Below, piece after piece: positions 1 to 64,000 of a stretch of DNA of 64,000 nucleotides. Numbering within the stretch: position 1 is the first letter of the stretch; every line of letters starts with the position of its first letter. Under the pieces are notes generated by a model that was not told the origin of the DNA, made no database searches, and saw only the letters and a program-made list of their open reading frames with translations. The DNA is from Clostridia bacterium (GTDB lineage: Bacteria; Bacillota; Clostridia; Monoglobales; Monoglobaceae): the NCBI GenBank assembly GCA_017456605.1, contig JAFTJA010000004.1, positions 1 to 64,000 of the forward strand. Direction: 5' to 3'. The position numbers and the translations under genes were made by a program.

Positions 1-24
1 CGCACCAATGGTGCTTGACATACA

Positions 25-139
25 TTCGGTGGCAATAGCAAAGAGGTCACACCTGTTCCCATTCCGAACACAGTAGTTAAGCTCTTTAGCGCTGATGATA
101 CTTGGTGGGCAACCGCCTGGGAAAGTAGGACGTCGCCGG
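25..139 (+). rRNA. rrf: 5S ribosomal RNA
   Basis: The sequence has the standard 5S core: a CCATTCCGAACAC-type loop around 59-71, an AGTTAAGC segment near 74-81, and a CGCCTGGGAAAGTAGGACG 3' domain at 115-133. Length is about 115 nt, normal for firmicutes. It sits at the left edge, so it is probably the last gene of an rRNA operon whose 16S and 23S genes lie outside the window. The exact ends are estimates. Confidence 0.95.
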
Positions 140-144
140 AACAA

Positions 145-178
145 AAAAAGCACATCTGGTTTTTCAGGTGTGTTTTTT
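145..178 (+). terminator. rRNA operon terminator
   Basis: A CACATCTG/CAGGTGTG hairpin (with G-T pairing) is followed by a T-run, right after the 5S gene. It fits an intrinsic terminator for the rRNA transcript. Confidence 0.85.
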
Positions 179-195
179 GTTTGTATATTATTAAA

Positions 196-405
196 TTATT
201 TATTTTCAATCCCAAGCAAATAGTCAGCTGATATATTGAAAAACTTACAAAATGCACGAATATCATCAATGCTTGGTTCGCATTTGCTACACTCTATATA
301 GGATATTTTTCTTTGAGTCATTTGGACTTTTTTCCCTAATTCAGTCTGATTTAATTCTAATTCTTCGCGCAAGTTTTTGATTTTTTCGCCAAAACTTAAT
401 TTCAT
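196..405 (-). CDS. Small Xre-family transcriptional regulator
   Basis: A protein of about 69 aa that is almost entirely one helix-turn-helix domain of the Cro/C1 (Xre) type. It starts FGEKIKNLREELELNQTELG, followed by a recognition-helix-like TQRKISYIE and the closing 'ISADYLLGI' typical of this fold. I prefer the ATG at 405, which has a GGTGAT element just upstream, over an in-frame ATG at 417. It is divergent to the lipoprotein gene at 518. The gap holds two similar inverted repeats over the promoter of that gene, so it probably represses the divergent operon and perhaps itself. The target function is inferred from position. Confidence 0.85.
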   Translation of the reverse strand: MKLSFGEKIKNLREELELNQTELGKKVQMTQRKISYIECSKCEPSIDDIRAFCKFFNISADYLLGIENK

Positions 406-429
406 TTTAATCACCATTGGTAGTTTACC

Positions 430-476
430 ATAGACAAAAAGTTTCTATTGACAAATAGACGAAAAATGTCTATAAT
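430..476 (+). promoter_or_regulatory. Promoter with paired Xre operator
   Basis: TTGACA (448-453), a 17-bp spacer and TATAAT (471-476) form a near-perfect sigma-A promoter for the gene at 518. A perfect inverted repeat ATAGAC-7-GTCTAT (455-473) covers the spacer and touches the -10. A second, imperfect copy (ATAGAC...GTTTCTAT, 430-448) lies 25 bp upstream. Paired repeats between divergent genes, one of them an Xre regulator, suggest an operator; this is inference. Confidence 0.7.
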
Positions 477-517
477 CGTTGTATAAGACTATCAAATGCT
501 GAGAGGAAGACAAAAAA

Positions 518-1243
518 ATGAAAAAAAGATTTTTGGCTATCGTTTTAATTTTGACAACAAATATATTTCTTTGTTCTTGTTCGGATAATCAAGAAAATAT
601 TTCGGATATACCGGATGAGCCAATAGTTGTTCTGAGGGAAGAAGATAAAGAACTTAGCAGAAGTACGGTTGAAAATTTTATGAATGAAATTTGTGAATTT
701 GATGTGGTTGCTGCTAATCAATACGTTGTAAATGAACAAAGTGTAGTCGTTGATTCACCTATCGATATAAATGAATTGAAACAGGATATGCTAAACTCCA
801 TTAAAGAAACTCCGCTTGATGATTATAGGATGTATGATTTGGTTGACAAAATATTTAATAAATGTTCGTTTGAAATACTCAATTCATATGAAGAAGGTGG
901 TAAGTATATTTATGATGTATGGGTTGAAATGCCGGATATGAACAGAATGTCACAGGAAATTCCGAATACTCTTAATGATGATGTTCTTGAAGAGGTTATA
1001 GCTGATTGCTTGTACAAAGGTGTTCTTACAGAGGCAGATTTGTATAGAGAAAATCTGCCAGCAAGCAAGCAACAAGCTTTTATGAGTGTCGCGGTCGATA
1101 AGGTCATAGAAATATTGAATGAAAAAGTTGACAGTTATGTTTCAAACGCAAAAGTAAAATTGATTTTGACAAAACAAAATGGTACATGGTTGATTGACCG
1201 TGATTTAAGTGATATGGATGACTTTTTTGCAATGTTTGATTAA
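518..1243 (+). CDS. Putative lipoprotein of unknown function
   Basis: A 241-aa protein with a lipoprotein signal: KKR, a hydrophobic stretch, then the lipobox LCSC near residues 18-21, which would anchor it to the outer face of the membrane. The mature part is acidic and mixed alpha/beta; I recognise no catalytic motif. Its end, an ILTKQNGTWLIDRD-like pattern, resembles the NTF2-like or DUF4878-type lipoproteins common in Clostridia, but that is a weak impression. It is preceded by GAGAGGAAG and lies 30 bp before the TPR-like gene, so the two are probably co-transcribed from the operator-controlled promoter at 448-476. Confidence 0.75.
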   Translation: MKKRFLAIVLILTTNIFLCSCSDNQENISDIPDEPIVVLREEDKELSRSTVENFMNEICEFDVVAANQYVVNEQSVVVDSPIDINELKQDMLNSIKETPLDDYRMYDLVDKIFNKCSFEILNSYEEGGKYIYDVWVEMPDMNRMSQEIPNTLNDDVLEEVIADCLYKGVLTEADLYRENLPASKQQAFMSVAVDKVIEILNEKVDSYVSNAKVKLILTKQNGTWLIDRDLSDMDDFFAMFD

Positions 1244-1273
1244 GTATATCATTTCAAATGGGAGATAAAATAA

Positions 1274-2374
1274 ATGAGCGAAACAATAAAAAATCAGGAT
1301 AATACGTTACTTAAAAGAGCATATATATTCTTAGAAGATAAAAGTTGGGGAAACGCAAAAGAATATTTTGAAAGAACTTTAGATGCCGACCCTGAAAATG
1401 CACAGGCGTATATGGGTTTGCTTTTAGTTTCTATGAGAGCAAGCAATATTGAGGAACTATTAGAGACAAAGAAGGTTTCTAAGTGGTCGGGAGAAGAAAT
1501 ACTTTTCTATGAAGAAGACTATTTTAAAAAAGCATTAAAATATGCTGATGATGAATACATAAAAGAAATAGAAAATTTAAAAGTGGAGAGCATTTATAGA
1601 AGTGCAGTAGAAAACATGGAAAAGAGTTTTTATGATACTGCAATATTAGGGTTCAATTCTATAATACAATATAAAGATTCAAACAATTTAAAATGTGAAT
1701 GTATATATAAAAGAGCAATAGCTTTTTCAAAAGGATCAACAGTAGGAAAACTGAAAAAAGCAATAGATGATCTGGAGCATGTATTAGACTATAAAGATGC
1801 CTCCGAAATAAGAGATAGGCTTTTAGACAAAATAGAGCAAATAAAAAAACGTAGGAAGATGCGAATAATTGTATCTACAATAGTTTTGGTTGTTTTATCC
1901 TTATTGTTCGTCTGTTGGGCAAATTTAAGAATTATGCAAAATAAAATGCGCGAAAAAATTATTATGGAAAATTTTCATCAAAAGGTGTTTAAGGGCACAA
2001 GTTATGTGATTGATGAAAATTTTGACTTTGTAGATACGCATAATAAAAGTTTTGTAGACCGATATATGTGGTGCGATAAGCATACATTTGATTTTAAGGA
2101 ATTTGAATTTAAAGAAAAAACAGTTGAGTTGTCACATGAACATTCTGAATTTGCACTTTATAAGAATGGATGGATTTCTACTCTGGATGAATGGAATACG
2201 CAGAAAAGATATTTATATTCAATAAAAGTTTCTTTTTGGGCAGGCAAAGTTATACTAACATTTAATAATAATAACTATGTTGTTGAAGTGGATGAAAAAG
2301 ACGAGCCTATAAGATTTGTTCAAGGGGATTATAATTATACAAGAAATGATATTGTAGAAACTGTGGGAAACTGA
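1274..2374 (+). CDS. TPR-like membrane-anchored protein
   Basis: A 366-aa protein with three visible parts. Residues about 8-60 look like a tetratricopeptide pair (AKEYFERTLDADPENAQAYM). Residues about 110-185 hold further helical repeats with a 'Y-KDS' and 'YKDA' pattern, common in Clostridial TPR proteins. After a basic KKRRK stop-transfer there is one membrane helix at about 197-217. The C-terminal 150 residues, probably outside the cell, match nothing I know. It follows the lipoprotein gene closely, and a GGGAGATAAAATAA ribosome site precedes the ATG. The pair may sense or act at the envelope; that is inference. Confidence 0.7.
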   Translation: MSETIKNQDNTLLKRAYIFLEDKSWGNAKEYFERTLDADPENAQAYMGLLLVSMRASNIEELLETKKVSKWSGEEILFYEEDYFKKALKYADDEYIKEIENLKVESIYRSAVENMEKSFYDTAILGFNSIIQYKDSNNLKCECIYKRAIAFSKGSTVGKLKKAIDDLEHVLDYKDASEIRDRLLDKIEQIKKRRKMRIIVSTIVLVVLSLLFVCWANLRIMQNKMREKIIMENFHQKVFKGTSYVIDENFDFVDTHNKSFVDRYMWCDKHTFDFKEFEFKEKTVELSHEHSEFALYKNGWISTLDEWNTQKRYLYSIKVSFWAGKVILTFNNNNYVVEVDEKDEPIRFVQGDYNYTRNDIVETVGN

Positions 2375-2383
2375 CGGTAGAAT

Positions 2384-2480
2384 CAGGGGGACGGTTCTCA
2401 TGATTGTGCAAATGGGGACGTACCTGTTTTTGCACATTTATTTAAAGTATGTACACAATAAAAATGTGCAATTTTAGGGC
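2384..2480. repeat. GGGGACGG-type REP/RAYT-like repeat remnant
   Basis: The stretch contains GGGGGACGGTTCTCATGATTG and then GGGGACGTACCTG, flanked by short inverted repeats (TGTGCAAA...TTTGCACA). GGGGACGGTT-type motifs are widespread in Clostridia, where they often flank Y1 (IS200-like/RAYT) transposase genes. No transposase is left here. A second copy lies at 3362-3432. Confidence 0.5.
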
Positions 2481-2653
2481 GTCCTTATCTACACTTTATT
2501 ATCCTCTCGTTCTAATCTAAGCGAGGAGTGTATTTTTGTGTATTATAAGGAGCTTCAAAAGAACAAAAAAGCAATTTGGAAATTTATGTTGAAAAATATA
2601 AAAAAATAACTTATAATTGTGGTGATATTGAAAAAAGGAAGAAGGGCTTTTGT

Positions 2654-3349
2654 ATGGAAATAGCAAGTGCGATAATTGAGGCTATCGCAACAGTTTTGGC
2701 TGCAATTATTGGTGTGAGTTATGCCGGAAGAATAGTAAAAAAGACTACGGACGCTCATTTTTTTAATTACTCGGATGAAAAGCATAATTTGCATAAAGTT
2801 ATGCGGAAGGCTAAAAAAAGTATTATGATTATTGCAAATTGCGGAGATGCTTTTTTAACAGCGTATTACAGTAATTTGAAGCGATATGCAAAAAACGGAG
2901 TTCAAATTAATTTTTTGTTGCTAGATCTAAAAAATTATATATATATGGACAAATATACGACCGGAAAAGAAGAAGCGGATTATGATGCCTTATTAACATC
3001 GTTGAAATTATTGTCAGAACTGAAACGGGAATTCCCAGATAGAATATCGGTTAAAATTTTCCATTCTGTTTTAACTGCGTCATACATAGGGATTGATTTG
3101 GAACAAGATTTGTTGAATAATTCATGGGCTCCTGAAACAATTATTCAGGTCATGATGTATCAATTCAACACTCGTCCCCGAAAATCTCCGATTACATATA
3201 TTTCACCTAAGGCAAAGGAGCAATTTCAAACTATTGTTAACGGCATGTTTGAAATTTGGGATTGCGGCGAGGCTGTTGATTTAAATGAATACTCACAACA
3301 GATTGTTGAGTATTTAAATCACAATCAAATGGATGTATCTGTTGAATAA
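2654..3349 (+). CDS. Membrane-anchored protein of unknown function
   Basis: A 231-aa protein. I chose the ATG at 2654, preceded by AAAGGAAGAAGG, over an in-frame upstream start at 2576 that has no ribosome site. Residues 4-24 are hydrophobic (an N-terminal membrane anchor), followed by basic residues. The rest is soluble. A 'KKSIMIIANCGDAFLTAYYSN' type segment followed by 'GVQINFLLLD' recalls the layout of phospholipase D-like or TIR-like sensor proteins (beta strand, helix, beta strand). No HKD motif is visible, so no enzyme function is assigned. It lies between two GGGGACGG repeat patches, in accessory DNA. Confidence 0.65.
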   Translation: MEIASAIIEAIATVLAAIIGVSYAGRIVKKTTDAHFFNYSDEKHNLHKVMRKAKKSIMIIANCGDAFLTAYYSNLKRYAKNGVQINFLLLDLKNYIYMDKYTTGKEEADYDALLTSLKLLSELKREFPDRISVKIFHSVLTASYIGIDLEQDLLNNSWAPETIIQVMMYQFNTRPRKSPITYISPKAKEQFQTIVNGMFEIWDCGEAVDLNEYSQQIVEYLNHNQMDVSVE

Positions 3350-3361
3350 TGTTGTTGTAAG

Positions 3362-3432
3362 AGGACAGCTTCTGTGTCCTATGGGAGAAATTAAAATCAA
3401 TTAAGGGGACGGTTTTTGTGTCCTATCAGTTT
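3362..3432. repeat. Second GGGGACGG/GTGTCCT repeat patch
   Basis: It holds AGGACAGCTTCTGTGTCCT, a small palindrome, and then GGGGACGGTTTTTGTGTCC. This is the same motif class as 2384-2480, so the gene at 2654 is bracketed by such patches. No coding capacity is seen. Confidence 0.5.
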
Positions 3433-3506
3433 TTTTCTTAAAACTTAAAAATAATTATATATTCCCTCAAAACTACACATACTAAGTGCGAAAGGGGAGA
3501 AATAAA

Positions 3507-3635
3507 ATGGAAGAAAAAGACATTAAAAAGAATCATGACAAAAGCTCAAAGGAGCTTACTGATGCAGGCAAGATAAAGGGCAAGATTGACATTCACGATA
3601 CTCGTGAAAGAAAAGATGGCCCCGGTGGAAACTGA
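3507..3635 (+). CDS. 42-aa hydrophilic peptide ending in GPGGN
   Basis: The ATG at 3507 is preceded by AAAGGGGAGAAATAAA, a strong ribosome site, and the frame closes at 3635, 20 bp before a terminator hairpin, so it looks like a complete small gene. The product is rich in Lys, Asp and Glu, has no Cys and no hydrophobic segment, and ends DTRERKDGPGGN. I do not recognise it with certainty. Similar highly charged micropeptides with a Gly-rich tail seem familiar from Clostridia, but I cannot name a family. It sits directly upstream of the toxin array. Confidence 0.55.
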   Translation: MEEKDIKKNHDKSSKELTDAGKIKGKIDIHDTRERKDGPGGN

Positions 3636-3654
3636 TAAAGAATAAAGAAAATGC

Positions 3655-3687
3655 GGCTGTGACAAAACTTGTCACAGCTGTTTTTTG
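3655..3687 (+). terminator. Terminator after small peptide gene
   Basis: A GCTGTGAC/GTCACAGC hairpin is followed by TTTTTT. A nearly identical hairpin in the opposite sense lies at 8179-8203 and a degenerate one at 5653-5675, so copies mark both borders and one internal junction of the toxin array. Confidence 0.8.
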
Positions 3688-3768
3688 CGTTAATTGCCTT
3701 TTTAAAGTTGTTCGTTTTGTCCATTTCCCCGGGTATATAATGTAAACAAAATACCAAAGGAGGATGAT

Positions 3769-5106
3769 TTGGATTTAATGAACGAAAAGATGTTTGAGTG
3801 TATGGCAGAAAGGCTTAAGGCAGATGTTTCTAAGGAAATTGCGTATGCTTATGCCGTTTTTGTACCGGATGATGCCGAAAAAGTAATTTCTAAAATGAAA
3901 AGAAATATTCCTTTAAAAGACAGGATGTTTCTTGGTCAGGATTTGCAAAATTTTGTTGGGAGCGATTTGATTTTTCCTTATGATGTTTTAAATTCAAAGA
4001 TAGAAAAGCATATTGCAGACTTTTATGACGAGCTCAGTTTAAGCCTTGAAACCTCAAAAAAGCTTGCTACATATGGGAACAGGGGCAAAGAGTTTGAAAG
4101 ACAGTTTAATGAGAGGTTGAATCAATCAAAGGCTTCTGCAATCAGCACGGTTAAGCACGAAATGAATTTGCAAATGATGCAAAACAAGGATGCTAAATCA
4201 GCTATAGCCCAGATTCAAAAAGTGCTAACAAAACGGATAGCATCTCTAGAAAGTTTTTTAAAGTTCAGTGCTGGACAGCTGGAACAATATATGTTACTAT
4301 GGGATTATCAGGATAAGGGATATACCCATTACCGAATCAAAACGAATGGTGACAATTGTGAAAAATGTGCCAAATTGGACGGCAAGATTTTTTCTCTTGA
4401 TGAGGCAACCTCGGGTGAAAACCTTGTGCCGTTTCATCCCAATTGTGATTGCTTTGTTGAGGTGCTAGATAAAAATCAAAATAGTGCAGTTATGGTTGAA
4501 AGCACTAATGAAGATGGAGAAGGCACAAATCCTTTTGGGTATTTGCAGACTTCTTTAAAGCAGATTATTTGGGGGAATTATACAGAAGAAGTCAATTTGG
4601 GCGGTACTTTAGGGCAAATTGGGTTAGGGCTTTTTGGCGTTGATGTGCTGGCGGATTTGCGTGACATATTTTATGATATAACACATTTTGAGATGTCGAT
4701 AGGGCACGTAGTTCAGACTTTGGTGGATGTTTTTTCTGTGCTTCCTTTAGTTGGTGGTCTCAAGTATACAGATGAGGCAGGAGATGTTTTAAAGGGTGCC
4801 ATAAAGCACGGGGATGAGGCTGCGGAATTGATAAAAAACAGCAACAACTTACATAAGGCGGCAAAGCGAACCAAACCAATGACGACCAAGGAGGCTCTTG
4901 AAGCCGCAAGGAGATTAGGGTTTGAGCCTACAGGACATTTTTCTCACGGACAACCAGTATTTAAAAAAGGAAATAAATATATTACTCCAGATGTAGACAG
5001 CCATATTGGAGGAGTGTGGAAAATGGCTAATTCGATTAAAGATTTGGGAAGTAAAAAAACCAGACTAGGAACATATGATGAGACATTAAAAAGGATAGGT
5101 GATTAA
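3769..5106 (+). CDS. MuF-like polymorphic toxin, full-length
   Basis: A 445-aa protein with a TTG start 6 nt after AAAGGAGG. Domain order: residues 1-165 helical; about 166-235 a phage minor-head (MuF/SPP1 gp7)-like module with CEKC...LDGKIF...PFHPNCDC; about 250-355 a hydrophobic linker (GQIGLGLFGVDVLADLRDIF); and about 365-445 the variable toxic end, with GHFSHGQPVFKKGNKYITPD and an HIGGVWKMA segment. The end resembles a polymorphic-toxin nuclease family that I recall as Ntox21-like; the name is uncertain. The cognate immunity gene follows at once. MuF-type modules usually occur in temperate-phage toxins, but no phage genes are adjacent here. The linker is the unit repeated three more times downstream. 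Confidence 0.8.
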   Translation: MDLMNEKMFECMAERLKADVSKEIAYAYAVFVPDDAEKVISKMKRNIPLKDRMFLGQDLQNFVGSDLIFPYDVLNSKIEKHIADFYDELSLSLETSKKLATYGNRGKEFERQFNERLNQSKASAISTVKHEMNLQMMQNKDAKSAIAQIQKVLTKRIASLESFLKFSAGQLEQYMLLWDYQDKGYTHYRIKTNGDNCEKCAKLDGKIFSLDEATSGENLVPFHPNCDCFVEVLDKNQNSAVMVESTNEDGEGTNPFGYLQTSLKQIIWGNYTEEVNLGGTLGQIGLGLFGVDVLADLRDIFYDITHFEMSIGHVVQTLVDVFSVLPLVGGLKYTDEAGDVLKGAIKHGDEAAELIKNSNNLHKAAKRTKPMTTKEALEAARRLGFEPTGHFSHGQPVFKKGNKYITPDVDSHIGGVWKMANSIKDLGSKKTRLGTYDETLKRIGD

Positions 5107-5107
5107 T

Positions 5108-5602
5108 ATGAATTATTATCGCATTACAAAATACAACCCTGAATTTCGGGATAAAGAGGGACATTATACAGCAAATAGTTGGACATCAGTTAGCGATATT
5201 GGAAAAACTTTTGGCGATGGCATTCTTACTGTTGCAAAATACAAACAAACAGAAGACACTTATGTTGAAGCTGTAAAAATAATCTTGAAAGAAAAAGGCA
5301 TTTCAAAAATGACGGTTTGTGGATTAGAAAAAAACAATGATGCGAAAGAAGGCGGTTTTTCATCCAAAGAAGAGAGCTTTTTTGAAAGAGTGACCAATAA
5401 TTCTTATGTCGAATTGTTGGAAATAGAAACTGCAGTTAGATTGACTTTGCGTGAAGCGATATGGTGTAGCCTTTTATCTGATAAAGAAGATGTGAAGATT
5501 GAATTTGGTTATGATTATTATATGTATGTAAGATGTGATGCAGTGGAAGAATCTACAAAGCAAAAAATTTTAGATATGGGATCGTTTGTAGAAACAGTAT
5601 AG
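5108..5602 (+). CDS. Immunity protein for the MuF-like toxin (candidate)
   Basis: A 164-aa soluble protein starting MNYYRITKYNPEFRDKEGHY, then WTSVSDIGKTF. I chose the ATG at 5108, right after the toxin stop, over a GTG at 5099 that would overlap it. It has no signal peptide or membrane segment and is acidic, as immunity proteins often are. Assignment as the neutraliser of the upstream toxin rests on the tight coupling and position. The N-terminal YYRITKYNP pattern feels like a recurring family in toxin-immunity loci, but I cannot give its name. Confidence 0.65.
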   Translation: MNYYRITKYNPEFRDKEGHYTANSWTSVSDIGKTFGDGILTVAKYKQTEDTYVEAVKIILKEKGISKMTVCGLEKNNDAKEGGFSSKEESFFERVTNNSYVELLEIETAVRLTLREAIWCSLLSDKEDVKIEFGYDYYMYVRCDAVEESTKQKILDMGSFVETV

Positions 5603-5651
5603 TTTTTGAACGATTCTTTAGTAGAAAGTTGAACTAAAAATTAAACCAAGC

Positions 5652-5682
5652 GGCTGTGGCAAATTTTGTTACAGCTGTTTTT
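5652..5682 (+). repeat. Degenerate copy of the array-border hairpin
   Basis: GCTGTGGCAAATTTTGTTACAGC followed by TTTTT matches the hairpin at 3656-3678 with several substitutions that keep pairing. It ends the first toxin/immunity transcript and lies immediately before the first orphan cassette. Confidence 0.6.
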
Positions 5683-5684
5683 AC

Positions 5685-6575
5685 ATGGTCAAAAATAAGG
5701 TGAGCGCTGGACAGCTGGAGCAATATATGTTACTATGGGATTATCAGGATGAGGGCTATACTCATTACCGAATTAAAACGAATGGTGACAATTGTGAAGA
5801 ATGTACCAAATTGGACGGCAAGGTTTTTCCTCTTGGTGAGGCAAACATGGGCGAAAACCTTATGCCGTTTCATCCTAATTGTGACTGCTTTGTTGAGGTG
5901 CTACATAAAAATCAAAACACTGCAGTTGTGGCGTCCCCAAATACTGAATATGGAGAAGGGGCAAATCCTTTAGGGTATTTGCGGACTTCATTAAAGCAGA
6001 TTATTTTGGGTAATTATGCGGAAGATGTTAACCTGGGTGGCATTTTGGGTCAGATTGGCTTAGGACTCTTGGGCGTTGATTTGCCGGCGGATATCCGTGA
6101 CATCTTTTATGATATAACAAATTTTGAGGTGTCAACAGAGCATATAGTTCAGACTTTGATGGATGTTTTTGCTGTACTTCCTTTAATCGGCGGTCTCAAG
6201 TATACAGATGAAGGGCTGGATGTTTTAAAGAGTGCCGTAAAGCACGGGGATGAGGCAGCGGAGGCTAGCAAGATAACTAAGAGGGAACTTTTATTAGAAA
6301 GAACAACTAATCAAAAGCTTAAAAACGCTATTAACGAAATGTATAGAGAAAACGCTAAAATTGGAGATGGTGGGTTGAGTGATGCAATAAGATATGAACT
6401 CCAAACAGGGGAATTAATATCCGGAAGATCTCATATTCAAAAGGGGAAAGAACGTTTAAAGAACCTTGAGAACATTCTTGAAAAACAAGAATTGAATATA
6501 ACAGATAAAGAAACAACAATGAATTTAATTGAGGATTTAAAGAAAGCATTGGAGGGAAAGCAATATGACAAGTAA
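5685..6575 (+). CDS. Orphan toxin cassette 1 (5'-truncated)
   Basis: A 296-codon frame that begins abruptly inside the MuF-like module (homology to the full toxin from about 5701) and keeps the CEEC...HPNCDC motif and the linker. It then changes at KHGDEAAEASK to a new 90-residue end with IGDGGLSDAIRYELQTGELI and SHIQKGKERLKNLENIL. That pattern resembles C-terminal domains I recall from Rhs-type polymorphic toxins, but the family is not named with confidence. The ATG at 5685 has no ribosome site and follows a terminator-like hairpin, so it may be silent unless recombined with the full gene at 3769. It overlaps the immunity gene by 11 bases. Confidence 0.7.
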   Translation: MVKNKVSAGQLEQYMLLWDYQDEGYTHYRIKTNGDNCEECTKLDGKVFPLGEANMGENLMPFHPNCDCFVEVLHKNQNTAVVASPNTEYGEGANPLGYLRTSLKQIILGNYAEDVNLGGILGQIGLGLLGVDLPADIRDIFYDITNFEVSTEHIVQTLMDVFAVLPLIGGLKYTDEGLDVLKSAVKHGDEAAEASKITKRELLLERTTNQKLKNAINEMYRENAKIGDGGLSDAIRYELQTGELISGRSHIQKGKERLKNLENILEKQELNITDKETTMNLIEDLKKALEGKQYDK

Positions 6576-6927
6576 AGAATTAAATATGAAGCTAATAGAA
6601 TATATGCCGGAAATTAGACAAAGGTATGTTGATGAGGTGTCATGGCAGGAACAAGATGAAACAGGCTCTCATATTGTTTTTGGCGATGTTCTTGTTCCGT
6701 ATATTATAGAGAAGACGGTAATAGATGATGATCAAAGCTTAAAAAGGATTTTTGAAGCAGTAGAAAAAATTTTTAGCTTGGATGATGATTATGCCAATGA
6801 GGTTATAATATTAAGTGTCTTAGAAGCTATTTTATACAAAGAAATTTTAAATAAGAAAGTAATTAAATATATGGGACTCAATACAAAGAAAGCTTTTGAT
6901 AAAATGGAAAAGGCACGGATGCTTTAG
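6565..6927 (+). CDS. Immunity protein for orphan cassette 1 (candidate)
   Basis: A 120-aa acidic, mostly helical protein; its ATG overlaps the end of the orphan toxin and is preceded by GGAGGGAAAGC. It has no Cys motif or membrane segment. The C-terminal codons (EKARML) run into the start of the next linker copy: the DNA GAAAAGGCACGGATGCTTTAGGGTATTTG aligns with linker DNA in a different frame, so the junction between cassettes lies within the last few codons. A functional role rests on position only. Confidence 0.6.
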   Translation: MTSKELNMKLIEYMPEIRQRYVDEVSWQEQDETGSHIVFGDVLVPYIIEKTVIDDDQSLKRIFEAVEKIFSLDDDYANEVIILSVLEAILYKEILNKKVIKYMGLNTKKAFDKMEKARML

Positions 6928-7562
6928 GGTATTTGCAGACTTCTTTAAAGCAGAGTATTTGGGGGAATTATACAGAAGAAGTCAATTTGGGCGGTACTTT
7001 AGGGCAAATTGGGTTAGGGCTTTTGGGCGTTGATGTGATGGCGGATTTGCGTGACATATTTTATGATATAACACATTTTGAGATGTCGATAGGGCACGTA
7101 GTTCAGACTTTGGTGGATGTTTTTGCTGTACTTCCTTTAATCGGCGGTCTCAAGTATACAGATGAAGGATTGGATGTTTTAAAGGGTGCCGTAAAGCACG
7201 GGGATGATGCCGCAGATGCGGTGAAAAAATCAATAAATAAACTACCTTGGGATAGCTGGCAGACGTATGAAAAGGTCAATAGAAATGGTCAAGAATATGC
7301 TAAAATCGGTAATAGATTGTATTCAGAGCATGCAGTAAATAGGATGCAACCTAGCGGGAATCGATTTGGCCCTAATATTTATCAAGGGTTAAATGGTAAG
7401 GATTATGGTCGAAGCATCGCTCCGCAATATGTGGAAGAAGTTATTAATTCTACAGAGGCTGTTTTTCAGCCTGAAACAGGCAATTTTGTGCACACACTAG
7501 GAACCGTAAAAGTAATTGTTAATTCGGAAGGTGCGGTTGTAACTATAATAACATATCAATAA
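6905..7562 (+). pseudogene. Orphan toxin cassette 2 (5'-truncated)
   Basis: Linker homology starts near 6905 (equivalent to 4517 in the full gene), inside the end of the previous immunity gene. The open frame from a TTG at 6933 lacks the whole MuF-like module and any ribosome site. After the linker it carries a new end of about 110 residues: LYSEHAVNRMQPSGNRFGPN, GRSIAPQYVEEVI and a final HTLGTVKVIVNSEGAVVTI. The His-Arg-Ser/Thr scatter and the closing two beta strands recall small RNases of the BECR type found at the ends of polymorphic toxins; this is inference. It probably serves as a donor module rather than a stand-alone gene. Confidence 0.65.
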
Positions 7563-7577
7563 AAGGAGAGTTTATCA

Positions 7578-7841
7578 GTGGAAAGATTTAATGAGTTGAT
7601 TAATATCTGTGAAGAATTTATAAATGGTAAATTTGATATAGAAAAATTTCAAAATAAAATTGAAACTATTGTTTTGCCAGATAAATGTAAGAAAACATTA
7701 GAAAAGGAACAACACAATGCATGCAACAAACTTGAGGAAATAAAGTATTGTTATGCTGATTCACAAAAAGAATATGCGAATAAGGTTGCGGTTGCGCTTA
7801 TTCAGGCAACAATCAAGGAACAGGAACGCTTCAAAAAGTGA
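7578..7841 (+). CDS. Immunity protein for orphan cassette 2 (candidate)
   Basis: An 87-aa helical, charged protein with a GTG start at 7578, 8 nt after AAAAGGAG. It has no signal or membrane segment. It lies 15 bp after its toxin module, as expected for a cognate immunity protein; the family is not recognised. It is followed after 10 bp by the next linker copy. Confidence 0.6.
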   Translation: MERFNELINICEEFINGKFDIEKFQNKIETIVLPDKCKKTLEKEQHNACNKLEEIKYCYADSQKEYANKVAVALIQATIKEQERFKK

Positions 7842-7851
7842 AAGTAACTAG

Positions 7852-8178
7852 TTTGGTGTTTTGGGTCAGATTGGCTTAGGATTCTTGGGCGTTGATTTGC
7901 CGGCGGATATCCGTGACATCTTTTATGATATAACAAATTTTGAGGTGTCAACAGAGCATATAGTTCAGACTTTGTTTGATGTTTTTGCTGTACTTCCTTT
8001 AATCGGCGGTCTCAAGTATACAGATGAAGGGCTGGATGTTTTAAAGAGTGCCGTAAAGCACGGGGATGAGGCCGCAGATGTGGTTAAAGCTGATAATAAT
8101 ACAGGTATTACTGAAAAAGCAACAAAGCACGGCATCGAAAGATTGCATCAACATGGAAAAATAAAAAGTAAAGAAATA
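7852..8178 (+). pseudogene. Orphan toxin cassette 3, broken
   Basis: Linker homology starts at about 7853 (equivalent to 4604) and continues to KHGDEAADVVK. The new end begins TGITEKATKHGIERLHQHGK but is cut after about 25 residues by the border hairpin at 8179, after which the frame reads through non-coding DNA to 8280. No immunity gene follows. The HGIERLHQHG start looks like the beginning of a nuclease-type toxin domain. Most of the domain is missing, so this is a remnant. Confidence 0.7.
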
Positions 8179-8203
8179 GGCTGTGACAAAACTTGTCACA
8201 GCC
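8179..8203. terminator. Array-border hairpin, inverted copy
   Basis: GGCTGTGAC...GTCACAGCC. Read on the minus strand it has the same flank (AATGCGGCTGTGACAA) as the hairpin at 3655, so the toxin array lies between two copies in opposite orientation. It may terminate the minus-strand zinc transporter gene that ends at 8231. Confidence 0.7.
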
Positions 8204-8230
8204 GCATTTGTTTGTTGCTCCTTTTTTCAA

Positions 8231-9034
8231 TTATCCGAGCATTACATCAAGCAGCATCATTGTTGCAAAGCCGACGATAATTCCTGCAGTGGAAAAGTAT
8301 GGTTGTTTTTCTTGATTTTGCTGACATTCGGGAATCAGTTCATGTACAGCGACCAAAATCATTGCTCCGGCGGCAAATGAAAGGGCATAGGGTAAAATCT
8401 TTTCAACATACACAACAAGTAATGCGCCGATTACTCCGGCTATGGGTTCGACCATTCCTGACGCCTGACCGTAGAAAAAACTCTTTTTTCTTGAATAACC
8501 TTCTCGACGCAGGGGCAGGGAAACCGCCGCACCTTCGGGGAAGTTTTGCAGCCCTATCCCGATCGCGATTGTAATGGCGCCCATCAGACCTTCGGTGCTG
8601 AACCCTACATTTTGCAGAGCGCCAAATGCGACGCCAACCGCCAGCCCCTCGGGGATATTATGAAGGGTTATCGACAGAATAAGCATAATAATCCGGTTGA
8701 GTCTTTCGCAGGATTTTCCTTGTGTACTGTTTACGTTTCGCCTTGCAAAAGAAACGGTTTTATCGGATACCCACATAAAGACAGCACCAAACAAAAATCC
8801 GGTTGTTGCAACAAAATATGCAGGAAGAGCAGAAACTTCTTCCGCCCTCTCAATTGCAGGTTGTAAAAGCGACCAGAAGCTTGCCGCTATCATAACTCCC
8901 GAGGCAAACCCCAGCATTAAATTCAATATTTTTGGATTGGGAGATTTGAAAAAGGCAACTGTTGCAGCACCCAGAGCAGTCAGAAACCATGTACCTAAAG
9001 TTGCAATCAGTGCCATTAAGATATAATTATCCAT
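8231..9034 (-). CDS. ZIP-family metal transporter (ZupT/GufA-like)
   Basis: A 267-aa integral membrane protein with about eight helices. It carries the two ZIP signatures: HNIPEGLAVGVAFGA in the fourth helix and NFPEGAAVSLPLRREG in the fifth. The histidine of the second motif is replaced by Asn (NFPEG), as in several GufA/ZupT-like members. The charged loop between helices 3 and 4 is short. It should import Zn2+ or related divalent cations across the cytoplasmic membrane; exact metal preference cannot be read. The start at 9034 is preceded by GGAGGTG. It is a single gene, divergent from the cation exchanger at 9383. Confidence 0.9.
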   Translation of the reverse strand: MDNYILMALIATLGTWFLTALGAATVAFFKSPNPKILNLMLGFASGVMIAASFWSLLQPAIERAEEVSALPAYFVATTGFLFGAVFMWVSDKTVSFARRNVNSTQGKSCERLNRIIMLILSITLHNIPEGLAVGVAFGALQNVGFSTEGLMGAITIAIGIGLQNFPEGAAVSLPLRREGYSRKKSFFYGQASGMVEPIAGVIGALLVVYVEKILPYALSFAAGAMILVAVHELIPECQQNQEKQPYFSTAGIIVGFATMMLLDVMLG

Positions 9035-9138
9035 AGAGCACCTCCAATATTTAGTATATTTTGGAAATGTAAATTTGTGAAGAATGGCATAGTCAGGGGG
9101 TAGCTCTGATGGTGACAGGGGAAGTTTGGAAAAAATTG

Positions 9139-9167
9139 TTGACAGCTTTGGCGAAATATGATATTAT
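9139..9167 (+). promoter_or_regulatory. Sigma-A promoter of the exchanger leader
   Basis: TTGACA (9139-9144), 17-bp spacer, TGaTATTAT with the -10 at 9162-9167. Transcription should start close to 9174, just at the 5' strand of the riboswitch P1 stem. Confidence 0.85.
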
Positions 9168-9175
9168 ATATAACA

Positions 9176-9288
9176 AATAAGAGGGAGTAATTGGCGGGAA
9201 TTTCCGTTTGTGTGTGCGTCAGTACATTTCTTATGAAATCGCATATACAACACTTGAACTTTGCAGAGTGTAATGAGACTTTTATTGT
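9176..9288 (+). promoter_or_regulatory. Candidate yybP-ykoY (Mn2+) riboswitch
   Basis: The leader reads AATAAGAGGGAGTA at its 5' end, GCGTCAGTACA in the middle and AATGAGACTTTTATT at its 3' end, matching the yybP-ykoY layout (GGGGAGTA..., GTCAnnAC..., GAGACCTTT-like end). P1 can form as 8 pairs between 9176-9183 and 9279-9286. The same 3' strand is the 5' arm of the intrinsic terminator at 9276-9311, so P1 and terminator exclude each other. Ligand binding would therefore favour read-through (an ON switch). yybP-ykoY RNAs sense Mn2+ and often precede cation exporters, which fits the exchanger gene downstream. Confidence 0.65.
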
Positions 9289-9318
9289 GCTTTTGGGTAC
9301 AGTAAAAGTCTTTTTTTA
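9276..9318 (+). terminator. Riboswitch-controlled terminator
   Basis: A 13-bp stem pairs 9276-9288 with 9299-9311, with a 10-nt loop and a run of seven T. It lies 65 bp before the exchanger ATG and shares its 5' arm with the riboswitch P1. Confidence 0.85.
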
Positions 9319-9382
9319 TTGCGTAAGCCTGAATAAAAAAACCGCCGATAACACAAAATTTTATCAGAAAGAAGGAAAAAAT

Positions 9383-10348
9383 ATGTTAATCCCTGTTTTG
9401 TTATTTTTGGTAGGAATTGTTTTGCTGATTAAAGGTGGCGACTGGTTTGTTGATGGTGCTACGGGAATTGCACACAGGTTCCACATTCCTGAAATTCTTA
9501 TAGGTGCGACAATTGTTTCTATTGGCACAACCTTGCCAGAAGTGATGGTTTCTGCTGGGGCGGCTCTTAGCGGGCACGGCGAAATTGCATACGGAAATGC
9601 TATTGGCTCGATTATCTGTAATACCTCTCTAATTGCGGCTATTACCATAGCTGTCCGTCCATCAGCGGTGAACAAAAAACCTCTTGTTTTGCCTATAGTA
9701 TTTTTCTTTATCGCTGCGATAGTTTATTCGTTTGTTGCGTACTTTGCCGGATTTTTCTCAAGAGCAGTAGGAATTGTTTTGGTTTCGATTTTTGTGGTTT
9801 ATATGGTGATTTCGGTTATTCAGGCAAAGAAAAGCCTTGCAGAAAAGAAAGACGAGGAAGAAACAGCAGTGGAGGGTTCTTTGTGGAAAGAACTGATTTT
9901 GCTGGTTGTTGGTGCGGCAGTTATTGCTGTTGGTGCTGATTTGCTGGTGGACAACGGGACGATTATTGCTCAGATGCTGGGCGTTCCGGAGTCGGTAATT
10001 GCCCTGACTTTTGTGGCTCTCGGAACATCACTGCCTGAGTTTGTTACGGCAATTACTTCACTGATAAAGGGGCACAGCTCACTATCTCTTGGAAATATTA
10101 TTGGCGCAAATCTTTTCAATCTTGTGTTGGTAAGTGGTGTGTCTACTGTGCTTTCGCCGTTCCCTGTGCCAAACAGCTCACAGATTTTCGGCGTAAATAC
10201 CTCACTTGCAGTGGATATTCCGGTTATGTTTTTGGTAATGTCTTTGATGGTGTTCCCTGCTTTGATGCGTGGTAAGCTTTCAAGGATTCAGGGCATTATT
10301 TTACTTCTTATATATGCGGTGTTTTGTGCGTTTCAGTTTGCTATGTAG
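9383..10348 (+). CDS. Calcium/sodium antiporter (CaCA family, YrbG-like)
   Basis: A 321-aa membrane protein of about ten helices made of two inverted halves. The alpha-repeats are visible as GATIVSIGTTLPEVMVS (about residues 48-65) with GNAIGSIICNTS, and LTFVALGTSLPEFVTAI with GNIIGANLFNLV in the second half; the paired Glu residues coordinate the cation. The ATG at 9383 follows AGAAGGAAA, while longer readings of the frame run into the riboswitch. It exchanges Ca2+ (or Mn2+) for Na+ or H+ at the cytoplasmic membrane. Control by the candidate Mn2+ riboswitch suggests a role in Mn2+/Ca2+ efflux; this is inference. Confidence 0.92.
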   Translation: MLIPVLLFLVGIVLLIKGGDWFVDGATGIAHRFHIPEILIGATIVSIGTTLPEVMVSAGAALSGHGEIAYGNAIGSIICNTSLIAAITIAVRPSAVNKKPLVLPIVFFFIAAIVYSFVAYFAGFFSRAVGIVLVSIFVVYMVISVIQAKKSLAEKKDEEETAVEGSLWKELILLVVGAAVIAVGADLLVDNGTIIAQMLGVPESVIALTFVALGTSLPEFVTAITSLIKGHSSLSLGNIIGANLFNLVLVSGVSTVLSPFPVPNSSQIFGVNTSLAVDIPVMFLVMSLMVFPALMRGKLSRIQGIILLLIYAVFCAFQFAM

Positions 10349-10455
10349 TTGAAAATTTTCTTGCAAAGAAGTTATTCTCAAGTAGGGCGGAATGCCGTTT
10401 TCTGCCACATTGATTATAATAATGCTTAAAGACCTTTTAGTTGTTAATATGAAAA

Positions 10456-10486
10456 AAACCGCCCCAAAATGCTTTGGGGCGGTTTA
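10456..10486. terminator. Bidirectional terminator
   Basis: AACCGCCCCAAA-ATGC-TTTGGGGCGGTT with A-run and T-run on either side. It serves the exchanger gene on + and the small coiled-coil gene on -. Confidence 0.9.
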
Positions 10487-10520
10487 GTTTGGCAGCTTTA
10501 GGCCTTTTCTGTGCCGGAAA

Positions 10521-10682
10521 TCAGTCTTCTTTAAAATATTCCAAATCTTCGCCGTTTGGGAATTCTTCTTCGCACATATCAAGGTACATTGCTTCGGCGT
10601 CAAGCTGTGCTTTTTGAAGACGCTCGACTGCGTCGGTGATTTCGTTGAAAAGTTTGTGGTAAAGTTTTTCATAGTTTGGCAT
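10521..10682 (-). CDS. Small 53-aa coiled-coil protein
   Basis: The product starts MPNYEKLYHKLFNEITDAVE, continues through a heptad-like helix (RLQKAQLDAEAMYLDMCEEE) and ends in an acidic tail. The ATG at 10682 is preceded by AAAGGAG at proper spacing. Similar short MPNYxKLYxxLFN proteins seem common in Clostridia; function is unknown. It lies 20 bp after the terminator of the structured RNA at 10705-10868, so it is either expressed by read-through of that RNA or from an unseen promoter. Confidence 0.75.
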   Translation of the reverse strand: MPNYEKLYHKLFNEITDAVERLQKAQLDAEAMYLDMCEEEFPNGEDLEYFKED

Positions 10683-10704
10683 AAGTGTTTGCTCCTTTGT
10701 AAAT

Positions 10705-10868
10705 AAAAAAGATGTGCCGCCAAAGCGACACATCCAAAAAACGTGACACTCCGGCGTAATGTTTGCGATCCACTACACTCTACCCCACAACGGAATATGA
10801 AACCAGGCGACACGCTTTTTACATAGCATGTCTCCATTGTGGTGTTTTTATGTAGTTTTGGATCGCAA
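10705..10868 (-). ncRNA. Structured RNA with own promoter and terminator
   Basis: On the minus strand a TTGTAA-17-TGaTATAAT promoter (-10 at 10873-10878) points into a long rod. GCGATCC...GGATCGC closes it, with CTACA/TGTAG next, then CCACAATGGA/TCCGTTGTGG, and an inner GACATGC/GCGTGTC hairpin. After about 25 nt comes a strong terminator (GATGTGTCGC/GCGGCACATC plus T6, about 10706-10732). Rod with internal loops is 6S-like in outline, but at about 106 nt it is short for 6S and I see no proof. It could instead be a leader for the small gene at 10521. Ends are estimates. Confidence 0.55.
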
Positions 10869-10878
10869 AAGTATTATA

Positions 10879-11191
10879 TCATACTCCAGAGAAAATTACA
10901 ATATATTTTTATATTCAGGGGGAAACTTTCCCCCTGACCCCCTTTTTGCGCGCCTGCAGGTTTTAGCGGAAAGTAACAGCCAAGGGCATCTTCGTTCGGT
11001 GTCGTTCGGAAAAACAAACTCATTGTTTGCCTCAACTAAAAGGGCGTGCCCGCAGCGGAAATGGATTGCACGCCCTTTTTCACCTCGCGTGATGACCCTT
11101 GGCGAACATTCCGCAAAAAAACCTTTGGCTAAAGCGCTTTTTTGTCCGTCTCTGGGGGTGTATAAAAAACATGGCGAAAATTCAAACATTT
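10879..11191. other. Intergenic stretch without gene
   Basis: No credible gene is seen. The stretch holds two hairpins: AGGGGGAAACTTTCCCCCT near 10917-10937, and an AAAGGGCGTGC...GCACGCCCTTTTT hairpin near 11038-11082 that could terminate rightward transcription or be a relic repeat. The G+C of the middle part is higher than its surroundings. Confidence 0.5.
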
Positions 11192-12211
11192 TTAATTTTT
11201 ATTTTTTATATAGGAAAAAATCACCATTACTGTCCAGATAAGTCCCAGATAGCCAAAGGTGCTGTAAAGCTTTGAAACCAGATTTGAAAAGCCAAGTGTG
11301 GCGAAGGGAACGGCAAAAAGACACAGCAATGCGGCAGCCCCTATGCGGGAAGATGCTTTTTTGAAAGAAAAATGCGAAAGAATTCCAAAGCCGTGGGAGA
11401 CAGCGGTGGTGCAAAGCGCCATAAGAAGAATCAGTGAATAAGCAAGCTTTATTTTCTCACCGTTCTTTTCTGCCAGGCTGAGGAGCGGCATTTCCGAAAG
11501 CAAAAGCTCGTCAAAGAATACATTCATCGAAAACCAGGCGATGAAGATTACAATGCCCAAAGATGCGGCGCTTATGGAGGAAGCAGTTGCGAGATGAGAT
11601 TTTTTTACATTTCTGGCAAGGGGTACCAGGACTGCTCCCGCTGTGATGGTGTTGTAGCTTACATAACATAAAGAGGATATAAGGGGATTTCGATACAGCT
11701 CGGAAAAGGCGGAAAACGTTGGAGCAGCACCAAAAAGCATAGAGGAGATGCAGACATAGAGCATTCCAACAAGCATAATGGGAACCAGGACAGAGTTGAA
11801 AGTCACAAGCCCTTTGACGTCAAAACAGAAAACCGAAAAGCAGCACAGGGCAAGAAAAATATATCCGTATAGTGGCGGGAGTGAAAGGGTTTCTTTTGCC
11901 AAAGCTCCGCAAGCCGACATCATCACAAAAAAACCGCAGAACATAAAGGCGAGCATAAAAATGTTTATCAGTCCCGAAAGACGCCCTGAAACAAGGGTTA
12001 TGAAGCTCTTGAAATCGGAAAGGTTGTTTTGGGCGGAAAAGTTCAATATTATATATGCAATTGCGCCAAAACTGACTGTGGCGAGGACAATGCCTGTGAA
12101 ATCGGTCTGGGAGGGAATGTTGAAATATTCAAAAATTTCTCTTCCCGAGGCAAAGCCTGCGCCGATTACCAGCCCAATAAAGACGAATGAAATGCCAAAA
12201 ACTTTTTTCAT
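11192..12211 (-). CDS. YkvI-family membrane transporter
   Basis: A 339-aa protein with about ten hydrophobic helices. The first carries FIGLVIGAGFASGREIFEYF, a glycine-rich unwound-helix motif typical of the YkvI branch of LeuT-fold carriers. I chose the ATG at 12211, next to GGAGGT, over an upstream codon at 12235. The protein should move an amino acid or similar solute across the membrane; substrate is unknown. It stands alone, with the divergent rpmG promoter upstream. Confidence 0.8.
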   Translation of the reverse strand: MKKVFGISFVFIGLVIGAGFASGREIFEYFNIPSQTDFTGIVLATVSFGAIAYIILNFSAQNNLSDFKSFITLVSGRLSGLINIFMLAFMFCGFFVMMSACGALAKETLSLPPLYGYIFLALCCFSVFCFDVKGLVTFNSVLVPIMLVGMLYVCISSMLFGAAPTFSAFSELYRNPLISSLCYVSYNTITAGAVLVPLARNVKKSHLATASSISAASLGIVIFIAWFSMNVFFDELLLSEMPLLSLAEKNGEKIKLAYSLILLMALCTTAVSHGFGILSHFSFKKASSRIGAAALLCLFAVPFATLGFSNLVSKLYSTFGYLGLIWTVMVIFSYIKNKN

Positions 12212-12318
12212 AAGACCTCCGTTTGTGTATGACAAATAGTATTTTCTACTATATATAGTGGGAGATAGCGAAAAAAATTACTTTCGCAAAAAAAGGTGAC
12301 AAAATGTGAAAAAAATCA

Positions 12319-12347
12319 TTGACAAGGGAGCGTATTTGTGATATTAT
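12319..12347 (+). promoter_or_regulatory. Promoter of rpmG-secE-nusG operon
   Basis: TTGACA (12319-12324), 17 bp, TGaTATTAT with -10 at 12342-12347. A long leader of about 120 nt precedes rpmG. Confidence 0.85.
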
Positions 12348-12474
12348 ATTTCTACCTCTGAAAAGGGGCTTTATTTGTGTTGTGAAAAAACGTAAGTCAA
12401 AACAGCACGAAATTCTAAGTTCGAAAAGCTGATTTGGCTTCGAGGTTTTGTATAATACGGAAAGGGTGAAAAAA

Positions 12475-12624
12475 ATGAGAGTAAAAATCACATTGGCTTG
12501 CACAGAATGTAAGCAGAGAAACTATGACACTATGAAGAACAAGAAAAATGATCCTGACAGACTTGAAATGAACAAGTACTGCAGATTCTGCAAGAAGCAC
12601 ACGCTTCACAAGGAAACAAAGTAA
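12475..12624 (+). CDS. rpmG: Ribosomal protein L33
   Basis: A 49-aa protein starting [19 protein letters not shown] and ending with [14 protein letters not shown]. The two CxxC pairs (CTEC, CRFC) form the zinc ribbon of a Zn-binding (C+) L33, part of the large subunit near the E site. A weak GGGTGAA precedes the ATG. It has the conserved position before secE. Confidence 0.95.
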
Positions 12625-12651
12625 TTTTGCGAAAGTAAGAGGTAATTGAAA

Positions 12652-12858
12652 ATGGATAAGAAGCCTAATTTATTCGTAAGAATAAAAGACTGGTTTATTG
12701 ACATGAAGGCTGAATTCAAAAGAGTTGTATGGCCGTCATTTTCAAAGGTGAAAAAGAACACGCTGACAGTTATCCTTTTTGTTTTGGTTGTTGGTGTTGT
12801 TATTTGGCTTTTGGACTGGCTGTTCGGCTTTGGAATGGCTTTGTTGATCAATAGATAA
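12652..12858 (+). CDS. secE: Preprotein translocase subunit SecE
   Basis: A 68-aa protein with an amphipathic N-terminal helix (FIDMKAEFKRVVWPSFSKVK, the SecE hallmark) and one membrane helix. It clamps SecY in the translocon. I chose the ATG at 12652 over the in-frame TTG at 12646 because of AAGAGGTAATTG spacing. It lies between rpmG and nusG as usual. Confidence 0.95.
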   Translation: MDKKPNLFVRIKDWFIDMKAEFKRVVWPSFSKVKKNTLTVILFVLVVGVVIWLLDWLFGFGMALLINR

Positions 12859-12886
12859 CTAAAGAGAAGGGAGAGTTCCGTAAGTT

Positions 12887-13408
12887 ATGTCTAAAGAGGC
12901 AAAATGGTATGTTGCTCACACCTACTCGGGTTATGAAAACAAGGTAAAGGCCGATATTGAAAAAACTATTGAAAATCGAAATATGCAGGACGTAATTCAG
13001 GAAGTCTGCGTTCCTATGGAAGAGGTTGTCGAAATCAAGGACGACAAAAAGAAGACTGTTATGCGCAAAATTTTCCCCGGTTATGTTATTGTCAAAATGA
13101 TTATGACCGATGAAAGCTGGTATGTTGTCAGAAACTGCCGTGGCGTTACGGGCTTTGTCGGTCCCGGCTCGAAGCCTGTTCCCCTCACTGATGAGGAGAT
13201 TGCAAACATCGGGCTTGAAAAGAAGACTGTTACCATTGGATTTAATGTCGGTGACAATATTCGCGTGAAATACGGTCCTCTGGAAGGCTTTGTTGGTGTT
13301 ATTACCGCAATCGTTATGGATAAGCAGAAGATAAAAGCCACAATTTCAATGTTTGGCAGAGATACCGATGTTGAACTTGAGTTCAATCAGGTAGAAGCAT
13401 TAAGCTAG
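12887..13408 (+). CDS. nusG: Transcription antitermination factor NusG
   Basis: A 173-aa protein with the NGN domain (WYVAHTYSGYENKVKADIEK) and a C-terminal KOW motif (VGDNIRVKYGPLEGFVGVI). It binds RNA polymerase, and links it to ribosomes or Rho. GAAGGGAGAG lies before the ATG. It is co-transcribed with secE. Confidence 0.97.
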   Translation: MSKEAKWYVAHTYSGYENKVKADIEKTIENRNMQDVIQEVCVPMEEVVEIKDDKKKTVMRKIFPGYVIVKMIMTDESWYVVRNCRGVTGFVGPGSKPVPLTDEEIANIGLEKKTVTIGFNVGDNIRVKYGPLEGFVGVITAIVMDKQKIKATISMFGRDTDVELEFNQVEALS

Positions 13409-13526
13409 TTACCCACACGGCATATGCCGTATTTATATATCCGAAAGTTCTTCGGATAGTGGGAGGGACGGAAAAAAGTTTCCGCACCCGGTATTACCAC
13501 GTTTGTGAAAGGGAGGTGTCATAGAA
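13409..13526 (+). promoter_or_regulatory. rplK leader, possible L1 autoregulatory site
   Basis: The 118-nt gap holds small hairpins (ATCCGAAAG/CTTCGGAT at about 13439-13457) and a GTGGGAGGGACGG...CCGCACCC...ACCAC arrangement before the ribosome site. A similar GTGGGAGG...ACCAC layout occurs before rplA (13981-14020). Repeated conserved structure at the start of an rplK-rplA unit fits feedback by ribosomal protein L1; this is inference. Confidence 0.45.
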
Positions 13527-13952
13527 ATGGCGCAAAAAATTACAGGTTACATCAAATTACAGATTGAGGCAGGTAAAGCTACACCGGCTCCTCCGGTTGG
13601 TCCCGCACTTGGTCAGCATGGTGTGAACATTATGGATTTCTGTAAACAGTTCAACGAGAAGACAGCTAAGGATGCAGGTCTTGTTATCCCGGTTGTTATC
13701 ACTGTTTATCAGGACAGATCATTCTCGTTCATTACCAAAACTCCGCCGGCTGCAGTTCTTATTAAAAAGGCTTGCAAAATCCAGAGCGGAAGCGGTGTAC
13801 CCAACAAGACAAAGGTTGCTCAGCTTTCAAAGGCTGACCTTCAGGCTATCGCAGAGCAAAAAATGCCTGACCTTAATGCAGCATCAGTTGAAGCTGCTAT
13901 GTCAATGATTGCAGGTACAGCAAGATCTATGGGCGTTACCGTAGAAGACTAA
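13527..13952 (+). CDS. rplK: Ribosomal protein L11
   Basis: A 141-aa protein with the L11 pattern: [20 protein letters not shown] near the N-terminus, [12 protein letters not shown], and the C-terminal rRNA-binding domain with [13 protein letters not shown]. It binds the GTPase centre of 23S rRNA with L10. AAAGGGAGG precedes the ATG. Confidence 0.97.
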
Positions 13953-13964
13953 TTTTTAAAAATT

Positions 13965-14037
13965 AGTCAATCGAAATCACGTGGGAGGAATGTGCAAGGA
14001 CATATTCTGCTGAACCACAATAGGAGGAAATTTTAAA
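13965..14037 (+). promoter_or_regulatory. Leader before rplA with GTGGGAGG element
   Basis: CACGTGGGAGG...ACCACAATAGGAGG repeats the layout of the rplK leader. It may be a second L1 or translation-coupling element, or simply a conserved ribosome-binding fold. Confidence 0.35.
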
Positions 14038-14733
14038 ATGAAGAAAGGTAAGAAATATCAAGACAGCGTTAAGCTTATTGAAAAAGGCAAGCTCTATGAC
14101 ACAGCTGAAGCTTTGGAACTCGTTTGCCAGACTGCAAAGGCTAAGTTTGACGAAACTGTTGAGATACACGTAAAACTGGGTGTTGACTCTCGTCACGCTG
14201 ACCAGCAGGTTAGAGGTGCGGTTGTTCTCCCCAACGGAACAGGTAAAGATGTTAAGGTTCTTGTTTTTGCCCGTGAAGGCAAAGCTGACGAAGCAAAGGC
14301 TGCAGGTGCAGACTTTGTTGGTGCAGAAGACCTTGTTCAGAAAATCCAGTCTGAAAACTGGTTTGACTTTGATGTTGTTGTTGCAACCCCTGATATGATG
14401 GGCGTTGTCGGCAGAATCGGTAAGGTTCTCGGTCCTAAGGGACTTATGCCAAGCCCCAAGGCAGGTACTGTTACACCTGATGTAACACGTGCTGTTGCTG
14501 ATATCAAGTCAGGTAAGATTGAATACAGACTTGACAAGACAAACATCATTCACTGCCCCTTGGGCAAAGCATCTTTCGGAAAAGATAAGCTCGTTGAAAA
14601 CTTCAACGCTCTTATGGGAGCTATTGTTAAGGCTAAACCGGCAGCAGCAAAAGGTCAGTACCTCAAGTCTGTTACCGTCGCATCAACAATGGGCCCCGGT
14701 ATCAAAATCAATTCCAGCAAAATTGATGCTTAA
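14038..14733 (+). CDS. rplA: Ribosomal protein L1
   Basis: A 231-aa protein containing the L1 core: [19 protein letters not shown] and [20 protein letters not shown], followed by GTVTPDV. It forms the L1 stalk and is a translational repressor of its own operon in many bacteria. A perfect AGGAGG lies 9 nt before the ATG. Confidence 0.97.
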
Positions 14734-14748
14734 TTTTTAAAAAAGTTG

Positions 14749-14777
14749 TTGACAAAAGGTGTTTTTTGTGATAAAAT
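14749..14777 (+). promoter_or_regulatory. Promoter of the rplJL unit
   Basis: TTGACA (14749-14754), 17 bp, TGaTAAAAT (-10 at 14772-14777). It gives rplJ-rplL a start of their own just after rplA. Confidence 0.85.
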
Positions 14778-14793
14778 ACCACTGTTAATGAAA

Positions 14794-14920
14794 TGAATTC
14801 CGCAGACAGCAGGTGGCGCCGAGCCGTAAGTCCTGCCGAGGACTTTATCAAATTACAAATTTTGGTTTGTTGTTTGCATAACCCTCACATGTCTGTGAGG
14901 GTTTTTGTTTTGTTTCAAAA
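14794..14920 (+). promoter_or_regulatory. L10 leader with attenuator
   Basis: The stretch has the ribosomal protein L10 leader signature: CGCAGACAGCAGGTGGCGCC, then GTCCTGCCGAGG-type pairing. It is followed by an intrinsic terminator, AACCCTCACA-TGTC-TGTGAGGGTT plus T-run (about 14880-14903). In this RNA family L10(L12)4 binding favours premature termination, giving feedback control of rplJ-rplL. Confidence 0.85.
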
Positions 14921-14992
14921 TCAAAGAGGTGTGTTGGGGAGTTACCCGATGTATTTCTTTCAAGCAGTTACATTTCGAAAGGAGGAAACAAA

Positions 14993-15496
14993 ATGCCAAG
15001 TGAAAAAGTTTTAGAGAGCAAAAAGGCCGTTGTTGCGGCGTTGGTTGAAAGACTGAAAGAGGCTCAGGCAGGCGTTATTGCTGACTATCGTGGTCTCACT
15101 GTTGCACAGGACACAGAGCTTCGTGCAAAACTCAGAGAAGCAGGTGTTGATTACACAATCGTGAAGAACACTCTCACACGTTTTGCTGCGAACGAAGTTG
15201 GTCTTGAAGGTCTTGACCCGATTCTTCACGGACCTACAGCTCTTGCTACAAGCAGCACTGACGTTGTTGCTCCTGCAAAGGTTTTGGTTGAGTTTGCAAA
15301 GAAAAACGAACAGCTGGAAATCAAGGCAGGCTTTGTTGACGGCAAGGTTATTGACGCAGACGAGGTTAAGGTTTACGCAAGCATTCCGAGCAAGGAAGTT
15401 CTCATTTCAAAGATGATGGGAAGCTTGCAGGCACCTATCGGAAGCCTCGTAAGAGCTCTGGACGCTGTTGCAAAACAGATGGAATCTGCAGAGTAA
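14993..15496 (+). CDS. rplJ: Ribosomal protein L10
   Basis: A 167-aa protein starting MPSEKVLESKKAVVAALVER, with GVIADYRGLTVAQDTELR and VKNTLTRFAA. It forms the base of the L7/L12 stalk. GAAAGGAGG precedes the ATG at 14993. Expression is probably under the L10 leader. Confidence 0.97.
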   Translation: MPSEKVLESKKAVVAALVERLKEAQAGVIADYRGLTVAQDTELRAKLREAGVDYTIVKNTLTRFAANEVGLEGLDPILHGPTALATSSTDVVAPAKVLVEFAKKNEQLEIKAGFVDGKVIDADEVKVYASIPSKEVLISKMMGSLQAPIGSLVRALDAVAKQMESAE

Positions 15497-15562
15497 TTAT
15501 TTTAGAAATATTAAAAACCGGGATGTTTAAATTCCCAAATATAATTTATGGAGGATAAAAAA

Positions 15563-15937
15563 ATGGCTGATATAGCAAAAATGATTGAAGATATCAAAAC
15601 ACTTACACTTGTAGAAATTAACGATTTGGTAAAGGCTCTTGAAGAAGAGTTTGGCGTTAGCGCTGCTGCTCCTGTTATGGTTGCTGGCGGTGCTGCTGCT
15701 GACGGTGCTGCTGCAGGCGCTGAGAAGTCAGAATTTGACGTAGTTCTCGCATCTGCTGGTGCTGAAAAGATTAAGGTTATCAAGGCTGTTCGTGAAATCA
15801 CAGGCCTTGGCCTTGCTGAAGCAAAGGCTGCTGTTGACGGCGCTCCTACAACACTCAAAGAAGCTGTTTCTAAGGAAGACGCTGAAAAGTTCAAGGCTCA
15901 GCTCGAAGAAGTTGGCGCAACTGTTGAACTTAAGTAA
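15563..15937 (+). CDS. rplL: Ribosomal protein L7/L12
   Basis: A 124-aa protein with the N-terminal dimer helix ([18 protein letters not shown]), an Ala/Gly hinge, and a C-terminal factor-binding domain with [21 protein letters not shown] chose the ATG at 15563, since an ATG at 15548 would contain the GGAGG ribosome site. It is followed by a strong terminator, and rpoB is not downstream. Confidence 0.97.
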
Positions 15938-15954
15938 TTGTAACTGCAAATCAA

Positions 15955-15986
15955 AAAGAGCTGCCTAAAAGGCGGCTCTTTTTTGT
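15955..15986 (+). terminator. Terminator after rplL
   Basis: AAGAGCTGCC-TAAAA-GGCGGCTCTTTTTT ends the ribosomal operon, 18 bp after the rplL stop. Confidence 0.9.
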
Positions 15987-16192
15987 GTAAAAAGCATATG
16001 GGTTTTCGGATAAAAATGCTGAAATTTGACAGCACAAAAAAATACAAAAATTTCCTAAAAGAGCAGCAAAATAACAAAAAAAGAAACCTAAAAACCCTTG
16101 ATACATAAGGACTTTGAGGGCGCTAGCTAATTGCACAAAAAAATATTGGTTTTTTTGTGCAGAACATATGGAAATAAAATCAAAATTTTGTG
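15987..16192. other. Intergenic stretch after rplL
   Basis: No gene is seen. A perfect TGCACAAAAAAAT-ATTGG-TTTTTTTGTGCA type hairpin lies at 16132-16161 and could act as a second terminator. The rest is A-rich spacer. Confidence 0.5.
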
Positions 16193-16221
16193 TTGACAAA
16201 ATGACGTACAGAGTATATAAT
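16193..16221 (+). promoter_or_regulatory. Promoter of secreted-protein/peptide unit
   Basis: Consensus TTGACA (16193-16198), 17 bp, TATAAT (16216-16221), a very strong sigma-A promoter. It is followed by a leader of about 125 nt of unknown structure. Confidence 0.85.
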
Positions 16222-16351
16222 GAAGAAGAGTTTATAGGTTAACTGAATACATATCGGTATTTACAAATGGGGATGTTGGATGCCGCGTTTGTATTTGGAA
16301 CTTAAAACAACAAACCATATGCAATTATGCAGATGAAAGGAGTAAAAAAAC

Positions 16352-17023
16352 ATGAACAAACTTATGGCGCGCATTGTAGCAGTTGTTATGGCTATTGCAA
16401 TGCTCGGAACAGTTTCTTTCGCAGCAGGCAGTGCTAACTATGCTGATGGTAATATCGCTGATGTGAATGCAGGTGATGCAGCAAATCAGGATATAGTTAC
16501 AGTTTTGGCTTTTGCTACAAATACTGCAAACGATACAGTTTTTGATGGCACAGACAAGATTATCGCTGTTGTTCAGGCTACCGAAGATCCTACAACAATT
16601 CCTGTTGTGGCGGCTGATGTTGAAGAATATGATTACATCACAGTTGCTTTCGGTGGTTCAAACGGAGAAACCGATTATGCATTCATTAACAACAAAGGCG
16701 AAGTGACACTTACTGCACTTGATGTACAGAAAGAAATCACTCTCACAGTTGGTGAAGGTGAGGATGCAAAAGAAGTTACATACACAAACGTAGCTTATGC
16801 TCACTATACAGGCAGAGCTGATAAAGTGCTTAGCAAAGTTGGTGTTAAGTTCAACAGCTATGATGCTGAAGGCGAAGCATTCGGAGACGAACAGACTTTT
16901 GAAGAGAATGTTAATATCGCGATTAACGGTACATTCAGTTATGGCGTATTGATTCTGGGCGTGCCTTATGATGATATTGAAGCTGCTGGCAGAACAGTTA
17001 AGGCTTACGGCTACGTTGAATAA
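16352..17023 (+). CDS. Secreted acidic protein of unknown function
   Basis: A 223-aa protein with a clear Sec signal peptide: MNKLMAR, a hydrophobic core, and probable cleavage after SFAAG near residues 24-26. The mature part is acidic, lacks Cys and looks beta-rich with short repeated strand patterns (EITLTVGEGEDAKEVTYTNV), like surface or cell-wall beta-sandwich domains. There is no sortase motif and no membrane anchor. AAAGGAG precedes the ATG. The consensus promoter suggests high expression. It is probably co-transcribed with the 64-aa peptide gene, 34 bp downstream. No family is recognised. Confidence 0.7.
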   Translation: MNKLMARIVAVVMAIAMLGTVSFAAGSANYADGNIADVNAGDAANQDIVTVLAFATNTANDTVFDGTDKIIAVVQATEDPTTIPVVAADVEEYDYITVAFGGSNGETDYAFINNKGEVTLTALDVQKEITLTVGEGEDAKEVTYTNVAYAHYTGRADKVLSKVGVKFNSYDAEGEAFGDEQTFEENVNIAINGTFSYGVLILGVPYDDIEAAGRTVKAYGYVE

Positions 17024-17057
17024 ACGGTTTAATTAAACAGAAAGGTGGATTTTTAGA

Positions 17058-17252
17058 ATGAAAAAGTTTTATGAAAGCCCGATAGTTGAATTAACCGTGT
17101 TTGATGTTGAAGACGTTATCACAGCTAGTGGTGTTGTTAACACAATCACTGACACTGAAGACGTTGAAGCGTTGATTAATGCTATTAATGCGGGAACTTA
17201 TAGTGGTGCTCAGATTGATCGTACTGCTACATATGGAGCATACAACTGGTAA
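17058..17252 (+). CDS. 64-aa peptide of the KKxYxxPxVELxxFxxEDVIT type
   Basis: The peptide starts MKKFYESPIVELTVFDVEDV, continues ITASG and ends in a Ser/Thr/Tyr-rich tail closing GAYNW. AAAGGTGG precedes the ATG, and a terminator follows 20 bp after the stop. The N-terminal block, ending in EDVITASG, is a pattern I recall from many short Clostridial proteins. It looks like a leader followed by a variable tail. No Cys is present and no modifying enzyme is adjacent, so a peptide-natural-product role is speculation. Confidence 0.65.
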   Translation: MKKFYESPIVELTVFDVEDVITASGVVNTITDTEDVEALINAINAGTYSGAQIDRTATYGAYNW

Positions 17253-17271
17253 TTCAATTTATCAATTAAAA

Positions 17272-17303
17272 AACGAAAAGCAGAGCTTTGGCTCTGCTTT
17301 TTT
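17272..17303 (+). terminator. Terminator after peptide gene
   Basis: AAAGCAGAGC-TTTG-GCTCTGCTTTTTTG: a strong hairpin and T-run. Confidence 0.9.
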
Positions 17304-17320
17304 GTTGTTTGAGGAAGTAT

Positions 17321-17378
17321 GTCATTCTGAGCGTCAAGCGAAGAATCTTTCAAAACCCTTCGGCGGGCTCAGGGTGAC
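17321..17378. repeat. REP-like palindrome (GTCATTCTGAGC type)
   Basis: GTCATTCTGAGC (17321-17332) pairs with GCTCAGGGTGAC (17367-17378), enclosing GCGAAGAATCT. This CATTCTGAGCG...GAAGAATCT repeat type is common in the intergenic DNA of many bacteria. A second, shorter copy in inverted orientation lies at 27046-27074. Confidence 0.7.
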
Positions 17379-17458
17379 AAAATCTGCGGCAGAATGGGGG
17401 CATTGCGATACAGCGGGATTGTGTGTATTAAAAAATTAGCTAAATTGTTAATTGTCTA

Positions 17459-17487
17459 TTGATTTTTCAGGGAAAATTTGATATGAT
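17459..17487 (+). promoter_or_regulatory. purA promoter
   Basis: TTGATT (17459-17464), 17 bp, TGaTATGAT (-10 at 17482-17487). The leader of about 125 nt to purA has no purine aptamer that I recognise. Confidence 0.65.
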
Positions 17488-17543
17488 ATGTATGTTAGTT
17501 TTAAAGTCGTGGATTATGGCTTTTTGTTTGGCTGACGATATGA

Positions 17544-18890
<1,347 letters not shown>

Positions 18891-18908
18891 TTGAAAGGAG
18901 GGCTTTTG

Positions 18909-19196
18909 ATGCCTTCAAAAAAGAAAGAAGAGATTTTGACCTATAAAGGGAAAATGCTCCTTCGCAAAGGAAACGAAATATATTACGGAAACCCCGGCGA
19001 GAAGTATATGGTGGTTTTTCGTGTAGTTGAGTCAGAGAAGCTTGGCGACCTTGATATTTCAAAGAAGGTGGTTATTGAACTGCGTACCAACAAGGAAGAA
19101 AATTCAATGCTTATCAAGCAGGCAGAACGTGACGGGCTTTATAAGGCTTTCGACATTGGATTTTTCTGGCTGGAGGATGCTTTGGAAAATTATTAA
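18909..19196 (+). CDS. Conserved small protein of unknown function
   Basis: A 95-aa soluble protein starting MPSKKKEEILTYKGKMLLRK. The ATG at 18909 lies 8 nt after AAAGGAGG; a TTG at 18891 is less likely. Composition is alpha/beta with 'KYMVVFRVVESEKLGDLDIS'. It follows purA by 18 bp, so it is probably co-transcribed. No function can be assigned. Confidence 0.7.
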   Translation: MPSKKKEEILTYKGKMLLRKGNEIYYGNPGEKYMVVFRVVESEKLGDLDISKKVVIELRTNKEENSMLIKQAERDGLYKAFDIGFFWLEDALENY

Positions 19197-19289
19197 AATC
19201 GGACCGCCGAGGACGCCGGTCCCTACATTATGAGATACAAAGGCAGGGGGCGGCTTCTTTGCCGCTCCGTTTGTGTTTGAGTTTAATAT

Positions 19290-19366
19290 GTGCCCGTAGC
19301 TCAGCTGGATAGAGTGTCAGACTCCGACTCTGAAGGTCGTGCGTTCGAATCGCATCGGGCATACCA
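19290..19366 (+). tRNA. tRNA-Arg (CCG)
   Basis: A full cloverleaf: GTGCCCG/CGGGCAT acceptor, D arm GCTCAGCTGGATAGAG, anticodon stem TCAGA/TCTGA with loop CTCCGAC (anticodon CCG, 19324-19326), T arm with GTTCGAAT, and encoded CCA. It is 77 nt long. Confidence 0.95.
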
Positions 19367-19370
19367 AAAC

Positions 19371-19402
19371 GGCAACCCTTTTTTTGGGTTGTCTGTTTTT
19401 TT
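19371..19402 (+). terminator. Terminator after tRNA-Arg
   Basis: GGCAACCC-T8-GGGTTGTC then a T-run, directly after the tRNA. Confidence 0.8.
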
Positions 19403-19819
19403 CGTTGCTTTCCATACGCACTCCGATGTGTAAAACGCTCTGCGTTTTTCTTTTATCAGTCATTTGCTGTCGCAAATGCCAATCCTGCGCTTCGTCACAG
19501 TTCGCTTTTTAACTTTGTTTGCTTTGCAAACAATCGTTCTTTTCAGCGACTGCTCCTCTTTCCCAAAAACTTCGACACAGTCTAATTTTCGGGGGCCCTA
19601 AGCGCCACCGGCATATCTGCTTAACGCGCTGGTATGGGAACGCTCCGCGTACCGATGAGTTCAACAGTTTAAACTCAGCAAATAACATAAAGGTATTATA
19701 TTTTATCTATCTCCACTATCATAGCTGACAAGTCAACATTTTCATTTTTGAGAGAATTGATTTCAAGTTTGTTCGCCGCCACTGATATCTCTGATGCTGC
19801 ATTTTCAATTATTTCGCAT
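19403..19819. other. Left border of the island, palindrome-rich
   Basis: No gene is supported between the tRNA terminator and the stop at 19820. The DNA contains a chain of short hairpins: AAAACGCtctGCGTTTT, CATTTGCtgtCGCAAATG and GTTTGCtttGCAAAC. The block 19455-19503 reads, on the minus strand, GAACTGTGACGAAGCG...TGACTGAT, which reappears on + at 24201-24223 near the other end of the island. A frame-shifted continuation of the next gene may occupy 19696-19820. Confidence 0.45.
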
Positions 19820-20656
19820 TTAGCAGATTGTGATTTTACCGCCAAAAATAAATATCCATAATGCAAACACCCATACATAATTCCCCAACCAGTTTGCTAT
19901 TTGCAAAACGATATCACCCGGAGAATTAAGGGAAGTTTTTACAGATATATCATTAGGAGAAACATCCGGCAGAAGCGTGTTGAATTTATCAATGAATGTG
20001 GCTAACGTTACTGCGTTAATTTCTTTTTTTCTTTCTACTCTGAAAGACATTGTAAACTTATTATTCCACACATACGCATCATAGCATGAACTTAAAATGA
20101 TATCAGCATATTTATCCATACTGCAAAGGCTATGTTTATTTAGCAAAATAGCCTTATACATATATGGGTTTACATTATCTTTGTCATGAATAATATGTAT
20201 TATTTCTATTTTTCTTCGTTTGCAATAAGGGCAATTGTAACTTTTAGTATTTCCTTTTTCTACAGAAAGTTCATATTGCATAGTGTATAGTGGTCTATTA
20301 TGTTCATAATACTCACCAATAACAGCAAAAGCAACCCTGTTTTTGTCGGTTATAAGTACGATATCGCCTTCTTTAATTTCTTTGCAAAACCGTTCGCATT
20401 TATTAATAACGGCGGTAGTGGCTTTGGATGCATATCCCTGTGGATTACGAAGTATAGCATTTATTTGGCTGTGCCTGTCATACGTCAGCGGAAAATCATT
20501 ATCCAAAATGAAATTCCAACCAATTGCAACAAACTGTTCCCTAATAAACTCGTCAAAATACATACCATTATTAGTTCGTAACATCCAAAACCTGCAATTT
20601 TTATTTATATTTGGAATTTGAAGAAAATCAGAAGCAAAAGTTTTATTCACATTCAT
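19820..20656 (-). CDS. Candidate sensor/membrane protein, possibly defence
   Basis: A 278-aa protein. Residues about 18-130 (CRFWMLRTNN...REQFVAIGW...EGDIVLITDKN...AVIGEYY) look like a PUA/EVE-like small-molecule or modified-base binding fold, seen at the N-terminus of some restriction-type proteins. A zinc-like CPYCKRRK lies near residue 148. The C-terminus holds one membrane helix (about 255-274). Just after the helix the frame ends, but another frame continues with 47 more residues of coiled-coil type (from about 19836 to 19696), so a one-base shift may have cut the tail. The role in defence is inference from fold and island context. Confidence 0.5.
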   Translation of the reverse strand: MNVNKTFASDFLQIPNINKNCRFWMLRTNNGMYFDEFIREQFVAIGWNFILDNDFPLTYDRHSQINAILRNPQGYASKATTAVINKCERFCKEIKEGDIVLITDKNRVAFAVIGEYYEHNRPLYTMQYELSVEKGNTKSYNCPYCKRRKIEIIHIIHDKDNVNPYMYKAILLNKHSLCSMDKYADIILSSCYDAYVWNNKFTMSFRVERKKEINAVTLATFIDKFNTLLPDVSPNDISVKTSLNSPGDIVLQIANWLGNYVWVFALWIFIFGGKITIC

Positions 20657-20756
20657 CTCTCACTATCTTTTGTTTTTTTTATAGCATTCAATTTATACAA
20701 TTGAGCCTAAATTATAATACTTTAATCATATCAATTTTTATACTAATAAGAGATTT

Positions 20757-21637
20757 TTATTTCTCTAAAAGCTTTTTTAAAGAAAAATCAAGAATTAAAG
20801 ATTTTCGTTCCGCAAGCATTGTTTTGTAAAATCTTTTTTGTAATTCAGTTGTATATGGAGTTTCATCTATAATTTTATCAATTTCATTCATATCAAGTTT
20901 AGGTACAATTCTTTTTAATGCATCATTGCAATCTTTATTCCGCAAAGATGAAATAAAGTCAAAATAGTTAATTTTTTGACCATTTATTTTGATTCCTGAT
21001 AATGGAATAGAAAACACTCGCATATCTCTCTGTTTTTTATCGTTTAAGGTTGTTTCCATGATTTCTTCATCCGCTTGTGGGTATAGACAACTACCGCAGT
21101 CGTATATGGGAGCGAGTTTCATATCATCGGTATCGACATTATAAAGGAATCCCCAATTGCCGTTGTGTCTGTCCCAATTGCCAATAAAAGCATCGACTAT
21201 AAATACATCCCAAAACCACATTCTTAATTCTTCAGGTGGAACAGCTTGTTGCTCATCAATTGCGTGCATAATATCATCAAGTCCTGTTCCGTACCCATTA
21301 TGTGCAGAATCAATAATTGTATTTTTAAGTGAGGCAAAATCCTGAAGCACTATACCGGAGGAAGTAAAATCCTTGCAAGCTACCACAATTTTGTCTTTGC
21401 CTTTGACATTGTAAGTTCCAAGTAAGGTTTCCTGAACAGGGATACCAACACTTTCAAATATATGACAACCGATATATTCTGATATGCAGCCATTTGTATA
21501 ACTCATTTCTTTGTTTTTGTTTGGAATCGCCGGAAATTTCAGCATATATTGTTCGTGTTATATAAAACAGAAATTTTACTGCCGTTTGCACCAGTATATG
21601 TTTTATTTCTTTTTGGAAGATTAGTAAAATCAATCAT
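20757..21637 (-). pseudogene. HipA-like kinase gene, frameshifted
   Basis: The gene starts with ATG at 21637, overlapping the stop of the Xre gene, and reads MIDFTNLPKRNKTYTGANGS. After 32 codons it hits a stop near 21545-21560. The downstream frame from 21545 continues MLKFPAIPNKNKEMSYTNG as a normal HipA family protein. One base is missing near 21556. The remaining 262 codons carry the kinase motifs: FIGNWDRHNGNWGFL (catalytic loop) and APIYDCGSCLYP (metal-binding Asp). HipA kinases phosphorylate a protein partner such as a tRNA synthetase and are held in check by an Xre partner. If the base is really missing, the toxin lacks its ATP-binding N-terminus. Confidence 0.75.
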
Positions 21638-22098
21638 ACATTTTCACTCCTATCCATTCTAAGATATTTTTCTCTCAAATACCATGCTTGTTCAAACGAG
21701 ATATCCTGATCGGTTTCTGCAGAATTTATGCTGGCATTAAGCTCACACCAATATAAATCCCAACATCCGTCTTTACCTCCGCTATCAATAATTTTCCAAG
21801 ATTCAATCATATCATCAAGGGATTTTTGCAAATACGGAGGAAGACCACATTCGAGATATGATTTGTCGGAAGGCAAACCACTCTCTTTGTCGTAACTGTT
21901 TTGAGAATCAAGCAACATTATATCCTCCATAGGACACTGTAAAGCCTTTGCTATCTGCCAAACAGTTTTGGCAGAGCATTTTTCAATCGAACTCTTTCCG
22001 GAACACATATCAATAATGGTTGTTTTGGGAACACCACTTATTTTGGACAGATGGTATTTAGTTATATTTTTATTATCAAGTAATGCCTGAAGAGTCAT
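21634..22098 (-). CDS. Xre-family antitoxin-like regulator
   Basis: A 154-aa protein. Residues 1-60 form a helix-turn-helix (KYHLSKISGVPKTTIIDMCSG). The C-terminal part (PPYLQKSLDDMIESWKIIDS) is a separate helical domain found next to HTH in HipB-like regulators of Clostridia. It overlaps the HipA-like gene by 4 bases (ATGTATGA). Two palindromes sit over its own promoter, which fits autorepression. Confidence 0.8.
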   Translation of the reverse strand: MTLQALLDNKNITKYHLSKISGVPKTTIIDMCSGKSSIEKCSAKTVWQIAKALQCPMEDIMLLDSQNSYDKESGLPSDKSYLECGLPPYLQKSLDDMIESWKIIDSGGKDGCWDLYWCELNASINSAETDQDISFEQAWYLREKYLRMDRSENV

Positions 22099-22116
22099 AT
22101 AATCACCTAACTTTCT

Positions 22117-22154
22117 ATACTATATAGTATATCGGTTTACCGACCTGTTGTCAA
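22117..22154 (-). promoter_or_regulatory. Promoter and operator of the Xre/HipA unit
   Basis: On the minus strand TTGACA (22154-22149), 17 bp, TATACT (22131-22126). CGGTAAACCG (22133-22142) lies inside the spacer, and ATACTATATAGTAT (22117-22130) covers the -10. Both are perfect palindromes and are likely binding sites of the Xre protein. Confidence 0.7.
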
Positions 22155-22318
22155 TAATATTTGCAAAATTTAATATAATATTCAAAATATTTTATTTTGT
22201 AAGCACTATATCAAAAATTGATACGCTTAAACCTGCTAAGAATTGTCAAGAGGAAAATTAAATTTTTTAGGCGGTAAAAATGGGCATTACAAAACAGAGC
22301 GGCAAAAAGAATTTTTTG

Positions 22319-23560
22319 TCACCCAACAAAAATATTTAAGATTGGGGATAAGCTATTTTGATTTAATTGTTCATCAATGGAATTGTAGAGTTCGGTTACT
22401 TTGCCGTAGTAAATTCGTAGAAACTTGTTAAGTCCCGCAATCATAGCTTCTTTTCCACATTTGCCTTCGCTTCGTTTTTTCTCAATAAAAGCAAAGACAG
22501 GTTCATCGGCTGGCTTATGCTGAATAAGACTTTGCATAACCTCAAATCCGGTCTTGCGAAGATATCGGTTTCCGCGCTTTGAAATATGCCGTTCTGTGGC
22601 GTTAAAAGAGCTGATTGATATGGCGAGCATCTATTCCTGCATAGGCGATTAATGAGTGCTTATTGCGGAATTTGCGTATATCTCCAATCTCGGCAATTAA
22701 TTTAGGTGCTAAAACATCCCCAATGCAAGACATTTCTCTTACAACCTGATATTCAGGTAATGTCTTGGCAAGAGCTTGCATTTGTGATAGAATAGTGTTG
22801 CGAGATGCTTCCATTTCATGTAGTACTCGTATTGCTTCCGTAATGACTATTGTGGTAGATAGAGAGTTAGGAAGCACAGGGATACCGTTTTGGGCTGCAA
22901 CGTATAGTTTTTCTGCAGTCTGTTCACAGTTGTGGTATCCCTGTTTTTGTGCCCATTTGCAATAATCGATTTTAAAACGATTTTTACTCATTTTGAGTAT
23001 GTTATCAAAATGAAGATAACGCTTAACAATGCCGGTTATCTTTTGAGTACCCCTGTATTCATGGATAATATTCTGGACACCGGGCATAACCTGGTCACAT
23101 AGAACACCGAAATTGATTTTAGCTTTTATCAGCATAGATGTGGATTGATAATACTGTCTTGCCAGTAATTTTAATTCCCGATATGTATCTTCAGGAGGTA
23201 TTACCTGATTAAGCTCATCCCAATAGCAAATACCAAACATAGCAATATTAATCGAATCAATACGGTCTGTTTTTGCTTTTCTGATGTTTTGAGAGCAAAA
23301 CTTTTGCATGCGTAAAGCATTAACGGTGCTAACAAAAATACCTTTTTCAATCAGCACAGTTGCAATTGGTAGATGATAATACCCTGCACTTTCCCAAATT
23401 ACCCTGACTTCTTCATCGTATGATTTGATGAGAGTTACAAGGGAAAGAACTTCCTCCATAGTATGCTGCATCGCAAATAGTGTTTTCAAAACCTCGCCAC
23501 CCGGTTCATAATACAAACCATACTTTTGCCTTTTGAAACATCAATTCCTACACTAATCAT
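22319..23560 (-). mobile_element. Decayed IS110-family transposase gene
   Basis: The gene begins with MISVGIDVSKGKSMVC at 23560 (DEDD catalytic Asp in GIDVSK). It shifts frame near 23511 and runs as a 300-residue segment with WESAGYY and KTDRID, the catalytic acidic residues. It breaks again near 22615 at YAGID, exactly where the conserved Ser region of the Tnp_20 domain begins, and continues in another frame with SFNATERHISKRGNRYLRK to 22319. At least two indels make it inactive. IS110 recombinases move DNA using a bridge RNA. Confidence 0.9.
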
Positions 23561-23574
23561 TTGCATTCCTTCTT

Positions 23575-23765
23575 TTGTTTTTGATATGTAATGTTTCCGC
23601 CTGCACTTATTACGATTCACTTTGGCTAGTTACACGAACGCAGGACTCATCCCGGAACAACCTGCTTAACCGAATCTTTATAACAAGAAGGAGGATGACA
23701 GTTTAAGCCCCGAACGCCAAGTTCACACAAAGAACCGTCAGTCCATTACCTTCTCATTATAACAA
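23575..23765 (-). ncRNA. IS110 left-end non-coding region (bridge-RNA remnant)
   Basis: About 190 nt without coding capacity lie directly upstream of the recombinase start. In IS110 (not IS1111) elements the bridge RNA is encoded in this position. On the minus strand the region reads GGTAATGGACTGACGG at its start and has several short GC-rich hairpin pieces such as GGATGAGTCCTGCG. The call is by position and element type; I did not fold it fully, and the element is decayed. Confidence 0.5.
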
Positions 23766-23769
23766 AAAT

Positions 23770-24225
23770 AAGCATAGCTTGCTAAACTACAAATAGTAAT
23801 TTAGGGCTATGCTTATATAGTACCAAACAAAGAAAAAGGGCTTTTAATTTTGGGCAAAAAATATTCTGGTAGGATTGTTCTCTAAAGGCAAAATTGATAG
23901 AATTGACGAAATCAAGTGATGCTAAAATGATGATGTAGCAGACGGAACGCTTGCAAACAGATGCGACCGTATGCGGAATTGATGCTCATTTCAGGCATAA
24001 TTATTTGAATCACAAGACCATGCGCCGTCATCACAAATATACTCGAAAATTATCAAAAATCAAAATTGATGCTCTGAAATTTGATTTTGAAACACAAAAA
24101 TTTTTAATGATTAAAAAATAAGAAGTGGCTCAAACGCAGTGTTTGAGCTGAAATCACATAGGGCATCCCGCAAAATCATAGATTTTGTGGGAAAAAGGAG
24201 GAACTGTGAAGCGGGTGACTGATTT
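23770..24225. other. Relic-rich stretch right of the IS
   Basis: No intact gene. TAAGCATAGC...GCTATGCTTATA (about 23771-23818) is a hairpin at the IS border. On + about 23988-24120, the frame CGIDAHFRHNYLNHKTMRRH...KYTRKLSKIKIDALK looks like a decayed fragment of a longer protein, with a DGTLANRCDRM-type piece in another frame before it. Near 24167-24223 comes the repeat GAACTGTGAAGCGggTGACTGAT shared with the left border. Confidence 0.4.
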
Positions 24226-24229
24226 TTTG

Positions 24230-24261
24230 CAAAAAAAATCGGAACAAGCGAAACTTGTTCC
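24230..24261 (-). terminator. Terminator after tRNA-Trp
   Basis: GGAACAAG-CGAAA-CTTGTTCC followed, on the minus strand, by a T-run. Confidence 0.85.
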
Positions 24262-24266
24262 GACAT

Positions 24267-24342
24267 TGGCAGGGGCAGTAGGATTTGAACCCACGACTTA
24301 CAGTTTTGGAGACTGTCGCTCTACCAGCTGAACTATACCCCT
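24267..24342 (-). tRNA. tRNA-Trp (CCA)
   Basis: A full cloverleaf on the minus strand: AGGGGTA...TGCCCCT acceptor, anticodon loop CTCCAAA (CCA), T arm GGGTTCAAATCC and encoded CCA at 24267-24269. It is 76 nt long. Confidence 0.95.
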
Positions 24343-24438
24343 ATATGAACAAGGCATGGCTTTCGCCAAACCTTTAAGAGCTAATATCGAGGGTACGCCT
24401 TAGCACACCAAAGCGCACCCTTTAAATGCATATAAAAC

Positions 24439-24699
24439 TTAAGCAAGCTTGTTCATCATGGTCGCGTACTGGCTCTTTCTGCGAGCAGCTGTATTCTTGT
24501 GGAGAATACCCTTTGCAACAGCCTGATCAGTCTTTTTAACAACGTTTGCATATGCAACAGAGGCATCATCTTTGCCTGCTGTGAGAGCAGCTTCGAATTT
24601 CTTGATAGCTGTCTTGAGCTGTGATTTAACCATCTGATTCTGCAAAGTCTTTGTAGCAATAACTTTAACTCTCTTTTTAGCTGATTTAATGTTAGGCAT
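24439..24699 (-). CDS. rpsT: Ribosomal protein S20
   Basis: An 86-aa basic helical protein, MPNIKSAKKRVKVIATKTLQ, ending with HKNTAARRKSQYATMMNK. It binds 16S rRNA in the small subunit. The ATG at 24699 is preceded by GGAGGTG. It stands alone between tRNA-Trp and the divergent glutamine synthetase gene. Confidence 0.97.
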   Translation of the reverse strand: MPNIKSAKKRVKVIATKTLQNQMVKSQLKTAIKKFEAALTAGKDDASVAYANVVKKTDQAVAKGILHKNTAARRKSQYATMMNKLA

Positions 24700-34398: not shown

Positions 34399-34446
34399 CT
34401 CTTTCCCTACTTTCGGTTGTTAATTTGCAATTATGGTTGCTAAATA

Positions 34447-34498
34447 ATTATACCATATATTGTGCTTTTGTCAATACATTTTTTCGATATATTGTGTT
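34447..34498 (-). promoter_or_regulatory. nrdDG promoter with two NrdR boxes
   Basis: On the minus strand TTGACA (34474-34469), 16 bp, TATAAT (34452-34447). Two copies of CACAATATAT-type boxes lie at 34464-34455 and 34496-34487, exactly 32 bp apart (three helical turns), matching the NrdR box consensus acaCwAtATaTwGwgt. One box lies inside the promoter spacer, so NrdR would repress. Confidence 0.8.
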
Positions 34499-34510
34499 TT
34501 ATTTCAAAAA

Positions 34511-34550
34511 AATAAGACGATGACAAGTTGCTTTGTCATCGTCTTATGGA
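34511..34550 (-). terminator. Terminator of ABC exporter operon
   Basis: AAGACGATGACAA-GTTGC-TTTGTCATCGTCTT with a T-run on the minus strand, just after the second ABC gene. Confidence 0.88.
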
Positions 34551-34556
34551 AATTTC

Positions 34557-36470
34557 TTATTCAAGCTCAAAAGCTCCGGTATAAAGGCTGTAATATTTGC
34601 CCTTTTGTGCTATCAGCTCGTCGTGGTTGCCGCGTTCAATAATCCGTCCGTTTTCAAGCACCATAATCACGTCGGAATTTTGTATGGTGGAAAGGCGGTG
34701 GGCAATTACGAAAACAGTTCTGCCTTTCATAAGGGAATCCATACCCTTTTGAACTATGCGTTCTGTTCGGGTGTCGATGCTTGACGTTGCTTCGTCAAGA
34801 ATCATAACCGGCGGGTCAGAGACGGCGGCTCTTGCTATTGCCAGAAGCTGACGCTGGCCCTGAGAAAGCCCCTCGCCACCATGGTGGAGAATTGTGTTAT
34901 AGCCGTTAGGGAGCATTTTTATGAAGCCGTCGGCGTTTGCCAGGCGTGCTGCAGCATAAACTTCTTCGTCGGTTGCATCAAGTCTTCCATAACGTATGTT
35001 TTCCATAACGGTGCCGGTGAAGAGGTTTGTGTCCTGAAGGACAACGCCTAAGGATTTACGCAGGTCACTTTTTTTGATTTTGTTTATGTTTATGCCGTCA
35101 TAACGGATTTTTCCGTCAGCAATGTCATAAAAACGGTTGATAAGGTTTGTTATGGTGGTTTTGCCTGCTCCGGTTGCACCTACAAATGCAATTTTCTGAC
35201 CGGGCTTTGCGTAAAGTGAAATATCGTGGAGCACGGTTTTTTCGGGGACATACCCAAAATCCACATCTGTGAGGCGGACGTCTCCTGCAAGGGGGGTATA
35301 GGTAAGGCTTCCGTCTTGGTGCGGATGCTTCCATGCCCAAAGGCCGGTACGTTTTTCGGTTTCGCAAAGCTCGCCGTCTTTGTATTCTGCATTGACCAAA
35401 GTTACATAGCCCGCATCTTTTTCAGGCTCCTCGTCAATAAGCTCAAAAATACGTTCTGCACCGGCGAGTGCCATGATTATGGAATTTATCTGCTGGGACA
35501 TATGGTTGATTGGCATGGTAAAGCTTTTGCTGAGCTGAAGGAATGCAGCAATGGCACCGATGGTGATGCCGGTGATGCCGTTTATTGCGAGTAATCCGCC
35601 AACTACCGCCAGAAGAACATATTGAAGATGTCCCATATTTCCCATAATGGGCATCAGGATATTTGCAAAGGTGTTGGCGTTTGTTGCGTTGCTACAAAGC
35701 TCGTTGTTCATTTTGTCAAAGGAGCTTTTTGTGGTTTCCTCGTGACAGAAGACCTTTATGACCTTTTGACCGTTTATCATTTCTTCAATAAAGCCGTTGA
35801 CCTCGCCCAGAGATTTTTGCTGGGCAATGAAGAACTTTGAGCTTTTGCCGGTTATTTTGCGGCTTATTGTCATCATAACGGCAACGAACAAAAGGACAAG
35901 GAACGTTAGCACCCAGCTGGTTGCAAGCATTGCGGCAAAAACCGAAACGATGGTGATTACCGATGAAAATGCCTGAGGAATGCTTTGGGCAATCATTTGC
36001 CTTAAGGTGTCTGTGTCGTTGGTGTAGCGGCTCATTGTGTCGCCGTGGGAGTGAGAGTCAAAATAGCGAAGGGGAAGGGTCTGCATCTTTGTGAACATAT
36101 CGTCACGGATTTGTTTCAACACACCCTGGGCAACGGTAACCATAATTCTGTTGTAAAGAAAAATGGAGATAACTCCCGATGCATATATCAGCGCCATAAA
36201 CAAAATTGCACGAAGGAGCGGAGCAAAATCAAGGGATGCACTGCCGAGCATGGGTGTTATATAGTCATCAATGAGAGTTTCGATGAAGAGAGAGCCCGCA
36301 ACCCCTGCCAGAGCACTGATAATGATAAAGATAAGAACCACAAAAAAGTGGAGCTTGTAGTCTTTGAAAATGCAGGAAAGGAGTCGTTTTAAGGTTTTCT
36401 TTCCGTCCTTGGCTTTTTTGCCGTTTCCCATCATACGGCCGCCACGGGGAGATGGAAGAGGTCTACTCAT
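34557..36470 (-). CDS. ABC exporter half, canonical ATPase site
   Basis: A 637-aa type IV ABC half-transporter: six membrane helices over residues about 40-330, then a nucleotide-binding domain. Walker A is GATGAGKTT, signature LSQGQRQ, and Walker B ILDEATSSID with the catalytic Glu. The ATG at 36470 overlaps the end of the upstream partner by 8 bp. With that partner it forms a heterodimeric multidrug-type exporter. An insert of about 35 residues before Walker A (ETEKRTGLWAWKHPHQDG) is unusual. Confidence 0.92.
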   Translation of the reverse strand: MSRPLPSPRGGRMMGNGKKAKDGKKTLKRLLSCIFKDYKLHFFVVLIFIIISALAGVAGSLFIETLIDDYITPMLGSASLDFAPLLRAILFMALIYASGVISIFLYNRIMVTVAQGVLKQIRDDMFTKMQTLPLRYFDSHSHGDTMSRYTNDTDTLRQMIAQSIPQAFSSVITIVSVFAAMLATSWVLTFLVLLFVAVMMTISRKITGKSSKFFIAQQKSLGEVNGFIEEMINGQKVIKVFCHEETTKSSFDKMNNELCSNATNANTFANILMPIMGNMGHLQYVLLAVVGGLLAINGITGITIGAIAAFLQLSKSFTMPINHMSQQINSIIMALAGAERIFELIDEEPEKDAGYVTLVNAEYKDGELCETEKRTGLWAWKHPHQDGSLTYTPLAGDVRLTDVDFGYVPEKTVLHDISLYAKPGQKIAFVGATGAGKTTITNLINRFYDIADGKIRYDGININKIKKSDLRKSLGVVLQDTNLFTGTVMENIRYGRLDATDEEVYAAARLANADGFIKMLPNGYNTILHHGGEGLSQGQRQLLAIARAAVSDPPVMILDEATSSIDTRTERIVQKGMDSLMKGRTVFVIAHRLSTIQNSDVIMVLENGRIIERGNHDELIAQKGKYYSLYTGAFELE

Positions 36471-38196
36471 TGCAGGTCGCCCCCTTTTGTTGAGATTCGT
36501 ATATTTCACGGTAGATTTCGTTGTTTTCAAGAAGATTTTTTGGGGTATCAAAGGCGACTATTTCGCCGTTTTCCAGAACAATGACCTTATCTGCGTGCTC
36601 AATGGAAGAAATTCTTTGGGCAATTATCAGTTTGGTTGTGTCAGGGATTTCTTCTGCAAAGGCTTTGCGTATAAGCTTGTCGGTTTGGGTATCAACCGCA
36701 CTGGTGGAATCGTCAAGGATAAGGATCTTGGGCTTCTTGAGAAGTGCCCTTGCTATGCAAAGACGTTGTTTTTGTCCGCCTGATACGTTCTTTCCGCCCT
36801 GTTCAATGTGAGTGTCATAGCCGTCGGGGAAGCTTTGGATAAATTCGTCTGCCTGAGCAAGACGGCAGGCATGGATGATTTCTTCGTCAGTGGCGTTTTC
36901 GTCGCCCCAACGAAGATTTTCTTTTATTGTGCCGCTGAAAAGCTCGTTTTTCTGGAGAACCATTGAAACGCTGTCACGAAGAGCTTTGATGTTGTAGTCG
37001 CGGACATTCTCGCCGCCAACCAAAACTTTGCCGCTTGTGACGTCATAAAGCCGGGGGATAAGCTGAACAAGAGAGCTTTTTGCACTTCCCGTTGGGCCGA
37101 TGATGCCGATGGTTTCGCCGGAGTTTATTTTGAGATTTATATTTTTCAGGCAGAGGGATGCGGTGCTTTTCGAGTAGCTGAAGTTCACATTTTCAAAGAC
37201 AATGGAGCCGTCTTTTACTGCCATAAGATTTTTTTCGCCGTCTTGTATGTCAGTGGTTTCAGAAAGGACCTCACAGATTCGCACAGCAGATGCCTTTGAA
37301 ATGGTTATCATAACAAAAATCATAGAAAGGTTCATCAGGCTCATAAGAATTTGCATTGTGTAGGTAATGATGCTGACAAGCTCGCCTCGGGACATATCAC
37401 CGCTCAAAATGAGCTTTGCACCAAACCATGCGATGAGCAGTGTGCAGGTGTACATAGAGGTCTGCATAATCGGCGAGTTAAATGCCAGAAGCTTTTCGGC
37501 GCGGCTGAAGTTGTTGTAAATATCTTTTGATACCGCTTTGAATTTTTCTTCTTCAAATTTTTCGCGCACAAAGGTTTTCACCACACGGATGCCATGGAGA
37601 TTTTCCTGAACAACATTGTTGAGATTGTCATAGATTTTGAAGACCTTTTCAAAAATCGGATGGGCTTTTGACATAATGAAAAATAGCCCGAAAGCCAAAA
37701 ACGGTGTTACGCCCAGGAAAACAAGTGCGATTTTTGAGTTGACAAAAAACGCCATTGAAAGCGAAAAAATCAGCATTGCAGGGCTTCTTACCGCTATGCG
37801 GATAATCATTTGATATGCGTGCTGAAGATTTGAAACGTCGGTGGTCAGGCGGGTAACAAGCCCCGATGCTGAAAAATGGTCGATGTTTGTGAATGAAAAA
37901 TTCTGCACCGAGTGGAACATCTTTTGTCTTAAATTCTTCGCAAAGCCTGCTGATGCACTTGCGGCATATTTTCCCGAAAGAGCGCCACAGCAAAGGGAAA
38001 GGAGGACAAGAAAAACCAGCACAACACCGATTTTTGCCACAACAGACATATTGCCCTTTTCTATACCGCTGTCGATTATGTAAGCCATAAGAAAGGGGAT
38101 TATCACTTCAAGAATAACCTCAAAGGTAACAAAAAGAGGCGCAAAAAGTGAGTCTTTTTTGTATTCGCCCACACAGGCAAGAAGTTTTTTTAGCAT
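36463..38196 (-). CDS. ABC exporter half, degenerate ATPase site
   Basis: A 577-aa half-transporter with six membrane helices and an NBD. Walker A is GPTGSAKSS (Ala in place of the last Gly), signature NVSGGQKQR, and Walker B ILDDSTSAVD (Asp in place of the catalytic Glu). One degenerate site per dimer is the hallmark of heterodimeric exporters, with the other subunit at 34557. The ATG at 38196 follows AAGGAGG. Substrate is unknown. Confidence 0.92.
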   Translation of the reverse strand: MLKKLLACVGEYKKDSLFAPLFVTFEVILEVIIPFLMAYIIDSGIEKGNMSVVAKIGVVLVFLVLLSLCCGALSGKYAASASAGFAKNLRQKMFHSVQNFSFTNIDHFSASGLVTRLTTDVSNLQHAYQMIIRIAVRSPAMLIFSLSMAFFVNSKIALVFLGVTPFLAFGLFFIMSKAHPIFEKVFKIYDNLNNVVQENLHGIRVVKTFVREKFEEEKFKAVSKDIYNNFSRAEKLLAFNSPIMQTSMYTCTLLIAWFGAKLILSGDMSRGELVSIITYTMQILMSLMNLSMIFVMITISKASAVRICEVLSETTDIQDGEKNLMAVKDGSIVFENVNFSYSKSTASLCLKNINLKINSGETIGIIGPTGSAKSSLVQLIPRLYDVTSGKVLVGGENVRDYNIKALRDSVSMVLQKNELFSGTIKENLRWGDENATDEEIIHACRLAQADEFIQSFPDGYDTHIEQGGKNVSGGQKQRLCIARALLKKPKILILDDSTSAVDTQTDKLIRKAFAEEIPDTTKLIIAQRISSIEHADKVIVLENGEIVAFDTPKNLLENNEIYREIYESQQKGATCNE

Positions 38197-38253
38197 ATAA
38201 ATAGGCCTCCTTATTTTAGAGTTTTTGATAGCAGATAAAATGCCATACCCAAT

Positions 38254-38282
38254 ATTATAGGTTGGGGAATTTTTTTTGTCAA
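38254..38282 (-). promoter_or_regulatory. Promoter of ABC exporter operon
   Basis: Minus-strand TTGACA (38282-38277), 17 bp, TATAAT (38259-38254). Confidence 0.85.
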
Positions 38283-38322
38283 GGCGAAAGGATGAGAATT
38301 TACAGTATTTTAACAAATGAGA

Positions 38323-38357
38323 AAAGCTGTTGCATATCTTTCGTTTGCAACAGCTTT
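38323..38357 (-). terminator. Terminator after addB
   Basis: AAAGCTGTTGC...GCAACAGCTTT hairpin, 5 bp after the addB stop. Confidence 0.8.
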
Positions 38358-38361
38358 GTTA

Positions 38362-41300
38362 TTATTTATTTTTCATACATATACCTGAGTAAGGGCAATA
38401 GCCACAAGCATCAAAGCCTGATGAAAAGATGGGGTTTATGTCGATTTTTCCGTCAAGAATATTTTCTGCGGTTTCTATTGCCTTTTGGTCGGCGGCGTTT
38501 AAGACCTCGCTGAAATGCTCCTCGGTCAAAAGCGACTTTGGGTTTAAGCGGATATAGTGAATAGCGTCTTTGTCATCAAAGGATTTATCAATTCCGCGGA
38601 CAACCTCGGGACTGTCAAGAACAAGTCCGTGAACAGAAATTTTGTCGCTCATGCTCTTTTCACGGTCAAAGTCTTCGGGCTCAAAAGTATATTGAAGATA
38701 GGGGTCGCCCATTTCAAGATAAAACATTGCGGCAATGTGATTATCGGGATAGCCTTTTGTCAGCGCGTTTGCATAAACAAGCGGCTGGAAGCGGACACCG
38801 AGTCTTGCCAGTTCTGTATCAAGCTTTTTCTCGGAGGATTTATAATCGGTGATGATTATATAAGACTTATCTCCAATTTCGGCACTGTCAATGCGGTCCA
38901 CAAAGCCTTTGAGGGAAACTGTGCCGTGGGCTGTGTCAAGGGTATAAGGCGGATATTTTCCGTTTTTGCCAAAAGAGATTTCGAAGCCTGAGGGTCGGAA
39001 CTTGCTCTGTGCATAAAACTGTATAAGCTTCCATGCGGTGGAGGTAGCAATGTTTTTCATGCGAAGGAGCATATATTTGTAATAATGAGAGCTTTGGTAA
39101 AGGGTTTCGTTGAGAGTTTTCCCCGCATTTTCAACAAGCTGTGAAATTTCGTCAAAGCACCGGTCGTGGCTTACTGAAGAATAGTCGACATTTGTTTCGG
39201 CTTTGTTCTTGAAGTAGTCGCAAAGAACACTGTGAAGAAGTGTTCCCGTATCGGTGGCTTTCAGCCCGCCGATGAGGCGTTCTTTTGCAAAAAGCCCGTA
39301 TTGCATAAAAAACGAAAATGCACAGGCGTTGTATTTTTCCAATTTTGAAACGCTCATAATGAGATTCTCGCCGTAAAGACATTTTGCGGTTTCTTTGGTT
39401 AATGCGTCATGAGGCTCTTTGTGAGAGTTTATTTTGTAAAGGGTATCAAGATTTTTTTTGTACTCCGGGAAGTTGCAAAGACAACTGAGAGCTTCTTTCC
39501 ATACGGGAGAAAGGGCGTCTTCGCTCCAGTCGTTTTGGAACAGCTTTTCAGCGAGATGACGCAATGTGATTTTCCGGCTCTGGAATTTGAGCAAATCAAA
39601 ATGGGAAGTTTGAGAAACTTCCTTCATATAAGGGAAGAGGTCAGTCTTCAGCGAATAAACAAGGTCTGATGGCTTGAGGGTTTTTCCGTCCCGGTCACTG
39701 AGCGGTGCAAAAACAAACAGCTGTTCGCGGGGGGTGGATATAACCGAATATACGAGGAACTGTTCTTCCTGCTGTGCACTTAAGTTGTCAGGTGCTAAAG
39801 TGAGGCCGGCATCTTTCAGCAAGAGACGTTCTGCATCAGAAATAAGCCCTTCACCGGTATGACTTTTTGGGAAAACACCGTCAAGAGCACCAAGGAGGAT
39901 AACCGCTTTTGAGCCGGTGCTGCGGAACAAGTCCACAGGGCTTATGGTGACAGTATCCTGAGTGGGCGGGATAATTCCCACAGAAAGCTCGCCGCAGGCG
40001 GAAGAAAAAAGCTCATAAAAATCGGCAAAGGTAGAATTTTCTGTCTGCATAAAGTCCGCAATCTGGTTTGCCACAGAAACAAAGCTGTTCCAGACCATGC
40101 GCAGCTGTTCTGCGGATTCGGTGTTTAGCTGGGCCTTGAGCTCTGAAATTTTTTGGTCCACAATGCTCGGAAAATTCATTTTTTCCATCCACAAAAAGAG
40201 GTTTTCTACAATGGCTTTGGTGGTCTTTCTGCTGCTGAACATATCCAAAAGGTCAAGGATTGGATGGATGAGAATAGCTTTTATGCGGTTTATTTCTTCC
40301 ATATTGAAGGAGAGGGAGTCGGGATTGAAGGTCCATTCGCCACGGTTGTTCCAAGCGGCGTGATTTATGCTTGCTGCCAGAATGTAATTTTCAAAAACGT
40401 CACAGTCCTTTCGGTCAACGGGGAAAAAGCCGGACTTTGCCACTTGCATAATGCGTTCATATGAAAAGCCGTATGCAAGAATTTCAAGGACAGAAAGCAC
40501 CATCCGCATAAAGGGGCTTTTGGTCAAGACTGTTTTTTGGTCAAGGAAAAATGGAATGTCATATTCGCCGAAAATCTGAGGTATCAGGTGTTCATAGTTT
40601 TCCATATTTCCGGTGAGGACCAGGATGTCGCCTAACGAATAGTTTTCTTCCCGCAGAAGCTTTTTGATGAGCTGTGCACACATTGAAACCTCGCTGTGAA
40701 AGTTATCGGGTCTTAAAAGATGAATATGCTCAGGCTCGCGGTCAAAGCTTTCGGGCTTTAAGGAAAACAGATTTTCTCTCAGGTGAAGAAGGTCAGGATG
40801 GACAGAGGCTTGGTTGTCTATAAAGTCCGGAGCCGCTGTTTTTATGTCAAGTTTTTCTGCCAGAAACATAAGGTTTTTGAATGTGTTTATCTGAGAAGAA
40901 AAGACCAAAGAGGTGCCGTCTGTTTTGTCGGTGCAAAGGGAAACGCAAACATCGGATATTTGCATAATCTCAGAAATGATCGCATATTCTGTGGGGGTAA
41001 AGCTCCGGAAAAAGTTTATATAAAAAGTCCCCTGCAGGAACTTTGCATCCTTGATTTTTGGTATAATCAAAGAAAGGTTATCCTCGGAATTCGAGTGGTT
41101 TTCAAGGATGAGCCCATCAAAAGTTTTGTAGATAAGCGAAAGGTCGCAAAGCTTTAGTGAAAGGCGGGAATCAGAGGTTTTGTCTGAGGTGTCAAGAAGG
41201 TCTCCGGGAGTAACGCCGTAGCGCTTGAATTCGGAAATAAGTGACGAAATCAGTTTTACAAAACCCCGCTGGCGAACATTGCGCTTTAAGTAGGAAAGTT

Positions 41301-41604
41301 CTTTCTCACACAAAAGGAGGGCACGTTTCGTCATAATGTGCTTGCCTGCTTTGTCCATATAATTGGTGCGGAGAGGTCCCATTTTTGAAAAGATGAGGTT
41401 GCAAAGTCGTGAAAAGGTGAGAATCTGAATTCTGCTCTGGGCAGAAAAGCCCAAAGTGGAAATAAGCTCTTTCTCGGCACTCATGGAATATTGCTCGGGA
41501 ACGAGGATATATACAGACTTTCCAAGTTCGGCGTCTGTTTGTGCCCGACGGTAGATTTCGTTCAGCTTTTCAGTTTCGTCTGTTCCGCAAATAAAGCTCA
41601 GCAC
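38362..41604 (-). CDS. addB: ATP-dependent helicase-nuclease subunit B
   Basis: A 1080-aa protein. The N-terminal helicase-like domain begins SFICGTDETEKLNEIYRRAQ. The C-terminal nuclease domain shows GFVDRID...IIITDYKSSEK (PD-(D/E)XK). The end has CGYCPYSGIC, part of the Fe-S cluster typical of AddB. The GTG start follows AAAGGAGG. It works with AddA in double-strand break repair. addA is not next to it: the ABC exporter operon follows instead. Confidence 0.93.
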   Translation of the reverse strand: MLSFICGTDETEKLNEIYRRAQTDAELGKSVYILVPEQYSMSAEKELISTLGFSAQSRIQILTFSRLCNLIFSKMGPLRTNYMDKAGKHIMTKRALLLCEKELSYLKRNVRQRGFVKLISSLISEFKRYGVTPGDLLDTSDKTSDSRLSLKLCDLSLIYKTFDGLILENHSNSEDNLSLIIPKIKDAKFLQGTFYINFFRSFTPTEYAIISEIMQISDVCVSLCTDKTDGTSLVFSSQINTFKNLMFLAEKLDIKTAAPDFIDNQASVHPDLLHLRENLFSLKPESFDREPEHIHLLRPDNFHSEVSMCAQLIKKLLREENYSLGDILVLTGNMENYEHLIPQIFGEYDIPFFLDQKTVLTKSPFMRMVLSVLEILAYGFSYERIMQVAKSGFFPVDRKDCDVFENYILAASINHAAWNNRGEWTFNPDSLSFNMEEINRIKAILIHPILDLLDMFSSRKTTKAIVENLFLWMEKMNFPSIVDQKISELKAQLNTESAEQLRMVWNSFVSVANQIADFMQTENSTFADFYELFSSACGELSVGIIPPTQDTVTISPVDLFRSTGSKAVILLGALDGVFPKSHTGEGLISDAERLLLKDAGLTLAPDNLSAQQEEQFLVYSVISTPREQLFVFAPLSDRDGKTLKPSDLVYSLKTDLFPYMKEVSQTSHFDLLKFQSRKITLRHLAEKLFQNDWSEDALSPVWKEALSCLCNFPEYKKNLDTLYKINSHKEPHDALTKETAKCLYGENLIMSVSKLEKYNACAFSFFMQYGLFAKERLIGGLKATDTGTLLHSVLCDYFKNKAETNVDYSSVSHDRCFDEISQLVENAGKTLNETLYQSSHYYKYMLLRMKNIATSTAWKLIQFYAQSKFRPSGFEISFGKNGKYPPYTLDTAHGTVSLKGFVDRIDSAEIGDKSYIIITDYKSSEKKLDTELARLGVRFQPLVYANALTKGYPDNHIAAMFYLEMGDPYLQYTFEPEDFDREKSMSDKISVHGLVLDSPEVVRGIDKSFDDKDAIHYIRLNPKSLLTEEHFSEVLNAADQKAIETAENILDGKIDINPIFSSGFDACGYCPYSGICMKNK

Positions 41605-41735
41605 AGTAGCCCCTCCTTTCGATTTTGATAAAGTACTTTCTTTTTTTTGTTATTTGTGATATTATAAGTATAACATGCGTGGTTTGTCATTGCAATAAGT
41701 TTTTTCATCAGGTGACAGAAAGGAAGATTGAAGTT

Positions 41736-43652
41736 ATGGAGATATATCATAATTCCCGGAACAGAAAATACAGAGAGCCTTTTGGGGCTCTGCCCACCGA
41801 AAGCACGGCGCGAATTTCTCTTTTTGTGAAAGAAGACGTTGCACCGAGTAGCGTATATCTGCGGCTTTGGGACGGCGGAGAAAGGCTTGTGCCCATGGAA
41901 CGGACAGAGGACGAGATATATAGCGTCAATCTAAAAATGCCGGAGCGTGCCGGGCTTTTGTGGTATTATTTTATCGTTGAAAAAGAGGAAAGGAAGTATT
42001 TTTATTGCAAAAAAAGAGGCGGCGAAGGCGAAGTTTTGGACTCGCCAAACGACAGTTCATGGCAGATAACGGTATATGACAAAAATTTCAAAACTCCTGA
42101 CTGGTTCAAACATTCGGTGATGTATCAGATTTTTCCCGACAGATTTTCGAGGGCAGATGAATCTTCCGAAATATCGGGCAGGACAAGTGAATATACTTTG
42201 TATGAGGATTGGTATGAGCCGCTCCATATCACAAAACACCCTTTTGAAGACGGGCCAGCGCTTAATGACTTTTTTGGCGGTAATCTGAGAGGGATTATAG
42301 AAAAAATTCCGTATCTCAAAGAGCTGGGTATCGGCGTTGTTTATCTCAATCCGATTTTTGAGGCTTTTTCAAACCATCGCTATGACACGGGTGATTACGG
42401 AAAGATTGACCCGATTTTGGGCACAGAGGAGGATTTTGAGGAGCTTTGCAAAATGTGCGAGGATGCGGGGATAAGAATTATTCTTGACGGAGTTTTCAGT
42501 CATACGGGAAGCGATAGTGTTTATTTCAACAAATATGGAAATTACGGAGAGCATTCTGGTGCGTTTCGGGATATAAATTCGCCTTTTAGACGCTGGTATC
42601 AGTGGTGCGATGAAAATGGCGGGTATAACAGCTGGTGGGGATGCTCAAATCTTCCCAATGTGAATGAGCTTGATGCGACATATATTGACTATATTCTAAA
42701 GAATGATGATGCTATAATAAAAAAGTGGATAAAGCGCGGGGCTTCTGGATGGCGTCTTGATGTAGCGGATGAACTCCCGGATGAGTTTATAAAAATACTC
42801 CGTCGCGAGGTGAAAAAGGAAAACCCCGATGCCGTTGTCATAGGCGAAGTGTGGGAGGACGCATCAAACAAGGAAAGCTATGGTGTACGTCGGGAATATC
42901 TTTTGGGTGAAGAGCTTGACAGCGTTATGAATTATCCTTTCAAGGACAATGTTTTGGGGTTTTTGACAGGCGGGATTTCTGCAGAGGACTTTGCAGAGAG
43001 GATAATGGAAATTGCGGATCATTATCCTTTTGAGGCACTTTACTCTGCTATGAATATTCTGGGAACACATGATACTGTGAGGGCAAAGACCTTGCTTTCG
43101 GGGCAGTATATTGACCCCAATTGGTCAAATGAGGAAAAGAAACGGTTCAGGCTTGATGCAAAGAATGAGACACTGGCGATAAGAAGACTTAAAATTGGTG
43201 CGTTTTTGCAGATGACTTTTGCGGGAGTGCCGTGCATATATTATGGCGACGAAATCGGGATGCAGGGTCTCGGTGACCCATATAACCGTATGCCGTATCA
43301 ATGGCGTAATGTGGATGTTGAACTGCTTGAATTTTATAAGAAAATCACACGGATAAGAAATTCGTGTGTTGCGTTGAGAACTGGAGCGTTCAATCCTGTA
43401 TATGCAAAAGACGGCGTTTTTACATTTGTGAGAAAAATTGAGAACGGCATGGATGTTTTTGGAAAGGTGGCAGAAAACGGAAAATATTTGTGCGTTGTAA
43501 ACCGGAATGAAAGTGCCGAAAGAATTGAAATTGCACTTGATGGAACAACTTGCCTGAAGGCGCTGCTCACCGGCGAGGACGTGAGTGTAAATCAGGGAGA
43601 GGCAGAAATTTTGATTCCGGGACTGAGCTGTGAAATCTTTGAATGCTTTTGA
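41736..43652 (+). CDS. GH13 alpha-amylase family enzyme (neopullulanase-like)
   Basis: A 638-aa cytoplasmic enzyme without signal peptide. Residues 1-125 form an N-terminal beta-sandwich. The (beta/alpha)8 barrel follows, with MYQIFPDRFSR, VYLNPIFEAFSNHRYDTGDY, GWRLDVADELP (nucleophile Asp), GEVWEDA (acid Glu) and LGTHDTVR (third Asp). Order and the FEAFSNH motif fit the GH13_20 cyclomaltodextrinase/neopullulanase group, which hydrolyses internal maltodextrins. The ATG at 41736 has AAAGGAAG upstream. It lies just before the glycogen operon and probably trims dextrins from it. Confidence 0.92.
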   Translation: MEIYHNSRNRKYREPFGALPTESTARISLFVKEDVAPSSVYLRLWDGGERLVPMERTEDEIYSVNLKMPERAGLLWYYFIVEKEERKYFYCKKRGGEGEVLDSPNDSSWQITVYDKNFKTPDWFKHSVMYQIFPDRFSRADESSEISGRTSEYTLYEDWYEPLHITKHPFEDGPALNDFFGGNLRGIIEKIPYLKELGIGVVYLNPIFEAFSNHRYDTGDYGKIDPILGTEEDFEELCKMCEDAGIRIILDGVFSHTGSDSVYFNKYGNYGEHSGAFRDINSPFRRWYQWCDENGGYNSWWGCSNLPNVNELDATYIDYILKNDDAIIKKWIKRGASGWRLDVADELPDEFIKILRREVKKENPDAVVIGEVWEDASNKESYGVRREYLLGEELDSVMNYPFKDNVLGFLTGGISAEDFAERIMEIADHYPFEALYSAMNILGTHDTVRAKTLLSGQYIDPNWSNEEKKRFRLDAKNETLAIRRLKIGAFLQMTFAGVPCIYYGDEIGMQGLGDPYNRMPYQWRNVDVELLEFYKKITRIRNSCVALRTGAFNPVYAKDGVFTFVRKIENGMDVFGKVAENGKYLCVVNRNESAERIEIALDGTTCLKALLTGEDVSVNQGEAEILIPGLSCEIFECF

Positions 43653-43686
43653 ACTTAAGGCACAAAAAATTTACTGAACTTTGCTA

Positions 43687-43715
43687 TGGACAAAGTTGTG
43701 TTAACGTGATATAAT
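43687..43715 (+). promoter_or_regulatory. Promoter of the glg operon
   Basis: TGGACA (43687-43692), 17 bp, TGaTATAAT (-10 at 43710-43715). Confidence 0.75.
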
Positions 43716-43773
43716 TGAAGAAAAAAGGTCCGTTCAGGACAAAGTCAGAAGAAAACAAAGGGGGAAATCACAA

Positions 43774-45678
43774 ATGAATACCGAAAAAACAAATGAAATT
43801 GCAAAAGAGCTGATATTCCTCTTTAATGAAGGGAAAAATTTCAAAAGCTACAATATTTTTGGCGCGCATAAGTGTTGTTTGGGCGGTGTAACGGGCTATC
43901 GCTTTGCGGTGTGGGCGCCGGGTGCGAAATCTGTGTCTGTGGTCTGCGACCGAAACGGCTGGGACAGGCGCAAAAACCCTATGGAGCGCCTGAACGGCGG
44001 AGTGTGGTGCGGGTTTGTTGAGGGACTGAGAGTTGGCGAAAATTATAAATTCAGCATAGAAGCCGAAACGGGTGATGTTTTTTTAAAGGCTGATCCCTTT
44101 GCCTTTTCAAGTCAGGTGCGGCCTGAGACGGCGTCAAAAATTGCGGATATGGATTATCTGTGGGGCGATAAAAAATGGCTTGATACGAGAGTGAAGACTG
44201 CACCCTACGACCAGCCCATGAATATTTATGAGCTTCATTTCGGGTCATGGAAAAGAAAAGAAGACGGAGAGCTTTTGACCTATGAAGAAATGGCAGAGGA
44301 GCTTATTCCCTATGTCAAAGAAATGGGATATACACATATAGAACTTATGCCTATGGCGGAGTATCCTTTTGACGGGTCGTGGGGGTATCAGATTACCGGA
44401 TATTTTTCTGCAAACAGCAGATACGGTGACCCCAAAGATCTTAAAATGTTTGTTGACAAATGTCACCGTGCGGGAATTGGCGTGATTGTTGACTGGGTTC
44501 CGGCGCATTTTCCACGGGATGCCCATGGGCTCAGGCTCTTTGACGGAACACCGCTTTTTGAGCATCCGGACTCACGGCTTGGCGAACACAAGGAATGGGG
44601 TACGCTGGTTTTCAACTGGGGCAAGACCGAAATTCATTCGTTTCTTATTTCAAATGCTATGTTCTGGCTTGAGGAATATCACGTTGACGGACTTCGTGTG
44701 GATGCGGTGTCAAGTATGCTTTATCTTGATTATAACAGACGTGACGGCGAGTGGGTGGCAAACCGCTATGGCGGAAATGAAAATCTTGAAGCCATTGAGT
44801 TTTTGCAGAAGCTCAACAGCGTTGTTTTTGAGCATTTTCCCAATGTGCTGATGATTGCTGAAGAGTCTACCGCTTGGGGTGGTGTTACAAAGCCTGTTTA
44901 TGAGGGCGGACTTGGGTTCAACTTCAAGTGGAATATGGGATGGATGAATGATGTTTTGAGGTATATGGCTCTTGACCCATATTTCAGAGGTTCAAATCAC
45001 GATATGCTGACATTTTCTATGATGTATGCCTATGCCGAGAATTATATCCTGCCCCTTTCCCACGACGAGGTGGTGCACGGAAAACGCTCACTTCTTGACA
45101 AGATGTATGGAAGCTATGAACAAAAATTCAAGAGTCTCAAGCTGCTTTATTTGTTTATGTATGCGCATCCGGGAAAGAAACTGCTGTTTATGGGCGGTGA
45201 AATGGGACAGTTTTCAGAATGGCGGTTTGACAGTGGGCTTGACTGGAACCTGCTTGAATATGACAGTCACAGGGGCGTTAAGGAATTTGTGAAGGATTTG
45301 AATATTTTCTACAAGGAAAACCGCTCTATGTATGAAAACGACCAGAACTGGCAAGGGTTTTCGTGGATAAACGAGGGTGACAGAGAACGGTCGGTGATAA
45401 GCTTTCTAAGAACAAGCAAAAGTCGTCGTGATACCACGATTGTCGTGGCAAATTTTGCGGCGCAAGACTATACGGACTATGAGATAGGCGTTCCGTCAAA
45501 AGGCGAATATGAAATTGTTCTTTGCAGCGAAGAAGGTCGTTATGGCGGCGAAATAAAGAAACTACAAAAGATGACTGCAAAAAAGTGCAAGGGAGGAAAG
45601 TTCCCGTATTCAATAAAGGTTGATTTGCCTGAGCTTTCGGGAATGTATATAAAGAAGGTAAAAAATCCAAGATTGTAA
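43774..45678 (+). CDS. glgB: 1,4-alpha-glucan branching enzyme
   Basis: A 634-aa GH13 enzyme that transfers alpha-1,4 segments to alpha-1,6 branch points. The CBM48 domain (YRFAVWAPGAKSVSVV) is followed by the barrel with ELMPMAEYPFDGSWGYQ, GLRVDAVSSMLY (nucleophile), IAEES and LSHDEVVHGK. AAAGGGGGAAA precedes the ATG. It is the first gene of the glycogen operon. Confidence 0.96.
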   Translation: MNTEKTNEIAKELIFLFNEGKNFKSYNIFGAHKCCLGGVTGYRFAVWAPGAKSVSVVCDRNGWDRRKNPMERLNGGVWCGFVEGLRVGENYKFSIEAETGDVFLKADPFAFSSQVRPETASKIADMDYLWGDKKWLDTRVKTAPYDQPMNIYELHFGSWKRKEDGELLTYEEMAEELIPYVKEMGYTHIELMPMAEYPFDGSWGYQITGYFSANSRYGDPKDLKMFVDKCHRAGIGVIVDWVPAHFPRDAHGLRLFDGTPLFEHPDSRLGEHKEWGTLVFNWGKTEIHSFLISNAMFWLEEYHVDGLRVDAVSSMLYLDYNRRDGEWVANRYGGNENLEAIEFLQKLNSVVFEHFPNVLMIAEESTAWGGVTKPVYEGGLGFNFKWNMGWMNDVLRYMALDPYFRGSNHDMLTFSMMYAYAENYILPLSHDEVVHGKRSLLDKMYGSYEQKFKSLKLLYLFMYAHPGKKLLFMGGEMGQFSEWRFDSGLDWNLLEYDSHRGVKEFVKDLNIFYKENRSMYENDQNWQGFSWINEGDRERSVISFLRTSKSRRDTTIVVANFAAQDYTDYEIGVPSKGEYEIVLCSEEGRYGGEIKKLQKMTAKKCKGGKFPYSIKVDLPELSGMYIKKVKNPRL

Positions 45679-45716
45679 AAATTGGATAATATAAATTCAA
45701 CAAGGAGGTTTTTGTT

Positions 45717-46994
45717 ATGAAATCAAAAGAATGTGTTGCAATGATTCTTGCGGGCGGACAGGGAAGCCGGCTTGGAATTCTCACCAAGGACATTGCAAAA
45801 CCAGCAGTTCCTTTTGGAGGGAAGTACAAGATTATTGACTTTCCGCTTAGCAACTGCGCGCATTCAGGCATAACGGCAGTTGGTGTGCTTACGCAATACC
45901 AGCCTCTTGAACTGAATACTTATATCGGAAACGGACAGCCATGGGATCTTGACAGAAATGATGGAGGTGTTTATGTTCTTCCGCCGTATGTTTCTGCAGA
46001 AAAAGGTGAGTGGTACAAGGGGACAGCCAATGCGATTTATCAGAACATTGGTTTTATCAGCGGGTTTGACCCCAAGTATGTGGTTATTCTTTCTGGTGAC
46101 CATATTTATAAAATGGATTATTCAAAGATGATAAAGGCGCACAAGGCGGCAGAGGCTGCGGCTACCATCGCGGTGATTGAGGTGCCCTGGGATGAGGCGT
46201 CAAGGTTTGGTATTATGAATACCGACGAAGATATGAATATTGTAGAATTTGAAGAAAAACCCAAAAAACCAAAGAGCAACCTTGCATCGATGGGTGTTTA
46301 TGTTTTCAGTTGGGATATTCTTAAAAAGTATCTTATTGCTGATGAAAATGACCCCAATTCGGATAACGATTTCGGGAAAAACATCATTCCTGCTATGCTC
46401 CGCGACCAAAACAAGATGCTTGCATACAGATTTGACGGATATTGGAAGGATGTGGGCACAATCCAGAGCCTTTGGGAGGCGAATATGAATCTCCTTTCCG
46501 AAAACCCCGGTTATGAGATTAATGACCCGGGTTGGAAGATTTTCAGCCGCAATCCGGCAAAACCGCCGCACTATATAGCACCTAAGTCAAAGGTGAAGAA
46601 TTGCTACATTACTGAAGGCTGTGAGATTTTTGGCGATGTAGAGAATTCTGTTATTTTTCAGGGAGTTACCATTGAAGAGGGCGCCGTGGTGCGGGATTCG
46701 GTTATCTTCCCTGATGCGTACATCGGGAAAAATGCTGTAGTAAACAAAGCGATGATTGGTACGGATGCATATATTTCGGAAAACAGCGAAATAGGAAGTG
46801 CAGACGACGATTCTGTCAAGGATTTTTACAATACGAAAATCTGCTCGGATGATATTACCCTTATCGGTCCCAATGTCAGCGTTGCAGAGGGGATAAAGGT
46901 GGCAAGCTGCTCTATGGTTACAAGAAATATCAAAAAGCCGTCTGTTGAGAAAGCTGCCGGTAAAAAATCTGTGAAAGGAACGGCTACGGCCTGA
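45717..46994 (+). CDS. glgC: Glucose-1-phosphate adenylyltransferase
   Basis: A 425-aa enzyme making ADP-glucose. Motifs: [20 protein letters not shown] (nucleotide binding), [15 protein letters not shown], and [15 protein letters not shown] left-handed beta-helix with hexapeptide repeats follows ([16 protein letters not shown]). AAGGAGG lies before the ATG. GlgC usually pairs with GlgD in firmicutes; glgD follows. Confidence 0.97.
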
Positions 46995-47005
46995 GGTGAA
47001 TGATT

Positions 47006-48136
47006 ATGGTAAACAACAATACACTGGGTTTGATTTTTTCTGAAAATTCAGAAGCATCTTTGGGCGAGCTTATGAAATTCCGTTCGCTGGCTGCGGTGCC
47101 TGTGGGCGGACGATACAGAATTATTGACTTTATGCTTTCAAATATGGTGAATTCGGGAATTGCGAATGTGGGCATTACTGCAGGGTTTAAAAATCGTTCC
47201 CTCACTGACCACGTGGGAAGCGGAAGAGCCTGGGATTTGGCTCGAAAGGAGACCGGTCTTTTCATCCTGCCGCCTCCGGAAACCATTGATTTGAACGGTC
47301 GCATTATGGGTGGAATTGACTACCTCAGCGGTGCTATGAGCTATCTAAACCGCAGCCGTCAGGAATATGTTATGCTCAGCGACTGTAATACAATCTGCAA
47401 TATTGACCTTGAAAAGGTTATGGATTTCCATTTTGAAAAGGACGCAGATATAACTGTTGTATACACCGAGGAGCCAAACCTCGGCCCCAGGGAGCTTGAG
47501 AAACACATTCTTTTTGGTGTTGCGGATGACGGAAGTGTTTCTGACATTCAGATTTATCCAAAGAAGCAAAAGTCAGATGCTGCATATATGCATATGTTTT
47601 TCATCAAAAAGAGCCTTTTGATTGAGCTTATTGAAGATTGTCTTGCTCATGATGAGCATGTTATCTCAAAAAACATACTTCTGGCAAATTTGGGCAAGCT
47701 AAGAATTTTTGCCTATAAGTTTGAGGGATATAAGAAGAAAATTGACACCATTGATGCATTTTTTGAATTCAATCTTGAACTTCTTCGGGAAGATGTGAGA
47801 CGCGAGCTTTTTGGCGAGGATAAAAAGAGCATCTATACAAAGGTGAAGGACAGCGTTCCTACTAAGTACGGACGTGAGGCAGAGGTCAAAAATTCGTTTA
47901 TTGCCGATGGCTGTGAGATTTATGGCGAGGTTGAAAACTGTATTGTGTTCCGCGGCGTAAAAATCGGCAAGGGCGCAAAGGTGAAAAATTCTGTCATAAT
48001 GCAAAAGTCTCAGATTATGGACAACTGCACTGTTGACAATGTGATTTTTGACAAAGAGGTTATTTTGTGCAGCGGAAAGAGCCTTGTGGGCGAAAGCACA
48101 TATCCTCTGGTAATCGGAAAGAGAAAGGTTGTCTAA
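47006..48136 (+). CDS. glgD: GlgC-like regulatory subunit GlgD
   Basis: A 376-aa relative of GlgC lacking the GGxGxRL nucleotide motif: the N-terminus reads LGLIFSENSEASLGELMKFR, then VGGRYRIIDFMLSNMVNSG. It keeps the C-terminal beta-helix. In Bacillus GlgD is not catalytic but activates GlgC. The start is one of two ATGs (47000 or 47006), and I chose the one better spaced from GAGGTGA. Glycogen synthase follows. Confidence 0.93.
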   Translation: MVNNNTLGLIFSENSEASLGELMKFRSLAAVPVGGRYRIIDFMLSNMVNSGIANVGITAGFKNRSLTDHVGSGRAWDLARKETGLFILPPPETIDLNGRIMGGIDYLSGAMSYLNRSRQEYVMLSDCNTICNIDLEKVMDFHFEKDADITVVYTEEPNLGPRELEKHILFGVADDGSVSDIQIYPKKQKSDAAYMHMFFIKKSLLIELIEDCLAHDEHVISKNILLANLGKLRIFAYKFEGYKKKIDTIDAFFEFNLELLREDVRRELFGEDKKSIYTKVKDSVPTKYGREAEVKNSFIADGCEIYGEVENCIVFRGVKIGKGAKVKNSVIMQKSQIMDNCTVDNVIFDKEVILCSGKSLVGESTYPLVIGKRKVV

Positions 48137-48171
48137 AATATTTATTTGGACCACGAGAAAGGAGTTTTGGT

Positions 48172-49596
48172 GTGAATATACTGATGCTGTCATCTGAGGT
48201 TGCGCCTTTTGCAAAGTCAGGGGGACTTGGCGATGTTTTGGGGGCACTTCCCGGGAGCCTGGCTGCCCTTGGACATGATGTAAGGGTTATGCTTCCAAAG
48301 TATGGGCTTATTGCCGAAAAATTTTTGAGCGAGATGGAATATCTGCTTTATACCTATATCCCTTTGGGGTGGCGGAATAAATATTGCGGTGTTTTTTCAA
48401 TCAAAAAGCAGGGTGTTACCTATTATTTTGTGGACAATGAAGAATATTTCGGCGAAAAGTGTCTTTACCGATGGGATGATCTTGAACGGTTTTCGTTTTT
48501 TGACAAGGCGGCCCTTGAGCTTTTGCCAAAGCTTGATTTCAAGCCTGACGTTATTCATTGCCACGACTGGCAGACGGGGGCTGTTCCCGTTATACTTGAG
48601 GGGTATTATAAGAAAAATGAGTTTTATCGGGATATAAGAACGGTTTTCACCATTCACAATCTCAAATATCAGGGGATTTATTCAATAGATGCGGTGAAAG
48701 ATTTTCTTTCTCTTGATGATTCGTTTTTTACCAATGACAAGCTGGAATTTCACGGCTGTGCAAACCTTATGAAGGCGGGAATAACCTATTCAATGGCTGT
48801 TACCACGGTGAGTCCCACTTATGCGGAGGAAATCAAGACGCCCACGGGCGGCGAATCTCTTGACGGGCTACTTTCTGCCCGAAGCAATGCTCTTTACGGG
48901 ATTTTAAACGGAATTGATTATGACGAATATAATCCCAAAACAGACCCGTATATTGAGCATAATTATACATCAAGAAGTGTCATAAACGGCAAGAAGAAAA
49001 ACAAGATGGCGCTGCAATCCCAGCTTGGGCTCCCTGTTGATGGTGAAAAGGTCATGATTGGTCTTGTGTCAAGACTGGTTGACCAGAAAGGCATTGACAT
49101 AATTGCCGAGGCTATGGAAGAACTGGTTGGACTTGATATGCAATTCGTAATTGTGGGCACAGGTGAAGAAAAGTATGAAAATATGTTCCGCCATTATGCG
49201 TGGTGCAATCCCGAAAAGGTGTCTGCAAATATTATGTTCAGTAACGAGCTTGCACATCGGGTTTATGCCGCATCGGATTTATTCCTGATGCCGTCGTTGT
49301 TTGAGCCTTGCGGACTTGGACAGCTGATTGCCCTATCTTATGGCACAATCCCTATTGTGCGTGAGACAGGGGGACTCAAGGACACCATTGTTTCATACAA
49401 TGAGTTCACCGATGAGGGCAACGGTTTTAGCTTCTATGCACCAAACAGCCACGATATGATGTATACCATACGGCGTGCCATCAGCTTTTTTGCTGACAAG
49501 GCTGTGTGGGAAAAGCTGGCAAAGCGTGCCATAGCTCAGGAGTTTTCCTGGGAGGGCTCGGCAAAGGAATATGAAAAAATATATTTTAGCTTGTAA
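48172..49596 (+). CDS. glgA: Glycogen synthase (ADP-glucose)
   Basis: A 474-aa GT5 enzyme. The GTG start at 48172 follows AAAGGAG. It has MLSSEVAPFAKSGGLGDVLG with the KxGGL ADP-glucose motif at the N-terminus, HCHDWQTG and TIHNLKYQG, and FEPCGLGQLIALSYGT at the C-terminal active site. It adds glucose from ADP-glucose to the glycogen chain end. Confidence 0.97.
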   Translation: MNILMLSSEVAPFAKSGGLGDVLGALPGSLAALGHDVRVMLPKYGLIAEKFLSEMEYLLYTYIPLGWRNKYCGVFSIKKQGVTYYFVDNEEYFGEKCLYRWDDLERFSFFDKAALELLPKLDFKPDVIHCHDWQTGAVPVILEGYYKKNEFYRDIRTVFTIHNLKYQGIYSIDAVKDFLSLDDSFFTNDKLEFHGCANLMKAGITYSMAVTTVSPTYAEEIKTPTGGESLDGLLSARSNALYGILNGIDYDEYNPKTDPYIEHNYTSRSVINGKKKNKMALQSQLGLPVDGEKVMIGLVSRLVDQKGIDIIAEAMEELVGLDMQFVIVGTGEEKYENMFRHYAWCNPEKVSANIMFSNELAHRVYAASDLFLMPSLFEPCGLGQLIALSYGTIPIVRETGGLKDTIVSYNEFTDEGNGFSFYAPNSHDMMYTIRRAISFFADKAVWEKLAKRAIAQEFSWEGSAKEYEKIYFSL

Positions 49597-49622
49597 TGTA
49601 ATCTTGGAGGAAATTTAGCAAA

Positions 49623-52070
49623 ATGAACAAGACAGAAAAGAAGATGCTTAAGGAAAAAATAAAGAGCAGCATTTCAGGAAAGCTGCGCAGATATTTTGGA
49701 AAAACTATTGAAAATGCAACCCCTGACCAGATTTATAAGGCTTGTGCCTTCACTGTCAGGGACGAAATCATGGAAGAGTGGGCAAAGTCAAGAGAGCTTC
49801 TTGAAAACAGCCATAAAAAAGAACTCTATTATCTTTCATTTGAGTTTTTGATGGGCAGAGCACTCGGAAACAACATAATGAACATTATGCAGACCGAAAT
49901 TTATCAGGAGGCACTCTCTGAGCTTGGGCTTGATTTGTCAACGATTGAGGAAACGGAAAACGATGCCGGACTTGGAAACGGCGGACTTGGAAGACTTGCA
50001 GCATGTTTTCTCGATTCCCTTTCAACTCTTGAACTTCCGGCGTTTGGCTGTGGAATTCGGTATGAATATGGTCTTTTCAAGCAGAAAATAGTTGACGGAT
50101 ATCAGATAGAAATGCCTGACCCGTGGCTTGAAGACGGAAATGTGTGGGAGGTTGAAAGACCCGAAGACAGTGTTGAAGTTCACTATAACGGACGGATTGA
50201 GGAATATTTTGAAGACAACCGTATGAAATTCCGCCACGTGGATTATAACACAGTAATCGGTGAGCCTTATGATATGCCGATTTCGGGCTATAATTCAAAG
50301 CTTGTGAACACTTTAAGACTTTGGCGGGCACGTTCCCCCAAAATCATCAATATGAGCGAATTTAACCGTGGTGACTATACCATGGCGGTAAAGGACAAGG
50401 AACTTGCAGAGGTGGTTTCTCAGGTGCTTTATCCTGAGGATAATCATTATGAGGGAAAGCTACTCAGGCTTAAACAGCAGTATTTCTTTGTTTCTGCCAC
50501 AATTCAGTGGATTCTTGCAAAGCAAAAGCGTCGTGGGCATAACCTCTGGGAGCTTCCCAAGTATGTTCAAATTCACATAAACGACACTCATCCTACCATT
50601 GCAATTCCTGAAATGATGAGAATACTTATGGATGAAGAAAACTTTGGTTGGGATGAGGCATGGGATATTGTGCAAAAAACTTTTGCGTATACAAACCATA
50701 CCATTATGGCAGAGGCTCTTGAAAAGTGGCCCATGTCAATGGTTGAAAGCTTGCTCCCCAGAGTTGCTATGATTATCAAGGAAATTGACCGCAGACAGCG
50801 TGAATTTTTGACATCAAGGTTTGGAAATGACATAGGAAAGATTGAATATATGTCTGTTATTTCAAACGGTCAGGTTAATATGGCAAACCTTTGCTTGACT
50901 TCCTGCCACAGCATAAACGGTGTTGCAGCACTCCATACCGAAATCCTTAAAAATGAAACATTCAGGGATTATTACAGCGTATATCCCGAAAAGTTCAAAA
51001 ACGTTACAAATGGTGTGACGCCAAGACGTTGGTTGCTTCAGGCAAACCCTGAACTTGCGGGGCTTATAACAGAGTCAATAGGCGATGGTTGGATAAAAAA
51101 TGCCGAAAAGCTCGAAGGTCTTGAAAAATTTGCAGATGATGGGGCGTTCCGCGAAAAATTTGCCAAAATCAAGCAGGATAACAAGCTGAAATTGGCTGAG
51201 TACATCAAAGAGCATAACGGAATTTTGGTTGACCCCAATTCGCTTTTCGATGTTCAGATAAAAAGACTTCACGAATATAAGCGGCAGCTTATGAAAGTGA
51301 TGCACATAATTTATCGCTACAAGATGATAACCGAAAATCCAAGCCAGGCGAGTATGCTTCCTGAAACCTTTATCTTCGGGGCGAAGGCGGCACCTGGGTA
51401 TCATACGGCAAAACTGATTATAAAGCTTATCAACAACGTTGCAGACGTGGTGAACCGTGACCCCAGAACAAAGGACATATTGAAGGTTGTGTTTATTGAA
51501 AATTACAGCGTTTCAACTGCAGAAAAGATTGTTGCTGCGGCGAACCTCAGTCAGCAGATTTCAACGGCCAGCAAGGAGGCATCCGGCACAGGCAATATGA
51601 AGCTTATGCTAAACGGTGCACTGACCATAGGAACCCTTGACGGCGCGAATGTTGAGATTGCTGAACGTGTAGGACTTGACAATATTTATATCTTTGGACT
51701 TACTTCTCAGGAGGTTCTCAATATCTATGCGTCAGGACATTCGGGAAGCCCTGAGGTTTATTCACAGAATATGGTTATAAAGGGGATTGTTGACACCTTT
51801 ATTGACGGCACTTTCACCCCCGACAACCAGAATCTCTTCAGGGAGCTTTATCACAGTCTTGTGTTTGGAAACGGCTTTGCCGACCCATATCTCCTGCTCC
51901 GTGATTTTGAGTCTTATCTTGACGCGAGTCACTTGGTGGCAAAGGATTTCCAAAGACCTGAAATATGGAACAAAAAGGCTATCATAAATGTTTCAAAAGC
52001 AGGCTTCTTCTCCAGTGACCGTTCAATAATGGATTATAATGATACAATCTGGGGACTTGAGAAAATATAA
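49623..52070 (+). CDS. glgP: Glycogen phosphorylase
   Basis: An 815-aa GT35 enzyme releasing glucose-1-phosphate. It has LSFEFLMGRALGNN, DAGLGNGGLGRLAACFLDSL, and the pyridoxal phosphate site EASGTGNMKLMLNGALTIGT with the binding Lys. GGAGGAAATT precedes the ATG at 49623. It is last in the operon, so synthesis and breakdown enzymes are co-transcribed. Confidence 0.97.
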   Translation: MNKTEKKMLKEKIKSSISGKLRRYFGKTIENATPDQIYKACAFTVRDEIMEEWAKSRELLENSHKKELYYLSFEFLMGRALGNNIMNIMQTEIYQEALSELGLDLSTIEETENDAGLGNGGLGRLAACFLDSLSTLELPAFGCGIRYEYGLFKQKIVDGYQIEMPDPWLEDGNVWEVERPEDSVEVHYNGRIEEYFEDNRMKFRHVDYNTVIGEPYDMPISGYNSKLVNTLRLWRARSPKIINMSEFNRGDYTMAVKDKELAEVVSQVLYPEDNHYEGKLLRLKQQYFFVSATIQWILAKQKRRGHNLWELPKYVQIHINDTHPTIAIPEMMRILMDEENFGWDEAWDIVQKTFAYTNHTIMAEALEKWPMSMVESLLPRVAMIIKEIDRRQREFLTSRFGNDIGKIEYMSVISNGQVNMANLCLTSCHSINGVAALHTEILKNETFRDYYSVYPEKFKNVTNGVTPRRWLLQANPELAGLITESIGDGWIKNAEKLEGLEKFADDGAFREKFAKIKQDNKLKLAEYIKEHNGILVDPNSLFDVQIKRLHEYKRQLMKVMHIIYRYKMITENPSQASMLPETFIFGAKAAPGYHTAKLIIKLINNVADVVNRDPRTKDILKVVFIENYSVSTAEKIVAAANLSQQISTASKEASGTGNMKLMLNGALTIGTLDGANVEIAERVGLDNIYIFGLTSQEVLNIYASGHSGSPEVYSQNMVIKGIVDTFIDGTFTPDNQNLFRELYHSLVFGNGFADPYLLLRDFESYLDASHLVAKDFQRPEIWNKKAIINVSKAGFFSSDRSIMDYNDTIWGLEKI

Positions 52071-52077
52071 ATGAAAA

Positions 52078-52108
52078 AAGGGATTAAACCGGATGGTTTA
52101 ATCCCTTT
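52078..52108. terminator. Terminator of glg operon
   Basis: GGGATTAAACC-GGAT-GGTTTAATCCC then TTT, between glgP and the convergent pseudogene. Confidence 0.85.
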
Positions 52109-52124
52109 GAAATTTTGTGTTTAT

Positions 52125-53032
52125 TTATCCCCAGATACTGAGCCAGAACGGAATACTGAACAGTGCCCCGATTACAGAAACAAGGGCAAGACCTGCTCCG
52201 ATTTTGCAGTTCTTTCCCACAAGCTTTGGGAAAACAATGGTGTTGAGCCCGCAGGGCATTGCGAAGACCATAAGCGAGATGGTTGTGATTTCCCGGCCAA
52301 AGAGTGCATAAAGAACTCCGCCTACAGCAGCAGGTATAACAAAAAGCCTGATTGCGGTCATTATGTATATGCGGATGTCGGTGAGAAGAGAGAAAAGCTT
52401 TTGCTCAGAAATTACAATTCCCATAAGCAGCATTGAAACTGCTCCTGCGCAGCCGCTGGCACTGGTTAAAACCGAATTTGCGATTGATGGTACGGAAAGC
52501 CCGAAAAGTCCCCAGATACAGCCGATAAGGGTCGCAACAAACATGGGATTAAAATCTTTTTAAGTGAAAATTTGCCTGTTCCGGTAAGAAGACGGTAACC
52601 TTCGGTGTTTGTGTAGATTGAAATGGGAAGACCAAAAAGCATTATGTTAAGCAGTGCGGTTTCGCCGTAGATTGCTTCTGCCAGAACATAACCCATATAA
52701 CCAAAGTTGGGAATGGTTTGGCTGTATTGAAAGATGTTTCTTTCATAATGGTCGCGGCTGAAAAGCTTTGCGGTCTGTTTTGTTATGATTACCAAAACAA
52801 TGAGAATCGCAAGGGAAATAAGGAGCAGATTATACTTTGTGGATATGTACTCTGCGGTGAAGTTCCCCGCAAAGGTTTTGAAAAATTTTGCGGGCATAAA
52901 GACATAAACCATCAGAACTGACAAAAGTTTGGAATGTTGTTTGTTGATAATCCCTGCTTTTGCCAAAATATAGCCAATGATTGAAAAGATAAAAAGAACA
53001 GCTACTTGCTAGAAGACTATTGATGTTGCCAT
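52125..53032 (-). pseudogene. AEC-family transporter, broken
   Basis: An auxin-efflux-carrier-type permease of about 300 codons. From the ATG at 53032 (AGAGGTG upstream) it reads MATSIVF and meets TAG at 53011-53009. The frame resumes with QVAVLFIFSIIGYILAKAGI and continues through LLISLAILIVLVIITKQ. A second lesion, a one-base loss near 52550, shifts it just before NPMFVATLIGCIWGLFG. The C-terminal half runs to 52125. Two independent lesions make it inactive. Confidence 0.88.
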
Positions 53033-53055
53033 TTTTAAAGCACCTCTTTTGAAAT

Positions 53056-53577
53056 TTATTTATAGTTTTTTATGTGGCGAAAGGTTTCGTTTTCGCCTTT
53101 TTCTGAGAGCATAACGAGCCAGCTTTCAAGAATTTCGGATGTTTCGGGGTGAATGGCACGATTTGCCTTTCCGCGGCGGAAGTATTCAAGAGGGTGATTT
53201 TCTGTATAGTTTTTGCCCTGATAGATTTTGCTTGCCGCAACTCGGTCACAAAACATCTCTTTCACAAAAATGAGGGGCATTTTGACGGGCCCCACGGTTT
53301 TTGTCTCGGGGTTATAGTCTGTCCAGTATTCAAAGTGGTGTCGGTTTCTGCCCTTGTGATGAAGCCATGCCGAAGAATAACCAAATTCTTCGCGCTCTGC
53401 TTCGTTGGGGCTTCGGGTGCCCCTGAAAAATTTCACACCCGGCAAAAATTCGGTGGGTGAATACTTTGAAAGGTCATGAAGCAGTCCCCGAAGAGGGATG
53501 CCTGCTTTGAAACAGTGAATTCTCACCTTGCGGCGGTGGCGCATCAGCGTTGAAAGATGACCGAAAAAATTGTTCAT
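53056..53577 (-). CDS. DUF5662-like protein
   Basis: A 173-aa soluble protein starting MNNFFGHLSTLMRHRRKVRI. It has clustered His/Asp residues (LLHDLSKYSPTEF, SSAWLHHKGRNRHHFEYW) that recall a metal-dependent HD-type fold. I recognise the family as DUF5662 (often in firmicutes and their phages); function unknown. The C-terminal half has HPLEYFRRGKANRAIHPET. It may share a promoter region with the following RNA element. Confidence 0.8.
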   Translation of the reverse strand: MNNFFGHLSTLMRHRRKVRIHCFKAGIPLRGLLHDLSKYSPTEFLPGVKFFRGTRSPNEAEREEFGYSSAWLHHKGRNRHHFEYWTDYNPETKTVGPVKMPLIFVKEMFCDRVAASKIYQGKNYTENHPLEYFRRGKANRAIHPETSEILESWLVMLSEKGENETFRHIKNYK

Positions 53578-53704
53578 GATTTAATCCCCTTGTTTTGAAA
53601 TCAACGTTAATATTTTACCACAAGCAAAATGTAAATACAAGGGGGCTTGAATAAAAAAGTTTTTATGTTTTTCTTGCATTTAGATTTGATGTGTGGTAAC
53701 AAAA

Positions 53705-53853
53705 GGAGCTATGCATTTTTCGGTGTGTGGCTCTGTGCTGCACATTTTTTTGTTTTTAATTATGCGTATCACAACGGCTGGTTTTGCGACAAACGACAAA
53801 AGTCCTGCTCTGTACGAAAGTCTCTTTGGCAAATCGTATAGGCAGGATTTTTG
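53705..53853 (+). ncRNA. Structured RNA element, class unknown (copy B)
   Basis: Similar to the 3' half of the element at 27691-27914. ATGCAT (53711-53716) pairs with ATGCGT (53762-53767), TTTTTCGGTGTGTGG is shared, the inner hairpin is weaker, and GACAAAAG leads into a GTCCTGC...GCAGGAT terminator with T5. No clear promoter is seen; TTGCAT-17-TAACAA near 53675 is poor. The gene downstream on + is tmk, 550 bp away, so it is not an obvious leader. Confidence 0.5.
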
Positions 53854-53862
53854 CCTTAAAAA

Positions 53863-53905
53863 AACAATACCGGCAGCCCCAATATTGGGACCACCGGCAT
53901 TTTTG
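53863..53905 (-). terminator. Terminator of the micropeptide genes
   Basis: On the minus strand a GCCGGTGGTCCC...GGGGCTGCCGG hairpin is followed by a T-run, just downstream of the micropeptide at 53914. Confidence 0.75.
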
Positions 53906-53913
53906 GTTAAGTT

Positions 53914-54018
53914 TTAGCAGCCGCAACCGCAGCCAGAGTTGTTATTGCCACCACAGCAGCAGCTTATGAGAAGGATTAAAACGATAATCCAGAGACAGTT
54001 GTTATCACCGAAGCACAT
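53914..54018 (-). CDS. 34-aa Cys-rich membrane micropeptide
   Basis: It starts MCFGDNNCLWIIVLILLISC and ends in Gly/Asn, then alternating Gly-Cys. AAAGGAGGTG precedes the ATG. One short hydrophobic helix flanked by CCC and GCGCGC suggests a membrane peptide of the small YjcZ/CYSPEC type made by spore-forming firmicutes; this is a guess. It is a paralogue of the peptide at 54061. Confidence 0.65.
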   Translation of the reverse strand: MCFGDNNCLWIIVLILLISCCCGGNNNSGCGCGC

Positions 54019-54060
54019 ACAGGACACCTCCTTTCATAAATTACTGGTTTGCTGAAGCTT

Positions 54061-54207
54061 TTAGTCGCAGCAGCAGTTGTTGTCGTGCGAACTAGCTATG
54101 CCGTAATTGCGGCCGTTGTCGTTTCCGCATCCACAGCAGCAAACGAGAAGGATGAGGATAATAATCCACCAGCAATTATTTCCTCCGCATCCACCGAAGC
54201 ATCCCAT
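54061..54207 (-). CDS. 48-aa Cys-rich membrane micropeptide
   Basis: It starts MGCFGGCGGNNCWWIIILIL, continues with LVCCCGCGN and ends DNNCCCD. GGGAGGTGC precedes the ATG. The plan matches that of the micropeptide at 53914 (MxCFGxxNNCxWII-hydrophobic-CCCG), which shows duplication. Ten Cys in 48 residues suggest metal binding or disulfides. Too short for most gene finders. Confidence 0.65.
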   Translation of the reverse strand: MGCFGGCGGNNCWWIIILILLVCCCGCGNDNGRNYGIASSHDNNCCCD

Positions 54208-54350
54208 ATTTTTGCACCTCCCGATGAGAAATTTAAATTTATGAAAGTTTTGTCGGTGTGTTTTTTTATTTGCTTGATTTGTAAGTATATTGTATTATAC
54301 GAAAGAATTCAAAAACTGTGATTTGTCCGCACGAAATAATTTTAATTCTA

Positions 54351-54379
54351 TTGACGGAAATCGAAGATTTTGTTACAAT
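54351..54379 (+). promoter_or_regulatory. tmk promoter
   Basis: TTGACG (54351-54356), 17 bp, TACAAT (54374-54379), with the ATG at 54410. Confidence 0.75.
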
Positions 54380-54409
54380 ATGAGAAAGAAATGAAAAAGG
54401 AGATGCGAT

Positions 54410-55036
54410 ATGCAGACAAAGGGGAAATTTATAGTCTTTGAGGGGATTGACGGAAGCGGGAAAAGCACCCAGATAAAAATGCTTGCCGAGGCTTTCCAAA
54501 AAAGGGGAATAGCTTTTTGCGAAACGCTGGAGCCCACCTTTGGTATTGCGGGGGAAGTGCTGCACGACATACTTTCAGGAAAGAAAACTGCTGACCCCAA
54601 GGTCACTGCGGCGCTTTTTGCGGCAGACCGTCTTGACCACCTTACAAACCCCGAAAACGGCGTGTGCAAAACTCTTGATGAGGGAACGTGCGTCATATGT
54701 GACAGATATTATTTTTCGTCTTATGCTTATCAGAGCGTGGAGGTCCCAAAAGAGTGGGTGGTTTCTGCCAACAGTCTGGCGGCGGAAATGCTCAGACCTG
54801 ACTGCACGATTTTTATTGATGTAGCCCCTGAGGTGGCGATGGAGAGAATTTCACAAAACCGTGATAATATTGAAATTTATGAAAGCCTTGAAAGGCTTAC
54901 CGCTGTGAGATGCGCGTATATGGAGGCTTTTTCGGCAATGAAAGATGTTGAAAAAGTGAAAATTTTTGACGGAAACAAACCCCCTGAAGAAATTGCTCGG
55001 GAGATAGAAAACTTTGTGTTTGAAGAGCTGCTTTGA
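54410..55036 (+). CDS. tmk: Thymidylate kinase
   Basis: A 208-aa enzyme phosphorylating dTMP. P-loop FEGIDGSGKSTQIKMLAEAF, DRYYFSSYAYQ and a DR-type nucleoside site are seen (CDRYYFSS). The lid region is short. It is preceded by AAAAGGAG. It is alone, followed by the purine operon promoter. Confidence 0.94.
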   Translation: MQTKGKFIVFEGIDGSGKSTQIKMLAEAFQKRGIAFCETLEPTFGIAGEVLHDILSGKKTADPKVTAALFAADRLDHLTNPENGVCKTLDEGTCVICDRYYFSSYAYQSVEVPKEWVVSANSLAAEMLRPDCTIFIDVAPEVAMERISQNRDNIEIYESLERLTAVRCAYMEAFSAMKDVEKVKIFDGNKPPEEIAREIENFVFEELL

Positions 55037-55084
55037 AAAAATCGGAAATTTTGTCAAAAAACGCAAAAGAACGCCTTAAATTTC

Positions 55085-55113
55085 TTGACAAAATGTGTGT
55101 ATCGTGATAAAAT
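55085..55113 (+). promoter_or_regulatory. Promoter of the purine operon
   Basis: TTGACA (55085-55090), 17 bp, TGaTAAAAT (-10 at 55108-55113). Confidence 0.85.
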
Positions 55114-55154
55114 TAACAAAGAGATAACGCGTGTTCTTAAAAGGCTGCGTTGTT

Positions 55155-55233
55155 AGATGGTTTTTTGTGACTGACGGATTGTGTGGGCTTACCACAAGGG
55201 AGCAAAAAACATTAGTTATGCCGACCGTCTGGG
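55155..55233 (+). promoter_or_regulatory. ZTP (pfl) riboswitch
   Basis: The leader has TGACTGACGG, a GTGTGGG-CTTA-CCACA hairpin-like middle with AAGGGAGC, and CCGACCGTCTGGGCA at the 3' end. GACGG pairs with CCGTC, keeping the ZTP P1 (usually GGCGG/CCGCC), and CTGGGCA is the conserved 3' core. ZTP aptamers sense the AICAR derivative ZTP and turn on folate/purine genes. Its location before purE fits. Confidence 0.85.
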
Positions 55234-55266
55234 CAGTCCTGTAGCTGTGCAGGACTGCCCTTTTTG
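55231..55266 (+). terminator. ZTP-controlled terminator
   Basis: GGGCAGTCCTG-TAGCTGTG-CAGGACTGCCC then TTTTT. Its 5' arm starts in the aptamer's CTGGGCA, so ligand binding would block it. Confidence 0.88.
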
Positions 55267-55296
55267 GTTTAAATTTTGTTTTAGGAGGACTGCAAA

Positions 55297-55791
55297 ATGA
55301 AAAAAGTTGGAATCATTATGGGCAGCGACAGTGATTTGCCGATTGTTGAAAAAGCGATTGATACGCTCAAGGATTTAAAAATTCCCTTTGAAGTGCATGT
55401 TTATTCTGCGCACAGAACACCTGTTGAGGCGAGGGATTTTTCAATAAATGCTCGCAAAAACGGATTTGGGGCGATTATTGCAGCAGCGGGAAAGGCAGCG
55501 CATCTTGCTGGTGCTATTGCGGCAAACACCACTCTTCCTGTTATTGGTATTCCTGTTAAATCTTCTACGCTTGACGGACTTGATGCACTTCTTTCAACGG
55601 TGCAGATGCCCGGTGGAATTCCTGTTGCGACAGTTGCTATTGACGGAGCACAAAACGCAGCACTCCTTGCAGCACAAATTATTGCAGTGGAGGATTCTGC
55701 TCTTGCTGAAAGATTGGATGCACAGAGAAAATCAGCGCAAGCCGGTGTGCTTTTGAAAAACAAGAATATCGAGGAAAAGTTTAACGCTTAA
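55297..55791 (+). CDS. purE: N5-carboxyaminoimidazole ribonucleotide mutase
   Basis: A 164-aa enzyme with [30 protein letters not shown] and [11 protein letters not shown]; it makes CAIR. GGAGG precedes the ATG. No purK neighbour is present, so whether it works as class I (needs PurK) or uses CO2 directly is open. Confidence 0.95.
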
Positions 55792-55821
55792 AAGACAAAA
55801 ATCACATTATGGAGGTAATAT

Positions 55822-57243
55822 ATGGGCGGTTTTTTTGGGACAGTCAGCAAACATGATGCAATAGCAGATGTTTTCTTTGGCACAGACTATCATTCGCATC
55901 TTGGCACACGTCGTGGCGGCATTGCAGCTTATGACAGTGAAATTGGGCTTCAGCGCGACATACACAACATTGAAAACACCCCGTTTCGGACAAAGTTTGA
56001 CAATGTGTTTGAAGAAATGAAAGGCAAATCTGCCATCGGTGTAATCAGTGATTCGGACCCGCAGCCTCTTCTTATCAGGTCAAATGTGGGAACGTATGCA
56101 ATAGCCACAATAGGCAAGATAAACAATGCGGAGGAGCTTATAGAAAAATACTTATCGGGTGGCGGACATTTTGGCGTTATGACCGGAGGAAAAGTAAATT
56201 CCACTGACCTTGTGGCGGCCCTGATAAACCAGAAAGAAAATTTTGTCGAAGGGATAAAATTTGCCCATAATGTTATCGACGGAACAGCATCCATTCTCAT
56301 TCTGAAAAATGACGGAACGCTCGTTGCTGCCCGTGATAAGTTGGGAAGACTTCCCGTTCTTATCGGCAGGAATGAAGACGGATATGCGGTGTCTTTTGAG
56401 TCTTTTGCTTATAAAAAGCTTGGATATGAAGACGAAAAAGAGCTTGGCCCAGGTGAAATAGTTGAAATTTCGGCAGATAAATTGACGCAGCTTTCGCCTC
56501 CGGGAAAGGAAATGAAAATCTGTGCGTTTTTGTGGAGCTATTATGGCTACCCCAACTCCAATTATGAGGGGAAAAACGTTGAAACAATGAGATACAGAAA
56601 CGGTCAGATTATGGCACAGAATGATAAAGCGTTAGGCAACGCAGAGGAGCTTGACTATGTGAGTGGTGTTCCTGATTCGGGCACGCCTCACGCAATCGGC
56701 TATGCCAACGAGAGTGGAGTTCCTTTTGCAAGACCGTTCATAAAGTATACGCCTACCTGGCCCAGAAGCTTTATGCCAAGTCATCAGACGGAACGTATAC
56801 AGATTGCAAAGATGAAGCAAATCCCAATCCACGAGCTTATTGAAGATAAAAACCTTTTGTTTGTGGATGATTCAATTGTCAGGGGCACACAGCTTAAAGA
56901 AACTGTTGAGTTCTTGTATGAGAACGGGGCGAAATCGGTGCATATGAGGTCGGCGTGTCCGCCCATTATGCACGGCTGCAAATACCTCAACTTTTCAAGT
57001 AGTAAAAATGAAATGGAGTTAATCGCAAGAAAGACCGTTATGGAGCTTGAAGGCGAGGAAGGCTTAAAACACCTTGAAGAATACAGTGACGGTTCTACAG
57101 AGCGCGGCAAAAAACTCAGAAAAATAATATGTGACAACTTTGGGTTTGCATCACTTGATTTTCAGTCACTTGAGGGAATAATCAAAGCAATAGGCATTGA
57201 CAGATGCAAGCTCTGTACTTATTGCTGGGACGGCAAGGAATAA
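55822..57243 (+). CDS. purF: PurF-type amidophosphoribosyltransferase without Cys1
   Basis: A 473-aa enzyme. The C-terminal PRT domain is normal, with the PRPP loop [14 protein letters not shown]. The N-terminal glutaminase domain is recognisable ([27 protein letters not shown]), but the start reads [12 protein letters not shown], where a class II glutamine amidotransferase should have Cys at position 1 or 2. Without that nucleophile it could use free ammonia or another ammonia donor. The same MGGFFG start occurs in PurF-like proteins I recall from other anaerobes; that is memory, not a search. GGAGG precedes the ATG. Confidence 0.85.
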
Positions 57244-57289
57244 AAAGTACGATAAAAAGATTTTTGATATACGGAAAGGAAAAAAGAAA

Positions 57290-58330
57290 ATGGAAAAAAG
57301 CTTTAGTGAAAGTTACAAGGCGGCAGGGGTTGACATTACTGCCGGATATAAGGCTGTTGAGCTTATGAAACAGCATATTGCAAGAACTGTGACAGCGGGC
57401 GCGGCATCTGACATCGGCGGTTTTGGCGGTCTTTTTGAAATGGACCTCACAGGAATTGAAAAGCCTGTTCTGGTCAGCGGAACAGACGGCGTTGGAACAA
57501 AACTCAAGATGGCGTTTCTTATGGACAAGCACGATACCGTTGGTATTGACTGTGTGGCAATGTGCGTGAACGACATTATCTGTTGTGGGGCAAAGCCGCT
57601 GTTCTTCCTTGACTATATTGCGGTGGGAAAGAACTATCCTGAAAAGGTTGCTGACATTGTTTCAGGTGTTGCAGAGGGCTGTGTTCAGTCGGGCTGTGCA
57701 CTTATCGGCGGCGAGACTGCTGAAATGCCCGGCTTTTATCCTGAGGATGAATATGACCTTGCAGGTTTTTCTGTGGGCGTTGTTGATAAGGCGAAGGTGC
57801 TTGACAACAAGACAATAAAAGAAGGCGATGTAATCATTGCCCTTCCTTCAAGCGGTGTTCACTCAAACGGTTTCTCTCTTGTGAGAAAGGTGTTTGACGT
57901 TGAGAATGCGGATATTAAGGAGCCACGTGAGGAGCTTGGCGGAAAGAGTGTTGGAGAAACACTTCTTACACCTACTAGAATCTATGTAAAGCCTATGCTT
58001 GCACTTTTTGATGCGGTTACTGTTAAAGCGGTTTCTCACATCACAGGCGGCGGGTTTTATGAGAATATCCCAAGAAGCATCCCCAAGGGCTTTGGTGCGA
58101 AGATTGACAGAGCGGCTGTTCGTGTTCTTCCAATTTTTGAACTTATTGCCAAAGAGGGTAATATTCCAGAACGTGATATGTTCAACACATTCAATATGGG
58201 TGTTGGTATGAGCATTGTTGTAGCAAAAGAAGATGCCGACAAAGCTCTTGAAACACTTAAAGCAAACGGCGAGGACGCATATGTAATAGGCGAAATCATA
58301 AAGAGTGATGAAAGCGTGGTTATATGCTAA
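57290..58330 (+). CDS. purM: AIR synthetase
   Basis: A 346-aa ATP-dependent cyclo-ligase making AIR from [52 protein letters not shown] and [11 protein letters not shown] chose the ATG at 57290 because the longer reading runs into purF. AAAGGAAA lies upstream. Confidence 0.96.
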
Positions 58331-58932
58331 ATAAAGCAAAGATTGCGGTGCTTGTGTCAGGGGGCGGAACGAATCTTCAGGCACTTATTGATGCTCAAAA
58401 GGCGGGAAAGATTCAAAGCGGAGAAATCGTGCTTGTTATTTCAAACAACAGTGATGCGTTTGCTCTTACCCGTGCAGAAAACGCAGGGATAAAAACTGCG
58501 GTGGTTTCAAAAAAAGAGCTGGGCGCGGAGAAGTTCGAAGAAGAGCTTGTTCGTGTGCTCACAGAAAACGGCATTGAACTTATAATTTTGGCGGGATTTA
58601 TGTGCATTTTAAGTGAGAAGTTCACTTCCCGTTATCCAAAGCGGATAATAAATGTCCATCCATCGCTTATCCCGTCTTTTTGTGGCGAGGGCTTTTATGG
58701 ACTTCGAGTTCACAAGGCAGCACTTGATTATGGAGTTAAGGTTACGGGAGCAACTGTGCATTTCGTAAACGAAATTCCTGACGGCGGTGAGATTATACTG
58801 CAAAGAGCTGTTGAAATAAAAGACGGCGATACCCCCGAAGTTTTGCAGAGACGTGTTATGGAAGAAGCGGAATGGCATCTTCTTCCCGAGGCTGCGGAAT
58901 TGGTGTCAGCAGAGATTGTAAAATCCAGATAA
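58324..58932 (+). CDS. purN: GAR transformylase
   Basis: A 202-aa enzyme: [33 protein letters not shown] and GATVHFVNE. It formylates GAR using 10-formyl-THF. The ATG overlaps the purM stop by 7 bp (coupled translation). Confidence 0.96.
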
Positions 58933-58953
58933 ATATAGAAGGAGAAAGCTGTT

Positions 58954-59673
58954 ATGAATATTTATGAAATCAATGATATGGGTGAGCTTATTCAAGGCAA
59001 TTCCTATGTAGGTCGCGGAATCGTAATCGGCAAGAGCGCGGACGAAAAGTCGGCGGTTTTTGCGTATTTTATCATGGGACGGTCTGAGAACAGCCGAAAC
59101 CGTGTGTTTATTGAAAATGGCAGCGAGGTTGTTATTCACCCCTTTGATGCGTCAAAGGTTGAAGACCCGTCGCTGATTATTTATTCACCTGTTCGGAAGT
59201 TCGAAAACAAGCTGGTTGTTACAAACGGCGACCAGACCGATACGGTGATTGAGTTTTTGGAAAAAGGCAAGACCTTTGAAGAAGCACTCGAAACCCGTGA
59301 GTTTGAGCCTGATGGACCCAACTGGACACCCAGAATCAGCGGCATGATGACATTTGGCGATAATGACTTTTCATACAAAATGAGCATTTTGAAGAGTGCG
59401 GATGCCGAAGGGTCGGCTTGTAACAGATTTACTTATTCGTATAAAGCGCTCAAAGGGCTTGGACATTTTATTCACACCTATGTTTTTGACGGAAATCCTA
59501 TTCCTACATTCCAGGGCGAGCCTGAAAGAGTGGAAATTCCCAATGATATTGATGAATTTACAGAAAAAATATGGAATAACCTGAATGAAGCAAACAAGAT
59601 TTCACTTTATGTGAGATATGTTGATTTGGAAACCGGTGTGGAAACAAACCGCATGATAAACAAAAACGCGTAA
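58954..59673 (+). CDS. purO: IMP cyclohydrolase, PurO type
   Basis: A 239-aa protein matching the archaeal-type IMP cyclohydrolase (PF07826-like): GRGIVIGKSADEKSAVFAYF and IMGRSENSRNRVF, with FEPDGPNWTPRISG and the TYVFDGNPIPTFQG region. It closes FAICAR to IMP. It lies beside the AICAR transformylase gene, so the two activities normally fused in PurH are split. AAGGAG precedes the ATG. Confidence 0.88.
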   Translation: MNIYEINDMGELIQGNSYVGRGIVIGKSADEKSAVFAYFIMGRSENSRNRVFIENGSEVVIHPFDASKVEDPSLIIYSPVRKFENKLVVTNGDQTDTVIEFLEKGKTFEEALETREFEPDGPNWTPRISGMMTFGDNDFSYKMSILKSADAEGSACNRFTYSYKALKGLGHFIHTYVFDGNPIPTFQGEPERVEIPNDIDEFTEKIWNNLNEANKISLYVRYVDLETGVETNRMINKNA

Positions 59674-59684
59674 GGAGAAACAAA

Positions 59685-61121
59685 ATGGAAGACAGAAGAG
59701 AGAAATATATTTCTCCATTTTCTACCAGATATGCAAGCCCTGAGATGCAGGAGGTTTTTTCTGAAAAGTTCAAGTTCAGGACATGGAGAAAGCTGTGGAT
59801 TGCCCTTGCAAAGGCTGAAAAGGAGCTGGGGCTCGACATAACAGACGAGCAGATTGCTGAGATGGAAAAATTCCGTGATGATGTGAATTTTGACGTGGCA
59901 GAGGAACGTGAAAAGGTTGTTCGCCACGATGTTATGTCCCACGTTTATGCCTTTGGCAAGCAATGTCCCAAGGCAGAGCCGATTATACATCTTGGTGCAA
60001 CCTCTTGTTATGTTGGTGACAACACCGATGTGGTTGCTCTCAAAAAAGCGTCGGAGATTGTTCTGAAGAAAGCGGCACAGGTGCTTAAGAATCTTGCGGA
60101 ATTTGCCCTTAAATACAAAGATATGCCTTGTCTTGCATACACACATCTTCAGCCGGCACAGCTCACCACTGTGGGAAAGCGTGCGACACTTTGGGCGTAC
60201 GAGCTTTCCATGGATATTGAAGAGCTTTCGCATCAGGTTGAAAAACTGAGACTTCTTGGCTCAAAGGGTACAACCGGCACTCAGGCAAGCTTTATGGAGC
60301 TTTTTGAGGGCGATGAAGCGAAAATTGACAAAATGGAAGAGATTATTGCAAAGGAAATGGGATTTTCGGGCTGTGTTCCGGTTTCGGGGCAGACCTATTC
60401 CAGAAAGGTGGAGGCTTACTTCCTTGGTGTGCTTTCGGGATTTGCCCAAAGTGCATACAAGTTTGCAAACGACCTTCGGATACTCCAGTCCTTTGAAGAA
60501 ATAGAAGAGCCTTTTGAAAAGAAACAGATTGGCTCATCCGCAATGCCTTACAAGAGAAATCCAATGCGGTCAGAGAGAATTTCGGCACTTGCGCGATATG
60601 TGATTGTGGATTCACTCAACCCTGCACTCACCGCATCAACCCAGTGGTTTGAAAGAACTCTTGATGACTCTGCAAACAGACGCATTTCGGTGTCGGAGGC
60701 GTTTTTGGCGGTTGATGCTATGCTGAATATTTATATAAATGTAACATCAGGACTTGTGGTTTATGACAAGGTGATTGAAAGACGAGTTATGGAAAAACTG
60801 CCTTTCATGGCTACAGAAAATATAATGATGAAATCAGTCAAAAAAGGCGGAAACCGTCAGGAACTTCACGAAAAGCTCCGTACACATTCTCATGCTGCGG
60901 CAGCAAAGGTAAAGATGGAGGGTGGAGTTTGCGACCTGATTGAGAGAATTGCGGCAGATGATGACTTCCCTCTTACTGAAGAAGAAATCAGGGCAGAGCT
61001 TGACCCGAAGCTTTATATAGGACGAAGCGGGTCCCAGACCGAAAGATTTGTGGCGGATGTAATAAGCCCCTTGATTGATAAATTTTATCAGGGCGATGCG
61101 GCGACAGAACTTAAGGTTTGA
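59685..61121 (+). CDS. purB: Adenylosuccinate lyase
   Basis: A 478-aa fumarase/aspartase-family enzyme: GATSCYVGDNTD, THLQPAQLTTVGKRATLW and GSSAMPYKRNPMRSER (signature). It cleaves SAICAR to AICAR and adenylosuccinate to AMP. GGAG lies before the ATG at 59685. Confidence 0.96.
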   Translation: MEDRREKYISPFSTRYASPEMQEVFSEKFKFRTWRKLWIALAKAEKELGLDITDEQIAEMEKFRDDVNFDVAEEREKVVRHDVMSHVYAFGKQCPKAEPIIHLGATSCYVGDNTDVVALKKASEIVLKKAAQVLKNLAEFALKYKDMPCLAYTHLQPAQLTTVGKRATLWAYELSMDIEELSHQVEKLRLLGSKGTTGTQASFMELFEGDEAKIDKMEEIIAKEMGFSGCVPVSGQTYSRKVEAYFLGVLSGFAQSAYKFANDLRILQSFEEIEEPFEKKQIGSSAMPYKRNPMRSERISALARYVIVDSLNPALTASTQWFERTLDDSANRRISVSEAFLAVDAMLNIYINVTSGLVVYDKVIERRVMEKLPFMATENIMMKSVKKGGNRQELHEKLRTHSHAAAAKVKMEGGVCDLIERIAADDDFPLTEEEIRAELDPKLYIGRSGSQTERFVADVISPLIDKFYQGDAATELKV

Positions 61122-61153
61122 TTTAAATACAGGTTGAAAGGATGATTTTTGAA

Positions 61154-62338
61154 ATGAAAGAATTTGAACTTAAATATGGATGTAACCCAAATCAAAAGCC
61201 CTCAAAGATATTTATGAATGACAATGCGGAACTTCCCATTGAAATTTTAAGCGGAAGGCCTGGATATATAAATTTTCTTGATGCATTCAACAGCTGGCAA
61301 TTGGTGAAAGAACTGAAAGAGGCTCTAAATATGCCCGCGGCAACATCTTTCAAGCATGTAAGCCCTACATCTGCGGCTGTTGGTGTGCCCATGAGTGCAG
61401 AGCTTAAAAAGGCTTGCTTCGTTGATGATATTGAGGGTCTTGACGAGTCACCCTTGGCTGTGGCTTATGCCCGTGCAAGGGGTACTGACAGGATGTCATC
61501 CTTTGGCGACTGGATTGCTTTAAGCGATGTTTGTGATGTGACAACTGCAAAGCTTATAAAGCGCGAGGTGTCTGACGGTGTTATTGCACCAGGTTATGAG
61601 CCCGAGGCTCTTGAAATCTTAAAGAGCAAGAGAAACGGAAACTATAACATAGTAAAAATTGACCCAATGTTTGTTCCTGCCGAACAGGAAACAAAGATGG
61701 TTTATGGAATTACATTTGAGCAGGGCAGAAATAATTTCAAAATTGATGAAGAGTTGCTTGCTGATATCGTTACTGAAAGCAAGGAAATGCCAGAAGAAGC
61801 AAAACGTGACCTTATAATCGCACTTATCACACTTAAATACACACAGAGCAACTCCGTTTGCTTTGCAAAGGACGGGCAGGCAATTGGCGTTGGTGCGGGT
61901 CAGCAGTCAAGAATTCACTGCACAAGACTTGCGGGAAACAAGGCGGATATCTGGCATCTTCGTCAGCATGAAAAGGTACTCAGCCTCCCCTTCCTTGACA
62001 GCGTGGGAAGACCCGACCGCGACAATGCTATTGACGTGTATCTTTCAGAGGATGCAGAGGACGTGCTTGGTGAGGGCAACTGGCAAAAGCTGTTCAGCGA
62101 AAAGCCTGAGGCTTTCACAAGAGCAGAGCAGAGAGAATATCTTGCATCGCTTCAAGGTGTGGCTCTTGGCAGTGATGCGTTCTTTCCCTTTGGTGACAAC
62201 ATTGAAAGAGCAGCAAGAAGCGGTGTAACATATGTTGCACAGCCCGGCGGCTCAATTCGTGATGACAACGTAATCGAAGCTTGCAACAATCACAATATGG
62301 TTATGGCGTTTACTAAGATGCGTCTTTTCCACCACTAA
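61154..62338 (+). CDS. purH: AICAR transformylase, PurH C-domain only
   Basis: A 394-aa protein equal to the transformylase half of PurH: LKYGCNPNQKPSKIF and FKHVSPTSAAVG, with the TDRMSSFGDWIALSD and GVGAGQQSRIHCTRLAG motifs. The IMP cyclohydrolase half is absent, replaced by PurO. The ATG at 61154 follows AAAGGA; an ATG at 61142 is possible. It uses 10-formyl-THF to make FAICAR. Confidence 0.92.
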   Translation: MKEFELKYGCNPNQKPSKIFMNDNAELPIEILSGRPGYINFLDAFNSWQLVKELKEALNMPAATSFKHVSPTSAAVGVPMSAELKKACFVDDIEGLDESPLAVAYARARGTDRMSSFGDWIALSDVCDVTTAKLIKREVSDGVIAPGYEPEALEILKSKRNGNYNIVKIDPMFVPAEQETKMVYGITFEQGRNNFKIDEELLADIVTESKEMPEEAKRDLIIALITLKYTQSNSVCFAKDGQAIGVGAGQQSRIHCTRLAGNKADIWHLRQHEKVLSLPFLDSVGRPDRDNAIDVYLSEDAEDVLGEGNWQKLFSEKPEAFTRAEQREYLASLQGVALGSDAFFPFGDNIERAARSGVTYVAQPGGSIRDDNVIEACNNHNMVMAFTKMRLFHH

Positions 62339-62342
62339 AATG

Positions 62343-62458
62343 AAAGAGTGGTTAAATTAGCGCAGACCACACAAAACTTTGTGTTACTCATAAACCTCGC
62401 GCACAGCACAGCGGCGGACTCGGTTTATGCGTTCTGCATCAAATTTACCGCACTCTTT
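62343..62458 (+). other. Cloverleaf-like inverted-repeat element in pur operon
   Basis: The 159-bp gap between purH and purD holds nested repeats. AAAGAGTG (62343-62350) pairs with CACTCTTT (62451-62458) and extends with GTTAAATT/AAATTTAC. GCAGA (62362-62366) pairs with TCTGC (62433-62437). CATAAACC (62389-62396) pairs with GGTTTATG (62422-62429), and CACAA-AACT-TTGTG lies inside. It could be an attenuator or a small mobile palindrome (MITE-like). No family is recognised. Confidence 0.6.
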
Positions 62459-62497
62459 TCAAACTATTAGAAAATAAATCCGAAAGGTTTTGAAAAC

Positions 62498-63760
62498 ATG
62501 AAAATTATGGTAGTTGGCGGTGGCGGACGTGAGCATGCCATCATTAAAAAACTGAAAGAAAGCTCAAGAATTTCAAAGATATATGCACTTCCGGGCAACG
62601 GCGGCATTGCAGCTGATGCTGAGTGCGTTGCTATCGGCGCAAAAGATATTGACGGCATCCGCGACTTTGCAAAACAGGAAAAAATAGACTTTGCAGTAGT
62701 TGCGCCTGATGACCCCCTTGTGCTTGGCGCGGTTGATGCCCTTGAGGGTATTGGCGTCCCTTGTTTTGGCCCGAGGGCAAATGCGGCGATAATCGAGGGA
62801 AGCAAGGTTTTTTCTAAAAACCTTATGAAAAAATATAACATTCCCACAGCGGAATATGAAGTCTTTTCTGACCTTGATGCAGCGCTTAAGTATCTTGAAA
62901 CAGCACCTATCCCAACAGTTATCAAGGCTGACGGACTGGCACTTGGCAAGGGTGTAATTATCGCCCAGACGAGGGATGAGGCAAAAAATGCTGTTCGCTC
63001 CATGATGGAAGATAAAATCTTTGGCGAAAGCGGAAACAACGTTGTAATTGAAGAATTCCTCACCGGACCTGAAGTGTCCGTGCTTTCGTTCACCGATGGC
63101 GAAACGGTTATTCCTATGGTGTCTTCCATGGACCACAAGCGTGCTAAAGATGGTGATGAGGGACTGAATACAGGCGGTATGGGAACTATCGCTCCAAATC
63201 CTTATTATACGAAGGAAATCGCAAAAGAGTGTATGGAAAAGATTTTCCTCCCAACCATTGATGCAATGAATAAAGAGGGAAGAACTTTTAAAGGTTGTCT
63301 TTATTTTGGACTTATGCTTACCGAAAAGGGACCAAAGGTGATTGAATATAACTGTCGTTTTGGTGACCCTGAAACTCAGGTTGTGCTGCCGCTCTTAGAG
63401 AGCGATTTGTTTGAAATTATGCAGCATACCGCAAAGGGAACATTGAAAGATGCAGAGGTTAAATTTGCGGACAAGGCGGCGTGCTGTGTTGTTATGGCGT
63501 CAAGTGGCTATCCCCAAAAATACGACAGCGGTTTTGAAATCACAATGCCTGGGGACAAAAACATTTATGTTGCAGGAGCGAAGCTTGAAAACGGCAAGCT
63601 TTTGACCGCCGGCGGCAGAGTTCTGGGTGTTACTGAAGTGGGGGCTTCGCTGAAAGAAGCTATTGATGCGGCTTATGAAACGGTAGAAACAGTTAGGTTT
63701 GAAAATGCGTATTTTAGACGCGACATAGGACAAAAGGCCCTTGCGGCAGAAAATGCATAA
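62498..63760 (+). CDS. purD: Phosphoribosylamine-glycine ligase (GARS)
   Basis: A 420-aa ATP-grasp enzyme: KIMVVGGGGREHAIIKKLKE, then GPRANAAIIEGSKVFSKNLM, VIKADGLALGKGV and EYNCRFGDPETQ. It joins PRA and glycine. GAAAGG lies 9 nt before the ATG. Confidence 0.97.
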   Translation: MKIMVVGGGGREHAIIKKLKESSRISKIYALPGNGGIAADAECVAIGAKDIDGIRDFAKQEKIDFAVVAPDDPLVLGAVDALEGIGVPCFGPRANAAIIEGSKVFSKNLMKKYNIPTAEYEVFSDLDAALKYLETAPIPTVIKADGLALGKGVIIAQTRDEAKNAVRSMMEDKIFGESGNNVVIEEFLTGPEVSVLSFTDGETVIPMVSSMDHKRAKDGDEGLNTGGMGTIAPNPYYTKEIAKECMEKIFLPTIDAMNKEGRTFKGCLYFGLMLTEKGPKVIEYNCRFGDPETQVVLPLLESDLFEIMQHTAKGTLKDAEVKFADKAACCVVMASSGYPQKYDSGFEITMPGDKNIYVAGAKLENGKLLTAGGRVLGVTEVGASLKEAIDAAYETVETVRFENAYFRRDIGQKALAAENA

Positions 63761-63777
63761 GAAAGGAAAACAAAAGT

Positions 63778-64000
63778 ATGGTTTACAGAGTTTATGTAGA
63801 AAAAAAGAGCGAGCTTGCGGCCGAAGCAAAGTCTCTTAAAGGAGAACTGGTCAATCTTCTCCAGATAAAAGGGCTCAAGGACCTTAGAATAATCAACCGC
63901 TATGATGTTGAAAATATCGACAAAGAGCTGTTTGATTATTGCAAAGGGACAGTTTTTTCAGAACCGCAGCTTGATATGGTTTCTGAAAGCTTGAAGGTGG
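63778..64000 (+). CDS. purL: FGAM synthase, N-terminal part (cut by window)
   Basis: About 74 residues are visible: MVYRVYVEKKSELAAEAKSL, then LKDLRIINRYDVENI. The start resembles the PurS-like N-domain fused in the long single-chain PurL (over 1200 aa), as in many Clostridia. The frame is open at the right edge. GAAAGGAAAAC precedes the ATG. It is probably the last gene of the pur operon. Confidence 0.85.
   Translation, partial: MVYRVYVEKKSELAAEAKSLKGELVNLLQIKGLKDLRIINRYDVENIDKELFDYCKGTVFSEPQLDMVSESLKV

What the first reader, a model, noticed from the sequence alone, without database searches (positions are those of the whole stretch)
3769..8178. Chromosomal MuF-toxin cassette array with nested 5' truncations
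One full toxin is followed by three linker copies whose 5' ends lie successively further into the gene and whose C-termini are all different (Ntox21-like, IGDGG-type, BECR-like, and a broken one). Each of the first two orphan modules carries its own immunity gene. Copies have no ribosome site, so they look like stored cartridges: recombination within about 230 bp of near-identical linker could swap the live toxin's warhead. MuF toxins are usually phage-borne, yet no phage genes are adjacent. Such arrays are described for CDI/Rhs; a MuF-linker array outside a phage would be new to me.
Basis: partly seen in the sequence, partly recalled or inferred. Interest (0 to 1): 0.8.

Follow-up and report, generated by a model that had tools for sequence, protein, structure and literature searches.

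The report
Chromosomal MuF toxin with spare warheads
A gut bacterium of an uncultured Clostridia genus carries, with no phage genes beside it, a phage-type bacterial toxin gene followed by three displaced spare toxin ends, two of them with a likely protective gene, an arrangement known from other toxin systems.

Summary
At 3769-5106 lies a full MuF-Ntox21 toxin with a candidate immunity gene, followed by three linker copies with unrelated C-termini; the first two have candidate immunity genes, the last is a stub. Best reading: orphan toxin/immunity modules displaced by recombination inside the pre-toxin linker, as in Rhs, CDI and MafB loci. Support: copy 3 is a mosaic of copies 1 and 2 (1 of 20000 shuffles as good); orphan 2's warhead is live in a MuF toxin of another family of the order, which has its own array; a sister MuF family keeps its backbone across species while the warhead changes. 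Nested truncation is not a rule; swapping within a species could not be tested. MuF toxins are described as prophage-only; here the SPP1-type portal is 174 kb away, and the strongest members of the family occur in 6 of 38 genomes, all of this genus. All nine genomes of the genus carry one conserved phage-like head-tail cassette whose slot after the portal is empty; 4 of 11 related viral contigs have a minor-capsid gene there. The toxins may be its trans-encoded cargo (speculative). New variant of a known kind.

The parts
3653..3685 (+). palindromic terminator-like repeat upstream of the live toxin; copies at 5650-5682 and 8177-8209
3769..5106 (+). live toxin: helical N-terminus, MuF domain (about 4225-4458), pre-toxin linker (about 4261-4838), Ntox21 warhead (4903-5103)
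   Evidence: TTG start with AAAGGAGG at 3756-3763 by eye
5099..5602 (+). imm1, candidate immunity gene of Ntox21; same pair in goat-colon MAG L016 (68% aa)
5650..5682 (+). copy of the terminator-like repeat between imm1 and orphan 2
5685..6575 (+). orphan 2: linker copy (5697-6272) and warhead CT2 (6273-6572); CT2 is live in G040 (55% aa)
6565..6927 (+). imm2, DUF7674 immunity candidate; homologue follows CT2 in G040 (46% aa)
6923..7562 (+). orphan 3: mosaic linker (6923-7223) and warhead CT3 (7224-7559)
7578..7841 (+). imm3, candidate immunity gene of CT3 (position and size only)
   Evidence: no curated family over cut-off
7861..8182 (+). orphan 4: linker copy (7861-8082) and truncated warhead stub, no immunity gene
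8177..8209 (+). terminator-like repeat, scored on both strands, closing the array

Best explanation
This is a chromosomal, stand-alone MuF polymorphic-toxin locus with a downstream array of displaced (orphan) toxin/immunity modules. The full gene encodes an N-terminal part with a MuF domain, a pre-toxin linker and a replaceable warhead, now Ntox21. Incoming DNA from other strains or species, carrying linker + warhead + immunity gene, recombines within the linker. The new warhead becomes the live one, and the old linker tail, warhead and immunity gene are pushed downstream without start signals. Displaced immunity genes keep their own ribosome sites and may still protect against the old warhead; displaced warheads decay (orphan 4) or can be re-joined to the head later. 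Shown: the copies, unrelated warheads, mosaic linker, the same warhead live elsewhere, a second array, and warhead change on a constant backbone across species. Inferred: the order of events, silence of the orphans, protection by the immunity genes, re-use within a strain.
For: Anatomy. Mosaic: c3 matches c1 at 157/160 columns, then switches to c2/c4; 44 of 50 informative sites fit one breakpoint at 4723-4735, reached by 1 of 20000 shuffles. Warhead live elsewhere: CT2 55% and imm2 46% in G040, another family, within a complete MuF toxin that has its own array of linker copies, 474 bp at 96% and 172 bp at 97%. Sister family: L025 and L028 backbones 81% over 307 aa with different warheads; G007, whose contig-edge toxin is of the L025 type, still carries the gene that follows Ntox50 in G006 and its relative in G001, 86-90%. 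Apparently the same site in goat MAG L020 has a related head with a TNT warhead. CT3 recurs (43%) at the C-terminus of a protein on a Leptospira plasmid. Heads under constraint: dN/dS 0.17-0.19 against the two goat heads.
Against: No second strain of the species was available, so no swap within a species is seen. CT3 has no match in the other 50 genomes of the order. Live N-terminus, Ntox21 and imm1 differ from the goat copy by dS 0.99, 1.10 and 0.66, so the present live pair may be old rather than freshly swapped. The G001 and G007 toxins of the sister family are contig-edge fragments, the G001 frame also ends early, and the G000 copy starts out of frame. The genome is a draft MAG (84.67% complete), so repeats could be misassembled.
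Confidence: 0.8

Rival explanations
1. Immunity shield: the modules were displaced as above, but what selection keeps is only the immunity genes, protecting against warheads of neighbours; warhead re-use is irrelevant. (Shares its origin with the best explanation, so the odds overlap.)
For: imm2 and imm3 have good ribosome sites, orphans do not (by eye); G007 keeps a candidate immunity gene with no cognate warhead beside it.
Against: CT2 and CT3 reading frames are still open, although a shield would not need them.
Confidence: 0.35
2. Decaying prophage debris: a phage MuF toxin region landed here and is falling apart without function.
For: Orphan 4 is a stub; MuF proteins come from phages; G005 keeps only a linker remnant at the same locus and L018 is a broken copy.
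Against: The live gene is intact and its head is under purifying selection between species; strong matches occur in 6 of 9 genomes of the genus; no terminase, portal or capsid family among ten neighbours tested.
Confidence: 0.12
3. Plain tandem duplication of one toxin gene followed by divergence of the C-termini in place.
For: Copies are in tandem, same strand.
Against: The warheads show no relation to each other in the family searches; CT2 is shared with another bacterial family; c3 is a mosaic.
Confidence: 0.03
4. Assembly artefact of a metagenome-assembled genome.
For: Draft MAG with exact repeats up to 95 nt; several relatives sit at contig ends.
Against: Exact repeats are short, every junction is different, the copies differ by 4-18%, and a second array exists in G040.
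Confidence: 0.04

Closest known systems
Orphan rhs-CT/rhsI modules of Salmonella (Koskiniemi 2014, PMC3967940; passages seen)
   Same: full gene followed by displaced fragments that keep part of the conserved region, lack start signals and carry immunity genes; fusion by recombination in 522 bp of 95% identity was reported there
   Different: delivery part is MuF, not Rhs; re-fusion not observed here
mafB-CT silent cassettes of Neisseria (Jamet 2015, PMC4287609; passages seen)
   Same: downstream warhead cassettes, some without start codon, each with an immunity gene; cassettes match live warheads of other strains
   Different: unrelated delivery domain and islands
MuF polymorphic toxins (Jamet 2017, PMC5576092; abstract, outline and passages seen)
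   Same: MuF domain on the N-terminal side, variable warhead
   Different: described there as exclusively in temperate phages and prophages; the words orphan and recombination have 0 occurrences in the text; here no phage gene found beside it, and an array
Polymorphic toxin survey (Zhang 2012, PMC3482391; passages seen)
   Same: stand-alone cassettes as toxin-immunity pairs recombining into the 3' end; Ntox21 and MuF systems listed
   Different: MuF systems there are typically marked by capsid packaging genes

Membership tests
MuF polymorphic toxins | MuF domain on the N-terminal side | tested here: met
   PF04233 over cut-off, TIGR01641 over cut-off; model of residues 1-359 (mean pLDDT 63) resembles phage minor capsid proteins, best Foldseek E 6.3e-7
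MuF polymorphic toxins | variable C-terminal toxin domain on a conserved backbone | tested here: met
   Ntox21 and TNT on one family of heads, Ntox50 and another end on the sister family
MuF polymorphic toxins | adjacent immunity gene | tested here: met
   position and co-occurrence with the warhead; function not tested
MuF polymorphic toxins | located in a prophage, near portal or terminase (a reported association) | tested here: not met
   portal 174 kb away in G000 and on other contigs in relatives (drafts); yardstick: 8 of 20 MuF-profile hits in other genera of the family lie 0.5-1.0 kb from an SPP1 portal, 12 of 20 do not
Orphan toxin/immunity arrays (Rhs/CDI/MafB type) | displaced 3' fragments that keep part of the conserved region, downstream of a full gene | tested here: met
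Orphan toxin/immunity arrays (Rhs/CDI/MafB type) | no start signals on orphans, immunity genes present | tested here: met
   orphan 2 has an in-frame ATG but no ribosome site by eye; orphan 4 lacks an immunity gene
Orphan toxin/immunity arrays (Rhs/CDI/MafB type) | orphan can become the live warhead | tested here: inconclusive
   same warhead live in another bacterial family, not seen in a strain of this species
Type VII secretion substrate (LXG/WXG) | LXG/WXG domain and EssC in the genome | tested here: not met
   no LXG or WXG family at E up to 1 on the live toxin; TIGR03928 EssC over cut-off in 0 of 9 draft genomes, weaker hits in all 9
Gene transfer agent (for the phage-like element, not the array) | conserved structural cassette under purifying selection across the group | tested here: met
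   portal in 9 of 9 genomes; dN/dS 0.035-0.16 in the 23 of 32 gene comparisons where it could be computed
Gene transfer agent (for the phage-like element, not the array) | packages host DNA, does not propagate itself | not testable with these tools
   no integrase match to two queries in the nine loci, several cut by contig ends; a relative, L143, has a recombinase-like gene

The most novel reading that the evidence does not exclude
The stand-alone MuF toxins are trans-encoded, swappable cargo of a domesticated phage-like particle. All nine genomes of the genus carry one head-tail-lysis cassette under strong purifying selection, in which the gene slot after the portal is empty. In some related viral contigs (4 of 11) that slot holds a minor-capsid (PF06152, MuF2-type) gene with its own variable C-terminus. 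The genus would have lost the in-cis toxin and moved the job to MuF toxins scattered on the chromosome, with orphan arrays as warhead stock.
Probability: 0.2. Interest if true: 0.87.

Novelty: new variant of a known kind. Interest (0 to 1): 0.62.

Why it matters
MuF toxins are described as a prophage trait, thought to ride in phage heads. A chromosomal lineage of them with warhead arrays means either that they found another way out of the cell or that a resident phage-like particle serves them. Both readings make the open question of how MuF toxins are delivered testable. It also extends the orphan-module logic of Rhs, CDI and MafB to a capsid-type delivery domain.

Tried and rejected
Viral contigs with the live toxin: one pattern match, no relative. 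Named phages with the live head: 6 records, all under 60% identity, none covering 80% of the query. CT2 in named phages: none. CT3 in named phages and viral contigs: none; in 51 genomes of the order only the window itself; in plasmids 2 records. CT2 and CT3 against solved structures: 4 weak chance-like rows and none. BECR fold of CT3: single-sequence model too poor to search. PDB look with the N-terminal model: only common helical bundles among the rows listed, not used. Type VII secretion: EssC over cut-off in 0 of 9. Nestedness as a signal: rejected (1 in 6 by chance; G040 not nested). imm3 against the gene after the CT3 relative: no alignment.

Against the particle link: G040 has an array but no SPP1-type portal match; genera g5 and g8 have related portals but no MuF match; the MuF profile also missed the PF06152 genes of L147-L150, so the empty slot rests on spacing, not on that profile. 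Strong MuF toxins (E below 1e-40) fall in 6 of 38 genomes, all among the 14 with the portal, but all six are one genus, so this counts as one event. Against uniqueness: 12 of the 20 MuF-profile hits in other genera of the family are also not near an SPP1-type portal; most are weak and short, and other portal types were not searched. I also considered calling the cassette fully syntenic: four genomes (G000, G002, G006, G008) share the 3' neighbour, while G003 and G007 have it elsewhere.
Full report
Observation. The window is G000:C1:1-64000 of a 1.41-Mb draft genome, 84.67% complete. One full gene (3769-5106) is followed by three partial copies of its middle part, at 5697, about 6923 and 7861. 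The full protein has a MuF domain and an Ntox21 C-terminus; the latter matches the CdiA toxin chain 4ntq (E 2.2e-10). None of the three copies' C-termini matches a curated family over its cut-off. imm2 is DUF7674.

Recombination in the linker. Column by column, copy 3 equals copy 1 at 157 of 160 positions and then follows copies 2 and 4. Of 50 sites where copies 1 and 2 differ and copy 3 agrees with one of them, 44 fit a single switch between 4723 and 4735; 1 of 20000 shuffles did as well. Which copy is the recombinant cannot be told: copy 1 alone differs in the 3' half. Copies 1 and 2 differ by dS 0.41 with dN/dS 0.31, copies 2 and 4 by dS 0.06. The array thus mixes old and young material, as expected if modules came from different lineages.

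Same warhead, live elsewhere. A search of 51 genomes of the order with CT2 found 2, the window's own and G040, of another family. In G040 the domain is the end of a complete MuF toxin (PF04233 over cut-off), followed by a gene 46% identical to imm2. Downstream are another C-terminus without linker, a 474-bp linker copy (96%) with a further C-terminus and a small gene, and a 172-bp linker piece (97%). So MuF arrays exist in at least two families of this order, and what is orphan here is live there. The linker lengths in G040 are not nested.

Warheads change on a constant backbone. A second MuF-toxin family in the genus (22-24% identical to the window's) keeps its head and linker at 80-90% between species. 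Its end is Ntox50 in G006. G001 has a contig-edge fragment 85% identical to that one, whose frame ends early. G000, G003 and G007 share another end; the G000 copy starts out of frame and the G007 copy is cut by the contig edge. G007 retains the gene that follows the Ntox50-type toxin in G006 and G001 (86-90%), beside a toxin of the other type.

The locus. The array lies between a 5S rRNA gene (RF00001, 25-141) and two transporter-like genes (names recalled). In L041 (G008) the same 5S and transporter stretch has no MuF sequence. In L022 (G005) a linker remnant sits at this place, and in L020 a full toxin with the TNT end follows the 5S and a transporter fragment. In L040 (G002) DNA like that upstream of the array stands about 65 bp from the transporter end, but it is repeated there, so this is not a proven empty site. 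It is a variable site within the genus. Ten neighbours of toxins in six other loci, compared with NCBIfam, gave ordinary chromosomal genes, 7 of 10 over a curated cut-off.

Outside phages. Jamet 2017 reports MuF toxins exclusively in temperate phages and prophages and 96% of bacterial muf genes as prophage-associated. Here none of ten window neighbours matches a phage structural family, and no MuF hit of the genus shares a contig with the SPP1-type portal except in G000, 174 kb away; these are drafts, so contigs could adjoin. As yardstick, of 20 MuF-profile hits in other genera of the family 8 lie 0.5-1.0 kb from such a portal and 12 do not. The strongest matches (E below 1e-40) occur in 6 of 38 genomes, all in this genus. 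A search for the phrase 'MuF toxin' gave 6 papers (listing seen; two of them seen in passages), none about arrays by title. Searches with orphan, gene transfer agent and prophage remnant added gave no relevant title (of 137 papers only 15 were listed). Only openly licensed papers are held.

A possible vehicle. Each of the 9 genomes has one SPP1-like portal, 8 of 9 over cut-off. In G000 it belongs to a cassette of about 15 kb (C1:179527-194920) with terminase, portal, capsid, connector, tail, Dit, fibre-like, holin and amidase matches by PHROGs (18 ORFs tested). Terminase, portal, scaffold-like and capsid homologues are found in all eight relatives, partly cut by contig ends, with dN/dS 0.035-0.16 in 23 of 32 comparisons; the rest were saturated or partial. 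In all nine the scaffold-like gene follows within about 0.2 kb of the portal, leaving no room for a MuF gene. A profile of the MuF toxins finds nothing there either, but it also misses PF06152 genes, so the spacing is the evidence. In viral contigs with related portals, 4 of 11 (L147-L150) have a 521-567-aa gene in that slot; two were tested and both are Phage_min_cap2, PF06152 (8.8e-88, 6.5e-80), and the other two resemble them. L148 and L149 have identical portals but different ends on that gene after residue 400, so these relatives change ends too. Six of the 11 lack the slot gene, and L151 was not examined. The nearest named phage by capsid, Eggerthella phage PMBT5 (68%), also has a PF06152 gene upstream of its capsid gene. 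This suggests, but does not show, that the genus lost an in-cis minor-capsid toxin and could use MuF toxins in trans. Against it: G040 has an array without such a portal, genera g5 and g8 have related portals without MuF, and L143, a slot-less relative, has a recombinase-like gene and may be a phage. The cassette may be a stable prophage rather than a gene transfer agent.

Verdict. The array is real and is best read as orphan toxin/immunity modules of a MuF-headed polymorphic toxin outside a phage. The mechanism is known from other toxin families; its use with a MuF head on the chromosome was not found in the papers that could be searched. Delivery is the open question.

Noticed in passing
L064:11528 to L065:7017 (G000:C1:179527-194920): Compact phage-like head-tail-lysis cassette; its portal occurs once in each of 9 genomes of the genus, under purifying selection, without a MuF gene after the portal; candidate domesticated particle.
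   Followed up: partly
L148:9347-11050 and L149:3290-4855: Two viral contigs with identical portals carry PF06152-like minor-capsid genes that share residues 1-400 (89%) but end differently: exchange of ends in phages related to the cassette.
   Followed up: partly
L134:8434-12872: Second MuF toxin array in another family of the order (G040), with linker copies of 474 and 172 bp and several different C-termini.
   Followed up: yes
L121:2069-2955: Short protein with a MuF-type CxxC/HPNCRC motif fused to what looks like a barnase-like toxin, followed by a barstar-like gene (names recalled, not tested).
   Followed up: no
L117:201-761 and L118:8675-9112: Pre-toxin linker without a MuF head fused to a ParB-like C-terminus, in two genera of the family (name recalled).
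   Followed up: no
L027, L028, L026, L116 (contig ends): MuF toxins of the second family often sit at contig ends; in L028 a piece like imm2 (46%) lies just upstream of a full toxin, so further arrays may be hidden by assembly breaks.
   Followed up: no
L023:9600-11073 (G000:C7): Second MuF toxin of the window's own genome: the start lies in another frame than the rest, so it may be broken or carry a sequencing error.
   Followed up: no
window 3508-3636: Small ORF of about 42 aa upstream of the array; DNA like it (about 83%) lies beside the transporter gene in G002 and is repeated there.
   Followed up: no
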